Shown: piece by piece, positions 1-64,000 of the stretch
Layout of the letters: each line of letters begins with the position of its first letter
How positions within the stretch are numbered: the first letter of the stretch is position 1
The notes under the pieces: generated by a model
Told to the model about the DNA's origin: nothing
The model's database searches: none
The model's input: the letters and a program-made list of their open reading frames with translations, nothing else
Made by a program: the position numbers and the translations under genes
Assembly (NCBI GenBank): GCA_001038565.1
Contig: LFJO01000001.1
Span: forward strand, 310,481-374,480
Length of the DNA stretch: 64,000 bases
Reading direction: 5' to 3'
Source of the DNA: Alkalihalobacillus pseudalcaliphilus
Lineage (GTDB): Bacteria > Bacillota > Bacilli > Bacillales > Bacillaceae_D

Positions 1-185
1 TTATAATAGGAATTTAATAAGAGTTTGCGAGATTAAAAGGGCGATAAGCCTTTTTTCTACATGTAAACACTTTATTCATTTACAGCGTTTTAGTGATGTG
101 TGATAAAAAGGCTTGGATAGAGTAGTTAAACAACGTTACGCTCTTCCTTATTAAACAGCAAGTACTGACAGAAAAGGTGGAAGAG

Positions 186-1211
186 ATGAAACAAAGTACA
201 AAGCAATATTTAATCGATCGAATGTATAAGGCATCGGCAGGTCTGGCTAATGCCGTATTAGTGACACTAGGAATAGGTTTGCTTATTGAATCAATTGGTA
301 TCTTTACAAGTATTGAAGCACTTGTAACAATTGGTAAAACAGCACAGCTAATGTTAGCTCCAGCATTTGGGGCAGGAATTGCTTATCAATTAGGAGGCAA
401 TACGCTCGTCATTTTTAGTGCGATGGCGGCAAGTACGGTTGGAGGAAATGCTTTACAGTTTACAGATGTGGGAGCTGTTCTAGTTACCGGGCAACCATTA
501 AGTGCTGTTCTAGCTGCTCTTATAGCTATCTGGGTTGGGAAGAGAGTTCAAGGGAAAACAAAGCTTGATATGTTAGCCATTCCATTTTGTGCGATCAGTA
601 TCGGTGGTGTTACTGGTTATTTGTTAGCGTTAGTCACGACGCCGTTATTGGAAATGATTAGTGCTTATATTGCTTCTTCGGTAGAGGGCTCACCATTAAT
701 CGGACCGGTTGTTATTGCACTCGTTTGGAGTATTTTCTTAATGTCGCCTGCATCATCCGCTGCTATTGCATTAGCCTTACAGCTCGACCCCATCTCAAGT
801 GCAGCGGCATTAATTGGGTGTACGGTTCAGTTTGTTGGTTTTACCGTCATGTCATTTAAGCAAAATGATTGGGGAGCAAATATTGCTCAGGGCCTCTTAA
901 CCCCGAAAGTGCAGTTTCCAAACGTGGTGAAAAATCCAAGAGTATTAATACCGCCTTTTATATCGGCAATGATATGTGCACCGATAGCTACACTCCTTTT
1001 TCATTTAGAAGCACCATATGAAATTGCTGGTCTTGGACTAAATTCACTTATAGCACCCTTAAATCTGTTAGCTAATCAAGGGTACTACCCATTTTTAGTT
1101 TATATAGGTGTAGGCATCCTTTTACCAGCTTGTATAACTATACTAATATACAGATTCTTACGTCAGATCAACTGGATAAAGAAAGAGGATCTAATCTTAA
1201 AAGTACAATAA
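186..1211 (+). CDS. PTS EIIC-like membrane protein (PTS_EIIC_2 type)
   Basis: About 341 residues, almost entirely hydrophobic, with roughly 8-10 membrane segments and glycine/alanine-rich stretches. The overall pattern fits the stand-alone EIIC-like family of phosphotransferase transporters (PTS_EIIC_2). No EIIA or EIIB domain lies nearby, so sugar phosphorylation cannot be inferred; it may work with general PTS parts elsewhere or as a simple transporter. A GTG at 177 would add three codons, but it lies inside the ribosome site AGGTGG (175-180), so the ATG at 186 is the better start. The gene is alone, followed by repeat DNA and a convergent AraC gene. Substrate unknown. Confidence 0.7.
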   Translation: MKQSTKQYLIDRMYKASAGLANAVLVTLGIGLLIESIGIFTSIEALVTIGKTAQLMLAPAFGAGIAYQLGGNTLVIFSAMAASTVGGNALQFTDVGAVLVTGQPLSAVLAALIAIWVGKRVQGKTKLDMLAIPFCAISIGGVTGYLLALVTTPLLEMISAYIASSVEGSPLIGPVVIALVWSIFLMSPASSAAIALALQLDPISSAAALIGCTVQFVGFTVMSFKQNDWGANIAQGLLTPKVQFPNVVKNPRVLIPPFISAMICAPIATLLFHLEAPYEIAGLGLNSLIAPLNLLANQGYYPFLVYIGVGILLPACITILIYRFLRQINWIKKEDLILKVQ

Positions 1212-1256
1212 CTTTATTTAAAGTAACGAAAACACAAAAGGGAAGAAGAAAGAAGC

Positions 1257-1360
1257 CCGAGCAAACGCCGAACCACGGGGTTGCTGGTCGGAAAAAGAGG
1301 TAGAAAGTCCGAGCAAAAGCGTAATCGCGGGGTTGCTGGTCGGAAAAAGAGGTAGAAAGT
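1257..1360. repeat. two tandem copies of a 52-bp unit
   Basis: Two adjoining 52-bp units (1257-1308 and 1309-1360) share the core CACGGGGTTGCTGG (second copy CGCGGGGTTGCTGG) and the identical end GTCGGAAAAAGAGG. The unit resembles the 51-bp tandem units at 57720-57923 and, less closely, those at 26111 and 37499. It is noncoding and lies just left of a dispersed repeat copy. Confidence 0.85.
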
Positions 1361-1393
1361 CCGAGAACAGCAATCATTTTATATAAAGCCTTC

Positions 1394-1510
1394 ATGGCGG
1401 GCTGAGATCCACTGGCTGTGCCAATTAGCTCAGCGCCACCCCGCAGGACGCGGAGCATAATTTCCGGTAGCGACGAGCAACGCACCATGTTCGCACCAAC
1501 TTTCATAAAA
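1394..1510 (+). repeat. dispersed repeat element, partial copy
   Basis: Carries the hairpin GCTGAG...CTCAGC (1401-1434), the CCCGCAGGACGCGGAGCAT block and the terminal sequence AACTTTCATAAAAAA. The A-run at its right end serves, on the minus strand, as the T-tract of the terminator of the adjoining AraC gene. Together with the tandem units it fills the 1212-1545 gap. Confidence 0.8.
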
Positions 1511-1546
1511 AAGAGACCAAGCAACCCTTAGGCTGCTTGGTCTCTT
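1505..1546 (-). terminator. intrinsic terminator of AraC gene
   Basis: Stem AAGAGACCAAGCA / TGCTTGGTCTCTT with a short loop. On the minus strand a run of T follows (complement of the A-run at 1506-1512). Confidence 0.85.
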
Positions 1547-2319
1547 TAGTGTTCGCGGTATTCACCGGGTGCGATGCCATACTTCCGTTTAAAAACACGA
1601 TGAAAATAAGGGTAGGAGCTGAAGCCGCACTTTTCAGCAATGCTTTCCAAAGTCATCGACGTGTATTTCATTTGATCAACAGCAGCTGATAATCGAATCT
1701 CTTGTGCGTATTCAATCATCGTTTTTCCGGTCGTTTCTTTAAAAAGGTGAACAGCACGAGAAACACTTAATCCTGTCTCCGTAGCTACCTCTTCGACTTT
1801 GAACCCAATTGTTGCATGTTCTTCGATAAATCTAAGCATCCTTGTTACCGAAAAAGGTCGGTTTAAGCTCGCTTCATTTTCATTAACAGCGCGCTCCAAA
1901 GTGAGGCATAATGCTTTCACTAGGTGGATCGAAAGCTCTTTATTCTCTTCAGTTAATGGCCGTCTTTTTTCTAAAGTAAGATGCCGCCATAATGCTAAAA
2001 TTCGTTCGTCTAAATATATATTTGATACAGTAGGTTTGAATGAACCTTGCCACCAATTCTCGATCCAATCACCATCAACAGATAAATGATAATCACCGCT
2101 ATCTTGATTTTCCTCAATTTTTAGCTCATATGTATCACCTGGTTGTGCTAGTAACAAATCGCCTTTTTTGAATAAGAGAACTTCTCCATTTAATGTTATT
2201 TTACTCGTGCCTTCCGTTTGAAGTCGAAATAAATAACGTGTGAGAGGAGCGGTGTCTTGAGAATGATAGCCTTTTGTATGATAGGAAAAGCCGCAAAAAC
2301 GAATATGTGTATCTTCCAT
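1546..2319 (-). CDS. AraC family transcriptional regulator
   Basis: 257 residues. The N-terminal half is a cupin-like ligand-binding domain, and the C-terminal ~100 residues are a double helix-turn-helix of AraC/XylS type (GLSVSRAVHLFKETTGK, then a second HTH ending GIAPGEYREH). The ATG at 2319 is chosen because AGAGGTG precedes it; a longer frame to 2367 has no ribosome site. It is divergent from the sugar operon starting at 2486 and probably controls it in response to a sugar or its oxidised product (inference). Confidence 0.88.
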   Translation of the reverse strand: MEDTHIRFCGFSYHTKGYHSQDTAPLTRYLFRLQTEGTSKITLNGEVLLFKKGDLLLAQPGDTYELKIEENQDSGDYHLSVDGDWIENWWQGSFKPTVSNIYLDERILALWRHLTLEKRRPLTEENKELSIHLVKALCLTLERAVNENEASLNRPFSVTRMLRFIEEHATIGFKVEEVATETGLSVSRAVHLFKETTGKTMIEYAQEIRLSAAVDQMKYTSMTLESIAEKCGFSSYPYFHRVFKRKYGIAPGEYREH

Positions 2320-2440
2320 TACTTTTACACCTCTATGAATTAATAGCAAAATAGTGCATGTTTCCATTATATTATCTATTTTTAAAATTAGCTAGATCAC
2401 GTAGGATAAAAACAGTAGTGAAAAAAGGATTTAAAATGAA

Positions 2441-2454
2441 TGTAAGCGATTAAA
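2441..2454 (+). promoter_or_regulatory. candidate CcpA (cre) site before the sugar operon
   Basis: TGTAAGCGATTAAA matches the cre consensus TGWAANCGNTNWCA at 13 of 14 positions. It lies 32 bp before the first operon gene, where CcpA would repress. Inference from sequence match only. Confidence 0.55.
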
Positions 2455-2485
2455 TGAAAAGCTTAATGATAAGGAGGTATGGAAA

Positions 2486-3232
2486 ATGAATATCCCGATA
2501 TCAATACAATTGTATACATTACGTAATCAATTGGAGAATGATTTTAAGGGTGTTTTGGAAGAAGTAGCTCGTTTAGGATTTGATGGGGTGGAGCTTGCTG
2601 GATATAGTGGGTTAACCGTAGAGGAAGTGAAATCGATTTTAGATGAGTTAAATTTGCAAGTTTCCTCAAGCCATATACCGTTAGAGCGTTTCAAAAATGA
2701 ACTTGAACAAGTTATTGCTGAGCATAAATTACTTGGATGCACACATCTTATTGTCCCTTTCCTGATGCCTGAAGAACGTAGTGAAGAAGGCTATCAGCAG
2801 CTTATTTTGTTATTAAAAGAAGTGAAGCAAGTTTGTGAAAGAGAAGGCATGACGCTTTGTTATCATAATCATGACTTTGAGTTTGAAAAAATCGCTGATG
2901 GCCGTTATGCCTTACAGGCTATTTTAGAAGAAACAGGTGTGGAGGCGGAATTTGATATATACTGGATAACAAAAGCAGGTGAACGTCCTGTTGATTGGTT
3001 GCAACGTTATCAAGATAGAGTTTCTCTCGTTCACTTAAAAGATATGACCGTAGACGAAGAACAATTTTTTGCAGAGCTTGGGACAGGTGGAGTTGATATT
3101 AAATCTGTCTTACAAGTTGGTGAGGAGATTGGTGTGAAATGGTGGGTTGTTGAGCAAGATGAGAGTAAAATAGACCCGTTAGAAAGCATCAAAATTAGTA
3201 TGGATTATTTGAAAAAAATAGGAGTTAAATAG
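2486..3232 (+). CDS. sugar phosphate isomerase/epimerase (TIM barrel)
   Basis: 248 residues of the xylose-isomerase-like TIM barrel superfamily (IolE/IolI type). It opens with the barrel strand [12 protein letters not shown] and contains [16 protein letters not shown] and VEQDES, the positions where this family places metal ligands (Glu, Asp, His, Glu). Ribosome site AAGGAGG. First gene of a tight five-gene operon with ThuA and two Gfo/Idh/MocA dehydrogenases, a set found in pathways that oxidise, epimerise and cleave glycosides or cyclitols. The exact substrate cannot be read from sequence. Confidence 0.85.
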
Positions 3233-3243
3233 GAGAGATAAAA

Positions 3244-3963
3244 ATGGTAAACGTAACAATTTGGAATGAATTTAGACATGAAAAACAACATGATGCGGTA
3301 AAGGAAGTTTATCCTGATGGGATACACCACACGATTGCTAGCTTCTTACAAGATGATTTTGAAGTGAAAACGGCAACATTAGATGAGCCAGAGCATGGCT
3401 TAACAGACGAAGTATTAGAGTCAACGGATGTTCTAATTTGGTGGGGACATATGGCACATGAAGAAGTGAAAGATGAGGTTGTCGAGAAAGTGAAAAAGCG
3501 TGTGCTTGAGGGAATGGGCTTAATCGTTCTTCATTCAGGACATTTCTCAAAAATATTTAAAACCTTAATGGGGACTTCGTGTGATTTAAAATGGCGTGAA
3601 GCAGATGAAAAAGAGCGCATCTGGGTTGTTAACCCAAGCCATCCAATTGTAGAAGGAATTGGAGAATATATCGAGCTAGAGAAAGAGGAAATGTATGGAG
3701 AACACTTTGATATTCCTACTCCTGATGAACTTGTTCTTGTGAGCTGGTTTGAAGGTGGAGAAGTATTTAGAAGTGGTTGTACGTATAGCCGAGGTAACGG
3801 TAAGATTTTTTACTTCCGCCCTGGACATGAGACATATCCGACTTATTATAATGAAAGCATTCAGCGTGTCATTAAAAATGGCGTGAAGTGGGCAGCACCA
3901 ACAAAGCGTGAGTACCCTGTTTATGGTAATGCCAAGCCACTAGAAGAAATTAAATCTAAGTAA
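3244..3963 (+). CDS. ThuA domain protein
   Basis: 239 residues covering a single ThuA (trehalose-utilisation type, glutamine-amidotransferase-like fold) domain. Family landmarks are [14 protein letters not shown] (~res 61-74), [17 protein letters not shown] and [14 protein letters not shown] near the C-terminus. ThuA-type proteins occur with Gfo/Idh oxidoreductases in oxidative disaccharide or glycoside breakdown. Starts 11 bp after the epimerase, with AGGAG upstream. Catalytic role unproven for the family. Confidence 0.88.
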
Positions 3964-3988
3964 TTGTAGATCTGAGGAGGAGAACATT

Positions 3989-5017
3989 TTGACTCAATTA
4001 AAAGTAGCTGTTATTGGATGTGGAAGTATTGCTAAACATCGTCATATACCTGAATATCTGGCTCATCCTGAAATAGAGCTGGTCGCTGTATGTGATATTA
4101 ATGAAACAAGAGCAAAGGAAATGGCACAAGAGCACGGTATTCCGACATACTACACCGATTATCAAGATTTATTGCAGGACCTTGAAGTGGAAGCAGTGAG
4201 CGTTTGTACACCAAACTATTTACATGCACCTATGTCTATTGATGCTTTAAAAGCAGGCAAGCATGTTTTATGTGAAAAGCCAATGGCTACGTCTAAAGAA
4301 GAGGCAGAAGCGATGGTTCAAGCAGCAAAAGAGTCAGGTAAGAAGCTGATGATTGCTCACAATCAACGTTTCGTACCCTCTCACCAAAAAGCACGTCAGC
4401 TTATCGCTAGTGGTGAACTAGGCAAGATTTATAGCTTCCGAAGTGCGTTTGGTCATGGTGGACCAGAAGGCTGGAGTGTTGATGGCCGTGAAAGCTGGTT
4501 CTTTAAAAAAGAAGAAGCATTTATTGGAGCGATGGGTGATTTAGGTGTTCATAAAACAGATTTACTCCGATTTATTTTGGGAGAGGAATTTGTAGAAGTA
4601 GGTGCATTTGTAGAGACGAATGCTAAAGAAGGTGCAACTGTGGATGATACAGCTGTTTGTGTTCTGAAAACAGAAAGTGGCATCATTGGTACATTAGCAG
4701 CTAGCTGGTCTTATGTTTCAAAGGAAGATAATTCAACGATTATCTACGCCGAGAATGCGATTGTACGTTTAGAGGATGATCCTGTAAGCTCTGTTATTGT
4801 CCAGTACAAAACAGGTGAAGTCGTGAAGTATGAATTAGGTGGAATTCAAACAAATGATGCGGGTGGTCAATCAAGCTCGGGTGTTGTTCACCACTTTGCG
4901 GATGCCATTATCAATGATAAAGACCCAGTCATTTCTGGTGAAGAAGGAATGAAATCCTTACAAGTAGTATTATCAGCTTTAGCTTCTAGCGATACTAAGC
5001 AAATTACGAAAATCTAA
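3989..5017 (+). CDS. Gfo/Idh/MocA family oxidoreductase (first copy)
   Basis: 342 residues. The N-terminal Rossmann fold has the dinucleotide motif VIGCGSIAKHRH and then CEKPMA, the conserved Lys-Pro pair of the family. The C-terminal alpha/beta domain has GDLGVHKTD. Predicted NAD(P)-dependent dehydrogenase acting on a sugar or inositol derivative. The start is TTG at 3989, set by GAGGAGG at 3974-3980. Paired with a second family member 22 bp downstream, which suggests two successive redox steps or an oxidation/re-reduction pair. Confidence 0.9.
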   Translation: MTQLKVAVIGCGSIAKHRHIPEYLAHPEIELVAVCDINETRAKEMAQEHGIPTYYTDYQDLLQDLEVEAVSVCTPNYLHAPMSIDALKAGKHVLCEKPMATSKEEAEAMVQAAKESGKKLMIAHNQRFVPSHQKARQLIASGELGKIYSFRSAFGHGGPEGWSVDGRESWFFKKEEAFIGAMGDLGVHKTDLLRFILGEEFVEVGAFVETNAKEGATVDDTAVCVLKTESGIIGTLAASWSYVSKEDNSTIIYAENAIVRLEDDPVSSVIVQYKTGEVVKYELGGIQTNDAGGQSSSGVVHHFADAIINDKDPVISGEEGMKSLQVVLSALASSDTKQITKI

Positions 5018-5038
5018 AGAAATTTACGGTGAACAATC

Positions 5039-6076
5039 ATGAAAAAATTAAAAATGGGTATTATCGGTGCGGGTGGTATCGCTCGCGACCGACACATCCC
5101 TGCTTATTTAAACATTCCTCATTCTGTAAGTGTTGAAGCGATTTGTGATATCAACCAAAATGCAGCAGAAGATACGGCTAAGCTTTTTAATATTGAACAT
5201 GTTTATACCGATTATCAAGAGCTATTAAAAGTTGTGGACGCTGTAACGATTTGTACTCCGAATCGCTTTCATGCTGAGATGGCAATTAAGGCACTTGAGG
5301 CAGGCAAACATGTCTTATGTGAAAAACCAATGGCGATGAATGCCGAAGAGTGTCAAGCGATGATAGATGCTGCTAAGAAAAGTGGTGCCTTGCTTTCGGT
5401 TGGCTATCACTTCAGGTTTACTAAGGATGCAGCGGCAGCTAAAAAGGTAATCTTAGAAAATGAAATTGGGAAGCCTGTCGTTGCTAGAGTACATGCCTTA
5501 AGAAGAAGAAAAGTACCAGGCTGGGGAGTATTCACTAATAAAGAGCTACAAGGTGGCGGTAGTTTAATTGATTGGGGCTGTCATTTTCTCGATTTGTCTT
5601 TATGGCTGCTTGGGAACCCGAAACCTGTTCAAGTAATTGGCCAAACGTATAATGCCTTAAGTAAAACTCCTGAACAAGTTAATGAATGGGGAACATTCAA
5701 TCATGAAACATTTGACGTCGATGATCATGTAACAGCTTATATTAAGTTTGATAATGGTGCGACTATGCTTTTTGAAACTTCTTGGTCAGCCAATATTAAA
5801 GAAGATTCTGAGGGTGTAAGTATTTCTGGTGAAACGGGTGGAATTGACTTATTCCCATTTGAACTCAATCAAAGCAAGCATGGTATGTTATTCAACAGTC
5901 AGGCGAATTGGTTGCCGGGTGTCGACGATCCAGGTTTAAATCAAGTAACTAATTTTGTCGAGGCTTGTCTTGGTCAAAGTGAGTTAATAGTAAAACCAGA
6001 GGAAGCCATGCAAGTATCTAGTATTATGGATGCGATTTACGAAAGTAGTGAAACGAATAAAGTCGTTCAATTATAA
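5039..6076 (+). CDS. Gfo/Idh/MocA family oxidoreductase (second copy)
   Basis: 345 residues. Rossmann motif IIGAGGIARDRH, CEKPMAMN, and GGSLIDWGCHFLDLSLWLLG in the substrate domain. It is clearly related to the preceding gene but diverged along its length, so not a recent duplication. The upstream ribosome site is weak (ACGGTGA), so translation may depend on coupling to the gene before it. Fourth gene of the sugar operon. Confidence 0.9.
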   Translation: MKKLKMGIIGAGGIARDRHIPAYLNIPHSVSVEAICDINQNAAEDTAKLFNIEHVYTDYQELLKVVDAVTICTPNRFHAEMAIKALEAGKHVLCEKPMAMNAEECQAMIDAAKKSGALLSVGYHFRFTKDAAAAKKVILENEIGKPVVARVHALRRRKVPGWGVFTNKELQGGGSLIDWGCHFLDLSLWLLGNPKPVQVIGQTYNALSKTPEQVNEWGTFNHETFDVDDHVTAYIKFDNGATMLFETSWSANIKEDSEGVSISGETGGIDLFPFELNQSKHGMLFNSQANWLPGVDDPGLNQVTNFVEACLGQSELIVKPEEAMQVSSIMDAIYESSETNKVVQL

Positions 6077-6091
6077 AAGGAGGGTTTTGTC

Positions 6092-7060
6092 ATGAAATTA
6101 GGCGTATTTACCGTATTATTCTCTCAAAAGAATTTCGATGAAATGCTTGATTATGTTCGTGATGCTGGTCTAAAAGCGGTTGAAATAGGAACAGGTGGAT
6201 ATCCTGGAAATGCTCATTGTGATATGGATGCCTTATTAGAGGACGAAGCGTTAAGGCAAGAATACTTGGACAAGGTTCATCAGCGTGGCCTAGAAATTAG
6301 CGCTTTCAGCTGTCACGGTAATCCAATTTCGCCTGATAAAAACTTTGCCGATAAGTCCCATGAAGCATTAATCAAATCGATTCAGTTAGCAAGCTTAATG
6401 AATGTACCTGTAGTAAATTGTTTTTCTGGAACACCGGGTGATCATGAAGAAGCTAAATATCCAAACTGGCCTGTCACTCCGTGGCCTAATGAATATGGTG
6501 ATGTTCTTAAATGGCAGTGGGAACAAAAGTTAATTCCTTATTGGAAAAAATGGGGTCAATATGCGAAGGATCACAATGTGAAAATTGGCCTAGAGCTTCA
6601 TGGTGGATTTTTGGTTCATACACCTCACACAATGCTGAAGCTACGGGAAGAGACATGTGATGCAATAGGTGCAAACCTTGACCCAAGTCATATGTGGTGG
6701 CAAGGAATTGATCCTGTTGCTGCTATTAAAATCTTAGGTAAGGCGGGAGCGATTCATCATTTCCATGCAAAGGATACGTATATTGATCAAGATAATGTCA
6801 ATATGTACGGTCTTGTGGACATGCAGCCTTATGGCGAGGTTCAAACTCGTGCGTGGACATTCCGTTCAGTCGGTTGTGGTCATAGTATTCAAGAATGGTC
6901 TGACATGATTAGTACCTTACGTACTTATGGTTATGATTATGTAGTAAGCATTGAACATGAAGACCCACTGATGTCGATTGAAGAGGGATTTGCTCGAGCA
7001 GTTAAAAACTTGCAATCGATTTTAATTACAGAAAAACCATCTGATATGTGGTGGGCATAG
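6092..7060 (+). CDS. sugar phosphate isomerase/epimerase (TIM barrel), larger form
   Basis: 322 residues of the xylose-isomerase-like TIM barrel superfamily, longer than the first operon gene. Candidate metal-ligand segments are IGLELHGGF, NLDPSHMWWQG, HHFHAKDT and VSIEHEDP. Strong ribosome site AAAGGAGG. Last gene of the operon, followed by a good terminator. Likely converts the keto or hydroxy product of the dehydrogenases (inference). Confidence 0.88.
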   Translation: MKLGVFTVLFSQKNFDEMLDYVRDAGLKAVEIGTGGYPGNAHCDMDALLEDEALRQEYLDKVHQRGLEISAFSCHGNPISPDKNFADKSHEALIKSIQLASLMNVPVVNCFSGTPGDHEEAKYPNWPVTPWPNEYGDVLKWQWEQKLIPYWKKWGQYAKDHNVKIGLELHGGFLVHTPHTMLKLREETCDAIGANLDPSHMWWQGIDPVAAIKILGKAGAIHHFHAKDTYIDQDNVNMYGLVDMQPYGEVQTRAWTFRSVGCGHSIQEWSDMISTLRTYGYDYVVSIEHEDPLMSIEEGFARAVKNLQSILITEKPSDMWWA

Positions 7061-7071
7061 GTAATACCGAG

Positions 7072-7107
7072 GAGTCATGGGAGTGAATAAGCTTCCCATG
7101 GCTTTTT
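7072..7107 (+). terminator. terminator of the sugar operon
   Basis: Stem AGTCATGGGAG / CTTCCCATGGCT followed by TTTTT. The T-tract runs directly into a short repeat element. Confidence 0.85.
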
Positions 7108-7182
7108 GTATGGAAATTGATGCTGAGCTAACTTCAAGGCGCAACCCATCGCCCCAAGGTAACTTTCATACAAAACCTACGC
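7103..7182. repeat. 80-bp miniature repeat element with inverted ends
   Basis: The left end TTTTGTATGGAAATT and right end AACTTTCATACAAAA are near-perfect inverted repeats of each other. Between them lies a short core with GCTGAGCTAACTTC. This is the smallest complete-looking copy of the dispersed family and shows its ends most clearly. Confidence 0.75.
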
Positions 7183-7315
7183 TCTTTACTTAGTTAGTTG
7201 TGGCTGATGTTGTTGGGGTTTATGATTATTTCACATGGATATTTATAATTATTAGAATTTTATGTTATTATAGAATGAATATTTAAAAAATCAAAAGATA
7301 CGGAAGGTGAGCGAG

Positions 7316-7585
7316 TTGGAGCGTTTTGATCGAATCGGTGGCATTTTTCTAATAGCGGGCTCTTTACTGTTTGGTCTCATTCACCTTGCGATTGCGATGT
7401 ATATTCCAAATGTTGAGGCAACCATTTCCTTTCAACATCTATGGGCGACTTTGTGGGCAATTCACGGCTTTGTTCCTTACATACTAAGTTTCATTTTTAT
7501 GTTGCTAGGTATCTATTTTATCTTTTTTAAAGAAGGAAAAGAGTTAAATGAGCAAAAGGCCTCCATAGATAAAATCAGTCTGTAG
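7316..7585 (+). CDS. small two-helix membrane protein
   Basis: About 89 residues with two predicted membrane helices (~res 12-30 and 50-70) and a charged C-terminal tail. A GTG at 7307 is in frame, but GGAAGGTG lies over it, so TTG at 7316 (start MERFDRIGG) has the better spacing. No family recognised and no operon partner; repeats on both sides. Confidence 0.6.
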   Translation: MERFDRIGGIFLIAGSLLFGLIHLAIAMYIPNVEATISFQHLWATLWAIHGFVPYILSFIFMLLGIYFIFFKEGKELNEQKASIDKISL

Positions 7586-7604
7586 AGAGAGGAAATACTC
7601 ACCA

Positions 7605-7842
7605 CCTATTGAACTTTCATACAAAACTCACATGACGAAGCCCCATTCACTTCGCCATCAACAAAAATCAAAGTAGTGGCGACTAATTAAACAGTTGGCC
7701 CGTTTACAACTCCATCACCATTAGGAGTCCGCACGATTAAAAAGGGAGCATTATCCTGTTAAGGTCGTCTATAGCAAGATGGATGACCAACTAACTTCAA
7801 GGCACAACCTATCGCCACTAAGTACACTTTCATACAAAAAAC
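7605..7842 (+). repeat. dispersed repeat element, long copy
   Basis: Starts AACTTTCATACAAAAC and ends with the same sequence. Inside is a GACGAAG...CTTCGCC hairpin. The copy is closely similar over ~220 bp to 51100-51322. Its last bases adjoin the folD terminator. It fills the gap between 7585 and 7881. Confidence 0.85.
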
Positions 7843-7875
7843 AAGCCGTTGACATTTAAACATGACAACGGCTTT
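7835..7875 (-). terminator. terminator of folD
   Basis: Stem AAGCCGTTG / CAACGGCTT. The minus-strand T-tract is supplied by the ACAAAAAAC end of the neighbouring repeat. Confidence 0.8.
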
Positions 7876-7880
7876 TATAA

Positions 7881-8738
7881 TTAGGCAATTTGATTCATAG
7901 TATTTAGTTTTTCCTCAGCAGCAATCACGGTTTGTTTAAGCAACATCGTAATCGTAACAGGACCAACGCCACCAGGAACAGGTGTAATTGCACTTGCTTT
8001 TTGGTAGCATGAATCAAAATCTACATCTCCTACATTACCTTTGTTATATCCGGCATCAAGGACAATAACGCCTTCTTTTAACCATTCTCCCTTAATGAAG
8101 TTTGGTTTGCCCACGGCCGCAATAACGATATCTGCTTGCTTTAAAATACTAGGTAAATTTTCTGTGTACGAATGGCAAGTAGTCACCGTTGCATCCTCGT
8201 TCAACAGCATTGCTGAAACAGGCTTTCCTAATATCGGACTTCTTCCAACAACGACCGCAAATTTCCCTGATACTTTGATTTGATAGTGGTGAATCATTTC
8301 CATGATAGCGGCAGGTGTACAAGAAGGAAATTTCCCAAAACCTAATGCGGTTTGCCCGTATCCAGCACTCGTTACGCCATCTACATCTTTTTCTAGAGAA
8401 ATGGTCTCGAAAGCTAACCTTTCGTCAATATGTTCAGGTACAGGATGCTGTAATAATATGCCGTGTACATTTGTATCATCATTTAAACGTTGAATTTGTT
8501 CCAAAAGCTCTTCTGTTGTCGTTTGTTCAGGGAGGTGTATACGAATTGATTTCATTCCAATTTTTTCACAAGCATTACCTTTCATCTTTACGTATGTCTC
8601 AGATGAAGAGTTATCCCCAACTAATATTGTTGCCAAGCAAGGTGTAATGCCTTGTTCCTTTAATTTGAATACGCGATTCTTTAAGTCATCACGAATTTCC
8701 TTTGAAACGACATGCCCGTCTAATAGTTGCTTTTCCAC
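7881..8738 (-). CDS. folD: bifunctional methylene-THF dehydrogenase/methenyl-THF cyclohydrolase
   Basis: 285 residues, the usual FolD length. Landmarks are YVKMKGNACEKIGM (catalytic Tyr/Lys region), GILLQHPVPEHID, VVGRSPILGKPVS and the near-C-terminal PVPGGVGPVTITMLL. It interconverts 5,10-methylene-, methenyl- and 10-formyl-tetrahydrofolate with NADP+, supplying formyl groups for purine synthesis. The GTG at 8738 follows AAAGGAGG; the frame open to 8801 runs through the riboswitch terminator and is not the start. Single gene controlled by an upstream ZTP riboswitch. Confidence 0.96.
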   Translation of the reverse strand: MEKQLLDGHVVSKEIRDDLKNRVFKLKEQGITPCLATILVGDNSSSETYVKMKGNACEKIGMKSIRIHLPEQTTTEELLEQIQRLNDDTNVHGILLQHPVPEHIDERLAFETISLEKDVDGVTSAGYGQTALGFGKFPSCTPAAIMEMIHHYQIKVSGKFAVVVGRSPILGKPVSAMLLNEDATVTTCHSYTENLPSILKQADIVIAAVGKPNFIKGEWLKEGVIVLDAGYNKGNVGDVDFDSCYQKASAITPVPGGVGPVTITMLLKQTVIAAEEKLNTMNQIA

Positions 8739-8760
8739 AGTCAATTCCTCCTTTGGAATA

Positions 8761-8806
8761 AAAAAAGAGATAAGAAAAATAGCTAACAACATGTAGCTCA
8801 TTCTTA
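8761..8806 (-). terminator. riboswitch expression-platform terminator
   Basis: On the minus strand, GGTAAGAATGAGCTA pairs imperfectly with TAGCTATTTTTCTTAT, followed by a T-rich run, between the aptamer and the folD ribosome site. Ligand-bound aptamer should prevent its formation, as in other ZTP switches. Confidence 0.75.
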
Positions 8807-8892
8807 CCCCTGCCCAGACGACCCGACTATAGTATGAGAACGCAGCTCCCTTGTGGTTATTTCCACTTTGTCGTCAGTTACTGTGTCCATCC
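8807..8892 (-). ncRNA. ZTP (pfl) riboswitch controlling folD
   Basis: On the minus strand the leader reads TAACTGACG, then a GTGG/CCAC hairpin, AGGGAGC, a linker and CGTCTGGGCAGGGG. These are the conserved blocks of the pfl/ZTP aptamer in the correct order, including the near-invariant CTGGGC. Outer-stem bases ACACAG and CTGCGT pair at five of six positions. ZTP riboswitches turn on folate genes such as folD when 10-formyl-THF runs low and ZTP accumulates. The position directly ahead of a terminator and folD agrees. Recognised from consensus by eye. Confidence 0.85.
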
Positions 8893-9063
8893 GATCCTTT
8901 TCTCATGAAAAGAATAGCATATTTAGTGAAAAAGTCAATATATAACTTGAAAATAAAGAAAATTATCAAATTATTGACCAATTCACGAACGATGTTAGGG
9001 GACATATGATGAATAATAAGTATTTTTGATGGGTGTTTGTCATTAGAAAAGGAGGGACTGTCA

Positions 9064-9345
9064 ATGTTTGTGAGGTTTCGTTCCTTTATATTATCACTTA
9101 GTTTAATTATCGTTGTTGTCATCTTAAATATGCCTACTACAGGAGAGGCGATTGGAGAAAGGCTCGTATCTTCCTTTTTATTAACATCGTCCCCATGGGT
9201 TCTGCCAGTGTTTTCGACGCTCTTATTACTATCTGCACTCCTATTATTAGTAGCTTCGCTTAAAAAATACCATGGAAGAGTTGTCATTATCACGTTGATT
9301 TTTTTAGCCTTTGTACCACCTCTTATCAGCTATCTATTCTACTAG
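9064..9345 (+). CDS. small membrane protein, unknown
   Basis: 93 residues with about three hydrophobic helices and a short hydrophilic stretch (GEAIGERLVSS). The ATG at 9064 follows AAGGAGGG with good spacing; upstream in-frame codons lie within that site. No family recognised. Stands alone, divergent from folD. Confidence 0.55.
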   Translation: MFVRFRSFILSLSLIIVVVILNMPTTGEAIGERLVSSFLLTSSPWVLPVFSTLLLLSALLLLVASLKKYHGRVVIITLIFLAFVPPLISYLFY

Positions 9346-9536
9346 GCAAAGTAAGCTCAATGTCATCCGTGGCATTGGGCTATTTGCATGCTAATAAAAG
9401 GCTGCTGAATAATCGAGGGCTTTGTAAGAGGTCTATAGCCCTAACATATCATGAATCAATATACCAGTCATATAATTTCAAATGATTCTGAAATTTTGGT
9501 ATGATCAATGTATCTTTTATGTAGGAAGAGAAGGAC

Positions 9537-9828
9537 ATGGCTGCAAAAGTTAGAATCGGCACATCTGAGTTATATGTAAATCGAATCGGTATAAGGACCA
9601 ATGCCGTCTGAGGCCATAATATTTATCCGGTCCGTCACATTGCTGAAGAAAAGGGTGTCGAAGTAGCTCATGTTTTTTTGGCTTGGTATTTTTAAAGCAG
9701 GAACCCATTGATGTCGTTATACCAGGGGCAAAGCAGGTTGAACAAGTTGTTGATCATTTGAAAGCTGTAGAAGTTCAATTAACAAAAGATGAAATAACAA
9801 GATTGATCAGGTGTTCCAATTGAGATGA
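9537..9828 (+). pseudogene. aldo/keto reductase remnant
   Basis: Starts MAAKVRIGTSELYVNRIGI, a typical aldo/keto reductase N-terminus, then stops at 9609. Later segments read EEKGVEVAH, LAWY, then in another frame KQEPIDVVIPGAKQVEQ and VEVQLTKDEI, the conserved C-terminal part. About 220 residues between N- and C-terminal parts are missing, and at least two frame changes remain. A dead gene with a large internal deletion. With the hairpin at 9353-9385 it accounts for the 9346-9879 gap. Confidence 0.8.
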
Positions 9829-9879
9829 CTTGTTCTGAATCATTGTTAATCTTGCACATTCGAAAAGGGGGAATTACAC

Positions 9880-10527
9880 ATGTATCAGCCACCAAAAGTG
9901 ATTGAGAGATGTACAAGTTCGCGTGGTGAATTGCAACTGCAACAAAGAGATGAACACTTTGAAATTATTTATAATGGTACATTTTTAATGGCGACCTATA
10001 ACGGTGAATCTGAGCGAGTTTTAGTACAAGCCATTACAGAAAAATTAATGAAGCCGTCGAAGTTACTTATTGGTGGTTTAGGGGTTGGGTTTTCATTAGA
10101 GGAAGCTTTAAAAAGTGACCAAGTAATACGTGTTGATGTATTAGAAATTGAAAAAGCGATTATTGATTGGAACGAACGATATTTAAAGAAGATGAATAAA
10201 GCGGCTCTACAAGACCCGCGCACGAATATCATTCATGCCGATCTAATTGAACATATAATTAAGACGGATGAAAAATACGATGGGGTTTGTCTCGATATCG
10301 ATAATGGACCTGATTGGACGGTAGTGGAAATGAATGATGGGTTGTACTCAACTAAAGGAATTTTGGCCCTGAAACGAATCATAGCAAAGGGTGGTTATTT
10401 AAGTTTTTGGAGTGCAACAAAGTCCTCTCATTTTGTCGACAAATTAAAAGGGCACTTTAAACATGTGGAAGTCTATGCAATCGAACAACCAAAAGGTGAA
10501 CCAGATTTTGTTTATGTATGTTATTGA
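9880..10527 (+). CDS. spermidine synthase-like (SpeE-fold) protein
   Basis: 215 residues. The core resembles the Rossmann methyltransferase-like fold of spermidine synthases: LLIGGLGVGFSLEEAL (nucleotide-binding loop), VDVLEIEKAIIDW (acidic strand end), then CLDIDNGPDWTV. It is shorter than true SpeE (~275 residues) and lacks much of the N-terminal beta domain, so aminopropyl transfer is uncertain. Start ATG with AAAGGGGG upstream. Monocistronic, ended by a two-way terminator. Confidence 0.7.
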   Translation: MYQPPKVIERCTSSRGELQLQQRDEHFEIIYNGTFLMATYNGESERVLVQAITEKLMKPSKLLIGGLGVGFSLEEALKSDQVIRVDVLEIEKAIIDWNERYLKKMNKAALQDPRTNIIHADLIEHIIKTDEKYDGVCLDIDNGPDWTVVEMNDGLYSTKGILALKRIIAKGGYLSFWSATKSSHFVDKLKGHFKHVEVYAIEQPKGEPDFVYVCY

Positions 10528-10529
10528 AA

Positions 10530-10570
10530 AGAACGGAAGAGTAGAGGTCGTTTCTATTCTTCCGTTTTTC
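10530..10570. terminator. bidirectional terminator
   Basis: Stem ACGGAAGAGTAGA / TCTATTCTTCCGT with T-run on the plus strand and A-run on the other side, between convergent genes ending at 10527 and 10576. Confidence 0.85.
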
Positions 10571-10575
10571 AATAC

Positions 10576-10914
10576 CTATACCTTTTTTACAAATTGGGAT
10601 TTTAATTTCATTGCACCAAAACCATCAATTTTGCAGTCGATATCATGGTCGCCGTCAACGAGACGAATATTTTTAACCTTCGTGCCAATTTTAACAACTG
10701 AAGAAGTACCTTTGACTTTTAGATCCTTGATGACGGAGACAGTATCTCCATCTTGAAGGAGATTTCCGTTACTATCTTTGATGATTTTTTCGGCTACATC
10801 ATCAGATTCTTCCTCCTGTGACCATTCATTTCCACACTCAGGGCATACATACATAACGCCATCTTCATATGTATATTCAGAATGGCATTTAGGACAATTA
10901 GGTAAATCATTCAT
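10576..10914 (-). CDS. PhnA/YjdM family zinc-ribbon protein
   Basis: 112 residues. N-terminal zinc ribbon [16 protein letters not shown]...[10 protein letters not shown] (two CxxC pairs) and a C-terminal PhnA domain with [14 protein letters not shown]. Whole-length match to the PhnA/YjdM family. Despite the historical name, the family is not shown to act in phosphonate use here. The ATG at 10914 follows AAGGTGG; the longer GTG start at 10926 overlaps that site. Confidence 0.9.
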
Positions 10915-11000
10915 AACAATTCCCACCTTAATTTCTTCAAGATACGTTTAACTATACTAAAAGAAGTAAAGAAAACAAAGGGATCACAGCTAGAACAAAC

Positions 11001-11219
11001 AAGAAAGTTGAATATTGTTATGAACTTGGTAGCTCTTCATTCACTTTGTTTTGTTGTTAAAAATGGATGTTATTAGTACTTGAGAATGAGAAGTCCCCAG
11101 GGCGAGTCATGTGGAGACTAATGTGGGACGTAGTGGCGAAAGCTTGAGAGCGGCTGGCTGCACCGAAAGGTTAACTTATCTCGAGAAATGTGCACCACCC
11201 ATGTAACTTTCATACAAAA
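11001..11219 (+). repeat. dispersed repeat element, diverged copy
   Basis: Contains the AT-rich linker (CTCTTCATTCACTTTGTTTTG), the ACTTGAGAATGAG block, a decayed core and the end AACTTTCATACAAAAG, which touches the actP terminator. The 10927-11268 gap holds nothing else except the phnA promoter region. Confidence 0.75.
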
Positions 11220-11246
11220 GACCGCCCAATAAAACTGGGCAGTCTT
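11213..11246 (-). terminator. terminator of the acetate permease operon
   Basis: Stem AGACCGCCCA / TGGGCAGTCT. Minus-strand T-tract comes from the CATACAAAA end of the adjoining repeat. Confidence 0.8.
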
Positions 11247-11268
11247 ATAGTTTCCGCTAATTATTTAC

Positions 11269-12807
11269 TTATTTTACACCTGTGTTAGCTCTTACTAAAA
11301 CTTCTGCATATTTCTTCGGCTCACGTTTATTTGAAATACGAGCACCAATGTAAGCACCAAGGAAACCTGCAGGAATAGATATAATAGCAGGGTTTGTTAA
11401 TGGGAAGATAGCTTCACCAACAAACATCGCTGAACCGTCAGGAGCAATGACGTTTGGACTTAAAATTACTAAGACTAAAGCCGTAAGTAAACCAGCTAAC
11501 ATCCCAGTTACAGCACCAGCTGTATTAAAGTCTTTCCAATAAATCGTGTAAATAATGACGGGTAAGTTTGCACTTGCCGCCACACAGAATGCAAGCGATA
11601 CAAGGAAAGCCACATTCATATTTTGAGCAAAAAGAGCTATAACAATAGACAAACCAGATACTGCGATAGAAGCGTAACGAGCAGCAAGCATTTGTTGTTT
11701 TTCACTTGCTTGCCCTTTTTTGATAATTTGACCGTATACATCATGGGCAAAAGCAGAGGCTCCAGATAATACTAGACCAGCAACAACTGCCAAAATGGTA
11801 GCGAAGGCTACGGCAGCTACAAAGGACATTAATAAGTCGCCACCAAGTGCATCGGCAAGTAACGGTGCGGCCATATTACCTGCAGGGTTCGCTGCGATAA
11901 TCGTTTCAGAACCAACAAAAGCGGCAGCTCCGAATCCTAAGAAAATCGTTAAAACATAAAAGATACCAACAACCCAAGTTGCAACAACAACAGAGCTACG
12001 AGCTGTTTTTGCATCTCGAACAGTAAAGAAACGCATGAGAATATGTGGAAGACCTGCCGTACCAAGAACAAGAGCGGCCATCATTGAAATCGTATCAATG
12101 CCATTTGTATAACGAACACCGGCATTAAGGAATCCTTCACCCGCTGATGAAACCGTTTTCATTTCATCGAACATAGTTAAAATATTGAAGTTAAATTGCA
12201 ATAAAACAAGAAAGGAAATAACCACAGTACCAAGCATCAGTAGAACTGCTTTGATAATTTGTACCCAACTAGTTGCGGTCATGCCACCGAAAAGGACGTA
12301 AATGGTCATCATAACCCCTACTAAAAGTACAGCTACCCAATAATCAATACCTAATAATAATTGGATTAGAGCTCCTGCACCAACAAGCTGTGCAATCATA
12401 TAAAAAATAACAATCGTAATCGTACTTAGTGCAGCAACACCACGAACTTTCTTTTGATTAAAACGAGCTGTAATCATATCGGCAATCGTGTATTTACCTA
12501 AGTTCCTTAATGGTTCGGCAACGATGTAAAGAACAACAAGATAAGCGACTAAATATCCAATTGAAAAGAAGAATCCGTCAAAGCCAAACAAGGCAATGGC
12601 TCCAGCGATACCTAGAAACGAGGCGGCTGATAAATAATCCCCAGCGATAGCTAAGCCGTTTTGCCAACCAGTTAACCCACCACCAGCTGTATAAAATTCA
12701 CTTGCCGTATTCGTTCGTTTTGCTGCGTAGTATGTAATGACGAGAGTACCAGCAACGATTGCAACAAAAAGGGTTAGACCAATCATACTCATATTTTCTA
12801 AGTCCAT
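11269..12807 (-). CDS. actP: sodium/acetate symporter ActP family
   Basis: 512 residues with about 13 membrane helices, of the sodium:solute symporter family. Landmarks are TASEFYTAGGGLTGWQNGLAIAG starting near res 34, GDYLSAASFLGIAG, and a central GTAGLPHILMRFFTVRDA. The preceding DUF485 protein is the constant partner of ActP-type acetate permeases. Imports acetate or a related short monocarboxylate with a cation. Second gene of a two-gene operon, 15 bp after its partner. Confidence 0.9.
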   Translation of the reverse strand: MDLENMSMIGLTLFVAIVAGTLVITYYAAKRTNTASEFYTAGGGLTGWQNGLAIAGDYLSAASFLGIAGAIALFGFDGFFFSIGYLVAYLVVLYIVAEPLRNLGKYTIADMITARFNQKKVRGVAALSTITIVIFYMIAQLVGAGALIQLLLGIDYWVAVLLVGVMMTIYVLFGGMTATSWVQIIKAVLLMLGTVVISFLVLLQFNFNILTMFDEMKTVSSAGEGFLNAGVRYTNGIDTISMMAALVLGTAGLPHILMRFFTVRDAKTARSSVVVATWVVGIFYVLTIFLGFGAAAFVGSETIIAANPAGNMAAPLLADALGGDLLMSFVAAVAFATILAVVAGLVLSGASAFAHDVYGQIIKKGQASEKQQMLAARYASIAVSGLSIVIALFAQNMNVAFLVSLAFCVAASANLPVIIYTIYWKDFNTAGAVTGMLAGLLTALVLVILSPNVIAPDGSAMFVGEAIFPLTNPAIISIPAGFLGAYIGARISNKREPKKYAEVLVRANTGVK

Positions 12808-12822
12808 AGTATCTGAGTCTCC

Positions 12823-13152
12823 TTATTTATCATGATTTTCAATTATGTCATCTGCCATCTCATCAAACTTTGTTGCTTTACGCACATACATCATACATAA
12901 AGTCCACGTCATAATGAATTGTGCGAACGCATACACCCAAGTCCAAGTAATAGAACCGATAGCAGGTGTTTCTAAAATCGTTGTAAATGATGTTAAGATT
13001 GGTAAGCTAAAATAGAATACTAAGAAGAAAATAACAGTGGGAACAAGAAATCTTTTTTTCGCATTCATTAACCCTTTGAAATCTTCACGCTTCGTAATTT
13101 TCTCATAATTATACGTCTTCCGTTTTTGCGAAGCTTTTGCTAAATTATCCAC
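12823..13152 (-). CDS. DUF485 membrane protein (YjcH-like)
   Basis: 109 residues with two membrane helices (FLVPTVIFFLVFYFSLPIL and a second near WTWVYAFAQFIMTW), the standard DUF485/YjcH layout. The GTG at 13152 follows AAGGTGG; the frame to 13206 lacks support. Known partner of ActP, role undefined. Confidence 0.85.
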   Translation of the reverse strand: MDNLAKASQKRKTYNYEKITKREDFKGLMNAKKRFLVPTVIFFLVFYFSLPILTSFTTILETPAIGSITWTWVYAFAQFIMTWTLCMMYVRKATKFDEMADDIIENHDK

Positions 13153-13256
13153 TAAAACACCACCTTCATTAAAATTATAATTAAATTCTAATAAATCAGA
13201 AAACAATAATCAATAAAAATGTGACATTTTAGTTAAAATTACTTTTCGACACTCTT

Positions 13257-13270
13257 TGACAACGCTTTCA
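13257..13270 (-). promoter_or_regulatory. candidate CcpA (cre) site upstream of the acetate operon
   Basis: TGACAACGCTTTCA matches cre consensus at 13 of 14 positions, about 105 bp before the DUF485 start. On the minus strand it overlaps a possible -35 (TTGTCA). Fits the usual carbon control of acetate uptake. Confidence 0.55.
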
Positions 13271-13817
13271 TGATTGACATTTTAATATAATTATGTGTAA
13301 GGCAGTAAATATAAAGATATGAGTAATAAAGCTTATATGAAGGAATCCGGATTTTTATCTTAGTATAATTTTCTATTAAAGAATTTGGATGATGGAATAA
13401 TGGGAAATGTTGAAAATATAAAAAGACATTAAGCGATCTAGCTCGTTAATTGGTGCTTTACTGGACACAAACTGTTACCTAATAGTTATAAGGGTTATGT
13501 TATATCTATAATCTGGTTCTTTGAAAGGACTAACCAAAATATGAGTGAAAATGTTTATTTTTGATTGAGAAAGGTTATATATCTTTAGATGTTATGTTAT
13601 AATTGATGCTTTGTTTCTGGGGTGATTTTACAACTGTGTAAGATGATTGATGAGTAGAGAGATTTGCAGTTTGAATACATAAAGAAATAATTGAAAGTAA
13701 TTTAGAATACCTCGAAAGCACGATTAATTTAGAACCTCTCCTTCCAATTCCCTAATTTTTTTCATGAATTATTTATTTTAAGTAAAAACTATAGCAAATG
13801 AAAAAGGAGTATATTCT
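13271..13817. other. long AT-rich intergenic region, nothing clear
   Basis: About 550 bp between the divergent acetate operon and the BCCT gene, with no dispersed repeat copy and no convincing ORF. A TATAAT at 13598-13603 lacks a good -35. Length and divergence suggest regulatory DNA for the transporter, but I see no recognised element. Confidence 0.4.
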
Positions 13818-15590
13818 ATGGACAAACATGATCAAGAACCAACTAGTATTGAGGAAGATATGAATAAGGTTGGACCTGTATTTTATTGGACATTAGGAAT
13901 TTTAAGTATTTTAATATTAACTGGTATTATTAGACCGGACTTTTTAGAGTCAGTCACCTCAACGGCACAGGGATTTATTTCTGATACATTTGGCTGGTAT
14001 TATCTAATTGTCGTAACGATTTTTTTAATTGTATGTATAATGTTTGTTGTGACGCCTTATGGAAAAATACGTTTAGGGAAGGATGAAGACCGTCCTGAAT
14101 ATTCATTCCCTGTCTGGATTGCTTTCTTATTTAGTGCTGGCTTAGGTGTTGGTTTATTATTCTTTGGGGCGGCAGAGCCGATAGCTCACTTCGCTGTTAG
14201 TGCTCCAAATGCTCCTGAAGGCTCGGAACAGGCGGCTATGGATGCTTTATTATATACGTTTTTTCATTGGGGTTTACATGGCTGGGCGATATATGCCATT
14301 ATTGCGATTTGTTTAGCCTATTTTAACTTTAGAAAAGATAAGTCAGGACTCATAAGTGCTACATTATCACCTTTATGGAATATGGATGGTAAGTTAGGGA
14401 AAACAATAGATGTCGTGGCGATTGTTGCTACATTGTCTGGTATAGCCACAACTTTAGGTTTTGGTGCTTTACAAATGAATGGAGGAATTTCGCTTTTAAC
14501 AGGATTACCGAATAGCTTTGCCTTACAGTTAGCTATTATCGTCATTGTTACAGTCATTTTTATTATATCTTCAATGACAGGTATTGATAAAGGGATCAAA
14601 ATTTTAAGTACAGTCAATATGAGCTTAGTGGGTGTTGTATTCTTATTTTTTATGATTTTTGGAGCAACGATGTTTTCGTTTAATATGTTGACTAATACGA
14701 TTGGTAGTTACATTCAGAATTTACCACAATTAAGCTTTAATATTGCTCCGATGAGCGACGATAAGCGTGACTGGATTAATGCGTGGACCATTTTCTATTG
14801 GGCGTGGTGGATGGCATGGTCTCCATTTGTAGGAACATTTATTGCTAGGGTATCTAGAGGAAGAACGTTGAGAGAGTTTGTTGTCGCCGTCTTATTAGTG
14901 CCTTCAATAATGGGCTTTGTATGGTTCTCATTTATTGGTGGAACAGCGATTTCAGTTGAAAGTGCTGGTAATATTGTATCTAATTTACCGGATGAAGAAG
15001 TGTTATTTGGTGTTCTAGCGACGATGCCTTTTGGTACGATTATGTCGTATTTGACGATTTTTGTAATAGCTGTTTTCTTTATTACATCGGCAGATTCAGC
15101 AACATTTGTTTTAGCTAGTCAATCAACAGCTGGGTCGTTAAACCCTGGTAAGAGAATTAAGTTAGTATGGGGTATCTTAATGTCAGCTACGGCAGCTGTC
15201 CTACTATATAGTGGCGGATTGCAAGGGATTCAGAATACGATGATTCTAGTGGCTTTTCCATTCTCAATTATTATGGTCTTAATGGTTATAGCCCTGTTTA
15301 AATCATTGGCTCAAGAGCGATTGCGAGAAGAAGCCGCGGAGAGAAAAGAACTACGTGAATGGAAGAAGTGGCGAAAAGACCATGATAAGAAGGATAAGTT
15401 ACGTAAAAAATTGGAGAAAAAAGAAAAGAGAAATAAAAAATGGAAGTCGCATGACAAAGTAGCAGACGAAAAATGGTCCGAAATTGTTGAACCTCAGCCC
15501 GATCCATCTGAAGAATCTTCTTATCAGCAACAAAAGCTGCCAGAGGACATCTTAAAGGACCAGGAGAAAAATCAAGAAAAGGACAAATAA
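13818..15590 (+). CDS. BCCT family transporter with long charged tail
   Basis: 590 residues, about 12 membrane helices. The tryptophan-rich family signature is FYWAWWMAWSPFVGTFIARVSRGRT (res ~328-352), and GLGVGLLFFGAAEPIAHF lies in TM3. The family carries glycine betaine, choline or carnitine with Na+ or H+. The C-terminal ~110 residues are cytoplasmic and extremely charged (RKKLEKKEKRNKKWKSHDK), as in osmo-sensing members such as BetP. Ribosome site AAAAAGGAG. Probably an osmoprotectant importer; substrate not readable. Confidence 0.92.
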   Translation: MDKHDQEPTSIEEDMNKVGPVFYWTLGILSILILTGIIRPDFLESVTSTAQGFISDTFGWYYLIVVTIFLIVCIMFVVTPYGKIRLGKDEDRPEYSFPVWIAFLFSAGLGVGLLFFGAAEPIAHFAVSAPNAPEGSEQAAMDALLYTFFHWGLHGWAIYAIIAICLAYFNFRKDKSGLISATLSPLWNMDGKLGKTIDVVAIVATLSGIATTLGFGALQMNGGISLLTGLPNSFALQLAIIVIVTVIFIISSMTGIDKGIKILSTVNMSLVGVVFLFFMIFGATMFSFNMLTNTIGSYIQNLPQLSFNIAPMSDDKRDWINAWTIFYWAWWMAWSPFVGTFIARVSRGRTLREFVVAVLLVPSIMGFVWFSFIGGTAISVESAGNIVSNLPDEEVLFGVLATMPFGTIMSYLTIFVIAVFFITSADSATFVLASQSTAGSLNPGKRIKLVWGILMSATAAVLLYSGGLQGIQNTMILVAFPFSIIMVLMVIALFKSLAQERLREEAAERKELREWKKWRKDHDKKDKLRKKLEKKEKRNKKWKSHDKVADEKWSEIVEPQPDPSEESSYQQQKLPEDILKDQEKNQEKDK

Positions 15591-15626
15591 TGGTTGTTGG
15601 AGGACGATTAACCCCGTCTATCATAT

Positions 15627-15660
15627 AAAGCCGGTGGCATAAGTAGATGTCATCGGCTTT
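15627..15660 (+). terminator. terminator-like hairpin after BCCT gene
   Basis: Stem AAAGCCGGTGGCAT / ATGTCATCGGCTTT, but with only a weak T-tract after it. The rest of 15661-15873 has a ~47-codon open stretch without a start or recognisable family. Confidence 0.6.
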
Positions 15661-15873
15661 AGTTAAATCAAAAGTCAAAATAGTACAGTACCAAACGGTT
15701 TTTTTGTCTTCTACCCCGTTCCATTTGAGGCTTCTTATTCGCGTCTTTTAATGAAGAACGAGCATGGTAACACGTTAGAAAAAGCTCAGAGGGATTTATT
15801 TTGGATGACACATTGGCGAACCGTCCGAACGAGTAGTCAGTAAATCTTTCAATCGCTTTTCACCTTGATATTT

Positions 15874-16131
15874 TTAAACCCTATTATTTAGAGGCAAAGC
15901 AATCGCTAAAGAAATTACTGGAAATAAGAAGTTCCAAGCACTTAAAGAAGATAATGAGAAATGCCCATAATAAATGAATCCTAAGGACATTTCAATCAGA
16001 GCATTTATTAATAAAGTAACCAGCGGTGCAAGATAAACTTTCTTAAAAAGAAAAGCCACTAAAACCCCAAAACCAATTGTTATAACAGGAATAATGACCA
16101 ATTGCATTAAAAAAGGGTCAATCTGAGTCAA
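15874..16131 (-). CDS. small membrane protein, start unclear
   Basis: About 85 residues, three hydrophobic helices (LVIIPVITIGFGVLVAFLF, VYLAPLVTLLINALIEM, LFPVISLAIALPL). It resembles small Bacillus proteins of the DUF2651 kind (weak recognition). The only in-frame start upstream is TTG at 16131, 20 bases from the strong GGAGGTG site. An ATG at better spacing is in another frame and stops after three codons, so a one-base loss near the start is possible. Confidence 0.5.
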   Translation of the reverse strand: MTQIDPFLMQLVIIPVITIGFGVLVAFLFKKVYLAPLVTLLINALIEMSLGFIYYGHFSLSSLSAWNFLFPVISLAIALPLNNRV

Positions 16132-16330
16132 AATATCATCTACTTATACAACACCTCCCAATATTAATTAAAATATATCATGTTATTCAGAAAAAAAAGG
16201 ACCGTGAATTTATCGGTTCTTAAAATTTAATTACCACTTATTATCAACCCATGTAAACCCGTTATATTGGATTGTAGCGTTCGTAGAAAATTTGGTTTTG
16301 TTCTTTTTTGTTGGCTTTTCATTCATATAT

Positions 16331-16500
16331 TTTTATGAAAGTTGATGCTGATGCTCATGTGCGGAGCGTTACTTGCCGCTACCGAAATGCTCGCTCTGCG
16401 TCCTGCGGGTTGGTGCTGAGCTAAGAGGCTACGCTGCTGGATCACAGTCTGCCACTATATCCTGCAGGAGCATATCGCCTTTAGTCAACTTTCATTTTTT
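16331..16500 (-). repeat. dispersed repeat element, inverted copy
   Basis: Flanked by TTTTTATGAAAGTTGA on the left and TCAACTTTCATTTTTT on the right, an inverted pair. The core is the reverse complement of other copies, with CGTCCTGCGGG and a GCTGAGC hairpin at 16413-16449. Shows that the element occurs in both orientations. Fills most of 16132-16551. Confidence 0.8.
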
Positions 16501-16551
16501 TCAGATGTTTATGTTACAATATTTAAAAATCAGTTAGATGAGGAGTCAAAA

Positions 16552-16896
16552 ATGAGTGTTATTCCAGTTTTGAGAATGTTTGATGTAGAAGCAACCAAAG
16601 ACTTCTATTGTAACTTTGTGGGTATGAACGTGGATTGGCAGCATCAACACGAAGAGAATTTCCCTTTGTATTTACAAGTATCTTTAGGCGATAATGTCAT
16701 ACATGTATCAGAGCACTATGGGGACTGTGCACCAGGTGCAAGAATAAGAATCGGATTAGAGAACTTAGAGGATTGGTATGGAAACTTAAATAAAAATTAT
16801 CGCTTTGCAAGACCTGGCATGGAAAATGGACCGACTGGAAAAGAAGTAACTATAGGTGATCCTAATTTCAATACCCTTATATTTTATCAAAAATAA
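16552..16896 (+). CDS. glyoxalase/bleomycin-resistance (VOC) superfamily protein
   Basis: 114 residues with the paired beta-alpha-beta-beta-beta layout of VOC proteins. N-terminal VIPVLRMFDVEATKDFYCNFVGMNVDWQ and central IHVSEHYGDCAPGARIRIGL are typical of the bleomycin-resistance-like subgroup that dimerises and binds drugs. Residue set for metal catalysis is not evident. Ribosome site GATGAGG. Function open: drug binding or a small-molecule enzyme. Confidence 0.8.
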   Translation: MSVIPVLRMFDVEATKDFYCNFVGMNVDWQHQHEENFPLYLQVSLGDNVIHVSEHYGDCAPGARIRIGLENLEDWYGNLNKNYRFARPGMENGPTGKEVTIGDPNFNTLIFYQK

Positions 16897-16904
16897 TAAC
16901 AAAT

Positions 16905-16947
16905 AAAAAAGTAAAACCTGATTAATTTAAAGGTTTTGCTTTTTTTA
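16905..16947 (+). terminator. terminator of VOC gene
   Basis: Stem AAAAGTAAAACCT / AGGTTTTGCTTTT followed by T-run. Confidence 0.8.
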
Positions 16948-16948
16948 T

Positions 16949-16998
16949 TTGACATTATATAATAGTTGGGTATATAGTTAACTACATAAGTAACTAAC
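16949..16998 (+). promoter_or_regulatory. promoter and possible GntR operator of the ytr-like operon
   Basis: TTGACA (16949-16954), 16-bp gap, TATATA (16971-16976). The -10 region runs into an imperfect dyad (TATATAGTTAACTACATAAG and TAACTAACC), the place a YtrA-type repressor would bind its own promoter. Operator assignment is inference. Confidence 0.55.
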
Positions 16999-17047
16999 CA
17001 ATTGAGCTGTGTGTGCATACTATGTTTGAAGAGAGAGGAGGGAGCGA

Positions 17048-17434
17048 GTGCGAATTACATTTGATGACCATCGTCCTATATTTTTACAAATAAAAGAAAT
17101 GATTGAAGATGATATTGTGAATGGAGAATTGAAAGAAGGCGAACAAGTACCATCAACCAACCAATTAGTCGCCCATTATAAGATTAATCCAGCTACTGTC
17201 TTAAAAGGATTTAATCAGCTTGTTGATGCGAATATTTTGTATAAAAAAAGAGGTGTGGGTATGTTTGTAGCTGAAGGAGCTTATCAGAAACTGCGTGAAA
17301 ATAGAAAGCAATCATTTAAAGATGAGTTTGTCGGACGGATGTTAGAAGAAGCACAAAGATTAGGTATATCCGCAGAGGAGGTCAAAAATATGATTGACAC
17401 AATGGAGGGGGGAAATGGAAATGTATCAAATTAA
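17048..17434 (+). CDS. GntR family regulator, YtrA subfamily
   Basis: 128 residues. N-terminal winged HTH: RPIFLQIKEMIEDDIVNGEL, then EGEQVPSTNQLVAHYKINP. The C-terminus is only a short dimerising helix pair, the hallmark of the YtrA subfamily, which lacks a ligand domain. The GTG start follows GAGGAGGGA. First gene of a three-gene operon with an ABC ATPase and a permease; YtrA-type repressors control such operons and often respond to cell-wall antibiotics. Confidence 0.88.
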   Translation: MRITFDDHRPIFLQIKEMIEDDIVNGELKEGEQVPSTNQLVAHYKINPATVLKGFNQLVDANILYKKRGVGMFVAEGAYQKLRENRKQSFKDEFVGRMLEEAQRLGISAEEVKNMIDTMEGGNGNVSN

Positions 17435-18302
17435 TGGTCGAAACGTTTCACTACAATTTAAGAATAAGAAAGTGTTGAAAGATATCTCATTCCAATTAGA
17501 TGGTAATAAGATTTATGGTTTGTTAGGAAGAAACGGTGCCGGCAAGACGACATTATTATCTTTATTAGCCACGTTTCATCGATTAAATGATGGAGAAATT
17601 ACAGCCAATGGCGAGGCGATTTTTGAAAATCGGAAATATGTAGAGAGTGTCGTCTTTATTCGTGACGAGAAATTTGATGATGTGCAAGCTGAACAAAAAG
17701 TAAAGCGTTGGTTAAGGGGGCAATCACTTTTTAGACCTAACTTTGATAAAGGCTATGCAGAGAAGCTCATGAAAAGATTTAAAATCCCTATGAATCAAAC
17801 GGTATCTGAGTTATCACGAGGTAAGCAATCTGCCTTACATGTCGTTTCAGGCTTAGCCAGTCGTGCACCTATTACAATATTTGATGAAGCTTATCTTGGT
17901 ATGGATGCACCGGCAAGAGAAATATTCTATGAAGAAGTTCTGCAGGATTATATGGAGTATCCAAGAACGATTATATTATCTACACACTTAATCTCAGAAA
18001 TGGAATCAATGTTTGAAGAAGTGTTAATCATTGATCGCGGAGAATTGCTGGTGCATGAAGAAGTTGATTCATTAAGAAGTAAAGGTACGTCATTAACGGG
18101 AGAAAAGCAGCTTGTTGATGATTTTATAAAAGGGAAAGAGATATTAAAAGAACAAGTGTTAGGGCAGACGAAAAGAGCGATGATATTTGGTGAATTATCA
18201 AATGAAGAAAGAGAGCTTGCCAAAACCAAAAATATTGAAGTTGGTCCAGTCTCTTTGCAAGAGTTATTCATTCATTTGACAAAGGAGGAAGATGAAGAAT
18301 GA
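17415..18302 (+). CDS. ABC transporter ATP-binding protein (YtrB-like)
   Basis: About 295 residues. Walker A GLLGRNGAGKTT, a degenerate signature ELSRGKQSALH instead of LSGGQ, Walker B ITIFDEAYLGMD, and the H-loop STHLISEM. The C-terminal ~80 residues are an accessory region. ATG at 17415 or 17421 fits the GGAGGGGGG site and overlaps the regulator gene; the TTG at 17394 is less likely. Pairs with the following permease as an exporter or sensor-type ABC system. Confidence 0.88.
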   Translation: MEMYQINGRNVSLQFKNKKVLKDISFQLDGNKIYGLLGRNGAGKTTLLSLLATFHRLNDGEITANGEAIFENRKYVESVVFIRDEKFDDVQAEQKVKRWLRGQSLFRPNFDKGYAEKLMKRFKIPMNQTVSELSRGKQSALHVVSGLASRAPITIFDEAYLGMDAPAREIFYEEVLQDYMEYPRTIILSTHLISEMESMFEEVLIIDRGELLVHEEVDSLRSKGTSLTGEKQLVDDFIKGKEILKEQVLGQTKRAMIFGELSNEERELAKTKNIEVGPVSLQELFIHLTKEEDEE

Positions 18303-18985
18303 AATCCAAAGCACTTCAAGTAAGTTTTGACATTTATATGAGAAAAATCGGGGTTTGGTTAATGTGGTACTTAGTATTCTATGTCTTCCTCTATGCAGGT
18401 GCCTATTTTGTTCCCCTCATTATTAACATTGAGTGGGGTCTTAGGGAAATTGAATGGACTTTTGTTGAAGGGATTAGGAATTCCGCGAATGTGTTCTTTC
18501 TCATTTCGGGAATTCTTTCAATGGGTGGTTTCCTCAAGTATTATATATCTAATGGTATAACGAGAAAAGATTATTATGGGGGAGTCGTTGTCTCTGCCGT
18601 GGCATTAAGTATAAGTTTAAGTGTTTTAGTTGCACTCATTTCGGTTGTGGATGCCCTGTTCTTTTCAGAGCTTAGTACGTTATCCATCGTCTACTTTATA
18701 CAGTTGCCATTAGAACTTCTCCTGTTTTACTTTCTAGGCTGGTTTATTGTCGCTGGTTTTTATAAATTTAATACATGGATAGGGATTATATTCATTATCC
18801 TTGCTTTTGGTGTTGTGATGGTTCATGGAGGACTGTGGGGAGAAGAAATCCAACTTCCGCTTTTTAATACCGTCATTTTTGAGCAACAAAATACACCTGT
18901 AGCTTTGCTAATTACGATTATTATTACTGTCATTTTAGCTTGGTTAGTGAGAATAATGACAAAGCATGTAAGAGTAAAAGTCTAA
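18299..18985 (+). CDS. ABC transporter membrane subunit
   Basis: 228 residues with about six hydrophobic helices and few loops. Its ATG overlaps the ATPase stop (ATGA). No detailed family recognised beyond ABC-2-like small permeases found in GntR/ABC operons. Likely the membrane partner of the ATPase before it. Confidence 0.7.
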   Translation: MKSKALQVSFDIYMRKIGVWLMWYLVFYVFLYAGAYFVPLIINIEWGLREIEWTFVEGIRNSANVFFLISGILSMGGFLKYYISNGITRKDYYGGVVVSAVALSISLSVLVALISVVDALFFSELSTLSIVYFIQLPLELLLFYFLGWFIVAGFYKFNTWIGIIFIILAFGVVMVHGGLWGEEIQLPLFNTVIFEQQNTPVALLITIIITVILAWLVRIMTKHVRVKV

Positions 18986-18990
18986 AAATA

Positions 18991-19036
18991 GAGGCTGTTT
19001 GAAGGTATGAATATTCCTTCAAGCAGCTTCTTTTTA
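18991..19036 (+). terminator. terminator of the GntR/ABC operon
   Basis: Stem GAGGCTGTTTGAAGG / CCTTCAAGCAGCTTC followed by TTTTT. Confidence 0.85.
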
Positions 19037-19118
19037 TATAGAGAGAATAGAACCACCTTTATGTACATTGCATAGAAATAAAAAACGATCTCTATTTCTA
19101 TTTTGGAAGAAGTTTTTA

Positions 19119-19165
19119 TTGACATTACATCTTCATCCGTTTAATATTTGCCTTAGGGAAACTTT
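19119..19165 (+). promoter_or_regulatory. mnt promoter with MntR box
   Basis: TTGACA (19119-19124), 17-bp gap and TATAAT-like TAATAT (19142-19147). Overlapping the -10 end is TTTGCCTTAGGGAAACT (19147-19163), which fits the Bacillus MntR operator pattern (TTTGC..N..GGGAAA). With Mn2+ MntR should block the polymerase here. Explains control of the four genes downstream. Confidence 0.8.
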
Positions 19166-19282
19166 TTTAGTTGGACGAACAAATTTTATCTAAGGTGAAT
19201 AAAGTAAGTTTTATGAAACAATAAACAGAAATATAGAAGATGAAAAAATCGTACATACTAAGAAGAAACGGAGGAGATTTTT

Positions 19283-20227
19283 ATGAAGAAGAGAGATATA
19301 TGGTTATTATTTTTAGGTGTTATTTGTTTAGCTATGATGGCGGCTTGTAATCAAGGTGAGGTTGGCAGTAGCAAAGGTGAAGATGGAAAAATTCAAGTCG
19401 TTACGACGATCGCCCAAATTGCTGAGCCACTATCTATCATTGGGGGAGAGCACATTGAAGTGAAGAGTTTAATGGGTCCGTCTGTTGACCCACACTTATA
19501 TAATGCTTCACAAAGTGATATTAGCACGTTAGACGGAGCAGATTTAATATTCTATAATGGACTTGATTTAGAAATTAATATGGTTAAGATATTTGATCAA
19601 ATAGGTCAATCTAAGCCAGTGTTAGCTGTTGGTGATGCCATTGCTGAATCAGACCTTTTAGAAGAAGAAACAGGAGTCGTTGACCCGCACATTTGGTTTG
19701 ATATTGATTTATGGAAACAAGCTTTAGAGGCTGCGGTCGAAGAGCTTAAAGAATACGCTCCAGAAATTGCAGATGAGTTAGAAGGTAATAAAGAGGCCTA
19801 TTTTGAAGAGCTGGATACGTTGCAAGAGGATGCTGAACGGATGCTAAGCGAGATTCCAGAAAATCAACGTTATCTCGTTACAGCTCATGATGCATTCGGA
19901 TACTTCGGGGCGAAATTTAATTTAGAAGTGATTGGCTTACAAGGACTGAGTACAGATGGTGAAGTCGGTATGTCTGATATTCGAGATACAATCAATTTAA
20001 TTACTGAATATGAAGTTCCGGCCATTTTTGTGGAATCCAGTGTGTCACCAGATGCGATTAACTCTGTGATTGAAGGAGCAGCAAGTGATGGCGTTGAGGT
20101 AGAAATTGGCGGTGAGTTATTCTCTGATGCCATGGGTGAAGCTAACTCAGAAGAAGGAACGTATTTAGGTATGTATCGTCATAATGTTACAACCATTTAT
20201 GAGGCGTTAGTAGAAGGAGCGGAGTAA
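19283..20227 (+). CDS. mntA: manganese/zinc ABC transporter substrate-binding lipoprotein
   Basis: 314 residues, TroA/ZnuA-type cluster A-I binding protein. Signal peptide with lipobox MAACN (Cys22). Metal-ligand segments VDPHLYN, VVDPHIWFD, TAHDAFGYFG and a late Glu/Asp-rich segment are in family order. There is no long His-rich loop, which favours Mn over Zn. Start ATG after GGAGG. First gene of mntABCD; the MntR box upstream supports manganese as substrate. Confidence 0.92.
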   Translation: MKKRDIWLLFLGVICLAMMAACNQGEVGSSKGEDGKIQVVTTIAQIAEPLSIIGGEHIEVKSLMGPSVDPHLYNASQSDISTLDGADLIFYNGLDLEINMVKIFDQIGQSKPVLAVGDAIAESDLLEEETGVVDPHIWFDIDLWKQALEAAVEELKEYAPEIADELEGNKEAYFEELDTLQEDAERMLSEIPENQRYLVTAHDAFGYFGAKFNLEVIGLQGLSTDGEVGMSDIRDTINLITEYEVPAIFVESSVSPDAINSVIEGAASDGVEVEIGGELFSDAMGEANSEEGTYLGMYRHNVTTIYEALVEGAE

Positions 20228-20228
20228 C

Positions 20229-20987
20229 ATGGAACATGCGGTCATTCAAGTCAAAAATTTGGCTGCTTCTTATCAAAAAAATACGGTTTTACATGACGTT
20301 GATTTTCTTGTGCAACCAGGAACGCTTACCGGTATTGTTGGTCCAAATGGTGCCGGTAAGTCTACCTTAATTAAAACGATGCTTGAGTTGCACCCAAAGT
20401 TAAAGGGAGACGTTCATTTTTTTGGTGAACCCTTTAAAAAAGCAAAGAAAAAAATTGGATATGTTCCACAAAGAGGCTCTGTGGATTGGGATTTCCCAAC
20501 AGATGCCCTCGATGTGGTAACCATGGGTCTTTACGGTAAAGTTGGTTGGTTTAAATGGCCAACAAAAAAAGACAAGGAAAAAGCGTACGCTGCGTTAGAA
20601 AAGATGGGTATGGCGGATTACGCTAAGCGTCAAATTAGCCAGTTATCAGGCGGTCAGCAGCAGCGTGTCTTTTTAGCTAGAGCCCTTGTGCAAGAAGCGG
20701 ACCTTTATTTTATGGATGAACCACTTGCAGGCGTTGATGCAGCGACAGAAAGAGCTATTATGACGACTTTAAAGGAATTAAAGTCTAAGGGAAAAACGGT
20801 TCTCGTCGTTCATCATGATTTACAAACGGTTCCTAATTATTTTGACCACGTATTATTTCTTAACCGTACAGTAATCAAACACGGATTGACGCATGAAATA
20901 TTCACGCCAGAATTGATTGAGAAAACGTATGGTGGGAATATGCAATGGATGGGAGCGAATCAGCATGTGGTCCATTCTGCTAAGTAG
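20229..20987 (+). CDS. mntB: manganese ABC transporter ATPase
   Basis: 252 residues. Walker A GPNGAGKSTL, Q-loop YVPQRGSVDWDFP (typical of the Mn/Zn importer ATPases), signature [15 protein letters not shown], Walker B LYFMDEPLAGVD, H-loop VVHHDL. Starts one base after the mntA stop; its end overlaps mntC. Powers metal import. Confidence 0.94.
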   Translation: MEHAVIQVKNLAASYQKNTVLHDVDFLVQPGTLTGIVGPNGAGKSTLIKTMLELHPKLKGDVHFFGEPFKKAKKKIGYVPQRGSVDWDFPTDALDVVTMGLYGKVGWFKWPTKKDKEKAYAALEKMGMADYAKRQISQLSGGQQQRVFLARALVQEADLYFMDEPLAGVDAATERAIMTTLKELKSKGKTVLVVHHDLQTVPNYFDHVLFLNRTVIKHGLTHEIFTPELIEKTYGGNMQWMGANQHVVHSAK

Positions 20988-21855
20988 TAATACACAGTGG
21001 GTATTAGTTAGCACATTGATGTTAGGCGTTGCAGCGGGCTGTGTCGGCACACTCTCCTATTGGAAAAAACAAAGTTTAATGAGTGATGCGTTAGCCCATG
21101 CTGCATTACCAGGTGTAGTAATCGCCTTTATTATATTAGGAGAAAAAAATCTTTTTATTCTCATCTTAGGTGCTGCTGCAAGTGCTTTGTTAGGAGCTTT
21201 ATTTATTCAATGGATTCAATCCTCAACGAGGGTTAAAGAGGATACGGCGATGGGTATGATTTTATCCGTGTTTTTCGGATTAGGTATCATGTTATTAACG
21301 ATTGTTAATCGGATGCCTAGCGGGAACCAAAGTGGCTTAGATAGTTTTATATTCGGTCAGGCTGCTGTGATGGTTCGTTCGGATGTTTATACGATGTTAG
21401 GATTGGCATTGTTTATCATTATTATGATTGCTTTTATGTTTAAAGAGTGGAAAATTTATTTATTTGATGCGGCATTTGCACAAGGATTAGGACTTTCTTT
21501 GAAGGGCATGAATATGCTTTATACGGGGTTGTTAGTGACAACGATAGTGATTGGAATTCAAGCAGTTGGGGTTATATTAATTGCTGCATTATTAATTATT
21601 CCATCTGTTAGTGCCCGTTATTGGACGCAATCTTTTAAATGGATGCTTGTCATATCAGCAAGTATTGGGGGGGTTTCTGGTGTTGTTGGTACAGCCATTA
21701 GTGCAATCGGCAGAGGTTTACCAACGGGGCCATTTATCGTGATTGTTGCAGCTAGCTTTTTTGTGATATCGCTCATTTTTGGAAAAGAAAAAGGCTTATT
21801 AATAAAATTTATTCAATTCAAAGCACAGCAAAAGCGTGTAGGGAATTCAATTTAA
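20965..21855 (+). CDS. mntC: manganese ABC transporter permease
   Basis: 296 residues from ATG 20965 (MWSILLSSNTQWV), with GGGAG nine bases upstream; overlaps the last 23 bases of mntB. ABC-3 family permease with about eight helices and the conserved SYWKKQSLMSDALAHAALPG near the N-terminus. First of two permeases, which presumably form a heterodimer. Confidence 0.92.
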   Translation: MWSILLSSNTQWVLVSTLMLGVAAGCVGTLSYWKKQSLMSDALAHAALPGVVIAFIILGEKNLFILILGAAASALLGALFIQWIQSSTRVKEDTAMGMILSVFFGLGIMLLTIVNRMPSGNQSGLDSFIFGQAAVMVRSDVYTMLGLALFIIIMIAFMFKEWKIYLFDAAFAQGLGLSLKGMNMLYTGLLVTTIVIGIQAVGVILIAALLIIPSVSARYWTQSFKWMLVISASIGGVSGVVGTAISAIGRGLPTGPFIVIVAASFFVISLIFGKEKGLLIKFIQFKAQQKRVGNSI

Positions 21856-21876
21856 GGAGAGGGGCGTTTTGGTGAC

Positions 21877-22755
21877 ATGGATTATACAGCATGGATTCTA
21901 TTAACGGCTGCCTTAGTTGGACTTTCCTGTGGTCTTATCGGTGTATTTTTGATTTTACGTCGGATGGCAATGATGGCAGATGCAATTAGTCATACGGTCT
22001 TATTAGGAATCGTTGTCGCCTTTCTAATAACGAATCAATTGAGTGGGCCACATATGCTTGTTGGAGCTGTGATTGCAGGATTAGTGACGGCATTCCTTAT
22101 ACAGTGGTTGCATTCACTTGATATTGAACTGCATGCTTCGATGGGGATTGTTTTTACGACGTTGTTTGCGATTGGAGTTATCTTAATCTCGACATCGGTC
22201 GGTAATGCTCACCTAGATGTTAAACATGCGTTAATGGGTGAGATTACGTTTATTCCTTTTGATACGAGTGATTATCCGATTGTTGGCGAAGTTCCAACCG
22301 CAACGGCCATGCTTTTTATCGTATTAATCATTGTACTCATCTTTATTATTGCTTTTTATAAAGAGTGGAAGCTGACCTCTTTTGACCCTGCACTTGCAGC
22401 GAGTCTAGGAATTCCGGTTCTATTTATGCATTATTTGTTCATGGGGCTTGTATCGATTACAACGGTTGCTTCCTTTGATGCAGTGGGTGCTATTATGGTT
22501 GTCGCGATGCTCATTACCCCTGCAGCGGCTGCATACCTTTGGACAGATAAATTGTCTATCATGTTAGTTTTAAGTGGAAGTTTTGGAGTTGTATCGGCAA
22601 TTATTGGGTACTATATTGCTCTATGGATTGATACGTCTATCTCAGGATCGATGGCTTTTGCGACAGGTATCGTCTTCGTCATTAGTTTTATTCTGTCACC
22701 TAAACATGGGCTTGTTTCTAAATGGGTAAGACCGAACGAACAGCTTGATGGATAA
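21877..22755 (+). CDS. mntD: manganese ABC transporter permease
   Basis: 292 residues, ABC-3 family. LRRMAMMADAISHTVLLGIV matches the same N-terminal motif as MntC (MSDALAHA), and helices alternate similarly. Ribosome site AAGGAGAGG. Last gene of the operon, followed by a terminator at 22811. Confidence 0.92.
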   Translation: MDYTAWILLTAALVGLSCGLIGVFLILRRMAMMADAISHTVLLGIVVAFLITNQLSGPHMLVGAVIAGLVTAFLIQWLHSLDIELHASMGIVFTTLFAIGVILISTSVGNAHLDVKHALMGEITFIPFDTSDYPIVGEVPTATAMLFIVLIIVLIFIIAFYKEWKLTSFDPALAASLGIPVLFMHYLFMGLVSITTVASFDAVGAIMVVAMLITPAAAAYLWTDKLSIMLVLSGSFGVVSAIIGYYIALWIDTSISGSMAFATGIVFVISFILSPKHGLVSKWVRPNEQLDG

Positions 22756-22810
22756 GGTTTGTATTTACAAATGAAGGAAAAACAGCTACTTTTAAATAAA
22801 GAATCATAGA

Positions 22811-22835
22811 AGCCACCTATTGAGGTGGTTTTTTG
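22811..22835 (+). terminator. terminator of mntABCD
   Basis: Stem CCACCT / AGGTGG with a four-base loop and TTTTTT. Confidence 0.8.
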
Positions 22836-22856
22836 CTGAGGATGGAGGGATTTCAA

Positions 22857-23336
22857 TTGAAACAGATAAGAAAAAGAAGTCAGTTAGCTACTAATGATCA
22901 GGTATGGAATGTAATGTTAGAAGTGCTAGCAGAAGGGGATGCTGATCATAGTGGCCTTTTGTTTCGAGAAGCGAAAACGGTCGTTGATTTCTATAATGAA
23001 GTGGAAAGTGGGGGGCATGAGGGCTTTCTGAATTGGAAGCAGGAAGAGATTGAGGAAGTTGGCAGCGTACATTACTTTAATGAGCTGGCACAAGTTTTAT
23101 ATAAAATCGGTGCATTAGAATATGCTAAGCTTGAGCTGGAAATGGGTCCTAAGATATGGAGCCTTTTTGTTCAGCTAGAAAAAACGTATACAGAAGAAAA
23201 AGAAGAAGTGTTTTATCAAGCGATCACCATGGCAGATAACCAATATGAACAGTTACATGATAAGATAAGTGAATATTTAGAAGCTTATTTCCTCGACATT
23301 CATACTCAGATTATTGATGTAGTAGAAGATGAATAA
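22857..23336 (+). CDS. unknown acidic protein
   Basis: About 159 residues, acidic and helix-rich, without membrane segment or signal peptide. Fragment ADHSGLLFREAKTVVDFYNEVESGGHEGFLNW loosely recalls DMP19/DUF4375-like domains (weak). TTG at 22857 is seven bases after GGAGGG and is preferred; ATG at 22842 lies inside that site. Starts right after the mnt terminator, so it has its own promoter or relies on read-through. Confidence 0.6.
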   Translation: MKQIRKRSQLATNDQVWNVMLEVLAEGDADHSGLLFREAKTVVDFYNEVESGGHEGFLNWKQEEIEEVGSVHYFNELAQVLYKIGALEYAKLELEMGPKIWSLFVQLEKTYTEEKEEVFYQAITMADNQYEQLHDKISEYLEAYFLDIHTQIIDVVEDE

Positions 23337-23446
23337 GGTAGTAGTAAATGCACGGTTATACACAACAGTAAAGTAGAGAAGTTATGGAAATGTGATTGAT
23401 AAAGAGGTTTATACATAACTGCAGAGGTGAGGTGTTGACTAGTAAA

Positions 23447-23560
23447 CACCGTATAGATCCGCTGGCTGCGCCGATTAGCTCAGCGCCACGTGATTGTCTC
23501 GGAGCATGATTTTCGGTAGCGGTTAGTAGAGTGCCTCATCTGAATACTAACTTTCATTTA
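23447..23560 (+). repeat. dispersed repeat element, partial copy
   Basis: Hairpin CTGGC/GCCGA with TTAGCTCAGCGCCAC, block CGGAGCATGATTTTCGGTAGCGG in near-identical form (one base changed upstream) and end TAACTTTCAT. Sits 30 bp before the sigma gene ribosome site. Confidence 0.8.
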
Positions 23561-23592
23561 TAATAAAACCAAACATAAAGGAGGGGCGTCTA

Positions 23593-24165
23593 ATGAAAAA
23601 AGGGGGGCGAGACATGTCCTATACGTATGAACAAGTTCAAGCAACAACCGTAGCTGATAACGAGGCAATTTTAATAGATGCCATGCAAAATCATGGCGAT
23701 GAAATTCTAAGACTCATATATTCCTATGTAAAAAACCGTGAAGTAGCCGAAGACCTAACACAGGACGTTTTTATCAAAGTGTACCAACGGATTGATCAAT
23801 TTCAACAACGATCAACACTTAGAACGTGGCTTTATCGAATCGCCATTAATCAAAGCAAAGATTATTTAAAGAGTTGGCATTTTCGCAAAGTGCATACAGA
23901 GGAAGAACCCTTTTTCCTTCAGCGGCATGATGGTCGAACACCAGAACAGCTAACAATTCAGCAATCAGAGACCGAAGCTATTATAGAGAAGGTATTTTTA
24001 TTGCCATTAAAATATCGAGAAGTGATTTACCTTTTTTATTACCAGGAATGTTCTGTTAAGGAAGTGGCAGAGCTGCTTCAACTAAAAGAAGCTACTGTGA
24101 AAACGAGGCTTTATCAGGCAAGAAAGAAAATGAAGCTCAGTTATCAAAAGGAGGATTTCTCATGA
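23593..24165 (+). CDS. ECF-type RNA polymerase sigma factor
   Basis: 190 residues. Region 2 (DEILRLIYSYVKNREVAEDL then QDVFIKVYQRIDQF) and region 4 (LPLKYREVIYLFYYQECSVK, then TVKTRLYQARKKM) are complete. ATG at 23593 is set by AAGGAGGGG. No anti-sigma gene of the usual zinc-finger type follows; instead the next two genes, both ATGA-coupled, are a PadR-type protein and a membrane protein, which may take that role (inference). Confidence 0.93.
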   Translation: MKKGGRDMSYTYEQVQATTVADNEAILIDAMQNHGDEILRLIYSYVKNREVAEDLTQDVFIKVYQRIDQFQQRSTLRTWLYRIAINQSKDYLKSWHFRKVHTEEEPFFLQRHDGRTPEQLTIQQSETEAIIEKVFLLPLKYREVIYLFYYQECSVKEVAELLQLKEATVKTRLYQARKKMKLSYQKEDFS

Positions 24166-24563
24166 GTGATCCATTAAAAAACTTAAAAAAATCAATGCAT
24201 GATGCTGGCTTTGAGGAATTGACTTTTTCACAAAGACTCCAAAAACAAGTGCTTGCCCACGTTCATCGTAGACAAATAAATACAGAGCAAGTTAAAAAAG
24301 AATTATTGGCTTTATTGAATCGCTATCGATTAACAGGTTTTGAAGTCATGACAAAGCTTGATCAAATAGGAGAGAAAGCTTTCGAAAATGATGAAGGTAC
24401 GCTTTATAAAATTCTCCATCAACTAGAACAGGATGAATTCATCATAGGGAGCTGGGATGGAGAGGATAAGTACTACGTAACAAGCAAAAAAGGCAAAAAA
24501 TACTTAAAAGAATTAGAAAAGGTAAGGGAGGAAGCGTTAGACGGTAAGGAGAGCTGGACATGA
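24162..24563 (+). CDS. PadR-like winged-HTH protein
   Basis: 133 residues. An N-terminal ~40-residue helical extension precedes a PadR winged helix: LTGFEVMTKLDQIGEK, then DEGTLYKILHQLEQDEFI and wing DGEDKYYVTSKKGKKYL. Start overlaps the sigma stop (ATGA). PadR proteins are regularly linked to membrane proteins with a HAAS helical domain, as in the gene after it. Confidence 0.85.
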   Translation: MSDPLKNLKKSMHDAGFEELTFSQRLQKQVLAHVHRRQINTEQVKKELLALLNRYRLTGFEVMTKLDQIGEKAFENDEGTLYKILHQLEQDEFIIGSWDGEDKYYVTSKKGKKYLKELEKVREEALDGKESWT

Positions 24564-25861
24564 ATCACTTTTTCAATCGTTATCTTGACAAAGTGACAGC
24601 TCAGATTCGGTCAAAAGAAGGTCAGAGGCTTGTAAAAAAGGAATTACATTCTCATTTAAGGCAAAGCAAACAAGCGAATATGCGTTCAGGATTAACGGAA
24701 GAAGAATCGGAACAAAAAGCGGTCCTCACAATGGGAGACCCGGTCCAACTAGGAAAAGGAATGAATAAATTATATCGGCCTTTAGTGGATTGGTGGATGC
24801 TCTTTTTAGTCATGGGTATCTTTGTGTTAAGCTTTGCCCCTTATTTCCTTGTAGAGATTCAAGCGATGCGCTTTGAGGCGCAGTTCATATCTGTTCTACT
24901 TTCAATGTTATTTTTGTTTGGTTTTATGTATATTGATTTTCGTAAAATTCTTTTCTACTGGAAATGGTTTATTGGGGCCGCATTTTTGTATATATGGCTT
25001 TTTTTAGTCGGGATTACCCTCCATTCATCATATATCTACCATATGCATGTCTTAGCGAAATTCCAGTTTTTTGGCGTGAAGATTCCGCATCAATGGTTCA
25101 TTATTCTTATATTCATTGGGCTGATCGGATATATGACCCATATGAAGATTACTACCTTTAAGCAGATGATTCCAATTTTTATCTTAATGTGGTTACCGGT
25201 TATGGTGATGGCCGATTACTTAAGCCCTTTTTTATCGCTATTATTACTCTTTTTAGTTGTTGTGTTAGTCATTTTTTCACCGATTGTTAAGAAGCTTAAA
25301 TATCAATTTTTATATATGAATAGCATCTTTATTGGATTAACAGCCCTATGGTTTATGATTACAATGGAACATCGCGTCGCACGTATTGTCGGATGGATTA
25401 ATCAAACGATTAATAATGCGGATAGCTATATTTATATTCTGCTACAGGATATGGTTCAAGCCTCTTCCTGGTTCGGTCAATCTGAGGTTATCTGGAGTAA
25501 TTATATGGACGACATGCATACAGTCACGGCATTAGCTCTGATTATTTATTATGGGGGTTGGGTGCTGGCAGGGTTGATTTTGCTCGTATTTGTAGCCATT
25601 TTAATTCGATTAGCGAAAATGCTTATGCAAATGAATCATCAACAAGCAAAGCTATTACTTGCTGGGGGCATTGTATTACTCGCGTCGCCTTTTTTGTATA
25701 ATACACTGATGATTTTTGGGCTTATGCCCTATTCAGCTGTAAACTTTCCAATGATTAGTTATGGTGGCTTTGAACGGATATACTATGCGTCAGTAATAGG
25801 GATGATGCTTAGTGTGTATCGACAAAAACTATTCCTTGATCAATCAACCGTTTCGTCCTAA
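24560..25861 (+). CDS. HAAS-type domain fused to a SEDS (FtsW/RodA-like) membrane protein
   Basis: 433 residues. Residues 1-70 form a helical region ending in TMGDPVQLGKGMNKL, the hallmark of HAAS domains associated with PadR regulators. The rest has about ten helices. Near the C-terminus, GLMPYSAVNFPMISYGG (~387-403) matches the SEDS signature (GLLPVTGIPLPFISYGG). RIVGWINQTINN matches the region before the catalytic loop. Where active SEDS proteins have HTDFIFA, this one has HTVTALA (res 320-326), so the catalytic Asp appears lost. Coupled (ATGA) to the PadR gene. Confidence 0.78.
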   Translation: MNHFFNRYLDKVTAQIRSKEGQRLVKKELHSHLRQSKQANMRSGLTEEESEQKAVLTMGDPVQLGKGMNKLYRPLVDWWMLFLVMGIFVLSFAPYFLVEIQAMRFEAQFISVLLSMLFLFGFMYIDFRKILFYWKWFIGAAFLYIWLFLVGITLHSSYIYHMHVLAKFQFFGVKIPHQWFIILIFIGLIGYMTHMKITTFKQMIPIFILMWLPVMVMADYLSPFLSLLLLFLVVVLVIFSPIVKKLKYQFLYMNSIFIGLTALWFMITMEHRVARIVGWINQTINNADSYIYILLQDMVQASSWFGQSEVIWSNYMDDMHTVTALALIIYYGGWVLAGLILLVFVAILIRLAKMLMQMNHQQAKLLLAGGIVLLASPFLYNTLMIFGLMPYSAVNFPMISYGGFERIYYASVIGMMLSVYRQKLFLDQSTVSS

Positions 25862-25864
25862 ATA

Positions 25865-25891
25865 AAAGATGGCTCCCGAGCTGTCTTTTTT
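25865..25891 (+). terminator. terminator of the sigma/PadR operon
   Basis: Stem AAGATGGCTC / GAGCTGTCTT followed by TTTTTT. Confidence 0.8.
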
Positions 25892-26009
25892 CATCTTCAT
25901 TATGCAAAAAAAGAAAAAAATGCTATAAAAGAATCATGAAGAAACTAACTAGAATGATAACATTCGAATAGCAGTAGTGTAGATGTTTCATCCGCCAAAT
26001 TTGACTATA

Positions 26010-26110
26010 GTTCTAACTTCTATACAAAACCCGCACGGTGGAGCCAAAACGCTCCACCACCAACAAAGATGAAAGTCAGTTAACGCGAACTTAACAATTC
26101 ATAAAGGTTT
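26010..26110 (+). repeat. dispersed repeat, hairpin module A
   Basis: AACTTCTATACAAAACC, then GGTGGAG...CTCCACC arms and ACAAAGATGAAAG. In most copies the arms are GGCGAAG/CTTCGCC, so both sides changed together here. Confidence 0.8.
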
Positions 26111-26212
26111 GTGCAGATACAGACGCGAAACCACGGAGTAACTGCACAAAGAGGCAATTAATGTGTAGATGCTGAAGCCAAATCTTGGAGTAAGTGCACG
26201 AAAAGGTGCGAA
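26111..26212. repeat. two diverged tandem units of ~52 bp
   Basis: Units begin GTGCAGATAC (26111) and GTGTAGATGC (26163), 52 bp apart. Each carries GGAGTAACTGCAC-like and AAAGAGG/AAAAGG segments. The first unit shares CCACGG and AAAGAGG with the 1257 units, marking a common family. Confidence 0.65.
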
Positions 26213-26221
26213 GGGAATAAA

Positions 26222-26455
26222 GAACCAGCTAACGCCAAGGCACAACCGATCGCCCCTAAGTAACTTTCATACAAAACCGACATTGCGAAGCGGATTCACT
26301 TCTCCACCAACAAGAATGAAAGTGGTGTTTGATTCAATTTGGCTTTGTTCTTTTTCATTTTAGATGTTTTTTGAACATTAGTAATAACCCAGTGGAGCAT
26401 CATTTTCAATAGCGACAATTAACGCTCCATGTTCGCACCAACTTTTATTTAAAAG
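26222..26455 (+). repeat. dispersed repeat pieces before the two-component operon
   Basis: AACTTTCATACAAAACC at 26262, a GCGAAGCGG...CTTCTCC hairpin and ATGAAAGTGG, then at 26393 the GGAGCATCATTTTC block and end ACCAACTTTTATTT. The last copy ends just before the response-regulator ribosome site. These pieces and the two entries before explain the whole 25862-26467 gap. Confidence 0.75.
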
Positions 26456-26467
26456 GAGGCTTACGAC

Positions 26468-27175
26468 ATGAATATTTTAGTGGTAGAAGATGATAAAACG
26501 ATTTCCTTAGGGCTGGAATATTCCTTGCAACAAGAAGGGTACGAAACCTTTGCTAGACATGATGTACAAGCAGCGAAACAACTGATTGACCAAAAGGCAG
26601 AATCACTTTCACTTTGCATTTTTGATCTCAACCTGCCAGATGGAACAGGATATGAGTTATGCGAATATATGAAAGCAAAAGCAGATGTCCCCGTGATTTT
26701 TCTAACCGTCATGGACGAGGAGGTCAGTGTTGTCATGGGCTTAGATATGGGAGCTGATGACTATATAACCAAGCCATTTCGAATTCGCGAGTTACTCTCA
26801 AGAATAAAGACCGTACTCAGGAGATATCAAAAAAATACAAATCATAATGGACTACCCACCTCAACTGTAGAATTCGGAAACGTCAAAATCTTATTAAATG
26901 AGGCAAAGGTGTATAAAGGGGAAGAAGAAGTACATGTCACTGCTTTAGAATATCGTTTATTAATGATATTTGTGAATCATCGTGGTCAAATTTTATCGAG
27001 AGCCCAGTTGTTAGAACAAATTTGGGATGTAGCGGGTGATTTTGTTAATGATAATACAGTTACGGTTTATATTAAAAGGTTGCGAGAGAAGTTAGAAGAC
27101 GATCCTCAAAAGCCAACATTAATCGAAACCGTAAGAGGCTTAGGTTATAGGCTGGAGGCAGAGCATGTTTCGTAA
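26468..27175 (+). CDS. OmpR-family response regulator
   Basis: 235 residues. Receiver domain with acidic pair EDD (res 7-9), phospho-acceptor Asp53 (FDLNLPDG) and DDYITKPFR. C-terminal OmpR/PhoB winged HTH ending DDPQKPTLIETVRGLGYRLE. Ribosome site AAAGGAGG. Overlaps the kinase gene by 11 bases. Likely activates the ABC operon at 28790 through direct repeats in its promoter. Confidence 0.94.
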   Translation: MNILVVEDDKTISLGLEYSLQQEGYETFARHDVQAAKQLIDQKAESLSLCIFDLNLPDGTGYELCEYMKAKADVPVIFLTVMDEEVSVVMGLDMGADDYITKPFRIRELLSRIKTVLRRYQKNTNHNGLPTSTVEFGNVKILLNEAKVYKGEEEVHVTALEYRLLMIFVNHRGQILSRAQLLEQIWDVAGDFVNDNTVTVYIKRLREKLEDDPQKPTLIETVRGLGYRLEAEHVS

Positions 27176-28166
27176 CCGCGAGTTCAGGCTATTATTTTTG
27201 ATTCAAATCATTTTGCTCCCGATAGGACTTGCTCTTATAACCCTTTTCCCTGCGTATACAAATATTATCGTGGTTGGTTTAGCTCTTGGTTATATAGGGA
27301 GTTATTGGCGATTCACTATTTGGCGTTACCGTCAGATTCAGGAGCTTTCAGGATACTTACGGCAAATTAGTTCAGGGCAATTTTCATTAGATGTACGTGA
27401 CAACGAAGAAGGCGAGCTTAGTATTTTAAAAAGTGATATTTATAAAGTTACCTTGCAGCTTTCGCAGTATAGTACAGGCTTGGAGGAAGAGAAACAAAAG
27501 CTGACTAACGCCATTTCTGATATATCCCATCAGTTAAAAACCCCCTTAACGTCGATGATGGTGATGTCGGATCTGTTAAATAACCCTAAGTTAGAACAAG
27601 GCAAAAGATCAGATTTTACCCAGCATATTGCCACCCAGCTTGAACGCATGGATTGGCTTGTCTCATCGTTATTAAAGCTTTCAAAGGTCGATGCGGGCAC
27701 CATTCAATTTAAGAAAGAAAAGGTAAACATTCATCAATTGCTTCAAGAAGCACTTGAACCAGTACTGATCCCGATTGAAATCAAGGAAATTGAGTTGGAG
27801 GAAAAAGGTGACAGAGACTTAACGATTAATCTTGACAAGAACTGGACGAAGGAGGCATTGATTAACTTAATAAAAAATGCCGTAGAGTATACGCCTATTC
27901 AAGGTAATATGACGATTACTTATCAGGATAATCCACTCTATACCGAAATTCAGCTTTCTGATGACGGAGTAGGTATTGCCGCTGAGGATGTACCTCATAT
28001 TTTTAAACGTTTTTTTAAAGGTAGAAATGCATCGGAAGGTAGTGTCGGGATCGGACTAGCTATGGCTTATTCAATTATTACGAGTCAGCGAGGAGATATT
28101 GAGGTAAGCAGTAAACCGAACGCGGGGACGACTTTTTATATTAAATTCTACAAACAAATTATATAA
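27165..28166 (+). CDS. sensor histidine kinase with minimal extracellular part
   Basis: 333 residues. Two membrane helices (~8-28 and ~32-48) are joined by only a few residues, the layout of intramembrane-sensing kinases of the BceS type. H-box ISDISHQLKTPLT (His122), N-box NLIKNAVEYTP, G1 DDGVGI, G2 SVGIGLAM. Such kinases usually sense through a neighbouring ABC transporter; one lies 620 bp downstream. Likely signal is a membrane-active peptide or antibiotic (inference). Confidence 0.93.
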   Translation: MFRNREFRLLFLIQIILLPIGLALITLFPAYTNIIVVGLALGYIGSYWRFTIWRYRQIQELSGYLRQISSGQFSLDVRDNEEGELSILKSDIYKVTLQLSQYSTGLEEEKQKLTNAISDISHQLKTPLTSMMVMSDLLNNPKLEQGKRSDFTQHIATQLERMDWLVSSLLKLSKVDAGTIQFKKEKVNIHQLLQEALEPVLIPIEIKEIELEEKGDRDLTINLDKNWTKEALINLIKNAVEYTPIQGNMTITYQDNPLYTEIQLSDDGVGIAAEDVPHIFKRFFKGRNASEGSVGIGLAMAYSIITSQRGDIEVSSKPNAGTTFYIKFYKQII

Positions 28167-28177
28167 GAGAACGATTT

Positions 28178-28212
28178 TTGGAAAGCTGTCTAAGAGAAGA
28201 TGGCTTTTTCTT
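28178..28212 (+). terminator. terminator of the two-component operon
   Basis: Stem AAAGCTGTCT / AGATGGCTTT (with wobble pairs) followed by a T-rich tail. Separates kinase and ABC genes into two transcripts. Confidence 0.7.
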
Positions 28213-28249
28213 TTAACTGACGGTAATTAGTGCAATTGAACTTCCTCGA

Positions 28250-28462
28250 TGTTTTGTATGAAAGTGTAACTAAATTCGATATGCGCGTCTTCGATGCTCG
28301 CTGCGAGAATGGGGGCACGCTTTCCGTAGGCGGGCGCTGAGCTAACTTGCAACGCAAGTGGATCTCAGCCTGCCCTTTCCTCCTGCAGGAGTCGGCCCCC
28401 ATTCCCTCCGCTCCGGTCGGTGCTAACCTCTTAATTAGTAATCTTCTCATACAAAACCCACA
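28250..28462 (-). repeat. dispersed repeat element, inverted copy with clear ends
   Basis: Left end GTTTTGTATGAAAG and right end CTCATACAAAAC are inverted. The core is the reverse complement of other copies. Its hairpin arms (28336-28368) are CTTGC/GCAAG where most copies have CTGGC/GCCAG. Also contains a GC-rich GAATGGGGGC...GCCCCCATTC pair. Confidence 0.82.
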
Positions 28463-28702
28463 TGGCGAAGCTCATTCACTTCGTTTTTTGTTATTACTTT
28501 TTAATGGATGTTATTTGTACTTGAGAATCAGCAGTACCTAGCGGACGAAAACATACGGAGACGCCCATGGGACATAGTGGCAGAGCCGAAATCCACTAGC
28601 GAAGCTAGTTAGTTCGGCGCCACCCCATAGGACGCGGAGCATGATTTTCGGTAGCGGCGAGTAGAACTCCGCATTCTAGCGTTAGCCAACTTTCATACAA
28701 AA
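28452..28702 (+). repeat. dispersed repeat element, full forward copy
   Basis: CATACAAAACC, a GGCGAAG arm whose partner is truncated, the AT-rich linker, GTACTTGAGAATCAGCAGTAC, hairpin CCGAA...TTCGG with inner CTAGC/GCTAG (28586-28617), the GGACGCGGAGCATGATTTTC block, and end AACTTTCATACAAAAG. Both stems differ from the usual CTGAG/CTCAG and CTGGC/GCCAG yet still pair. Lies directly before the ABC promoter. Confidence 0.85.
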
Positions 28703-28703
28703 G

Positions 28704-28757
28704 TGACGATATTGTCATTTTCACAGTCACGGTTCTGTCACGATAGCTTCTTATACT
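28704..28757 (+). promoter_or_regulatory. response-regulator-type promoter of the ABC operon
   Basis: GTCA motifs at 28714, 28726 and 28737 recur with 11-12 bp spacing (GTCATTTTCACA, GTCACGGTTCT, GTCACG), the spacing of OmpR/PhoB-class binding repeats. The last lies where a -35 would be, followed by TATACT (28752-28757). A perfect TGAC-6-GTCA dyad starts at 28704. Probable target of the regulator at 26468. Confidence 0.65.
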
Positions 28758-28789
28758 AAAGGTATCAACAAATAAAGGGGACAAATGGT

Positions 28790-29473
28790 ATGGACATTTT
28801 AAAAATAGAGAATTTATCAAAGGAATATGGAAAAGGGGAAACAGCGGTTAAGGCATTAAATGATGTTTCTTTTAATGTGAAGAAAGGTGAATTTGTAGCT
28901 ATTATTGGGCCGTCAGGTTCTGGTAAATCAACACTATTGCATCTGTTAGGAGGTGTTGACCGCCCTTCAAGTGGCAAGGTTTGGGTTGGTGGCACAGATA
29001 TGTATGAGTTAAATGAAACGAAGTTAGCTATTTTTAGACGGAGACAAATCGGACTCATTTATCAGTTCTACAATTTACTCCCTGTGTTATCGGTTGAGGA
29101 AAATATGACCTTGCCGATATTGCTTGACCAACATAAAGTAGACCAAAAACATTTTAATGAAATGGTGCAAATCCTTGGTCTTGAAAAGAGGTTAAATCAC
29201 TTACCTAACCAGTTATCTGGCGGACAGCAGCAACGAGTATCGATTGGACGAGCCCTTATTTCTCGCCCAGCCATTATGTTAGCTGATGAACCAACAGGTA
29301 ATTTAGATAGTAAGAATAGTAAAGAAATTATCGATTTGTTAAAGATGTTTAATAAAACGTATCAACAAACATTAATTGTGATTACCCATGATGATCGTAT
29401 CGCCTTACAAGCAGACCGTGTTATTTCGATTGAAGACGGGGTGGTTGCTAAGGATGAGGTGATTCGTCCATGA
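28790..29473 (+). CDS. ABC transporter ATPase (LolD/SalX type)
   Basis: 227 residues. Walker [13 protein letters not shown], signature [15 protein letters not shown], Walker [15 protein letters not shown]-loop VITHDD. All typical of the MacB/LolD-type ATPases that work with FtsX-like permeases. ATG after AAAGGGG. Overlaps the permease gene by four bases (ATGA). Confidence 0.94.
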
Positions 29474-32085
29474 ATATCGTCAACAAAGTCACGATTAGGC
29501 ATTTAAAGGAAAATAAAAAAAGAACACTTGTGACTCTACTTGGGACGATTATTTCTGTAGCAATGATTGTCGCTGTAGCAACGCTTGGTGCGTCTTTTAT
29601 GAATATGTTACAAAAAGACTCCATCGCCAATTACGGTGAGTGGCATGTGATGTATGGGGAGCTTGATCAAGAACAAATTAAAACGATAGAGGCTGATGAA
29701 AATACGGCTGCACTATCCTTAATCAAAGAAGTTGGTTTTGCTCATTTAGAAGAAAGTCAAAACACAAACCGCCCTTATTTATATATTAATGAATTTAATG
29801 AAACAGCTTTTGAGCAAATGCAAGTTCAATTAGTAGAGGGACGACTACCTAAGAATTCAAATGAAATTATTTTAAGTGAAGAAATAGCGAAAACAGCAAG
29901 TGTAGCCAATGAAATTGGTGACGTAATTCATGTAGCGACAGGCACAAGGGAATCTCACCATGGTGAGTTTGAAATGCCTCCTAATAGTAATGTGAGCTTA
30001 CATGTGGTTGAAGGTGAAGTAGCAGAATTTATTGATGAAACAGACGAAGTAAGCTATACCGTTGTTGGTTTTATGAAGTCACCCATTCTTGATTATCCAT
30101 GGTCAGCTGGCTATTCAGCGATCTCTTATCTAAGTGAAGAGACGATATCAAGCTCAAATGAGATTTTAGGGTATTTGACACTTAATAAAGTGAAGCGTTC
30201 CATCTTTGACGAATATAATGATTTTTCGGAGCAAAATGATTTAAGCGGGCTTACATTTAATCACGATTTATTAAGATACCATGGCTTTACGGTAAATGAT
30301 AGTATGCAAGCGACGATCTTTGGTATGTTAGGCATCATTATTGCGATTATTATGGTCGGATCGATTGCCTTAATTTATAATGCTTTTGCGATTTCTGTTT
30401 CAGAACGATCTCGATATTTAGGGATGTTATCGAGTGTTGGTGCTACGAAAAGACAGAAGCGGAATTCGGTTTATTTTGAAGGTCTCATTATTGGATTAAT
30501 GAGTATTCCTATCGGTATTATATCGGGAATTGCCGGTATTGGTATCACGTTAATGGTTGTTGGTTCGTTACTAGAGGGAATCGGTTTTGATGGCGAGTTG
30601 ACATTGACTGTCTCATGGTTCTCTATTCTTGTATCCATCGCGATTTCAGTGTTGACAATTTTTATTTCAACGTATATTCCAGCACGACGAGCTTCAAAAA
30701 TTACGGCCATTGATGCGATCAGACAAACACATGATGTGAAGCTAACAAAAAGGAAAGTTCGCACACTACCATTTATCCGCAAAATATTTGGTGTTGAGGC
30801 TGAAATTGCTTTAAAGAATTTAAAACGGAATAAAAAGCGTTATAATATTACCGTTTTATCATTAACTGTTAGTTTAGTTTTGTTTTTAAGTGTTTCTTAT
30901 TTTACAAATAGTATTGAACGGTCTTACTCGATGTCTAGTAACACAACAAATTATGATATTGTTGTGAACTCAAGCAATTATGAAGGTGAAATGGACGAAT
31001 TGATGGGCCAAATTAATACGCTCACTGATGTTACGGAATATAGCTTGAATCGTTCTTTTTATGCGAGTTCGTTAATTCCTGCCGAAGCGGCCACTAATGA
31101 ACTAGTTCAACTAGCGAACGAAACTGAAGGATATAAAGTAGGCAATGAATATTCCTTTTCCTTTACGCTCACAACAGTAGACGAGGCGAGTTTTATCGAA
31201 TATATAGATGAACAAGAACTGTCGCTACGCGATTTTCAGGATATGACAACGAAACCTGTAATTGTTATTCATAAAGCCACCTATGAGGATGCTGCAGCAG
31301 GCCAGTATGTTGAAAATGAATTAATTCATTTAAATGAAGGTGATAGTCTCGACTTAAGTTTTGATTATTGGCCACGGGAAGCTGATAGAGAAGTGATTTC
31401 TACCGTAACCGTAGGGGCATTAACGGCGCAACTGCCGATGGGCTATTACCAGAACTGGACTGGATCAACGACAGTGATTGTTTCACCACGTGTATTTGAC
31501 CAGTTGGTGGAAGAATTCAAGGCAAGCGATCAATCATTCCAAGAACCTGCCTATCAGTTATACTTAACGACTGATGACCCTATGGCAACACAGGAACAGC
31601 TAGATGCTCTTGATGCAACCAATACGATGGGTATTCATAATTTATATGAAAGCCGTCAAGCCGATGAGAGTATTCAAAAAATCCTTTCTATATTTATTTA
31701 CGGGTTTATTACACTGATAACACTCATTTCGATCGCCAATATCTTTAATACCATTTCTACAAGTATTTCATTAAGAAAGCGTGAATTTGCGATGCTGAAG
31801 TCGATGGGTATGACCCCGAAAGCCTTTAACAAGATGATTCGTTTTGAAAGTATTTTCTATGGAATGAAGGCGACATTATTTGGATTGCCACTTAGTATTT
31901 GGTTGATGTACATCATATATGGTACGAATTCAAACTCATTTAGGTATGCTTTTGAATTACCTTGGTTAAATATTGCCATTGCTATTTTAGCCGTATTTAT
32001 TATTGTAGCAGCGGCGATGATGTATTCGATGTCGAAGGTGAAGAAAGAGAATATTATCGACGCTTTAAAACAGGAAAATGTATAA
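29470..32085 (+). CDS. FtsX-type ABC permease, 871 residues
   Basis: N-terminal helix (~17-38) and a large outside domain (~40-275), an FtsX helix block (~280-405, with YIPARRASKITAIDAIR at its end), a second single helix (~462-480), another large outside domain (~485-735), and a last FtsX block (~740-865 ending KKENIIDALKQENV). This duplicated MacB/LolC-like layout differs from the 10-helix, ~650-residue BceB type. Probably acts in peptide/antibiotic resistance or lipoprotein-like extraction, under the upstream two-component system (inference). Confidence 0.9.
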   Translation: MNIVNKVTIRHLKENKKRTLVTLLGTIISVAMIVAVATLGASFMNMLQKDSIANYGEWHVMYGELDQEQIKTIEADENTAALSLIKEVGFAHLEESQNTNRPYLYINEFNETAFEQMQVQLVEGRLPKNSNEIILSEEIAKTASVANEIGDVIHVATGTRESHHGEFEMPPNSNVSLHVVEGEVAEFIDETDEVSYTVVGFMKSPILDYPWSAGYSAISYLSEETISSSNEILGYLTLNKVKRSIFDEYNDFSEQNDLSGLTFNHDLLRYHGFTVNDSMQATIFGMLGIIIAIIMVGSIALIYNAFAISVSERSRYLGMLSSVGATKRQKRNSVYFEGLIIGLMSIPIGIISGIAGIGITLMVVGSLLEGIGFDGELTLTVSWFSILVSIAISVLTIFISTYIPARRASKITAIDAIRQTHDVKLTKRKVRTLPFIRKIFGVEAEIALKNLKRNKKRYNITVLSLTVSLVLFLSVSYFTNSIERSYSMSSNTTNYDIVVNSSNYEGEMDELMGQINTLTDVTEYSLNRSFYASSLIPAEAATNELVQLANETEGYKVGNEYSFSFTLTTVDEASFIEYIDEQELSLRDFQDMTTKPVIVIHKATYEDAAAGQYVENELIHLNEGDSLDLSFDYWPREADREVISTVTVGALTAQLPMGYYQNWTGSTTVIVSPRVFDQLVEEFKASDQSFQEPAYQLYLTTDDPMATQEQLDALDATNTMGIHNLYESRQADESIQKILSIFIYGFITLITLISIANIFNTISTSISLRKREFAMLKSMGMTPKAFNKMIRFESIFYGMKATLFGLPLSIWLMYIIYGTNSNSFRYAFELPWLNIAIAILAVFIIVAAAMMYSMSKVKKENIIDALKQENV

Positions 32086-32095
32086 GCATTAAAAG

Positions 32096-32130
32096 AGAAG
32101 TACGAGGGAATCAGCCTCGTACTTTTTTTA
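32096..32130 (+). terminator. terminator of the ABC operon
   Basis: Stem AAGTACGAGG / CCTCGTACTT followed by a T-run. Confidence 0.88.
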
Positions 32131-32143
32131 CGTGATGTTGTAT

Positions 32144-33625
32144 TTATCTATCCACATTATTAAAAAAATCACGTAACCCATGTTCATCGGTTTGAAACTT
32201 CTCATAGACATTTTGTCCATCCCCATCAGAAATGGTCGGGTCTGCTCCATTCTCATAGAGTAACTTGGCCGCTTGGTAATATTCATGTGCAAGGGCAGCA
32301 GATAAAGGAGTTCTGTCAAAGTATAATTGATTAGGATTCGCACCATCTTGTAAGGCGACTTGTAGCATTTCAACTTGGTTGTTTTCTACTAAATAACCTA
32401 TCGCCATTAATTGGTTATCATCTGTTATGTTGATATCTGCCCCGTGCTCTAATAAAAGTTGGGCGATGTTAGGGTGCTCGTAAACATAAGCTTGAATTAA
32501 TGGGGCAGTTACGCTAGGTGGGTGAGGACTAGCCCCGGCTTCCAGTAATAAATAAGCGGCATCATAATTCCCATATTCGGCTGCATAATTGAGCGGAGAC
32601 AAACCATCAAGATCAACAGAGTCTAAATGAATGTCATCTTGAAGATATTGCCTGACGCGATCATTCTCATGTTGTCGAATCGCTTCTATTAAAAGAAAAG
32701 GTGTGTCGGCTGTGATTCCATTGCTTAATGCGATATTTGTATCTGGTACATTGCTATTGACCTTTGTGGTAGTAAGTGTATAAAGGAGGCTAATCGACAA
32801 GGTCAAGCTAATGATCAATCCATAAAAGGTAAAAAGCAGGGGCTTCCCTTTCAGTAAGGCATGACTCGATGCTTGAAACGTATCCCTTTCGATGGATTGA
32901 TAATATTGAGTTAATGATGCTAGTCTGTTAGATAAAAGTGGTTGTGGAGAAAAAAATTGATACAATCGGACAGTGGTATAGGTGTTCTCTTTAAATTGAT
33001 CTTTGTATGTGCTAGTTGTTAACAAAGAAATTAGGTTGGGCCCGAGTGCTAAGTTGTTCAGAACCTTTCTTGCTGTGTGAAAATCCTTTGTATGAAATAA
33101 TGCCTGCTGATCAACTTTATAAATGACAGCACGTAGATAAGCAAGAGGGAAAATCGGGAACAGAAAAGCCGGAATAACAAAGATATTTTTCCATACTTGT
33201 CTTTTTTGAAGGAGAAGAATCTCCCTTGTCATCACAAACGCGAGCTCTTTTGTGTCTACAGTTATGTCATGATGAGAAAGAACGACAACATGTTGATTAC
33301 ATAGTAGGAAAATGACTGTTTGAAGAGCCGATTTGTTTTCGACTATGTATAAGTCAGGCTGTTTTTGTATCTTCATACCTGTAAGTATTTCCTGCCAAAT
33401 GCGATACAGTTGTGGGTTTTGTTTGTCGGTTACTTGAATACTAGTCGCACGTATTCGACCAATTTGGACAAAATGGAACAAGTACAAAATACCAAAAAAA
33501 GTCATCACTATAATAAGGAGGCTTGGTATAAATAATAGTGTTAAATAAAGTAGGACAGTCGTAAATAGTAGACAAAGACTTAAATAAACATACTCTTTAT
33601 GAAGAGTGATTTCTTTATTGCCCAT
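32144..33625 (-). CDS. degenerate M48-like peptidase fused to ankyrin repeats
   Basis: 493 residues. Two N-terminal helices (~12-52), then a region laid out like membrane M48 peptidases: SALQTVIFLLCNQHVVVLS, TKELAFVMTREILLLQKRQV (where active enzymes have HExxH in ELaaVlaHElgHi), two helices, and KVDQQAL where the third zinc ligand would be. None of the zinc ligands remain. After a further helix (~272-292), residues ~310-490 form five or so ankyrin repeats (NYAAEYGNYDAAYLLLEAGA, IAQLLLEHGADINITDD). Probably a protein-binding membrane scaffold rather than a protease (inference). Confidence 0.72.
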   Translation of the reverse strand: MGNKEITLHKEYVYLSLCLLFTTVLLYLTLLFIPSLLIIVMTFFGILYLFHFVQIGRIRATSIQVTDKQNPQLYRIWQEILTGMKIQKQPDLYIVENKSALQTVIFLLCNQHVVVLSHHDITVDTKELAFVMTREILLLQKRQVWKNIFVIPAFLFPIFPLAYLRAVIYKVDQQALFHTKDFHTARKVLNNLALGPNLISLLTTSTYKDQFKENTYTTVRLYQFFSPQPLLSNRLASLTQYYQSIERDTFQASSHALLKGKPLLFTFYGLIISLTLSISLLYTLTTTKVNSNVPDTNIALSNGITADTPFLLIEAIRQHENDRVRQYLQDDIHLDSVDLDGLSPLNYAAEYGNYDAAYLLLEAGASPHPPSVTAPLIQAYVYEHPNIAQLLLEHGADINITDDNQLMAIGYLVENNQVEMLQVALQDGANPNQLYFDRTPLSAALAHEYYQAAKLLYENGADPTISDGDGQNVYEKFQTDEHGLRDFFNNVDR

Positions 33626-33711
33626 ATGTTATGCTCCTTAACAAATCATTCTATTATATGAATATAAGCAGGGAATTCCTATGAAAGGAAAAGCTATATG
33701 ATAACGAGTAC

Positions 33712-34632
33712 TTAATACGTTAAATGATCGTAAATATATATGGCATCCATCGTGTGTAGTGGCAAGAGGTGTCGATTGGAGGCGTCCGCTCCAGCTGTAA
33801 TTAAGATATAATCACGTCCATCAATTGTTGCAAAGCTTGCCAAACATAGACCCGCAGCATCTGTGAATCCAGTTTTACCCCCTCGTATTTCCCCGTCTTT
33901 AAAAAGTGACTGTTCGATACGGTCGATCATCATAAACATCGTACTTCGGAAAGAAATACCGTCTTCTCTTAAATTGGTTGAAAGAGTCGCGTGTGTATCG
34001 GTTTCAATAATTTTTTTGAAAAGTGGGTTTTCTAATCCTGCCTTTAACAAAAGTGACATGTCAAAAACCGTTGAGTAATGCCCAGCCGCGTCCATCCCCG
34101 TTACATTTGTGAACCGGGTCGCGTTCATATTAAGTGCTTGAGCTTTTTCATTCATAAGCTGAACGAAGGCTTCTTCAGAACCAGCGATGTATTGGGCAAT
34201 TGTTAATGAAGCCTCTGCACCAGAAGGCAGCATCACACCGTAAATGAGATCCATTACATTCACTTCTTCGTTAGGTAAAAATCCAGCAACAGATAAGTTC
34301 TCTGATCTTAGAAATTCAAACATATCTTCATCAATTCGAATCATAACTTCTTCATTTTCTAGTTTTTCCGCGGCAACGAGTGTCGTCATCATTTTTGTCA
34401 AAGAGGCAATGGATGTTTCTTGATAAGCATTTTTTTCATAAATAACTTGCTCGTCATCTAATCGAAGGAGGTAAACATGCTCGCTATGAATTTGTTCACG
34501 AACTTCAATTGCTTGTTCATATAGTTGGTGCATCGCTATCGTTGTCGTATTTGTGTGTATATCTTGGTCATGACTAAGAATGGAAACCATCATTAAACCA
34601 ATACCGTGAAGTATTTGTGCGTAATCGAACAT
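33712..34632 (-). CDS. D-alanyl-D-alanine carboxypeptidase-like (S11) protein
   Basis: 306 residues. Active-site SLTK (Ser77-Lys80) in TSIASLTKMMTT, second motif SGA (res 137-139, LPSGAEAS) where classical enzymes have SGN, third motif KTG (res 253-255). It trims peptidoglycan stem peptides outside the cell. The N-terminus has only a short hydrophobic stretch (ILHGIGLMMVSIL) and no clear cleavage site, so export is uncertain. Shorter than DacA and without its C-terminal anchor domain. Ribosome site AAAGGAT. Confidence 0.85.
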   Translation of the reverse strand: MFDYAQILHGIGLMMVSILSHDQDIHTNTTTIAMHQLYEQAIEVREQIHSEHVYLLRLDDEQVIYEKNAYQETSIASLTKMMTTLVAAEKLENEEVMIRIDEDMFEFLRSENLSVAGFLPNEEVNVMDLIYGVMLPSGAEASLTIAQYIAGSEEAFVQLMNEKAQALNMNATRFTNVTGMDAAGHYSTVFDMSLLLKAGLENPLFKKIIETDTHATLSTNLREDGISFRSTMFMMIDRIEQSLFKDGEIRGGKTGFTDAAGLCLASFATIDGRDYILITAGADASNRHLLPLHTMDAIYIYDHLTY

Positions 34633-34720
34633 CCCAATTAATCCTTTCTTTTGTACAGTTGTCTTAAGTACAGTTTACCAAAAAATAGTTAATTGTAGTG
34701 AATAACCATTTCAATTAATC

Positions 34721-34781
34721 GATCTAAAAAAATAGATCATTTTAAAAATAAGTTGCGATCTATAAAATTAGATCATATAAT
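34721..34781 (+). promoter_or_regulatory. promoter with twin palindromic operators
   Basis: Two 18-bp palindromes, GATCTAAAAAAATAGATC (34721-34738) and GATCTATAAAATTAGATC (34757-34774), start 36 bp apart. The second fills the spacer between TTGCGA (34753-34758) and TATAAT (34776-34781), 17 bp apart. The regulator gene begins 33 bp later, so self-control is very likely. Confidence 0.82.
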
Positions 34782-34814
34782 GAATGTAGATAACAAATGA
34801 TAAGGAGGAATACA

Positions 34815-35294
34815 ATGGAATATCGTCAAATGGAAATTAATTTGAAGCAACAGAAACTTATTTCTAACTCGTTAAGAACAAAGATTATATATTTATTAGC
34901 GGAAGAAGCTATGACTTCCAAACAAGTGGCAGAGGCATTAGGTATGTCTGCAGGTAACATTCATTATCACATCCAGCAGCTTTATAAAAATGGTATTCTA
35001 GAATTAACCGAAACTCGTGAAAACAAAGGTATTAATGAAAAGTATTATCAGGCGAAGGCGACTCATTTTATTTTAAAGGATGCACAAGCATTAAATGTGG
35101 TGGATGAAAGTATCATTGAATCTCTACAAACGAATCTAGATCTAACTGAAGAAGATTTAAAAGAGTTGAAGAAAGATTATAGTGAGATATTACAAAAATA
35201 TTTAAAACGTTCGGTAGGGAAGAGCGAGCAAGAGAGAAAGAGCTATTTACTCAACATGCAAATTAGAAAACCTAATGAGGGGGATGGAGAATGA
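34815..35294 (+). CDS. ArsR-type winged-HTH transcriptional regulator
   Basis: 159 residues. N-terminal winged HTH: SLRTKIIYLLAEEAMTSKQV, ALGMSAGNIHYHIQQLYKNG, LTETRENKGINEKYYQA. The C-terminal half is helical and charged, with no ligand motif. ATG 34815 is set by AAGGAGG; the 34797 ATA/ATG codons upstream are not preceded by a site. Probably represses itself and the MFS gene (overlap of four bases) through the palindromes upstream. Confidence 0.88.
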   Translation: MEYRQMEINLKQQKLISNSLRTKIIYLLAEEAMTSKQVAEALGMSAGNIHYHIQQLYKNGILELTETRENKGINEKYYQAKATHFILKDAQALNVVDESIIESLQTNLDLTEEDLKELKKDYSEILQKYLKRSVGKSEQERKSYLLNMQIRKPNEGDGE

Positions 35295-36562
35295 CTTTAT
35301 TTAACCGCAATTTTAGCATCTTATTTTCAGGTGCATTCGTGAAAGGGCTTGGTAGCGGTATTTATGCCGTTGCCGCCATGCTATTAGTTTTACATTTAAC
35401 AGGAAATGTCTTTTATTCAGGACTCACTTTTTTTGTCATTAGTATTCCGAATATTCTTGGTTTTTTAATCGCACCACTCGCTAATTATATCCCGTATAAA
35501 GTATCGATGATTGTAGCGGAATTTATGAAATCGGCCTTGCTCGTCTCCATTCCCATTTTATACTTTTTTGAGCTTCTACATGTTTTTTATGTGATCGGTA
35601 TTATGTTCTTGACAGCACTTATTTCACAATTTACGTACCCAATTGAATCAACATTAATTCCAAGTTTTGTTGGGGGTAAAAATGTTGTGAAAGCAAATTC
35701 CCTCATGCAAACATTAAGAGAAGGAATGGATATTGTTTTCTTAGCTATTGCAGGTCTTCTCATTGCTTTTATTGGAAATGCCGAGGCGGTACTTATTACA
35801 GCAGCCTGTCACTTCATTACCGGGATCTTGTATATGTTTTTTAGAATGGAATCCAATCTTCATAAACAGGAGGATGCAGAGGTAAAATCAGGAATTCGCT
35901 CATATAAAGAAGATTTGAAGGAAGGCTTCACCTATATAAGTGGCTCGAGCTTATTTAAGAAGATGCTAGGTCCGGTCATTGTTATTAACTTTTTCTTTGG
36001 TGGTATGTTAGCGGTGCTCCCAGCATTTACATTAGAAATTGGTGGAGGGGACCAACATTACGGCTATTTTTTATCGGCCATTACAGTTGGTAGTTTATTA
36101 GGGGCAGTTGTAACCCCTAAGCTCAATCAAATACCATTAGGTAAGTTATATGTGTATGGGTTTATGCTAGCTGGATTATCAGTTATGACGATTTCCTTTG
36201 TTCCATTTTGGGTAGGGCTTTTGCTCATCATGATGACCATGATAGCTGTCACAGTTACGAATATTCTACTTTTCTCTATTATTCAACAAAAAGTAAAATT
36301 AACTTTAGTAGGGAGAGTTATTACCGTTATTTCGAGTCTAGCAGGAGTGGCGACACCGTTAGGTAATTTATTCGGTGGTGCTGTTGGCAGTATCGACGTC
36401 AAATACCCAATCATCTTAGCGGGTATGGCAATCTTTTTGTTTAGCATCTATTTTCTTGTTCAACCCCATCTACGGACAATACCAAGGTCTGATCTCGTTA
36501 GCTTTAATCCTAAATATGAGATCACAGCAGATGTATTAGAAAAAAATGCCGTATCGGAATAA
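35291..36562 (+). CDS. MFS transporter
   Basis: 423 residues with 11-12 helices. MFS half-repeat pattern with SGTY-like loop GLGSGIYAVAA and an internal charged loop (~195-215). Resembles the drug-exporter-like MFS_3/macrolide-efflux group. Start overlaps the regulator stop (ATGA). The regulator/exporter pair suggests inducible export of a toxic compound (inference). Confidence 0.88.
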   Translation: MTLFNRNFSILFSGAFVKGLGSGIYAVAAMLLVLHLTGNVFYSGLTFFVISIPNILGFLIAPLANYIPYKVSMIVAEFMKSALLVSIPILYFFELLHVFYVIGIMFLTALISQFTYPIESTLIPSFVGGKNVVKANSLMQTLREGMDIVFLAIAGLLIAFIGNAEAVLITAACHFITGILYMFFRMESNLHKQEDAEVKSGIRSYKEDLKEGFTYISGSSLFKKMLGPVIVINFFFGGMLAVLPAFTLEIGGGDQHYGYFLSAITVGSLLGAVVTPKLNQIPLGKLYVYGFMLAGLSVMTISFVPFWVGLLLIMMTMIAVTVTNILLFSIIQQKVKLTLVGRVITVISSLAGVATPLGNLFGGAVGSIDVKYPIILAGMAIFLFSIYFLVQPHLRTIPRSDLVSFNPKYEITADVLEKNAVSE

Positions 36563-36603
36563 AATACTGAACATTTCAACTTTTTAGTGATAAAATAATC
36601 AAA

Positions 36604-37353
36604 ATGATGAAGGATGGATGTGTACAAACGGTGGAACAGCAAAGGTTGGCAGCTGAGCTAGCAGCGAAAAAAATAGTTGAGAAGCGATATCCATACTGTG
36701 AATTAGCTCTATTAGCAGGAAGTGTCGTGCGTCATGAAAGTACAGAAACGTCAGATCTTGATTTAGTAATCATCATGGATAAGGAGCGATTACAAGAGGC
36801 TTATCGAGAATCTTTCTTTCTTTTAGACTGGCCGGTTGAAGCCTTTGTTCATACAGAGGTTTCACTTGCGAAGTTTTTTACTTTGGATGTTGAGAGAGGC
36901 AGGCCCTCTTTACCACAAATGGTTCAGGAAGGTCTTTTAATCAAAGGAAGTCAGCAATTATCTAGCCGTTTAAAAAAGGAGGCAAAACAGCTTCTTATTA
37001 AAGGGCCAAAACGATGGCCAACGGAAGAGATAAATAGACGTCGATATTTCATCACCGATTTACTTGATGATTTAAAAGGTAGCACAATACGTGCTGAGCA
37101 AATTTTTATCGTCAATGAGCTCATCCAGCAAATAACGGAATTCATTTTAGGTACGAATCAAAAATGGCAAGGAAATTCCAAATGGACAATAAGATTATTA
37201 GAGAAACATGATAAAAACAAGGCCACCCAGCTTCTTCAGGCAATGGAATCATTTTATCAGGAAAAAGAAAAACACCCTATCATTCAATTTACCATCAACA
37301 CACTTAAACCATATGGAGGACCCTATTTTGAAGGGTTTTCTATTGGGAAGTAA
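36604..37353 (+). CDS. nucleotidyltransferase-domain protein
   Basis: 249 residues. The N-terminal Pol-beta-type domain has LLAGSVVRHESTETSDLDLV, holding the GS and DxD motifs (DLD), and a third acidic residue near VEAFVHTE. The C-terminal ~120 residues are helical. Group-2 nucleotidyltransferases of this layout include kanamycin/streptomycin adenylyltransferase-like and uncharacterised proteins; substrate unknown. The start is uncertain because the ribosome site is poor; a GTG at 36631 (VEQQRLA) is an alternative. Confidence 0.8.
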   Translation: MMKDGCVQTVEQQRLAAELAAKKIVEKRYPYCELALLAGSVVRHESTETSDLDLVIIMDKERLQEAYRESFFLLDWPVEAFVHTEVSLAKFFTLDVERGRPSLPQMVQEGLLIKGSQQLSSRLKKEAKQLLIKGPKRWPTEEINRRRYFITDLLDDLKGSTIRAEQIFIVNELIQQITEFILGTNQKWQGNSKWTIRLLEKHDKNKATQLLQAMESFYQEKEKHPIIQFTINTLKPYGGPYFEGFSIGK

Positions 37354-37429
37354 AGAAAAAGTGATTTTTGGGAGCAGCGGGTAGAAATCGGCACATGAGC
37401 ATCATCACTAATTTTCAAAAAACCGTTTA

Positions 37430-37480
37430 TGTCGGAGTCAAAACCGCTCCACCACCAACAAAGATGAAAGTCAGCCACTT
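37430..37480 (+). repeat. dispersed repeat, hairpin module A fragment
   Basis: GTCGGAGTCAAAACCGCTCC with ACCACCAACAAAGATGAAAG. Arms again GGAG/CTCC rather than GAAG/CTTC. Confidence 0.7.
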
Positions 37481-37498
37481 TGACGATCCATAAGATTT

Positions 37499-37690
37499 GT
37501 GCAGAAACTGAGGCTAAATCTAGGAGTAACAGCACAAAGAGGCCAACGTGATAGATACTCAATGGGAGCGGATGAGTAAAGTTACGAAAAGGTGCGAACG
37601 TGTCAGTTACTCGAAGGAAGAAGGTGAGTAACTACACAAAAAGGTCATCATGTCAGTTACTCAAGGAGCATGATGTCACAATGAGCTCTT
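37499..37690. repeat. about four diverged tandem units of 49-52 bp
   Basis: Units start near 37499, 37548, 37600 and 37650 with GTG(T/A) and carry GAGTAAC and CACAAAAAGG or ACGAAAAGG segments. Closest to the units at 26111. Occurs next to the same dispersed repeat modules as the other tandem loci. Confidence 0.65.
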
Positions 37691-37765
37691 GAGCTTAATG
37701 ATTAGTCGTAACCTGTAATACTGGAAGTGAACTTGACGAGATTCAATGTAACAACCATTGAAATT

Positions 37766-38092
37766 TCATATAAAACCGGCATGGTGGAGGCCCATTCCTC
37801 CGCCACCAACAAAAATGAAAGTAGTGGCGAATTTTTTAACAGTGGGCACGTCGTACATTTCACCTTTGTTTTTTCATTTGTAATGAAAGTAAAATGTTTT
37901 TTGAAATTTAGCCGTAACCGAGCGGGCGAGTTATGCGGAGACTCCCTCGGTAAAAGCTCCCGCGGGACATAGTGGCAGAGCTAGATCCAGCGGCTGCGCC
38001 GATTAGATCAGCCCCACCCCATAGGACGCGGAGCATCATTTTCGGTAGCGACGAGCAATGCTCCATTTCGTACTAGCCTTCATACAAAACAA
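37766..38092 (+). repeat. dispersed repeat element, modules A and B
   Basis: Module A has GGTGGAGG...CCTCCGCC arms (37784-37805), then ATGAAAGTAGTGGCGA and an AT-rich linker. Module B carries GCGGGCGA, TGCGGAGACTCCC, CCCGCGGGACATAGTGGCAG, the CGGCTGCGCCG hairpin, the GGACGCGGAGCATCATTTTC block and TTCATACAAAAC. With the preceding entries it fills 37354-38092. Confidence 0.82.
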
Positions 38093-38752
38093 TCAATAAA
38101 ACCGCCTATATGCATCATAAGAAAAGGCAGGGTAGACTTGAGCATAAGTCGGCTCATAGGACGGACTTTGACTAGGAGCTGGATACCCTCTATTCATAGA
38201 TCCATCGACAGCCCTTTGAACATGACAATCAGAAGGTGGGCCTATAAATAGATTTGGTTGTACCGCATGAGTCGCAGCTTTCCACTTTTCTTCATCCATA
38301 CAATAAGTAGTAGCCATAATCTTATCAGGAGTAAAGTGTAAGATATCTGAACCTAAAATAACCTCAGGCTGTGGGGCATTAAAAATCGCTAATAGATGTG
38401 TTTGATCTGAAGTAGCAAATTCATAATGCCACCACCCTTGAGGTACATTTGCTACTTGCCCAGGGTTAACGGGAATATTCATTAACGCTTTTGTAAAAGG
38501 ATTCAAAATCGAGACAACAGCAGAACCAGAAATACAATAAACAAGTTCAGCAGCATTTTGGTGATAATGAGGTTCGATGATATTGGATTTACTGAGATAA
38601 ATATCCAATAGTGACGTATTATCTAACGTATTAAGCTGCTGTACCCCCATTACATTAATAAAGTTATTTGAATCTTTACTTACTAGCCGACTTTGCTTCA
38701 TATCATAGAAGAATTGAGCCGATGGATTTGTATAATCCATATATGTTGTCAT
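38093..38752 (-). CDS. cupin-domain protein
   Basis: 219 residues. The central single cupin domain has PHYHQNAAELVYCISGSAVV (metal-ligand pattern HxH...E) and the second motif PGQVANVPQGWWHYEFA. The ~55-residue C-terminal tail is rich in Pro, Tyr and Ser (PAPSQSPSYEPTYAQV), recalling Bacillus spore-surface proteins, though not diagnostic. ATG at 38752 follows TGGAGG; the ATG at 38758 abuts that site. Function: metal-binding oxidase/decarboxylase-like or a structural protein; undecided. Confidence 0.82.
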   Translation of the reverse strand: MTTYMDYTNPSAQFFYDMKQSRLVSKDSNNFINVMGVQQLNTLDNTSLLDIYLSKSNIIEPHYHQNAAELVYCISGSAVVSILNPFTKALMNIPVNPGQVANVPQGWWHYEFATSDQTHLLAIFNAPQPEVILGSDILHFTPDKIMATTYCMDEEKWKAATHAVQPNLFIGPPSDCHVQRAVDGSMNRGYPAPSQSPSYEPTYAQVYPAFSYDAYRRFY

Positions 38753-38844
38753 AAGCATACCTCCACAATCATTATATTCAACTATTGATAAGGTATGTGC
38801 CTAGTCAAAATATGTGCAAAATCAAAAAGAGAGAAGGAAGAAAG

Positions 38845-39075
38845 ATGAAATGGATTTCTTGGGTTATACTATTGACAATTGTAGGATTTGGACTAGTGAT
38901 GATTAACCCTATTTTCTCAGCCCCCATTGCTTTTGGTTTGCTCTTAGGAACGCTACTTTGGGTTGGGCAGAAGGTATCTGATTTACATGCTGCATTTGTT
39001 ATAAAAAAATCAGTAGCTGAACAAGTCTATGAAAAGTATCTCAACGATAAAAAGCAAGAAGTGAAAGATTCATAG
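38845..39075 (+). CDS. small membrane protein
   Basis: 76 residues: two hydrophobic helices (~4-20 and 24-46) and a charged tail (YEKYLNDKKQEVKDS). ATG 38845 is preceded by GAAGGAAG; earlier in-frame codons lack a site. Unknown family. Followed by a good terminator. Confidence 0.6.
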   Translation: MKWISWVILLTIVGFGLVMINPIFSAPIAFGLLLGTLLWVGQKVSDLHAAFVIKKSVAEQVYEKYLNDKKQEVKDS

Positions 39076-39076
39076 T

Positions 39077-39112
39077 AAAGAACCTATGGATATGATCCTT
39101 AGGTTCTTTTTC
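39077..39112 (+). terminator. terminator of small membrane protein gene
   Basis: Stem AAGAACCTA / TAGGTTCTT with T-run. Confidence 0.82.
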
Positions 39113-39550
39113 TAACGCTCTTGGATAATATCTGTTTCTTTAAAGACTCCATTAAGTTGGTCAATTAATTGTTGAAAAGGAGTTCGCTACTTGATCTAAT
39201 TGAGCAGTTGAGCTCGCTTGTTCATCAGCCGATTCTGAAATACGAGGTAAATCTGTGTGAATAGCCTTGTTAATACTTTCGATACGTGTAAATAGTCGCC
39301 CTGTAACTTGTGCATTGAGGACGAGTTTTTTAGTCAACTGAGTGGATAACGAGCTTTTTATGTTTACTTCGTCTGTCAAAGAGATGATTTGTTGGAATAT
39401 GAGCAGTTTCATTATTATATGAAATGCCATCAGCTTCTTGAATGGCTTCTTTCATTTCCGTATTCAAATTCTCCGTTGGCAGTTGAAGGTTTGCCATCAA
39501 TTGTAGGCTTTCTGTAGCAGCAACATTTGATTGCCTCACTTCGTTGAAAA
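39113..39550 (-). pseudogene. chemoreceptor-like (MCP) remnant
   Basis: On the minus strand, three frames carry pieces of one coiled-coil protein: NVAATESLQLMANLQL, then LTKKLVLNAQVTGRLFTRIE and ISESADEQASSTAQLDQVAN, then QLIDQLNGVFKETDIIQE. The EQASSTAQLDQV-type segment resembles the end of MCP signalling domains. Frames are broken at several points and no sensor part remains. Explains the 39113-39551 stretch. Confidence 0.5.
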
Positions 39551-39551
39551 G

Positions 39552-39869
39552 CTATAACAAAGTTTTGTCATGTGCTCTTACATTCTTTAATAGGAAGAGT
39601 AGCTTGATGATTTCTGATAGAGCTATTAACACAAATCCATAACTAAGAGGCAGGTATCTACCAGACATTGTGCTATACAGGAGAAGATGCCTCAAATGTT
39701 GTTGGAGTTCGTATGATAAGTTTACAGAACTATATTTGAAAGAGAGCATAAGTGGATTAAGTACATCTAAATAAAGAATAAAAGCATTGTAACTCAAAGA
39801 GGATAGTAACCATAGTAAGCCAAAGAAAAAAAGGAATCGAACGACTCTTTTTTCACCTTTATAAATCAT
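39552..39869 (-). CDS. membrane protein, unknown
   Basis: 105 residues, two to three helices (FLFFFGLLWLLSSLSYNAFI; LPLSYGFVLIALSEIIKLLFLL), ending directly at the chemoreceptor remnant. Start ATGA-coupled to the gene before it. Shares the ...IAL/AAELI(I/Q) helix style with that neighbour, so the two may be paralogous subunits. Confidence 0.65.
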   Translation of the reverse strand: MIYKGEKRVVRFLFFFGLLWLLSSLSYNAFILYLDVLNPLMLSFKYSSVNLSYELQQHLRHLLLYSTMSGRYLPLSYGFVLIALSEIIKLLFLLKNVRAHDKTLL

Positions 39870-40414
39870 GACCGACTTTGATTAGTAAACCAGTCTAAAA
39901 TCTCGGGGTAATTCTCAAACTTCAATAACTTAGGCTGGAACTCACCTAATTCAACGAGATGTGCTTCCTCATTTATGAGAGCGATGATATACCCTTCAAA
40001 AGGAGGCACGATAATCTCCTCTACATCTAAGCCAAGCTGTTCAAAAAAGTGATGAACCTTATATTGCTCTGATGCCTTCAAACGAACGACTTCTTCTTGT
40101 TTTTCCTCTTCCTCTTGCTTTTGATAAACGACAGTTGGCGTTTCCTCTAACTTCTTGTGATGGTTATGTAGAACTTGAATAAGTTCTGCAGCAGCAATCA
40201 TAAAGATTCCAGAGAATCCAAAGGAATTGTATGAATAAAAAACGGTTTGGATGATCATTCTAAACCTTTCATTCTCACTGCCATAATAGTTGTAATGATT
40301 AGAATCCGAAAATTCTAAATATACGAACAGCGAAACTGTGCAAAATCCGATTATTGTGATGAACAAGCCAATTATAAATAAAAATTTAGCAACGCCATTA
40401 CTATATCTCTTCAC
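39866..40414 (-). CDS. membrane protein with charged cytoplasmic domain, unknown
   Basis: 182 residues: two helices (~8-32 and ~68-88), a Glu/Lys-rich linker (YQKQEEEEKQEEVVRL) and a C-terminal soluble domain (VHHFFEQLGLDVEEIIVPPF...). GTG at 40414 is set by TAGGAGG; the ATG at 40444 overlaps that region. No family recognised. First of a two-gene operon. Confidence 0.65.
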   Translation of the reverse strand: MKRYSNGVAKFLFIIGLFITIIGFCTVSLFVYLEFSDSNHYNYYGSENERFRMIIQTVFYSYNSFGFSGIFMIAAAELIQVLHNHHKKLEETPTVVYQKQEEEEKQEEVVRLKASEQYKVHHFFEQLGLDVEEIIVPPFEGYIIALINEEAHLVELGEFQPKLLKFENYPEILDWFTNQSRS

Positions 40415-40670
40415 ATCATTCCTCCTATCTCGTTTTAGGTTCATTTAGTGAAATAGTAACATAGGATTCAAAATCATGGGAATAAATATTTCAATATTTC
40501 AACCCTTAAAATTGAAAGAATATTTTACTAATTCAATTATCTGTAGTAAAGTAGAGGAGATTGTTCCATAATTCTACATATTTAGATCTTTTATGATGTA
40601 AAAAGATTTAAAAAGATGATATTTGGTTAGATGACGATTTTACTATTATAGAATTTGAAGGAGTTTACAA

Positions 40671-41876
40671 ATGAATGGTGCTTTTTATAAACATGAATTT
40701 AATATTATGCTGAAAAGTCGTAAAAATTTATTGTTTTTGCTACTGCTAGGAATCGGTTTGGTTATATATTGCTTTATGATCCTGCCAAACTATCAATCTT
40801 ATAATTACTATGATCGGGAACGAGCTGAATTAATGGTTCAAGAAAAAGAAGCCATGCAGGAGGGGCGCGAAAGAAGAGGTGCTACTGGCATTATTCTTTT
40901 TACAGGAATGCCAGTTTATGCAATGGATCAATACGAAATTAATATCAATAAGGCAATGATGGCGGCGTTAGATGATGAAAATTACTACCGTTTCTTTCAT
41001 TTACATATTTTGAACTTTGGGTGGAATCAAGGGTCGTTTTTACTAGATGATCCTCATTTTGATGATTCGCCGTTTCCTCAAAAAGACCGGAACCATATTT
41101 ACTACAAGACGATGATAAAAAATGAAAGCCTGATTTCAAGTGACTTTAAGATAACACCTGCTTTAATAAGTGAGCAAACGACCGTACAGGCTTTGACAAA
41201 CTTATTCTTAGGTTATTTACCTTTTGTTTTATTATTTATCGTTATCTTTTTTTCAAGTGATGTAGTGGTTCGAGACAGATTAAACAAAACGATCATTCAA
41301 GGAATACCGTTGTCATGGTATCGGGTTATAAATATTAAATCCTTGGTTGTTTTCTTTTATAGTTTACTCATAATCGTTGCTCTCGCTTTATTGGCCGTAA
41401 TGTTTATATCGATTCAGTTTGGTTTTGGATATTTATCGCTTCAAATAGGGACTATGCCTTTGCAACAAACTTTTACTTTACTTGATTATGAAACGATGTC
41501 GATCGGCTCTTATCTATTATTGACGTTAAGCTTTTTGCCGATATGTGCCTATTTATTTATTCGATTAAGTGTTTTATTTAATCTTATCTTCAAAAATCAG
41601 TGGGTTGTTTTAATTACTAGCAGCCTAGTTTTATTTTTGGAAACTTTTTATTTTACTCGTACAACGCGTGAGTTGTTTGGGATAGACGTAAGCTTCTTCC
41701 CACAAACGTACTTTGATTTCGGTAAAGTCGTTACTGGTGAAAAGAACTTTCTAATTAATGTGGAGTCAATCACTTATACAAAGGGAATAGTTGTGCTATT
41801 AATTAGCATCTTAGTTGTTGAAGTCACCTTGTTCATCATGGCTAAGTGGATAAATAAGCGCAGGTTTTATAAGTAA
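40671..41876 (+). CDS. ABC-2-like permease with large outside loop
   Basis: 401 residues: helix 1 (~18-38), an outside region of ~140 residues, then five helices from ~190 onward. This is the ABC-2 exporter layout. Conserved-looking RDRLNKTIIQGIPLSWYRVI lies after helix 2, like the coupling region of the next gene (ESRHQSIMQGLPLKFMNKIH), showing the two are paralogs. Ribosome site AAGGAG. First of four genes. Confidence 0.82.
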   Translation: MNGAFYKHEFNIMLKSRKNLLFLLLLGIGLVIYCFMILPNYQSYNYYDRERAELMVQEKEAMQEGRERRGATGIILFTGMPVYAMDQYEININKAMMAALDDENYYRFFHLHILNFGWNQGSFLLDDPHFDDSPFPQKDRNHIYYKTMIKNESLISSDFKITPALISEQTTVQALTNLFLGYLPFVLLFIVIFFSSDVVVRDRLNKTIIQGIPLSWYRVINIKSLVVFFYSLLIIVALALLAVMFISIQFGFGYLSLQIGTMPLQQTFTLLDYETMSIGSYLLLTLSFLPICAYLFIRLSVLFNLIFKNQWVVLITSSLVLFLETFYFTRTTRELFGIDVSFFPQTYFDFGKVVTGEKNFLINVESITYTKGIVVLLISILVVEVTLFIMAKWINKRRFYK

Positions 41877-41993
41877 TAGCAAATATAGTTCGCGATAATA
41901 AAATTATCAAAAATCTCCATTGGATAGATGGAATTATCTGAATATAAATGTTGGGAATGGTCTGTTCATTTACTGAGGAAAGGATAACTATTT

Positions 41994-43151
41994 ATGTATG
42001 GAAAGTATGCAAGATTTGAGTTTAATTTACAAAGGAGAAATAAAAAAAATTTATTTTTAGGGTTATTACTTATTTTATTTTTTGTTGTTTCTTTTCATGT
42101 ATTTGAAACATCGAAGCCCATAACTATTTTTGATGAAAAGCGTGAAGAACCAGCTATGTACAATTCTATTTTTAACCAAACATTACCTCTAGATGAATTA
42201 CCGGAGGAAGAGAAGGAGATAGGAGAACTTTTAAGAGAACAGTCGAGTTTAGTTAATTTCCAAATATGGTATCTCAGGCAAAAGGAGTGGGATGCATTTT
42301 TAGACAATGCCTTCGAGTTGACAGCAAATCGTTTAAGAGTGCATGAGCTAGATAATTTAGGTATTCCTGTGAATTTAATTATTCCTATACAAGATATATT
42401 AAAAGAAGAGGTGTTCTTTCGATACATAGATGAACACAATCTAGAGTTTCAACTAGAATCTGTTACATCGAGTCAGTATCTAGTACACATCATGCGGAAT
42501 CTAAGTGGGCTTGTATTCCTATTACTAGTTATGTTATTTGCTAGTGAAATACTCTCTTATGAAAGCAGGCATCAAAGTATTATGCAAGGGTTGCCTTTGA
42601 AGTTTATGAACAAGATACACGCAAAGGTTATGGTTAGTTTTCTATTAATAGCAATGCTTTTATTGATAGGAGTAGTCTTAGGTGGAGTTTATTCCTCTTA
42701 TCAATCTAGTATAGGAGATTTTATGGCCCCGGTAGTCATATATTTATCAGGTGAATACATGGCAATTTCTACAACTACCTTCTTAATTTTATTAGTTGGT
42801 GGACAGTTAATCGTATTAATATTTCTCCTATATTTAGCTAGTTTATTAAATATGTTATTAAAAAACGCTTTTGCTACCGTTGTATTTGGATTGTCATTGT
42901 TTTTTATACCAGATGTGTTCGGCTCACTGAATATTGATGTCCCATGGTTGCACACAATTAAGTTAATTGATATATATTCTGTATTAATGGGAACATCATC
43001 TGTTCAAGCAACATTTACACATATTGATTATTTATGGGCGATGATTTATTTAGTCATTGCGACGTTTGTTATTATCCTCATTATTTACACTATTAATAAA
43101 AGAGATTATTTGAAGAAATTTAGTATATTGCATAAAGAACGTAAAGCTTAA
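41994..43151 (+). CDS. ABC-2-like permease, second subunit
   Basis: 385 residues with the same layout as the previous gene: helix 1 (~22-38), ~120-residue outside segment, then five to six helices. QSIMQGLPLKFMNKIHAK corresponds to QGIPLSWYRVINIK in the first subunit. Followed after 19 bp by the ATPase, so the two likely form a heterodimeric exporter. Confidence 0.82.
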   Translation: MYGKYARFEFNLQRRNKKNLFLGLLLILFFVVSFHVFETSKPITIFDEKREEPAMYNSIFNQTLPLDELPEEEKEIGELLREQSSLVNFQIWYLRQKEWDAFLDNAFELTANRLRVHELDNLGIPVNLIIPIQDILKEEVFFRYIDEHNLEFQLESVTSSQYLVHIMRNLSGLVFLLLVMLFASEILSYESRHQSIMQGLPLKFMNKIHAKVMVSFLLIAMLLLIGVVLGGVYSSYQSSIGDFMAPVVIYLSGEYMAISTTTFLILLVGGQLIVLIFLLYLASLLNMLLKNAFATVVFGLSLFFIPDVFGSLNIDVPWLHTIKLIDIYSVLMGTSSVQATFTHIDYLWAMIYLVIATFVIILIIYTINKRDYLKKFSILHKERKA

Positions 43152-43170
43152 AAGAAATGGGGCAGTTAGT

Positions 43171-44070
43171 ATGCTAGAAGCAAAAAGTATAACCGTTGCT
43201 TTCGGAGACAATAAGGTTTTAAATAATCTATCTTTTACGGCAAAGAAAGGTGAGATTGTTGGATTAGTTGCTCCAAATGGAACAGGTAAAACAACATTAT
43301 TTAATGTAATGTCCAATTATTTAAGACCTAAATCTGGGGAGATCGTTTTCGATGAAAAATATAAGTATGAATCAGAGAAATCAGAGGTTTATATTCACAA
43401 ACATCTGATCAGTTTTCCTGAACAAAAAGATCTGTTTGATGACTTATCTGGAATAGAGCATTTATATCTTTATGCGGATATGTGGAAGGGAAATCGTAAG
43501 CAAGTTAAAGATGTGGTGGAATATTTAAATATGGGTCATTATGTTAAGAACAAAGTAAGGACTTATTCGTTAGGAATGCGTCAGCGCTTATCCTTTGCGA
43601 TGATGGTGGCTGCTGATACGCCTGTTATGATTATGGATGAGGTAATGAACGGGCTAGATATTACAAATGTCGCGTTGATTTCTAAAAAACTAGCAGAAAT
43701 GAAAGAGGAGAATAAGTTAATTTTTGTTGCTTCCCATTTGTTAGAAAACTTAGATTTATATGCAGACCGTGTTTGGTATTTAAAGAATGGCCATTTTGTA
43801 CATGAACAAATTTATGAAGAGCAACAAGACGCTTTTATAAAAGTAGATATATCTGAAGAACAATATCAATTTTTAAAACAGAAATATGAGTTACCATTGG
43901 AACACCATTTTATCGCCAAACATAAACTATGCTTTCCTATAACGGGTCTTGATATGAAAGAACAAACAAAATGGATTGAGCGATTTTTAGAAATATCGAA
44001 TCATGAGCTAGAGGTAGGTCCATTAGGAACGATGGAATTTTATGAAAGGTATTATCTAGAAGATGAATAA
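43171..44070 (+). CDS. ABC transporter ATPase for the ABC-2 permeases
   Basis: 299 residues. Walker A LVAPNGTGKTTLFN, signature TYSLGMRQRLSFAMM, Walker B VMIMDEVMNGLD, H-loop VASHLLENLD. C-terminal ~85 residues form an accessory domain. Typical exporter-type ATPase. Overlaps the lipoprotein gene by eight bases. Confidence 0.92.
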   Translation: MLEAKSITVAFGDNKVLNNLSFTAKKGEIVGLVAPNGTGKTTLFNVMSNYLRPKSGEIVFDEKYKYESEKSEVYIHKHLISFPEQKDLFDDLSGIEHLYLYADMWKGNRKQVKDVVEYLNMGHYVKNKVRTYSLGMRQRLSFAMMVAADTPVMIMDEVMNGLDITNVALISKKLAEMKEENKLIFVASHLLENLDLYADRVWYLKNGHFVHEQIYEEQQDAFIKVDISEEQYQFLKQKYELPLEHHFIAKHKLCFPITGLDMKEQTKWIERFLEISNHELEVGPLGTMEFYERYYLEDE

Positions 44071-44752
44071 AATAAGTTTAATTGTTATTATGGTAGTATT
44101 TATGATGATTCTAATCGGTTGTACTCAACCAAAAGTAGATGAAACTCAAGAGCAAATAGCTTACCTCGAAAACTATGAGATTATAGGCGAGGAAAGGGAA
44201 GATAGGATTGGTTATGTTCCTGACCAAATTTTTGTAGAGGTCGACCGCAGTAATGAGGGTGCTACTGAATTTGTGATTTCGCCTTCTAGAGAGCAGGGAG
44301 AGTTGTTTTCGCTCCCAGAGGGGCGTTATATAATTTTTCCTGAATACGCCGGAAATTTATTTATTCGTGATGAAACGGGAGAAATTATCTATCAAGAGTT
44401 TATCGGTAGTTTCATGGGTGTTGCTCAGGTGACATTTGACATTCATGAAAACTATACGATCGAGGTAGACCAAGGGGTTACCTTTGCTTATTTGAACCCT
44501 GTAGAAACAGTTATCTCAAATGAATTAAGTGCAGGTATGTGGCGAGTAGGAAGTGATATAGCCCCTGGACAATACGAATTAGATGAGTATTTTGGTTATG
44601 GTTATTTACAAATATTGAAAGAAACAGGCGAGCATCACGTTTTTGAACTCGTTTCATCTATAAATAGTGAAACAACACCGCTCTTTGATTTAGCGGATGG
44701 AGATGTCATTATTGTTTCTGGGATTTCGTTGATCCCGTTAAAACCATTATAA
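44063..44752 (+). CDS. lipoprotein linked to the ABC exporter
   Basis: 229 residues. Signal peptide with lipobox LIGCT (Cys ~20). The mature part is beta-rich and has a repeated theme: FSLPEGRYIIFPEYAGNLFI and MWRVGSDIAPGQYELDEYFG, i.e. two domains that look internally related (GxY..P / W.VG.DI.PG.Y). The second resembles small beta-sandwich domains of Bacillus secreted proteins. Possible substrate receptor or immunity-type partner of the exporter; unproven. Confidence 0.75.
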   Translation: MNKISLIVIMVVFMMILIGCTQPKVDETQEQIAYLENYEIIGEEREDRIGYVPDQIFVEVDRSNEGATEFVISPSREQGELFSLPEGRYIIFPEYAGNLFIRDETGEIIYQEFIGSFMGVAQVTFDIHENYTIEVDQGVTFAYLNPVETVISNELSAGMWRVGSDIAPGQYELDEYFGYGYLQILKETGEHHVFELVSSINSETTPLFDLADGDVIIVSGISLIPLKPL

Positions 44753-44779
44753 GTGTTGCTCTCAAAGGGTATCTTTAAA

Positions 44780-44814
44780 GAAAAAAGCTCTCCATGATAT
44801 GGGAGAGCTTTTTG
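44780..44814. terminator. bidirectional terminator
   Basis: Perfect stem AAAAAGCTCTCC / GGGAGAGCTTTTT between the convergent lipoprotein and pepT genes. Confidence 0.9.
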
Positions 44815-44815
44815 G

Positions 44816-46051
44816 CTATTCTTTTGCTTCAAATAACTGAACTATTTCCACGATCACTTCAGTGGCTTTAACCATATTATCAGCAGATATAAATTCGAAC
44901 TTGCCATGATAATTTTCTCCACCTGTAAAAAGGTTTGGAGTAGGTAAGCCCATATAAGAAATTTGTGAGCCATCTGTTCCACCACGAATTGGCTCAATAA
45001 TTGGCTCAATACCGAGATTTTTCATAGCTTTAGAGGCAATCTCAACAACTTCAAATACAGGTTCAATTTTTTCCTTCATATTATAATATTGATCCGTTAT
45101 GTCGAGAAAGACCCGGTCGGTTTCGTAAATAGCATTAATGTCTTTCACAATGGATTGCAATTTACTTTTGCGTCTTTCAAATCCTAAGCGATCAAAGTCA
45201 CGAACAATATAATACATCTGGGTTTCCTCGACGTCTCCTTCAAGAGATAAAAGGTGATAAAAGCCTTCGTAACCGTCTGTAAACTCAGGTGCTTCAGCAG
45301 CAGGTAAGCGCCGGTTAATTTCCATAGCAATTTTTGTAGAATTAACCATTTTCCCTTTAGCCGTTCCTGGGTGGATATTGGTACCTTTTATCGTGATTTT
45401 AGCACTAGCGGCATTAAAGCTTTCATATTGCAACTCGCCAATAGGGCCACCATCTAATGTATAAGCAATATCTGCTCCAAAAGCTTGAACGTCGAACTTA
45501 TGTGGACCACGACCGATTTCTTCATCAGGTGTGAAGGCAATGCGAATTTCCCCATGTTTAATATCTGGATTCTGGATGAGGTAGCTCATAGCTGTCATAA
45601 TCTCAGCAATACCGGCTTTATCATCGGCACCAAGAAGTGTTGTTCCATCTGTAGTGATGAGTGTATGGCCATGGTAATTTTTCATTTGTGGAAAGTCTTT
45701 TGTCGAAAGGACGATATTTTTAGTCTCATTTAAGAGGATGGACTCCCCATCATAGCTTTCAATAACTTGTGGATTCACACCTTTTCCGGTGAAGTCCGTG
45801 GCTGTATCTAAGTGGGCTAAAAAGCCAATGACGGGTACTTGTTTCGTTGTGTTCGAAGGAAGTGTGGCCATTACGTAACCATTTTCGTCGATTTCTACTT
45901 TTTCCATACCAATCTTTTTTAATTCATTTACTAATAAATGGGCTAGCTCTAATTGTCCTGGTGTGGATGGACAGGATGTGGCATTCTCGTTAGATTGCGT
46001 ATCAATTTTAGCGTATGTAATCAGTCGGTCGATAAGTTCCTGTTTAATCAT
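44816..46051 (-). CDS. pepT: peptidase T (tripeptide aminopeptidase)
   Basis: 411 residues, the standard PepT length. M20 metallopeptidase landmarks: [14 protein letters not shown] (first His/Asp), [18 protein letters not shown] (bridging Asp), [14 protein letters not shown] (catalytic Glu pair), [10 protein letters not shown], and [20 protein letters not shown] near the C-terminus. Cytoplasmic zinc enzyme releasing N-terminal residues from tripeptides. Monocistronic. Confidence 0.96.
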
Positions 46052-46273
46052 AACGTGTATCCCTTCTTTACTGTGATGTTAACCATCTTTATGTTTTTGT
46101 TTTATCATATCATGTTCGTCAAAAGCTGGCGAATATGGTGTTGGTTTTATTGCTTACGGGCGGTAGTTTGTGCCTTGAAGTTAGCAGGTCATGATACGTT
46201 GATTGCTTTGTATAGTTTATCCAATTATTGCAAAGAATACTTCTATGATTATTGATACGATGGAGGAATGGAA

Positions 46274-46678
46274 ATGTATCAGCCAACAGAGCGAATTCAA
46301 GAACTTCTAAATGCGTGTGAACAAATTATTAGTCATATGGAAGTAAGTGATTCACATCAGGTGCTTTTTGAGAAAATTAAGCAACAACTTATTAATAGTC
46401 GTCAGCAGTTTCAATTTGAAACTCATGATAGTCACACATTTATGCAACTACAACTTACAATGTATGAGCTTAGTAGTCATTTAGAAAAACTGCAGGAGTC
46501 AGTTTTAAATGATTATCAAGTGTATACGAATGACAGTATCGATGACTATGAGGCTTTGTCATATAAAGAACAAATTGATGCACCGTCCATTTATCATGCA
46601 AAAATTGATTATTATAGTACGACGAAGTTATTAAGTAATTTGGATAAAATTAATTCCGAGTTAAAGCAAATCATATAA
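46274..46678 (+). CDS. unknown helical protein
   Basis: 134 residues, hydrophilic and helical with probable coiled-coil stretches (IQELLNACEQIISHMEVSD; YELSSHLEKLQESVLNDYQ). No membrane segment. ATG at 46274 has the best distance from GGAGG; 46268 is an alternative. Family not recognised. Confidence 0.6.
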   Translation: MYQPTERIQELLNACEQIISHMEVSDSHQVLFEKIKQQLINSRQQFQFETHDSHTFMQLQLTMYELSSHLEKLQESVLNDYQVYTNDSIDDYEALSYKEQIDAPSIYHAKIDYYSTTKLLSNLDKINSELKQII

Positions 46679-46810
46679 TATTCATAAATCGTACTATTCT
46701 ATGAACATCTATGAATTTGTCTGTTATTCTGAGCGGGACTTCACGTATGCTTCACAATTATTGTGTATACTACTTTGTGAGTCATGTGATTGATAAAGGA
46801 GTAGATTGAA

Positions 46811-47323
46811 ATGAATAGTAGGATGAAATGGCTTTTTGCAGGATTATTTCTTTTTATACTAACTGCTTGTGGTAATGAGGAGGGCAATGAACAGCCGGAC
46901 GCATTAGCACCTGTTGAGGTAGAAATGATACTAGATGAACAAATCGATCTGAATGATTCAGTCTCGATCGGAGCTGTTGTTACGCATGGTGAACAACATG
47001 TGGAAGATGCTGATGAAGTGATATTTGAAATATGGTCGATTGGCGACAAAGACAACAGTGAAATGATAGAAGCCGAGCATACTGAAAACGGCTTATATGA
47101 GATTGAATATACGTTTGAAAGTGAAGGTATTTTTTATGTTCAATCTCATGTAACAGCTCGTGGTTTACATGTCATGCCAACAGAGGAAGTCATTATAGGA
47201 ACTTTGTCAGATGAAGAAATTGAGGCAATTAAAGAAGAACATGAAAATCATGATGAACATAGTGAACACGAAGACCACCATGACCATCATGAAGATGAAG
47301 AAGAGGATCACTCTGGCCACTAA
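46811..47323 (+). CDS. YtkA/FixH-like lipoprotein with His/Asp/Glu tail
   Basis: 170 residues. Lipobox LTACG (Cys ~20). Middle domain of YtkA type (VEVEMILDEQIDLNDSVSI ... GLYEIEYTFESEGIFYVQSHV). The last ~35 residues are almost only His, Glu, Asp (NHDEHSEHEDHHDHHEDEEE), a likely copper or zinc binding tail. YtkA-like proteins are tied to periplasm-side metal or cytochrome oxidase assembly. The terminator stem begins inside the last codons. Confidence 0.82.
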   Translation: MNSRMKWLFAGLFLFILTACGNEEGNEQPDALAPVEVEMILDEQIDLNDSVSIGAVVTHGEQHVEDADEVIFEIWSIGDKDNSEMIEAEHTENGLYEIEYTFESEGIFYVQSHVTARGLHVMPTEEVIIGTLSDEEIEAIKEEHENHDEHSEHEDHHDHHEDEEEDHSGH

Positions 47324-47340
47324 GCTGGAGTGATTTTTTT
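47307..47340 (+). terminator. terminator overlapping the His-rich gene end
   Basis: Stem ATCACTC / GAGTGAT, the first arm being within the final codons, followed by TTTTTTT. Confidence 0.8.
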
Positions 47341-47404
47341 ATAGTGAATAAGATAGTATTCCAGTAGCATATCTAGATTGACTTCAACGAGCATAAATGT
47401 CACA

Positions 47405-47810
47405 AGAAATATGTGGTGTTGGTGGTGTACACCTCACAGAACGACGCGTCATTTTCGGTAGCGGCGAGTAGAACTCCGTATTCCAGCGTTAACCAACTTT
47501 CATACAAAACTTCCATGATGACTTGCCTTAGCAACTCATTATCAACAAACATGAAAGTTGGATATTGCTTTTAGCATGTTGGACTCTTCATTCACTTTCA
47601 TTATAGTCATTGTTATATGAAAGTTATTTGAACTTGAGAATTAACAGTACCCAGCGGACGAAAATATGCGGAGACTCCCGCGGGACGCAGTGGCGGGCTG
47701 AGATCCACTGGCGTAGCCAGTTAGCTCAGCGCCAACCCGCAGGACGCGGAGCATAATTTTCGATAGCGACGAGTAGCGCTTTATGTTCGCACCAACTTTC
47801 ATACAAAACC
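47405..47810 (+). repeat. dispersed repeat element, two copies in a row
   Basis: First a short piece (47440-47516) with CATTTTCGGTAGCGGCGAGTAG and end AACTTTCATACAAAAC, then module A with decayed arms and ATGAAAGTTGG, AT-rich linker, and a complete module B: ACTTGAGAATTAACAGTACC, hairpin GCTGAG...CTCAGC with inner CTGGC/GCCAG (47697-47730), GGACGCGGAGCATAATTTTC, end AACTTTCATACAAAAC. It adjoins a minus-strand terminator. Fills 47341-47810. Confidence 0.85.
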
Positions 47811-47852
47811 AAAAGCCACTGATTAATCCTCTAAGAGAACATAATCAGTGGC
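47806..47852 (-). terminator. terminator of the small-protein operon
   Basis: Stem GCCACTGATTA / TAATCAGTGGC. The minus-strand T-tract is the CAAAACCAAAA end of the repeat. Confidence 0.82.
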
Positions 47853-47900
47853 CTATTCATTAGAGTGGGGAAATACGTAAGTGTAGATCCGCACCTTCTA

Positions 47901-48029
47901 TTAACCTGGAAAATATTCTAGACCTAGAACATGATGGGCAAATAAAAATGCAACGACTAAAAGAATGATGCCAAAAAGTAAGCCAAACATCGCTTCACTA
48001 ATGTCCAAGTTTTTCTTCGCTTTAGCCAC
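47901..48029 (-). CDS. 42-residue single-helix membrane protein
   Basis: Reads MAKAKKNLDISEAMFGLLFG then a hydrophobic helix (IILLVVAFLFA) and HHVLGLEYFPG. The strong AAAGGAGG is seven bases before GTG 48032 less three, i.e. best spaced to the GTG at 48029; the GTG at 48032 is an alternative. Terminator at its end. Basic start, one helix and proper signals argue for a real gene despite its size. Function unknown. Confidence 0.7.
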   Translation of the reverse strand: MAKAKKNLDISEAMFGLLFGIILLVVAFLFAHHVLGLEYFPG

Positions 48030-48054
48030 CACTATTCCTCCTTTCATCTACATA

Positions 48055-48357
48055 TTAGGTAGACATAGAGAGGAATTGAGAACTTTGCCATTTGATTGTC
48101 ATTATTTTAAACAATTCAATAACTTTGGAATCCTCAGGGTCTGACCGATTAGGGAGGAGGTGTTCCAAACTACTCTGACTATTTTTTTGAAAGAGGGCGG
48201 GCTTTTTGACCTTCGAATGGTCTGTGAATTCCACAGTAGCTTTTTGACTGAAGACTTCTAAATGTCCCCAGGCAAGTAGTGCATCATGATTAGTTATATC
48301 AACACATTCTGTTGTACTAAAAAAAAGAAAAACCAACGATAAAATCGAATTTAACAT
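48055..48357 (-). CDS. putative exported small protein
   Basis: 100 residues. N-terminal hydrophobic stretch (MLNSILSLVFLFFSTTEC) resembles a signal peptide, but there is little positive charge in front of it. The rest is polar without recognised motif. ATG is 5 bases after TTAGGAGA. First of a two-gene unit with the 42-residue protein 22 bp later. Moderate confidence because no family supports it. Confidence 0.5.
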   Translation of the reverse strand: MLNSILSLVFLFFSTTECVDITNHDALLAWGHLEVFSQKATVEFTDHSKVKKPALFQKNSQSSLEHLLPNRSDPEDSKVIELFKIMTIKWQSSQFLSMST

Positions 48358-48423
48358 AAGCTTCTCCTAATTGTATAATAAAGTATGTATATAATTGACA
48401 AATGGAAATATTAAACATATAAT

Positions 48424-48441
48424 TATCTTGAATTCAAGACA
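48424..48441 (+). promoter_or_regulatory. operator-like palindrome before the MarR gene
   Basis: Perfect 14-bp palindrome TCTTGAATTCAAGA (48426-48439), 34 bp before the start codon. It is close in form to the Bacillus MhqR operator (ATCTCGAATTCGAGAT), matching the regulator type encoded next. Confidence 0.7.
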
Positions 48442-48473
48442 ATAGAAATAGTGCTAAATGAAAGGTGAAGCAA

Positions 48474-48920
48474 ATGGATGGAATAAAAAAAGAAAATCTC
48501 TCACTCAAGTTATTTATTGTCTTGCTCCGTGCCAGCCGAGCGATTGCCGATTGTAACGAGAGGAAAATAAAAACATTTGGTGTTAATAAAACTGAATTTG
48601 CTGTATTGGAATTATTATACCATAAGGGTGAACAACCAATACAAAAAATTGGAAAAAAAGTTCTGCTATCCAGTGGATCGATTACATATGTCGTAGACAA
48701 ACTCGAACAAAAAGGTTACTTGCAAAGGAAGTATTCTGCAAAAGATCGCCGTGTTATTTATGCCGTCATTACTGATGTGGGTAAGGCTTTTATTGAAGAG
48801 ATATTTCCAGAGAACGAAGAGGCCATTGAAGAATTATTATCGGTGCTAACAGAGAAAGAAAAAGAATCACTTATCAAAAAGTTAAAGATAGTAGGTCACC
48901 ATGCTGAAAAGCAAGCATAA
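48474..48920 (+). CDS. MarR family regulator, MhqR-like
   Basis: 148 residues. Winged HTH: NKTEFAVLELLYHKGEQPIQ, LSSGSITYVVDKLEQKGYL, then wing KDRRVIYAVITDVG, and a C-terminal dimer helix. The N-terminus LSLKLFIVLLRASRAI resembles MhqR, the quinone/electrophile-responsive repressor of Bacillus. ATG at 48474 is placed by AAAGGTG; GTG 48465 lies within that site. Probably controls itself and perhaps the flavoprotein downstream. Confidence 0.85.
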   Translation: MDGIKKENLSLKLFIVLLRASRAIADCNERKIKTFGVNKTEFAVLELLYHKGEQPIQKIGKKVLLSSGSITYVVDKLEQKGYLQRKYSAKDRRVIYAVITDVGKAFIEEIFPENEEAIEELLSVLTEKEKESLIKKLKIVGHHAEKQA

Positions 48921-49101
48921 AAATAATTTTTTTTACTTATCATTTTGAATTTAACATCATTTAGTGGAAATTTTTATGATTCATCAAAAAAATGTAAGTT
49001 CTCATCATGAGGCTTATTTTGGTAGCTTAGAAAATAACCAACTACGATTAAAGGGTTGAAGTTGGTTGAAGACTATCATTTAAATCCGTGGAGGTGAGGG
49101 A

Positions 49102-49710
49102 GTGCAATCTATTGATCCTAGCACGCTAACAGAAAAAGAAAAATATAAATTTTTAATAGGGAGTGTCATTCCCAGGCCTATTGCTTTTATAACAACATTA
49201 GCAGAAGATGGGACACTGAATGCAGCACCTTTCAGTTATTTTAATATTGTCTCAGCTGAGCCTGCCCGATTATCTGTAGCAATTAATCGAAAAAAAGGGC
49301 AGACGAAAGATACAGCCGCGCATATTTTATCAAAAAAAGAGTTTGTTATCCATATCGTCGATTCGACTAATGTGGAAAAGGTCAATTTGACTGCTGAAGC
49401 ATTACCGCGTAATCAGAGTGAGGTAGAGAAGGTAGGTTTAGCCGCCATACCCAGTGTTAAAATTTCAGTACCCGCTTTATTAGAAGCAAAGGTTCGTTTT
49501 GAATGTGTTCTTGAGCACCATCTCCCTTTAGAGGGTGAAACAGGCGAGATAGGTACGGATCTCATCATTGGCAAGGTGGTTCATTTCCACATACAAGATG
49601 ACTTATATGAGAATGGTCGAATTGATCGGGTTAAATTAGACGCAGTCGGTCGTTTAGCAGGTAATGACTATACACATGTAAATAATCAATTTACATTAAA
49701 AAGACCATAG
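49102..49710 (+). CDS. flavin reductase-like (FMN-binding split barrel) protein
   Basis: 202 residues. Flavin-reductase-like domain: SVIPRPIAFITTLAEDGTLN, AAPFSYFNIVSAEPARL, KDTAAHILSKKEFVIHI, and DRVKLDAVGRLAGNDY at the end. Similar in length and motifs to Bacillus YwrF-type proteins that bind FMN. GTG start after GGAGGTGAGG. Located after a MhqR-like regulator, it may act on quinones or related electrophiles (inference). Confidence 0.87.
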   Translation: MQSIDPSTLTEKEKYKFLIGSVIPRPIAFITTLAEDGTLNAAPFSYFNIVSAEPARLSVAINRKKGQTKDTAAHILSKKEFVIHIVDSTNVEKVNLTAEALPRNQSEVEKVGLAAIPSVKISVPALLEAKVRFECVLEHHLPLEGETGEIGTDLIIGKVVHFHIQDDLYENGRIDRVKLDAVGRLAGNDYTHVNNQFTLKRP

Positions 49711-49727
49711 AATAAAACGTGACATAT

Positions 49728-49758
49728 GAAACCTCTGAAACCATTTCAGAGGTTTTTT
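49728..49758 (+). terminator. terminator of flavoprotein gene
   Basis: Stem AAACCTCTGAAA / TTTCAGAGGTTT with TTTTTT. Confidence 0.88.
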
Positions 49759-49885
49759 GCATATAAAAACTAAATTAATCAAACAATATATAGATAAAAT
49801 CGAAACGGTATATAATTCGATAGCCATATAGATGCTTTTGACATGAGCACTAGCTTTAACCTTCATATAAAGGAGAGAAAATAGC

Positions 49886-50833
49886 ATGGAGAATGTCACC
49901 AGAACACACCTCATAAAGTTGTTTATCTTTATAGCCATTCTCATAACGGGCTTTTACATTTCAACACAAGATCAATCAAAAGTCTTTGTGTTAGAGGCAG
50001 ATGCCTCTATGGATCAACCAATTTCCTTCTTCCGATCACAAGAAGACCAAGAAGCTTTAACAATCCGATATTTTAATCTAAATGATAAAGAGAAATCAGG
50101 AGATTCTATTTTGATAAAAAGTCCCGAAGGGAAAACATTATTAATTGATGCAGGCAATGTCAAAATGGGCGAGCAACTCAATGAACTATTAGAACAACTC
50201 CGTGTAGAAACACTAGACTACGCGATTGCAACGCATCCACATCATGATCATATCGGCGGCTTTTTTTCGGTAATAGGTACCATACCGATCAGCCAATTTC
50301 TGATGCCGGATATTCCTGTTGTATCGAAACTAAATCAAGCTTTTCATCAATTGCTAGCCAAAAGGCAAATCCATATTGATTACCTTCAAAAGGGAGACAG
50401 CTTTAAGTTAGGCAAGGAGGTAGTCATTGAAGTTTTAAATCCTAGTGAAATCCCAGAAAAACAAAGATGGACAACGAAACAAATTAATCAACTGGCACTG
50501 GTTCTAAAAATAACGTATCAAAATACAACGTTTTTACTGGCAAGCGACATTTATAAACAAACCGAGTCTAAACTAATTGAAGAGTTTGGTGAACAATTAC
50601 ATGTAGATCTGTTACATATTCCTCACCATGGTCACAAAACTTCCTCTTCGTCCGCTTTTTTAAATACAGTTAATCCTGAGTATGCGATTATTAGTTCAAA
50701 TACATCTAAATGGAAGAAAGTATATAAGCGGCTGGTTGATAAAGGAATCAACACATTAGTAACAGAAAAAAACGGCCATATCTATATCCAATCAAACGGT
50801 CAGCAAATAAATATCAGTCCAGAAATAAAATAA
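49886..50833 (+). CDS. exported MBL-fold hydrolase (ComEC C-terminal-like)
   Basis: 315 residues. An N-terminal anchor helix (~9-27) is followed by an MBL fold: LINID-type strand LLIDAGN, metal motif ATHPHHDHIGG (HxHxDH), LLASDIYKQTE and HIPHHGHKTSSSSAFL. The order matches the hydrolase domain at the end of ComEC, which degrades DNA strands, but the channel part is absent. Likely an extracellular or wall-facing nuclease or phosphodiesterase. Ribosome site AAAGGAGAG. Confidence 0.88.
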   Translation: MENVTRTHLIKLFIFIAILITGFYISTQDQSKVFVLEADASMDQPISFFRSQEDQEALTIRYFNLNDKEKSGDSILIKSPEGKTLLIDAGNVKMGEQLNELLEQLRVETLDYAIATHPHHDHIGGFFSVIGTIPISQFLMPDIPVVSKLNQAFHQLLAKRQIHIDYLQKGDSFKLGKEVVIEVLNPSEIPEKQRWTTKQINQLALVLKITYQNTTFLLASDIYKQTESKLIEEFGEQLHVDLLHIPHHGHKTSSSSAFLNTVNPEYAIISSNTSKWKKVYKRLVDKGINTLVTEKNGHIYIQSNGQQINISPEIK

Positions 50834-50882
50834 TACTATCATGAAAGATTTTTAAATTTTGACCGTTGACATTTGTCGAAGT

Positions 50883-51322
50883 TCTACTAACTTTTATAAA
50901 AAACCAAATAGCAAAGCCCTAATCTCTCCACCATCAACAAAGGTAAAAGTAGGGTTTTGCCCTTTGACTGGCGGCTTTTCATTCACTTTATTGTTTATAT
51001 TTTAAGGATGTTATTTTTACTTGAGAATAAGCAGTACCGAGCGGATCATGATTTCGGTAGCGGAAAATAGTGCTCCGCATATGAGCATCAGCACTAACTT
51101 TCATACAAAACCCACAAGGCTAAGCCCCATTTACTTCGCCACCAACAAAGATGAAAGTAGTGGCGACTGTTCAAACTGTTGGCACGTTTACAACTCGATC
51201 ACCATCAGGAGTCGGCCTGAACAAACAGGGAGCACTGTCCTACTAAGGTCATTTATCGCGAGATGGATGACGAGCTAACTTCACGGCACAAACTATCGCA
51301 CATAAGTAACCTTCATACGAAA
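50883..51322 (+). repeat. dispersed repeat element, two linked copies
   Basis: Left copy: AACTTTTATAAAAAACC, decayed arms, AT-rich linker, ACTTGAGAATAAGCAGTACC, a shortened core with GATTTCGGTAGCGG, and AACTTTCATACAAAACCC. Right copy (51100-51322) begins there and is closely similar over ~220 bp to 7605-7842, ending AACCTTCATACGAAA. Fills 50834-51322. Confidence 0.85.
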
Positions 51323-51350
51323 TGTTTCTTACAATAAATCAATATTCTAA

Positions 51351-51379
51351 TTGACAATGATTATCATTAAAAGTAATAT
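51351..51379 (+). promoter_or_regulatory. heme operon promoter with Fur box 1
   Basis: TTGACA (51351-51356), exactly 17 bp, TAATAT (51374-51379). The spacer holds TGACAATGATTATCA (51352-51366), 14 of 15 to the Fur 7-1-7 consensus TGATAATNATTATCA. Iron-loaded Fur would block this promoter. Confidence 0.88.
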
Positions 51380-51400
51380 GTAAGAGGAAATGATTTCATA

Positions 51401-51454
51401 TAAGGAGGGAGTAGGGCTGTGACGAGGTCACTTCTTTTTTTAGAGTTCAATTGA
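51401..51454 (+). other. possible 11-codon leader peptide with hairpin and T-run
   Basis: AAGGAGGG is followed nine bases later by GTG (51419), giving MTRSLLFLEFN and TGA (51452-51454). The same bases form a short stem GTGAC/GTCAC with TTCTTTTTTT after it (to 51441). A translated attenuator-like element is possible; the stem is short (five pairs). Confidence 0.35.
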
Positions 51455-51466
51455 GAATGATAATCA
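51452..51466 (+). promoter_or_regulatory. Fur box 2, within the leader
   Basis: TGAGAATGATAATCA, close to the Fur consensus, inside TTCAATTGAGAATGATAATC. Lies after the first hairpin/T-run and about 75 bp downstream of the promoter, where Fur could act as a roadblock. Confidence 0.72.
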
Positions 51467-51471
51467 ACTTC

Positions 51472-51495
51472 AAAGCTGACTAGCTTTCTTTTTTT
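51472..51495 (+). terminator. terminator-like hairpin in the heme-operon leader
   Basis: Stem AAAGCT / AGCTTT with a four-base loop, then CTTTTTTT. Lies between Fur boxes 2 and 3 ahead of the first gene, so full operon expression needs read-through. Confidence 0.6.
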
Positions 51496-51505
51496 AAACC
51501 TCAAT

Positions 51506-51520
51506 TGAGAATAATAATCA
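51506..51520 (+). promoter_or_regulatory. Fur box 3
   Basis: TGAGAATAATAATCA, within a stretch CTCAATTGAGAATAATAATC that repeats the context of box 2, 54 bp later. It sits ~28 bp before the first NEAT gene. Confidence 0.72.
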
Positions 51521-51547
51521 ATATTAATTAAGGGGGAGAGAATACGT

Positions 51548-52195
51548 ATGAAAAGTAAAATGAGTTTCGTAGGACTTTTATGTTTAGTCATCGCTTTTAT
51601 GGTCTTACCATTACATGTTGGAGCAGCGATAGATTTGGTGGATGGAGAATATACAATCTCTTACACTGTGTTGCACTCGGATAATGACTCAGCTTCCATT
51701 GCCAATGATTATTGGGATAAACCAGCAAAGTTATTCGTCTCAAATGGGCAAGGTACTATACAAATGACGATCAACAAAAGTGCTTGGGTGACTGAATTCA
51801 AAGTTAATAATCAAGATGTAAAAGTAATCTCACAAAATGAATCAGCAGATAAAAGAACCGTTGAGTTTCCTGTTACCACGATATCTAATCCAATCACTGC
51901 TGATATTCATGTGGTGGTAAAAGATATTCAATACGATCATGGTTATAAAGTTAGATTTTCATTTGATCAATCAAGCTTACATCAAGTAAAGGAAACACCA
52001 TCAAACAACCACCAATCAGGTGAAGAAGAAAGCACTGCGGCAAATAGTTCAAATGGAAGTGAGGCTTCTAGCGGTCGCGAAAGTCAAGTTGCGAATCCGC
52101 AAACAGGGGATACAGCACAATTAACGATCCTTGTATTACTCGTAGCAGTTACAGGTTTTGTCTTAATGCGAAATTTTAAACTAAAGATGAGATAG
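51548..52195 (+). CDS. isdC: wall-anchored single-NEAT heme-binding protein (IsdC-like)
   Basis: 215 residues: signal peptide (1-26), one NEAT domain (~30-148), Ser/Asn-rich linker, sorting signal NPQTGD (183-188), helix and KLKMR tail. The NEAT domain has the lip helix SIANDYWDKPA and heme-ligand Tyr motif YDHGY (Tyr129, Tyr133). The NPQTG form belongs to the sortase B class, matching srtB downstream. IsdC-type proteins pass heme through the wall. Ribosome site AGGGGGAG. Confidence 0.9.
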   Translation: MKSKMSFVGLLCLVIAFMVLPLHVGAAIDLVDGEYTISYTVLHSDNDSASIANDYWDKPAKLFVSNGQGTIQMTINKSAWVTEFKVNNQDVKVISQNESADKRTVEFPVTTISNPITADIHVVVKDIQYDHGYKVRFSFDQSSLHQVKETPSNNHQSGEEESTAANSSNGSEASSGRESQVANPQTGDTAQLTILVLLVAVTGFVLMRNFKLKMR

Positions 52196-52207
52196 GGGGA
52201 AGCGTCC

Positions 52208-54919
52208 ATGTATGTATATAAGAAAAAAGCGATTTTAATGCTCTTTGCATTTCTACTTATTTTCTCACAAACTTTTCCTTTAACCGCTATACAAGTCCAG
52301 GCGGAAGAAGGATTAAAGGATGGAGAATACTCGATTAACTTTTCTGTATTAAAAGAAAACACTGACGAATCATCCGTCATGGATGGTTATACAGAAAAAC
52401 CGGCTACATTATGGGTCGAGGAAGGTGAAAAGACTGTTCATCTTACTTTGAAGAACAGTGATTGGATAAAAAGTTTCCAAACGATGCAAGGGGAACTTTT
52501 CATTGATGCCGATGTGATTTCCGTAGATGAAGAAAATGATAAACGAGTAGTCGCATTTCCAATAGAGGATTTTGATACACGTGTAGTTGGCTCGACGCGA
52601 GTTACGATCCCTATGTTAAATTACGACAATAGCTATACGGTTCATATAAAATTTGATGCTGAAAGTTTAAAAGCAATAAACGTAGTAGAAGAAGAAGAGC
52701 CAGTAGAAGAGGAGGATACTAGTCCTGAAGAAGAAGAGCAGGAGGTACCAGGTTCAGATGAAGAAGGAAACGAATCTAAGCCAGTTCTGCTAGAAACAGG
52801 TACATACCAAGTCACGTTTTCTACCTTACATGCTACTGAAGAGCGAGATTCTTCGATGAGTAGCTATTTACTTAGTCCAGCTAAACTGATTGTAGAAGAA
52901 GATCGGGCCTATGTACAAATAGAGGTTAAGGATGAGAGGGGCAGCATCAAAGGCATAAGGCTTGCTCATAATGGATCATTAAAAGCAGGTCAATTAATGG
53001 AGATTCCAAGTAACGGAAATCCAGTGCAGCAATTTAGCGTTAATTTAGTGGAAGAACCGATGGCAGCCGAAGTCGATATGGAAGTTGGAACCTACAAAAA
53101 CACACAAAAATTTAGAGTGCAATTTGATTTTAATCACGCTCATAAAATAAATGATGAAGAAACACCAGAAGAAAATGAAGATGATACAGAACCAGAACAA
53201 CCAGAACAACCAGAACAACCAGAACAACCAACACCAGAAGAACCAGAGGTACCAGGTGAAAATCTATTTTCAGACATTGAAAATGGTACGTATCAATTGA
53301 ATTTTAACGCTTTACATGCAACCGATGACAATCGTGAATCTTCAATGGCTGGCTATCTAGGCAATCCTGCACGTTTAGAAATAACCGATGAGGGTGTACA
53401 GCTATTTCTAACAGTCCAAGAGCGACCTGGTCAACAACTGACAGATATAAGAGTTGATTATTTGGGAGAATTTGTGAGTGGAAACGTTGAAAGTGAAGAT
53501 AGTGAACAATTATCGCGAGTTCTATCATTTGATTGGCCGACATCTCAAACAGTAGTAAACGCAGAAGTAGATATGGTCGTTCCAGCTGCTAATTATCAAA
53601 ACACACAAAAATTCAGATTGGCACTTGATATGGATACATTAGTAGATATTCAAGATTCGAAAGAGCCAGGTGAAGGTGATACGGATCCAGCAGAGCCAGA
53701 ACAACCAAACCCAGAGCAACCGGCTCCAGAAGAACCAGAGCAACCGACACCGAATCCAGAAGATGGTGCGGGTGATGTCGAACTAGAAGATGGCATGTAT
53801 CAAATTGGTTTCCAAGTATTAAAAAATGGGACAGATGAGATTTCTGTTATGGATAGTTATACGGTGAAACCAGCAAAGCTTACTGTAGAGAACAGCAAGA
53901 AGTATATTGAAATGACTCTTACAAATAGCGAGTGGATTACGGTTTTCCAAACAGAGCAAAACGGGTCATTACTTGATAGTGAAGTTGTTCATACGGATGA
54001 AGCAAAAAATGAACGTACGGTCCGTTTCCCGATTAATCAATTACAGGAGCGTTTACAGGCTTATACATCTGTTTTTGTACCAGCTATTCAATATAGCAGT
54101 AGCTATGAAGTACAGATTCTATTTGATATGACGAGTTTAGTAGATGCTGAAGGTAATCCGGTAGTTCCACCTGAACCAGCACCGAATCCAGGTGGTGGGC
54201 AGCAGCCAAGTCCAAACCCAGGACCGACTCCACAACCAACTCCAAATCCTGAGAATAATGATGAGGATGAGCTAGGTGAAGGGGAACTTGCGAACGGGGT
54301 CTACCATATTAATTTCAATATTTTTAAAGAAGGTAGCGAAGAAATCTCTGTAATGGATGAGTATACGGTAAAACCTGCTAAACTTCTAGTTGATAATGAA
54401 CAGATGAATATTCAATTAACAGTCAAAAATAGTAACTGGATTCGTGTTTTTCAAACAGAACAAAATGGTCAGCTAGTCGATGCAGAAGTTATATCTGAAA
54501 ATGAGCAAGCTCTTACGAGAGTTGTTCAATTCCAGGTTGAGGACTTAAACGAAAGCTTAGCGGCATATACAGAAGTCTTTTTTGAAGAACCATTCTTATA
54601 TGACGGTAAGTACAATGTACAGATTGCTTTTGATGCTAATAGTGTTGACCTAATAGAGGGACCAGGTGGTACTCCTCCTGGTAATTCGGGTGGGAATCAA
54701 CAAGAAAACAATGAAGATGATGAGAATGAAGAAGGCTTACAGTATGAGCGTGATGATGAAGACTTAGAAAAAACGCCTACTCAAACAGGTAGCGGGGATC
54801 AAACTGAAAACGCTAAAACAAATGATACGACAAGCATTTTAATGATTGGATTATTTATTAGTGCTCTAATAGCTTCTGCTTTCATGTTAATTAGGAAGTA
54901 TCGTCTAGGTACCTTGTAA
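52208..54919 (+). CDS. five-NEAT-domain surface heme-binding protein
   Basis: 903 residues. Signal peptide (1-32), then NEAT domains at about 36-157, 196-315, 357-480, 526-645 and 693-815, joined by Pro/Glu linkers (EQPEQPEQPEQP near 330). Tyr motifs: YDNSY (139), YKNTQ (296), YQNTQ (463), YSSSY (629), YDGKY (798); domains 2 and 3 have Gln instead of the second Tyr. Domains 1, 4, 5 resemble one another, as do 2 and 3. C-terminus: NAKTND (868-873), helix ~876-895, RKYRLGTL, a degenerate-looking sorting signal. Captures heme, perhaps from hemoproteins, for IsdC. Confidence 0.9.
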   Translation: MYVYKKKAILMLFAFLLIFSQTFPLTAIQVQAEEGLKDGEYSINFSVLKENTDESSVMDGYTEKPATLWVEEGEKTVHLTLKNSDWIKSFQTMQGELFIDADVISVDEENDKRVVAFPIEDFDTRVVGSTRVTIPMLNYDNSYTVHIKFDAESLKAINVVEEEEPVEEEDTSPEEEEQEVPGSDEEGNESKPVLLETGTYQVTFSTLHATEERDSSMSSYLLSPAKLIVEEDRAYVQIEVKDERGSIKGIRLAHNGSLKAGQLMEIPSNGNPVQQFSVNLVEEPMAAEVDMEVGTYKNTQKFRVQFDFNHAHKINDEETPEENEDDTEPEQPEQPEQPEQPTPEEPEVPGENLFSDIENGTYQLNFNALHATDDNRESSMAGYLGNPARLEITDEGVQLFLTVQERPGQQLTDIRVDYLGEFVSGNVESEDSEQLSRVLSFDWPTSQTVVNAEVDMVVPAANYQNTQKFRLALDMDTLVDIQDSKEPGEGDTDPAEPEQPNPEQPAPEEPEQPTPNPEDGAGDVELEDGMYQIGFQVLKNGTDEISVMDSYTVKPAKLTVENSKKYIEMTLTNSEWITVFQTEQNGSLLDSEVVHTDEAKNERTVRFPINQLQERLQAYTSVFVPAIQYSSSYEVQILFDMTSLVDAEGNPVVPPEPAPNPGGGQQPSPNPGPTPQPTPNPENNDEDELGEGELANGVYHINFNIFKEGSEEISVMDEYTVKPAKLLVDNEQMNIQLTVKNSNWIRVFQTEQNGQLVDAEVISENEQALTRVVQFQVEDLNESLAAYTEVFFEEPFLYDGKYNVQIAFDANSVDLIEGPGGTPPGNSGGNQQENNEDDENEEGLQYERDDEDLEKTPTQTGSGDQTENAKTNDTTSILMIGLFISALIASAFMLIRKYRLGTL

Positions 54920-54994
54920 AATGTATGTCTTGGCCCTTCTATTAAGGGCCGAGACAGTCTTATTTTCAGATGTATGTGGTTCGGAGGGAAACGG

Positions 54995-55879
54995 ATGAAA
55001 TTAATAGGGAAACATATAGCCTGTTTATGTTTTTTGTTCTTCCTTATCTCCTGTTCGTCAGCCAGTGAGGATGTATCAGAGGGTACAGTGGAGAAAGAAC
55101 TGAATAATGAAGAAAGAATTATCGCAACGACGGTAGCAGCGGCGGAAATCTTTGCAGAACTCAACATCGATCTAGTTGGTGTACCAACAACTTATAAGGG
55201 ATTACCAGAGCGATATGATGGGATCAAGGAAATAGGGAATCCGATGAGTCCTGATATGGAGCTGATCAAATCGTTATCTCCTACACATGTTTATTCGGTT
55301 ACGACCTTACAAAGTGATTTAGAAGAAATATTTGAACGGACGAATATTCCTGCTAGCTTTTTGAACTTTCAAAGCTTAGAGGATATGCTTTTGGAAATTG
55401 AAGTGATCGGCTCTATGCATAACCGGAGCAAAGAGGCAGAGGAGCTCATTAAATCTTTGGAACAGCAGTTAAGTCAATCCGAGCAAAAAGTAGAAGGCAA
55501 GCAGTCGCCGAAGGTTTTAATTTTATTAGGTGTACCAGGTAGTTATTTAGTAGCTACAGAACATTCTTATATTGGTGATCTAGTGAAAAGAGCGGGTGGT
55601 ACTAATATTGTACAGGGAGAAACGGTTGAATATTTGGCTTCTAATACTGAATACCTTCAACAAGCAAACCCTGATGTGATTTTACGTGCAGCACATGGAA
55701 TGCCTGAAGAAGTGATAGAGATGTTCGACCACAAATTTGCAACAGATGATATTTGGAAACACTTTGATGCGGTTAAAAATGACCGTGTTTATGATTTGGA
55801 GGAGGAGCTCTTTCCGACAACTGGTAATTTAGCTGTTGGTCGGGCAATGGATGTATTAGTGGATTTCCTCTATCGCTGA
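54995..55879 (+). CDS. isdE: heme ABC transporter substrate-binding lipoprotein
   Basis: 294 residues from ATG 54995 (MKLIGKHIACLC), placed by GGAGGG. Lipobox LISCS. Class III (BtuF-like) binding fold with two lobes joined by a long helix: RIIATTVAAAEIFAELNIDL, PDMELIKSLSPTHVYS, then LILLGVPGSYLVATEHSYIG and DLVKRAGGTNIVQGE. Length and order agree with IsdE, which receives heme from wall NEAT proteins. Second transporter gene set 60055-62803 is related but distinct. Confidence 0.88.
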   Translation: MKLIGKHIACLCFLFFLISCSSASEDVSEGTVEKELNNEERIIATTVAAAEIFAELNIDLVGVPTTYKGLPERYDGIKEIGNPMSPDMELIKSLSPTHVYSVTTLQSDLEEIFERTNIPASFLNFQSLEDMLLEIEVIGSMHNRSKEAEELIKSLEQQLSQSEQKVEGKQSPKVLILLGVPGSYLVATEHSYIGDLVKRAGGTNIVQGETVEYLASNTEYLQQANPDVILRAAHGMPEEVIEMFDHKFATDDIWKHFDAVKNDRVYDLEEELFPTTGNLAVGRAMDVLVDFLYR

Positions 55880-55969
55880 GTGCACGAGTTTCTTTGGAAT
55901 AAATGAAGTAGCAGAGCATCCTATAAAATAATGAAAGAATATTTACCTCTTAAGGTAGAAGGTGAATCA

Positions 55970-56941
55970 ATGAATAAAAAGATTGTTAGTTTTGTAGTGG
56001 TGGGTATCTTATTAGTAAGTGTACTTATCTATTCTAGTTTATCTGGTAGTATTCAAGTTAGTTTTCGAGAATTATTGATAGGCTTAACCCAAGGTGGTCA
56101 TGATGAAGTGGCGGTAATTCGTGATTTAAGATTGCCACGGATTATTACAGCCATGATGGCAGGGGCAGCACTTGCTGTTTCTGGAGCTTTACTGCAAGCA
56201 GTTATGCGCAATCCACTAGCAGACGCAGGAATTATTGGTATTTCTTCTGGGGCTGGCTTTTTTTCCGTTTTTGTCGTTAGCTTTTTCCCGACGCTTTACT
56301 TCTGGTCACCCATATTTGCATTTATTGGAGGGGCAATTGCCTGTTTTCTCGTATACAGCTTGTCTTGGAAGTCTGGCTTAAATCCGGTTAAGTTAATTTT
56401 AATTGGTGTGGCTATTAATGCTGTGTTTAGTGGGTTAAGTGATACGTTTAATTACCGCGGTAGCTATACGGTGACAAGTATTAGCCCCACAACGACATCA
56501 ACATTAGCGATGAAAAGCTGGACGGATGTAGAGATTATTCTTTGGTTTGGTGGCATTGGATTATTAGCTGCTTTTTGTGTCGGTTATTTGTGCAATTTAT
56601 TAGTTCTTCAAGACAAAACGGCAAAAGGCTTAGGAATATCCGTGTTGCGTTCACGTCTTATCATTTCAGCGATTGCTGTTATGCTTGCAGCTGTATCAAC
56701 GGCGGTAGCTGGACTCATTGCCTTTATTGGTTTATTAGTTCCTCATATGGCTCGCCAACTTGTAGGGACCGATTATAAGATTTTGCTACCTTTTACAGCC
56801 TTAGCAGGTGCGTTATTATTACTTTTAGCCGACACCTTGGGGAGAATGATTATTGCCCCGAATGAAATACCAGCCTCCATCATTATGGCGATTATCGGAG
56901 GACCATTCTTGATTATTTTATTGCGGAGAAAGGAGCTTTAA
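55970..56941 (+). CDS. isdF: heme ABC transporter permease (FecCD family)
   Basis: 323 residues from ATG 55970 (MNKKIVSFVVVG), with AAGGTG upstream; the frame to 55931 lacks a site. FecCD family of about ten helices: LRLPRIITAMMAGAALAVSGALLQ, RNPLADAGIIGISSGAG, GLIAFIGLLVPHMARQLVG (coupling region) and EIPASIIMAIIGGPFLIILL. Imports heme as a dimer with the ATPase that follows. Confidence 0.9.
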   Translation: MNKKIVSFVVVGILLVSVLIYSSLSGSIQVSFRELLIGLTQGGHDEVAVIRDLRLPRIITAMMAGAALAVSGALLQAVMRNPLADAGIIGISSGAGFFSVFVVSFFPTLYFWSPIFAFIGGAIACFLVYSLSWKSGLNPVKLILIGVAINAVFSGLSDTFNYRGSYTVTSISPTTTSTLAMKSWTDVEIILWFGGIGLLAAFCVGYLCNLLVLQDKTAKGLGISVLRSRLIISAIAVMLAAVSTAVAGLIAFIGLLVPHMARQLVGTDYKILLPFTALAGALLLLLADTLGRMIIAPNEIPASIIMAIIGGPFLIILLRRKEL

Positions 56942-56948
56942 TAACGAG

Positions 56949-57716
56949 ATGTTAATTAAGGATATATCTTTTTCTTATACAAAAAAGGAGAAGCAACTTC
57001 AAAATATACAAACAGAAATACCTCTTGGTAAAATAACGACAATCATCGGTCCAAATGGTTCGGGTAAATCGACTTTTATTCAACTAATAGCAAGGTTGTA
57101 TTTCTCCACAGAAGGGGAAATTGTGTTGGATGGCAAAAGACTTGAGGCGTATTCTGCTCGTGAATTTGCTAAAAGTCTTGCGGTCGTTCATCAGCATAAT
57201 ATAGTTCCTGATGATATGACGGTAGAAAAACTCGTTCGGTATGGACGAATTCCACATCAACATTTTCTAAAGAAAGACCGTAAAGATGATGAGAGGGCTG
57301 TTGAATGGGCATTAGAAAAAACACAACTATTGAAAAAGAAGTATCGTGCCGTCAGCCAATTAAGCGGCGGGGAGCGACAGCGCGTTTGGATCGCGATGGC
57401 ACTAGCCCAGCAAACACCAATCTTGTTATTAGATGAACCGACAACCTACTTAGATATGTATCATCAGCTTGAAATTTTAGATTTAGTTAAAAGGTTAAAT
57501 AGGGAAGAAGGTATGACGATAGTGATGGTCTTGCATGACCTGAATCAAGCAATACGTTATAGCGATCACCTTCTCGTCTTGAAGGATGGACAAAAGCTAT
57601 TAGAAGGCTCTCCAGAGGATGTAATTAATGAAGCTGTAATCCATAAAATATACGGCATACGAGCCAAAGTGAAAGTAGAGGACAATGACCTATACGTCGT
57701 TCCACTCGGCATCTAA
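56949..57716 (+). CDS. heme/iron ABC transporter ATPase
   Basis: 255 residues. Walker [11 protein letters not shown], signature QLSGGERQRVWIAMALA, Walker [14 protein letters not shown]-loop VLHDLNQA. FecE/FhuC type. Seven bases after isdF. Its end adjoins tandem repeats. Supplies energy for the IsdEF importer. Confidence 0.92.
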   Translation: MLIKDISFSYTKKEKQLQNIQTEIPLGKITTIIGPNGSGKSTFIQLIARLYFSTEGEIVLDGKRLEAYSAREFAKSLAVVHQHNIVPDDMTVEKLVRYGRIPHQHFLKKDRKDDERAVEWALEKTQLLKKKYRAVSQLSGGERQRVWIAMALAQQTPILLLDEPTTYLDMYHQLEILDLVKRLNREEGMTIVMVLHDLNQAIRYSDHLLVLKDGQKLLEGSPEDVINEAVIHKIYGIRAKVKVEDNDLYVVPLGI

Positions 57717-57719
57717 AAC

Positions 57720-57923
57720 GAGCAAACGGAGAATCACGGGGTTGTTAGCAGAAAAAGGAGGAGGAAGCCCGAGCAAACGAGGAATCACGGGGTTGCGGCA
57801 CGGAAAAGAAGGAGGAAGCCTGAGGAAACGAGGAATCACGGGGTTGCCGCACGGAAAAGAAAGAGGAAGCCCGAGCAAACGAGGAATCACGGGGTTGCGG
57901 CACAAAAAAGAAGGAGAAAGCCC
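57720..57923. repeat. four tandem 51-bp units
   Basis: Units 57720-57770, 57771-57821, 57822-57872 and 57873-57923, then a partial fifth. Core: AATCACGGGGTTG and GGAAGCC(C/T)GAG. Units differ by only a few bases (the first most). Because 51 is a multiple of three, both strands stay open across the array. Starts four bases after the ATPase stop codon. Same family as 1257-1360. Confidence 0.9.
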
Positions 57924-57956
57924 GAGTAAATCTAAATATATAATTATAACAAGCGA

Positions 57957-58287
57957 GGTTATAGGTTCAAACACCACACAAACCCATGGCGAAGCCCGAT
58001 TCACTTCGCCACCAACAAAGAGGAAAGTTGAATATTGTCTTTAGTATTTTGGCTCTTCATTTACTTTGTTTTTTGTTATTACTTTTTTATGATGTTATTT
58101 GTACTTGAGAATCAGCAGTACCTAGCGGGCGATTCATGCTGAGACTCCCGTGGGACATAGTGGCAGAGCTGAGATCCGCTGGCTGCGTCGATTAGCTCAG
58201 CGCCACGTGATTTTCTCGGAGCATGATTTTCGGTAGCGGCAAGTAGAGCTCGGCATATGAGTTTCAGCTTTAACTTTCATACAAAAA
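57957..58287 (+). repeat. dispersed repeat element, full A-linker-B copy
   Basis: Module A with GGCGAAG...CTTCGCC arms (57989-58011), AT-rich linker, GTACTTGAGAATCAGCAGTAC, GAGACTCCCGTGGGACATAG, hairpin GCTGAG...CTCAGC (58168-58201), GGAGCATGATTTTCGGTAGCGGC and end AACTTTCATACAAAAA. One of the best-preserved copies; it ends 10 bp before srtB and includes no promoter that I can identify with certainty. With the tandem array it fills 57717-58297. Confidence 0.87.
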
Positions 58288-58297
58288 GGACGATCTT

Positions 58298-59059
58298 ATG
58301 AAGACTCAACAAATAAAAAAGAAAAGAGGAAGTAGAATAATTACGATTATCTGCCTCCTCATTTTTATCTATTCTGCTTACAGACTAATCGAAATTGGCT
58401 ATGACTATTATCGGAATCATCAAGTATTAACAGATATTCAAGAAGTATATTCCCCAATAGAACGACAAGAACAATCAGAAGAAAACCAACAACAGCGGAG
58501 CTCATTTAATCCCTTGTTAGATATCAATGAAGACATAGTTGCATGGATAACCGTCGAGGGAACAAAGATCGATTATCCCATTCTACAATCAACAGACAAT
58601 GATTATTATTTAAATCGGAATTATTTACATCAAGAGACGCGGGCAGGTTCCATTTTTATGGACTTCCGAAATGACATTACTTTAGAAGAAGAACATACTA
58701 TTGTGTATGGACATCGAATGAAGGATGGCTCGATGTTTGCCGGTTTAAATCAATATTTAGAGCCGGAATTTTATCAAGAGCATCCTTCATTTTCCTTTGA
58801 CACCCTTTATCAAAGCTACGAGGTTGAGATATTTGCCGCCTATGTCACAACAACAGATTTCTATTATATTGAAACGGACTTTCAAGAAGAACAACAATTT
58901 GACGTGCTGTTACAAGAAATGAAAAAGCGCTCAGCAATCACTACAGATGTTGAGGTAGGCAGTAAAGATAGAATCATCACACTATCGACTTGCGATTATC
59001 AGCTAGATCGAGAGCTAGGAAGACTAGTCGTTCACGGTAAATTAACCTCAAGAAATTAA
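58298..59059 (+). CDS. srtB: class B sortase
   Basis: 253 residues. N-terminal anchor helix (~12-30). Catalytic His139 (IVYGHRMKDG), Cys232 (ITLSTCDY) and Arg242 (ELGRLVVHGKL). The insertion between His and Cys (helix ~ EEQQFDVLLQEMKKRS) is the class B mark. It should anchor NPQTG-type NEAT protein IsdC to the wall. Same direction as the isd operon, but separated from it by ~580 bp of repeats, so it may have its own promoter. Confidence 0.94.
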   Translation: MKTQQIKKKRGSRIITIICLLIFIYSAYRLIEIGYDYYRNHQVLTDIQEVYSPIERQEQSEENQQQRSSFNPLLDINEDIVAWITVEGTKIDYPILQSTDNDYYLNRNYLHQETRAGSIFMDFRNDITLEEEHTIVYGHRMKDGSMFAGLNQYLEPEFYQEHPSFSFDTLYQSYEVEIFAAYVTTTDFYYIETDFQEEQQFDVLLQEMKKRSAITTDVEVGSKDRIITLSTCDYQLDRELGRLVVHGKLTSRN

Positions 59060-59079
59060 CGTTCAAACATAAAATAAAA

Positions 59080-59240
59080 ACGGAGTCCGATGTGGAAAGT
59101 GGAAGAGTTAATAGCGTCCACCAATGCCGAGTAAATGAAAATACGCAGCAAAGAAGCGGAAAAATCAGCCGTCAATGCGGAGCAAAACAAAAAATATAGC
59201 AATGAAACCGGAAGAAAGCTCGTCAATTTGATTTCAAAAC
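59080..59240. repeat. degenerate tandem-unit region
   Basis: Short segments such as GCCGAGTAAATG, AGAAGCGGAAAAATCAGC, GCGGAGCAAAAC and GGAAGAAAGCTCG recur at irregular ~35-55 bp steps and recall the 51-bp units. Strongly decayed; assignment is tentative. Confidence 0.4.
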
Positions 59241-59277
59241 AATCACGTAGTTACAACGGCACAACCCACCACCCTAA

Positions 59278-59603
59278 GAAACTTTCATCCAAAACGCCTA
59301 TGACAAAGCCTGTACACTTCGCCGCCAACAAACATAAAAGTAAGGGTTTGCTTTTTGACCGGCGGCATTTCATTTAATTTGGTTTTTGTTTTTTTAGAAT
59401 GTAGTTAGTCAGTTTTGAACTTGAGAATTAGCAGTACCCAAGCGGGCGAGTTATGCGGAGACTCCCTCGGTACGTAGTGGCAGGCTGAGATCCAGCGGCG
59501 TAGCCGATTAGCTCAGCGCCCGCCGGAGGGTGCGTGCCCCCCATTCCCGCAGCGATCTTCGAAGAAGAGCACATGAGCTTGAGTACACTTCCATACAAAA
59601 CAA
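59278..59603 (+). repeat. dispersed repeat element, A-linker-B copy with GC-rich insertion
   Basis: AACTTTCATCCAAAAC, module A remnants, AT-rich linker, ACTTGAGAATTAGCAGTACCC, hairpin GCTGAG...CTCAGC (59484-59517), then GGTGCGTGCCCCCCATTCCCGCAG in place of the usual block (related to the 28250 copy), and end ACTTCCATACAAAAC. Adjoins the isdG terminator. Fills 59241-59603. Confidence 0.82.
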
Positions 59604-59643
59604 GCCTGTAACCATTTACATAAAGTAAACAGTTACAGGCTTG
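59597..59643 (-). terminator. terminator of the minus-strand iron operon
   Basis: Stem CAAGCCTGTAAC / GTTACAGGCTTG with a 19-base loop. Minus-strand T-tract is from the CATACAAAAC repeat end. Confidence 0.8.
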
Positions 59644-59677
59644 CTTCTATTACAACCTAGATGGTTAGTTATATCAC

Positions 59678-60022
59678 TTATTGTGCAACTTCAAGAGTAT
59701 CAGAGTCACCAGCTTTTAAAGGATTTCTCACAACCTTAACATCATAGAAACCAATGTTATTTTCAAGAATGTACTCAGGGATTTCTCTTTTCGTATGAGA
59801 TTTTTTGAAGGCTTCACTCTTCGTCCAATTCTTAAAATCATCACGAGAGTTCCAGCGTGTTACGACAGTCACCTCATCGTAATCGCGTGTGTTCTGCGTA
59901 AATAACACCTCTAAACCAAGGAACCCCTCCATAAATTCAACTTGACCAACTTTGTTAAAACGTTCAATTAACTTTTCACCATTTCCTTTAGTAATCTTTG
60001 ATTTGTTTGTAACAATAACCAT
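59678..60022 (-). CDS. isdG: heme-degrading monooxygenase (IsdG family)
   Basis: 114 residues, ABM ferredoxin-like fold. The catalytic triad of the family is present at the same positions as in IsdI: Asn6 (MVIVTN), Trp66 (FKNWTKS) and His76 (FKKSHT). [10 protein letters not shown] and [12 protein letters not shown] fit. Cleaves heme and frees iron in the cytoplasm. ATG 60022 is set by AAGGAGG; the longer frame to 60058 overlaps the neighbouring gene. Last gene of the Fur-controlled minus-strand operon. Confidence 0.92.
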
Positions 60023-60054
60023 TTTAACTCCTCCTTCAGTTTTATATAGTGACT

Positions 60055-60858
60055 TCATATTTCTAATCTTGTTTTATGAAACTGGCCTTTAACAGGGATA
60101 ATGAGTGGCAAACCATCATCAAATAAAATTTTGACATCAATGTTATATATATCCTTGATAAAAGCACTTGTTAATAAATCAACAGGGTTGCCTGCAGCAC
60201 GAATAGAACCATTTTTGACCGTAATCACGTAGTCACAATAGGTGGCAGCTTGCTGTAATTCATGTAAAACCATAACAATCGTCATGGAAAATTTCCGCTG
60301 AATTTGTTCCAGTAACTCCATGAGTTCAATTTGATGAGTGACATCTAAAAAGGTAGTTGGTTCATCAAGTAAAAGAATATCTGTTTTTTGTGCTAGTGCT
60401 AAGGCGATACGTACCTTTTGTTGCTCACCTCCAGATAAAGTATGAAAAAGCCTGTCTGCATGCTTTTGTGTATTCGTTATTTCCATCGCCCATTGGATGA
60501 TTTCTTGGTCATGCCCGAGTGAAGTCTTTTCAAAGAAACGTTTATATGGTGAGCGACCATAAGCGATTAATTCCTGTACAGTCAGGTTAGGAAAGGATTG
60601 CTTGCTCTGAGGGAGCATAGCTACAGTTCGGGCAAATTCCTTCCTTTTATAATCATGGATGTCTTTTTCCTTGATGCTAATAGAACCCGTATTCGTTCCA
60701 ACGAGCTGTGTGAGAGCTTTTAGTAGGGTTGATTTACCAGAACCATTTGGACCGATAATGGCGGTCATCTTCCCTTTAGGAATGTCGATAGTGGCATCAT
60801 TCAGGTGAAAGGTTCCTAGCTGGACATTCAGATTTTTTGTTGCAATTTCGACCGTCAT
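60055..60858 (-). CDS. iron/heme ABC transporter ATPase (FecE type)
   Basis: 267 residues. Walker [15 protein letters not shown], signature [17 protein letters not shown], Walker [14 protein letters not shown]-loop VLHELQQA. Overlaps the permease stop (ATGA). Paralog of the ATPase at 56949. HmuV/FecE-type systems carry heme or ferric siderophores; the neighbour isdG favours heme. Confidence 0.92.
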
Positions 60859-61847
60859 GAATGAAGCCCCTTTCTCTTCAATAAATAAAGGAAAAATGGT
60901 GCACCTAAAACAGCAAGTAAAATACCAACAGGTAATTCGATGGGGTCAAATAAAGTCCGTGCAGCTGTATCAGCTAAAACAACCAAAATCGCACCGTATA
61001 CAGCAGATAGCGGTAATAAGAAGCGATAGTCTTCACCGATGAAAATCCTGATAGCATGCGGTACAACAAGACCGACAAAACCAATTAATCCGGCAACACT
61101 AACAGCCGTTCCTGCAAGAAGGGCAGCTAATACGATTAATAGAAATCGTTGTAACTCTACTTTTTGTCCTAATAGTTTGGCAGAATCATCGCCAAGAAGT
61201 AGTAGGTTAGCAGGTCGAATGGCTAAAAGTGATAAAAGCAAACCGATTATGGCATAGGGAAGCATAAAGTCGAGATGAAACCAGCTTCGCCCATTAAGCC
61301 CTCCTGCGAGCCAAGGTATGACCGATTGAACCCGGTCACTAAAAATCACCATTAAACCGTTTTGAACGGCTCCAATAAGAGCATTAATAGCAACTCCAGC
61401 AAGGATAATTTTTAGTGGTGACGCTCCTTTATCCCAAGCAAGTAAATAAATAACTAATGCCGTAACAACGGCTCCTATAAAAGCGGTGATAGGGAGTAGA
61501 TAGCTTAGTTGAGGAAGCATTAACATCGTAATACTTGCCATCATGCCTCCGCCCGCTGTAACCCCAATAATGCCCGGGTCTGCGAGTGGGTTTCTCATCA
61601 CACCTTGTAAAATTGCCCCTGAAACCGCTAAGCAAGCACCAACAAGTAAACCAATTAAAACTCTTGGAATCCTTAAGTCTACTAGTATCGTTCGATAAAT
61701 AGAGTCGTCGTTATGGAAGATGATATTCATTAAATCTAGGAATGGTATCGAGACAGACCCAACCGACATTCCAAGTAATGAGACAATGATAAGAATTGGT
61801 AGTGCTGATAATATCAAGAGCGTTCTTCGTTTATTTCGTCTATTCAT
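60855..61847 (-). CDS. iron/heme ABC transporter permease (FecCD family)
   Basis: 330 residues, about ten helices. LRIPRVLIGLLVGACLAVSG, RNPLADPGIIGVTAGGGM, GLIGFVGLVVPHAIRIFIGE (coupling helix), ELPVGILLAVLGAPFFLYLL. Start overlaps the binding-protein stop. Second FecCD permease of the island, only moderately similar to isdF. Confidence 0.92.
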   Translation of the reverse strand: MNRRNKRRTLLILSALPILIIVSLLGMSVGSVSIPFLDLMNIIFHNDDSIYRTILVDLRIPRVLIGLLVGACLAVSGAILQGVMRNPLADPGIIGVTAGGGMMASITMLMLPQLSYLLPITAFIGAVVTALVIYLLAWDKGASPLKIILAGVAINALIGAVQNGLMVIFSDRVQSVIPWLAGGLNGRSWFHLDFMLPYAIIGLLLSLLAIRPANLLLLGDDSAKLLGQKVELQRFLLIVLAALLAGTAVSVAGLIGFVGLVVPHAIRIFIGEDYRFLLPLSAVYGAILVVLADTAARTLFDPIELPVGILLAVLGAPFFLYLLKRKGLHS

Positions 61848-62803
61848 TGAGCCGAATGTCCCGACGTTTCTGCAAATAATTGGGCTAAGATTTCAAGTGC
61901 TTCTGTAACCCGTGTACCAGGATTAGAACCAAATAAATCAGATGGTAAAACTTCGATTCGACCTTGCTTGACGGCCTCTAAGTTATTCCAAGTAGCATTT
62001 TGTTCCATTTCCTTTAGAAAGCCTTTTTTAACCTCTTCAGAATTACCGTGACTCATAAGTAATATGTATTCAGGATTAGCTTCAATGACTCTTTCTGTAT
62101 TTAATTGAGCGTATTGTGGATAAGCCTCTAATTGTTCAAAGTCACTGGCGATATTTTCACCGCCCGCTACTTCTAACAAATGTCCACTTAATGAGTTTGG
62201 TAAAGCTGCCATGTACGTACCAGGTGCACCGTAAACGAGGAGGACTCGTGTTTTATGTTCAGGTTGATTCGCTTGAATTTGCTTGATCTGTTCATCCATC
62301 GTTGCTAAAAGTTCTGCCGCTTTATCCTCCTTTTGCAGCATTTCTCCAAATAACTGGATTTGATTTTGAATATCCTCAATCGATTGTGCTTGAGTTAACA
62401 CAAATTCAGCACCCAAACCTTCAATGGTTCCAATATCTTTAAGGTTCATTTGTGCATGGCCTAAAACAACGTCAGGCTGAGCTAAAGTTAATTGCTCTAA
62501 GTCAATTTCATGTGTCGATCCGATTTGCGTCACATCGTTTGTAGCCTCAACGTGACTAACTCCATTCGGTCTACCTACTAGCTCACCACCAAGTGCATAA
62601 ATAATGTCCATTTCACCATTACTGAGTGCTGCGATTCTTTCTGGTGCATGTTCAAGCTCAATCGTTCTGTCGGCAAAGTCTGTAATCGAGTACGTGTCAT
62701 TTGCTGATGTTGTTGATTCCTTTTGGGGTGAAGAAGTGTCGGAACAACCGAAAAGCAAAAGGGTAGTCAGTATAAAAATGAGTGTGAATGATTTGCTCAT
62801 CAT
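61844..62803 (-). CDS. iron/heme ABC transporter substrate-binding lipoprotein
   Basis: 319 residues. Lipobox LLFGCS (Cys ~20). Class III periplasmic-binding fold: RIAALSNGEMDIIYALGGEL, LEQLTLAQPDVVLGHAQ, VLLVYGAPGTYMAAL (parallel to ILLGVPGSYLVAT of IsdE) and a C-terminal EALEILAQLFAE. Two ATG codons in a row (62803, 62800) after AAGGAAG. First gene of the minus-strand operon, directly after twin Fur boxes. Confidence 0.9.
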   Translation of the reverse strand: MMSKSFTLIFILTTLLLFGCSDTSSPQKESTTSANDTYSITDFADRTIELEHAPERIAALSNGEMDIIYALGGELVGRPNGVSHVEATNDVTQIGSTHEIDLEQLTLAQPDVVLGHAQMNLKDIGTIEGLGAEFVLTQAQSIEDIQNQIQLFGEMLQKEDKAAELLATMDEQIKQIQANQPEHKTRVLLVYGAPGTYMAALPNSLSGHLLEVAGGENIASDFEQLEAYPQYAQLNTERVIEANPEYILLMSHGNSEEVKKGFLKEMEQNATWNNLEAVKQGRIEVLPSDLFGSNPGTRVTEALEILAQLFAETSGHSAQ

Positions 62804-62844
62804 AAGTACGCTTCCTTTTTAAAAGTAGTTATCGAGATTCTAAA

Positions 62845-62904
62845 TGATAATGAATATCACTATCAATTTAGTTAAATGATAATGAATATCATTCTTACTG
62901 TCAA
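62845..62904 (-). promoter_or_regulatory. promoter with two identical Fur boxes
   Basis: TGATAATGAATATCA occurs twice (62845-62859 and 62877-62891), 32 bp apart. On the minus strand TTGACA (62904-62899), 17 bp, TATCAT (62881-62876) form a promoter, and the upstream box covers its spacer and -10. Iron-dependent repression of the second importer and isdG is strongly indicated. Confidence 0.88.
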
Positions 62905-63029
62905 GAAGAATATATTCATTTTTGACGAATTTATGAAAATTAATTTATTTAAGGCTAGCAGGTGAAAGCAAGTATTATCATGAATGTAGACAATAGGAGC
63001 TCTACAATGGAGCAGAAGGAGAGGATTGG

Positions 63030-63893
63030 ATGGAAGCACTAAGCCATTTAGCTAAAAGCATTGATTATATCGAAGCTCATTTAGCGGATAAGGTAGATAT
63101 GGAGGAAGTAGCGGCGATAGCCCATTTCTCAAAGTTTCATTATCAGCGTATGTTCTATATGCTTATAGGCGTAACACCTACAGAGTATATAAGGCGTAGA
63201 CGGCTAACCTTAGCGGTAAAAGATCTATTAGAAGCTGACAAGAAAGTAATCGATGTTGCTTTTAAATATGGCTATGACTCACCTGAAGCTTTCGCAAGAG
63301 CTTTTCGTAGGCTACATGGGATTTCTCCAAGTCAGGTGAGAAAGAATGAAAGGATGCTAATTGCTTATCCGAAAATCACCTTCCAACTTCAAATAAAAGG
63401 AGCGGTTGAAATGGATTATCGTATTGTTGAAAAAGAGTCATATGATATTGTTGGCAAGAGAATGAGGTTAACAACCAAAAATGGTGAGAATTTTAAAAAA
63501 ATACCTTTGTTTTGGAATGAATTTAATTCTGATGGTTCTTGTGAAGTTTTAGAACAAGTTATGACCGACTTTGGTTACTTAGGTGTTTGTTTAAATTTCG
63601 ATGAGGAACAAAATGAATTTGACTATATGATTGCCGTCGAATTAAAGCGGGGTGCAGAGGTACCAATTGGGTATGAGAGGGTAACGATACCAGCTGTAAC
63701 TTGGGCCATCTTTGAAGCAGTAGGGCCAGTTAGTGAGGTTGTTTCTGAGGTGACAAATCGGATATTCCGAGAGTGGCTACCAGCAACAGGTTATCAGTTA
63801 GCTAACGCCCCAGAATTAGAAGTTTACCCACCTGGTGATGTAACGAAAAAAGACTACTGCACACAAATTTGGATGCCGATTCAAAAAGGATAA
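63030..63893 (+). CDS. AraC family regulator with GyrI-like effector domain
   Basis: 287 residues. N-terminal AraC double HTH (VDMEEVAAIAHFSKFHYQRM; VIDVAFKYGYDSPEAFARAF). From ~130, a GyrI-like/effector-binding domain (MDYRIVEKESYDIVGKRMRL ... YERVTIPAVTWAIFEAVGPV). Layout as in SoxS/Rob-like drug-sensing activators. ATG after AAGGAGAGG. Divergent from the iron operon with the Fur sites between them; a regulatory link is possible but not shown. Confidence 0.9.
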   Translation: MEALSHLAKSIDYIEAHLADKVDMEEVAAIAHFSKFHYQRMFYMLIGVTPTEYIRRRRLTLAVKDLLEADKKVIDVAFKYGYDSPEAFARAFRRLHGISPSQVRKNERMLIAYPKITFQLQIKGAVEMDYRIVEKESYDIVGKRMRLTTKNGENFKKIPLFWNEFNSDGSCEVLEQVMTDFGYLGVCLNFDEEQNEFDYMIAVELKRGAEVPIGYERVTIPAVTWAIFEAVGPVSEVVSEVTNRIFREWLPATGYQLANAPELEVYPPGDVTKKDYCTQIWMPIQKG

Positions 63894-63956
63894 ATCGCAT
63901 AAGGCTTGTATGAGACTCTCTTTTATCGGTAAAATGGTTAAAAAAGGAGGGATATG

Positions 63957-64000
63957 ATGGCAACGATCGATGATTTCTTGGAGCTAGACATTCGGATTGG
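63957..64000 (+). CDS. csaA: CsaA-like tRNA-binding-domain protein, N-terminal fragment
   Basis: Cut by the window end; 14 codons visible: MATIDDFLELDIRI. This matches the start of CsaA (MAVIDDFEKLDIRTG), a small dimeric OB-fold protein with chaperone-like and tRNA-binding activity. ATG 63957 (or 63954) after AAAGGAGG. Short, so recognition rests on the start only. Confidence 0.6.
   Translation, partial: MATIDDFLELDIRI

Follow-up and report, generated by a model that had tools for sequence, protein, structure and literature searches.

The window, a 64,000-nt stretch of the 4.49-Mb genome of Alkalihalobacillus pseudalcaliphilus (G000:C13:310481-374480), holds many copies of a short, non-coding, multicopy and interspersed repeat with a 335-nt unit. 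Thirteen copies were matched in the window by an HMM (nhmmer), including all three hairpins in which a first-pass annotation had noticed paired changes (Table 1), and 109 matches were found in the 1.66 Mb of this genome that was searched, from which about 270-290 copies per genome are extrapolated. No description of the repeat was found in the literature on its sequence motif or on Bacillus REPINs, and no match to one window copy was found in the plasmid and phage DNA searched. The repeats form a large family of the Bacillales that is apparently uncatalogued. The window also carries a ZMP/ZTP riboswitch on the minus strand (8805-8891; Rfam RF01750, 47.2 bits).

Table 1. Copies of the repeat and of associated repeat units, in window coordinates
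Feature	Position	Strand	Details	Evidence
Copy with inverted ends TTTTGTATGAAAG...CTTCTCATACAAAAC	28252-28457	-	hairpin core 28299-28413, holding 28336-28368; alternative outer stem AATGGGGGC/GCCCCCATT	sequence; nhmmer match 28415-28252; alignment A1
Copy: linker, hairpin and end motif	28471-28702	+	hairpin core 28540-28656, holding 28586-28617	unit HMM 91-335, E 8.7e-64; A1
Full-length unit	47496-47808	+	end motif ACTTTCATACAAAA, module A, linker, hairpin core 47653-47768 (holding 47697-47730), end motif	unit HMM 1-335, E 3.7e-86; A1
Full-length unit	37763-38089	+	hairpin core ~37921-38050 (15-nt insertion)	unit HMM 2-335, E 2.8e-74
Full-length unit	57975-58286	+	hairpin core 58124-58238	unit HMM 6-335; flank listing
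Full-length unit beside terminator-like stem	59281-59600	+	hairpin core 59440-59554, variant 3' arm CCGGAGGGTGCGTG	unit HMM 1-335; A1
Copy with hairpin and end motif	16330-16492	-	hairpin 16377-16492	nhmmer; A1
5'-truncated copy	1394-1512	+	inner hairpin, tail, end motif	nhmmer 57-178
5'-truncated copy	23455-23559	+		nhmmer 69-174
Copy with degraded 3' half of hairpin	11081-11178	+		nhmmer 1-96
Unit without hairpin	26263-26454	+	exact deletion between GCGGA repeats	unit HMM 1-179 joined to 267-335
Unit without hairpin	50890-51110	+	exact deletion between GCGGA repeats	unit HMM 1-179 joined to 267-335
3' remnant (tail and end motif)	47431-47509	+	directly upstream of the 47496 unit: head-to-tail chaining	nhmmer; unit HMM
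Second unit type, ~212 nt	7612-7829	+	ACTTTCATAYAAAA at both ends, no large hairpin	repeat family D8
Second unit type, another copy	51096-51313			repeat family D8
51-nt tandem units	57704-57919	+	within composite block	repeat families D5, D9, D19
51-nt tandem units, further site	1243-1357			repeat families D5, D9, D19
52-nt tandem units	26104-26207			repeat families D5, D9, D19

Architecture of the unit

The unit, of about 335 nt, has an end motif (ACTTTCATAYAAAA) on either side, between which lie, in order, module A, an A+T-rich linker, a large hairpin and a variable tail; module A is a small hairpin that closes with ATGAAAGT. The full large hairpin comprises 37 pairs in about 117 nt and runs from AGCGG, the Chi sequence of B. 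subtilis and a conceivable cause of the orientation bias described below, to GGTAGCG; the arms noticed earlier make up only its inner third. Its internal loops are conserved, the loops AUCC/UUAG showing almost no variation in alignment A1, and the copies of this genome also carry a C.A mismatch in the hairpin. From A1, RNAalifold recovered only 11 pairs, and with the ribosum setting the full hairpin.

Units are joined head to tail and intermixed with a second unit type of 212 nt, whose end-to-end spacing of 209-213 nt recurs in the genome, and with 51/52-nt tandem units. These tandem units, inside the repeat blocks, vary in copy number in a boxB-like manner. Directly next to the 3' end motif there is very often a further unit, a ribosome-binding site or the A-run belonging to a terminator-like stem; the unit ending at 58286, for example, stops at the ribosome-binding region of an ORF starting at 58298. 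That the final AAAA of elements directly adjoins a Shine-Dalgarno sequence or the A-run of a terminator stem (e.g., at 28702, 47808 and 58286) suggests an A-run as the target of the element. One spacer of G001 reads GCAAAAGGAG and its counterpart in G000 reads ACTTTCATATAAAAGGAG.

The hairpin is missing from 13 of the 76 units compared in 1.7 Mb of this genome, the other 63 being full. In all 13 the deletion junction lies at or near the 5-bp GCGGA repeats that flank the hairpin, and in nearly all it is the same, between these repeats. The deleted units do not cluster and form no subfamily, which argues weakly for independent events since 63 full copies are in the pool. Such a recurrent deletion is compatible with slippage across a DNA hairpin.

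Covariation and distribution of the hairpin

The first-pass annotation had described hairpins in three copies whose arms differ and yet keep pairing, and these can be read directly from the sequence. At 47697-47730, outer arms CTGAG (47698-47702) and CTCAG (47725-47729) enclose inner arms CTGGC (47708-47712) and GCCAG (47716-47720); at 28586-28617 the outer arms are CCGAA and TTCGG and the inner ones CTAGC (28596-28600) and GCTAG (28604-28608); and at 28336-28368, in a copy that lies opposite to these two, on the minus strand, CTGAG (28337-28341) faces CTCAG (28364-28368) and CTTGC (28346-28350) faces GCAAG (28354-28358). Its contention that paired changes of this kind exceed neutral expectation is borne out by a set of 60 copies, in which 90.4% of cells over the 37 pairs are paired. 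Two-sided changes that still pair occupy 118 cells in 19 pairs, against 42.6 ± 8.2 in shuffled alignments (0 of 500 reached 118) and 12-21 in slid controls. Because the copies are related, a tree with a column-independent null was also built, on which 33 Watson-Crick to Watson-Crick double changes fall on single branches (12 internal and 21 terminal), against about 6 expected (1.0 + 4.7; 0 of 200 simulations).

Of 60 related genomes searched with a covariance model, 39 have the hairpin, and so do 22 of 31 genera, with named Bacillales loci in Alkalicoccobacillus, Bacillus infantis and Rossellomorea. Two-sided change across genera affects 30 of 36 pairs and 267 cells, against 72 cells in the control, in an alignment that leans towards structure because it was fitted to the covariance model and in which one pair near a bulge is visibly misaligned. 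A structure-free ranking of all pairs by covariation mainly reflected linkage between alternative 3' segments and is unusable alone. Given that the arms really do change together and that most sampled relatives in the order share the same hairpin, the folded shape matters to the element.

Three copies of a 458-bp element in the relative G044, 97-99.8% identical, carry the hairpin (L228-L230) and are bounded by 13-bp terminal inverted repeats and 7-bp target duplications (TAAGAAA, TTAATGA and TAACTAA); an IS4-family transposase fragment adjoins the same end sequence (L254). Further copies in G044 and G046 end in CACTTTTTCAGTG. Loci of G046 (L289-L294) were also observed to hold two differing hairpins of the family, oppositely oriented and about 170-510 nt from each other.

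Sequence diversity in the relative G014 is 0.051 at paired positions, 0.180 at unpaired positions and 0.444 in the flanks, and in the relative G015 the hairpins are nearly identical among copies while their flanks have diverged. Relics of spread would account for this pattern less well than constraint on each copy or homogenisation. Orthologous copies have been kept in G011 and G015, with a hairpin divergence of 4.0% (33/826) against 2.6-10% for the surrounding sequence in the better aligned pairs. Conservation within a genome is thus stronger than one would expect from that of single orthologous copies, which hints at exchange between copies.

The form in which the fold acts

Had the helix been selected as RNA on one strand, G.U pairs should be tolerated and A.C not. 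Deviations to G.T and A.C stand at 111:69 among the copies of this genome and 54:42 across genera, far under the 47:6 of a SAM riboswitch control from the same group of genomes processed in the same way, so that G.U is not much better tolerated than A.C; the one-sided changes in G014 divide 2:4. On terminal branches the one-sided changes comprise 107 broken, 77 G.T and 67 A.C, against a neutral 66:49:50, and newer mutations in individual copies of this genome look near neutral. Nearest neighbours among these copies are at best 94% identical (median 86%). The local copies are probably mostly relics of a family that looks old and probably inactive in this genome, and as much of their variation is decay, the cross-genus and G014 sets weigh more.

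The first-pass annotation held that the element works as a folded RNA or DNA structure. That the fold is kept in spreading lineages agrees with this; the evidence does not extend to an RNA function of the copies here or to a function of each single copy, and the DNA alternative, given there in brackets, fits better in view of the near-neutral terminal changes and the G.T:A.C ratio. Our verdict is that selection or maintenance of the fold operates on the element, with DNA as its likelier form. We infer that DNA is the acting form and the spread of the element the acting process, and we give a probability of roughly one half to a non-coding, modular, BOX-like or MITE-like repeat whose DNA hairpin is kept by selection on the spreading element. 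The hairpin would be kept by selection on those copies that give rise to new ones, since its fold may, as we propose, be recognised by the machinery responsible for copying, moving or homogenising the element. The recognised form would be DNA, exposed in single-stranded form at the replication fork or extruded as a cruciform.

It is rather unlikely that the repeat is instead a structured RNA, transcribed in mRNA leaders or 3' ends, whose fold affects the stability, cleavage or translation of its neighbours. Many sense-oriented copies do stop at a ribosome-binding site, 50 of the 61 copies in same-direction spacers are in sense, the BOX repeats of pneumococcus are transcribed (PMC3049150), and the copies of this genome show a mild G.T excess (156:121, and 30:18 on internal branches). 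Against this reading stand, besides the riboswitch comparison and the neutral look of recent changes, the lack of any match among the curated covariance models of Rfam at the gathering score or at E<=1, and an orientation that tracks replication even where genes give no direction. With mechanical ORFs as gene calls and the leading strand taken from GC skew, leading-strand orientation prevails 39:11 in convergent and divergent spacers (n=50, p=9e-5), and between lagging-strand genes orientation splits 8:6. It is the G.T:A.C ratios and the near-neutral terminal changes that tell against constraint at the RNA level on the copies of this genome. In G015, by halves and with the origin assumed at coordinate 0, there is no clear bias (38:23 in the opposite sense), and the orientation bias is for this reason assigned to the composite unit of the A. 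pseudalcaliphilus lineage.

Paired changes might also arise with no selection at all, if templated correction of the quasi-palindrome at replication, or gene conversion between copies, restored pairing after a first mutation. Such correction would account for what is seen, namely single-step two-sided changes, purely Watson-Crick pairing and a G.T:A.C ratio that is even, and in one orthologous pair a two-sided T-A/C-G change matches the variant of another copy (L277) of the same genome. We nevertheless consider it unlikely, since it should erase bulges and internal loops, which are among the most conserved positions and recur across genera, and since it leaves the order-wide conservation of the same hairpin unexplained. 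Templated correction between the arms, as a selection-free source of paired changes, was absent from the considerations of the first-pass annotation.

A DNA function of each copy for the host, for example as a protein-binding site for chromosome organisation selected at each locus, would suit the low paired diversity in G014, the near identity of copies in G015 and the orthologues retained in G011 and G015. It is improbable, however, given the near-neutral decay of the local copies, the many relatives that are without the hairpin and the divergence of the orthologous hairpins, which falls little short of that in clean flanks and neighbours. Very improbable, and largely refuted for this genome, is a REPIN-like element that owes its mobility and maintenance to a REP-associated tyrosine transposase (RAYT): although size, copy number and hairpin form resemble those of REPINs and several relatives carry a RAYT-like Y1 gene, this genome has no Y1 gene, no RAYT-like gene was found in the hairpin-rich G011, G013, G015 and G033, presence of the two is uncorrelated among the relatives, and no hairpin lies within about 1.5 kb of the tested RAYT-like genes of relatives.

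Spread as DNA, the reading we prefer, has its own difficulties. In this genome a transposase partner was sought through PF01797, PF01609 and NF049925, and none of these is present, nor is IS4_4; the units of the genome mostly have direct end repeats, with inverted ends in one copy (28252-28457) and no clear target duplication. The mild G.T excess, the want of a clear orientation bias in G015, and hairpins in G014 and G015 far better conserved than their own flanks also count against it.

Relation to known repeat families

The likeness to the BOX repeats of Streptococcus pneumoniae (boxA-boxB-boxC) is one of architecture. Both are modular, high-copy, intergenic and strongly folded, with variable inner units in tandem, a tendency to cluster with other repeats and a leading-strand excess, which is reported as 60.8% for BOX (PMC3049150). 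BOX is confined to a few streptococci, whereas the large central hairpin described here is common to an order, and the end motifs, as direct ACTTTCATAYAAAA repeats, are also unlike those of BOX. With MITEs the element shares its short, non-coding and interspersed nature, and the G044 version has terminal inverted repeats, target duplications and an IS4-family fragment at the same end. Unlike MITEs, the units of the A. pseudalcaliphilus genome are without clear terminal inverted repeats, target duplications or a matching transposase among the families searched, and elements with differing ends harbour one and the same hairpin.

With its hairpin of some 110 nt, which is present in tens to hundreds of copies and in relatives is more conserved than its flanks, the family recalls REPs and REPINs, from which it differs in having no RAYT in this genome, no RAYT linkage and no paired GTAG heads; two inverted REPs with such heads were not seen, GTAG occurring only at the 3' end of the hairpin (GGTAGCG). 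We tentatively raise the possibility of an order-wide family of DNA hairpins, with tens to hundreds of copies per genome, that is kept by structure-specific homogenisation or per-copy selection, without a RAYT or other known partner, and serves as the common core of mobile elements with different ends; it could then be a transposase-orphan counterpart of REPINs in the Bacillales. A large repeat family of this order is in any case tied to one conserved fold, and selection on bacterial interspersed hairpins as DNA or as RNA becomes testable. This also raises the question of what, with no known enzyme, preserves near-identity among the hairpins of some relatives despite divergence in the flanks of the same copies.

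The bcr1, Bant-1 and Bhal-1 families of Bacillus, of 72-167 bp, are likewise intergenic stem-loop repeats, compared here by description and not by sequence (PMC2267715). Three reverse-transcriptase genes (PF00078) were also observed in the A. pseudalcaliphilus genome, on contigs C14 and C13 (L225-L227).
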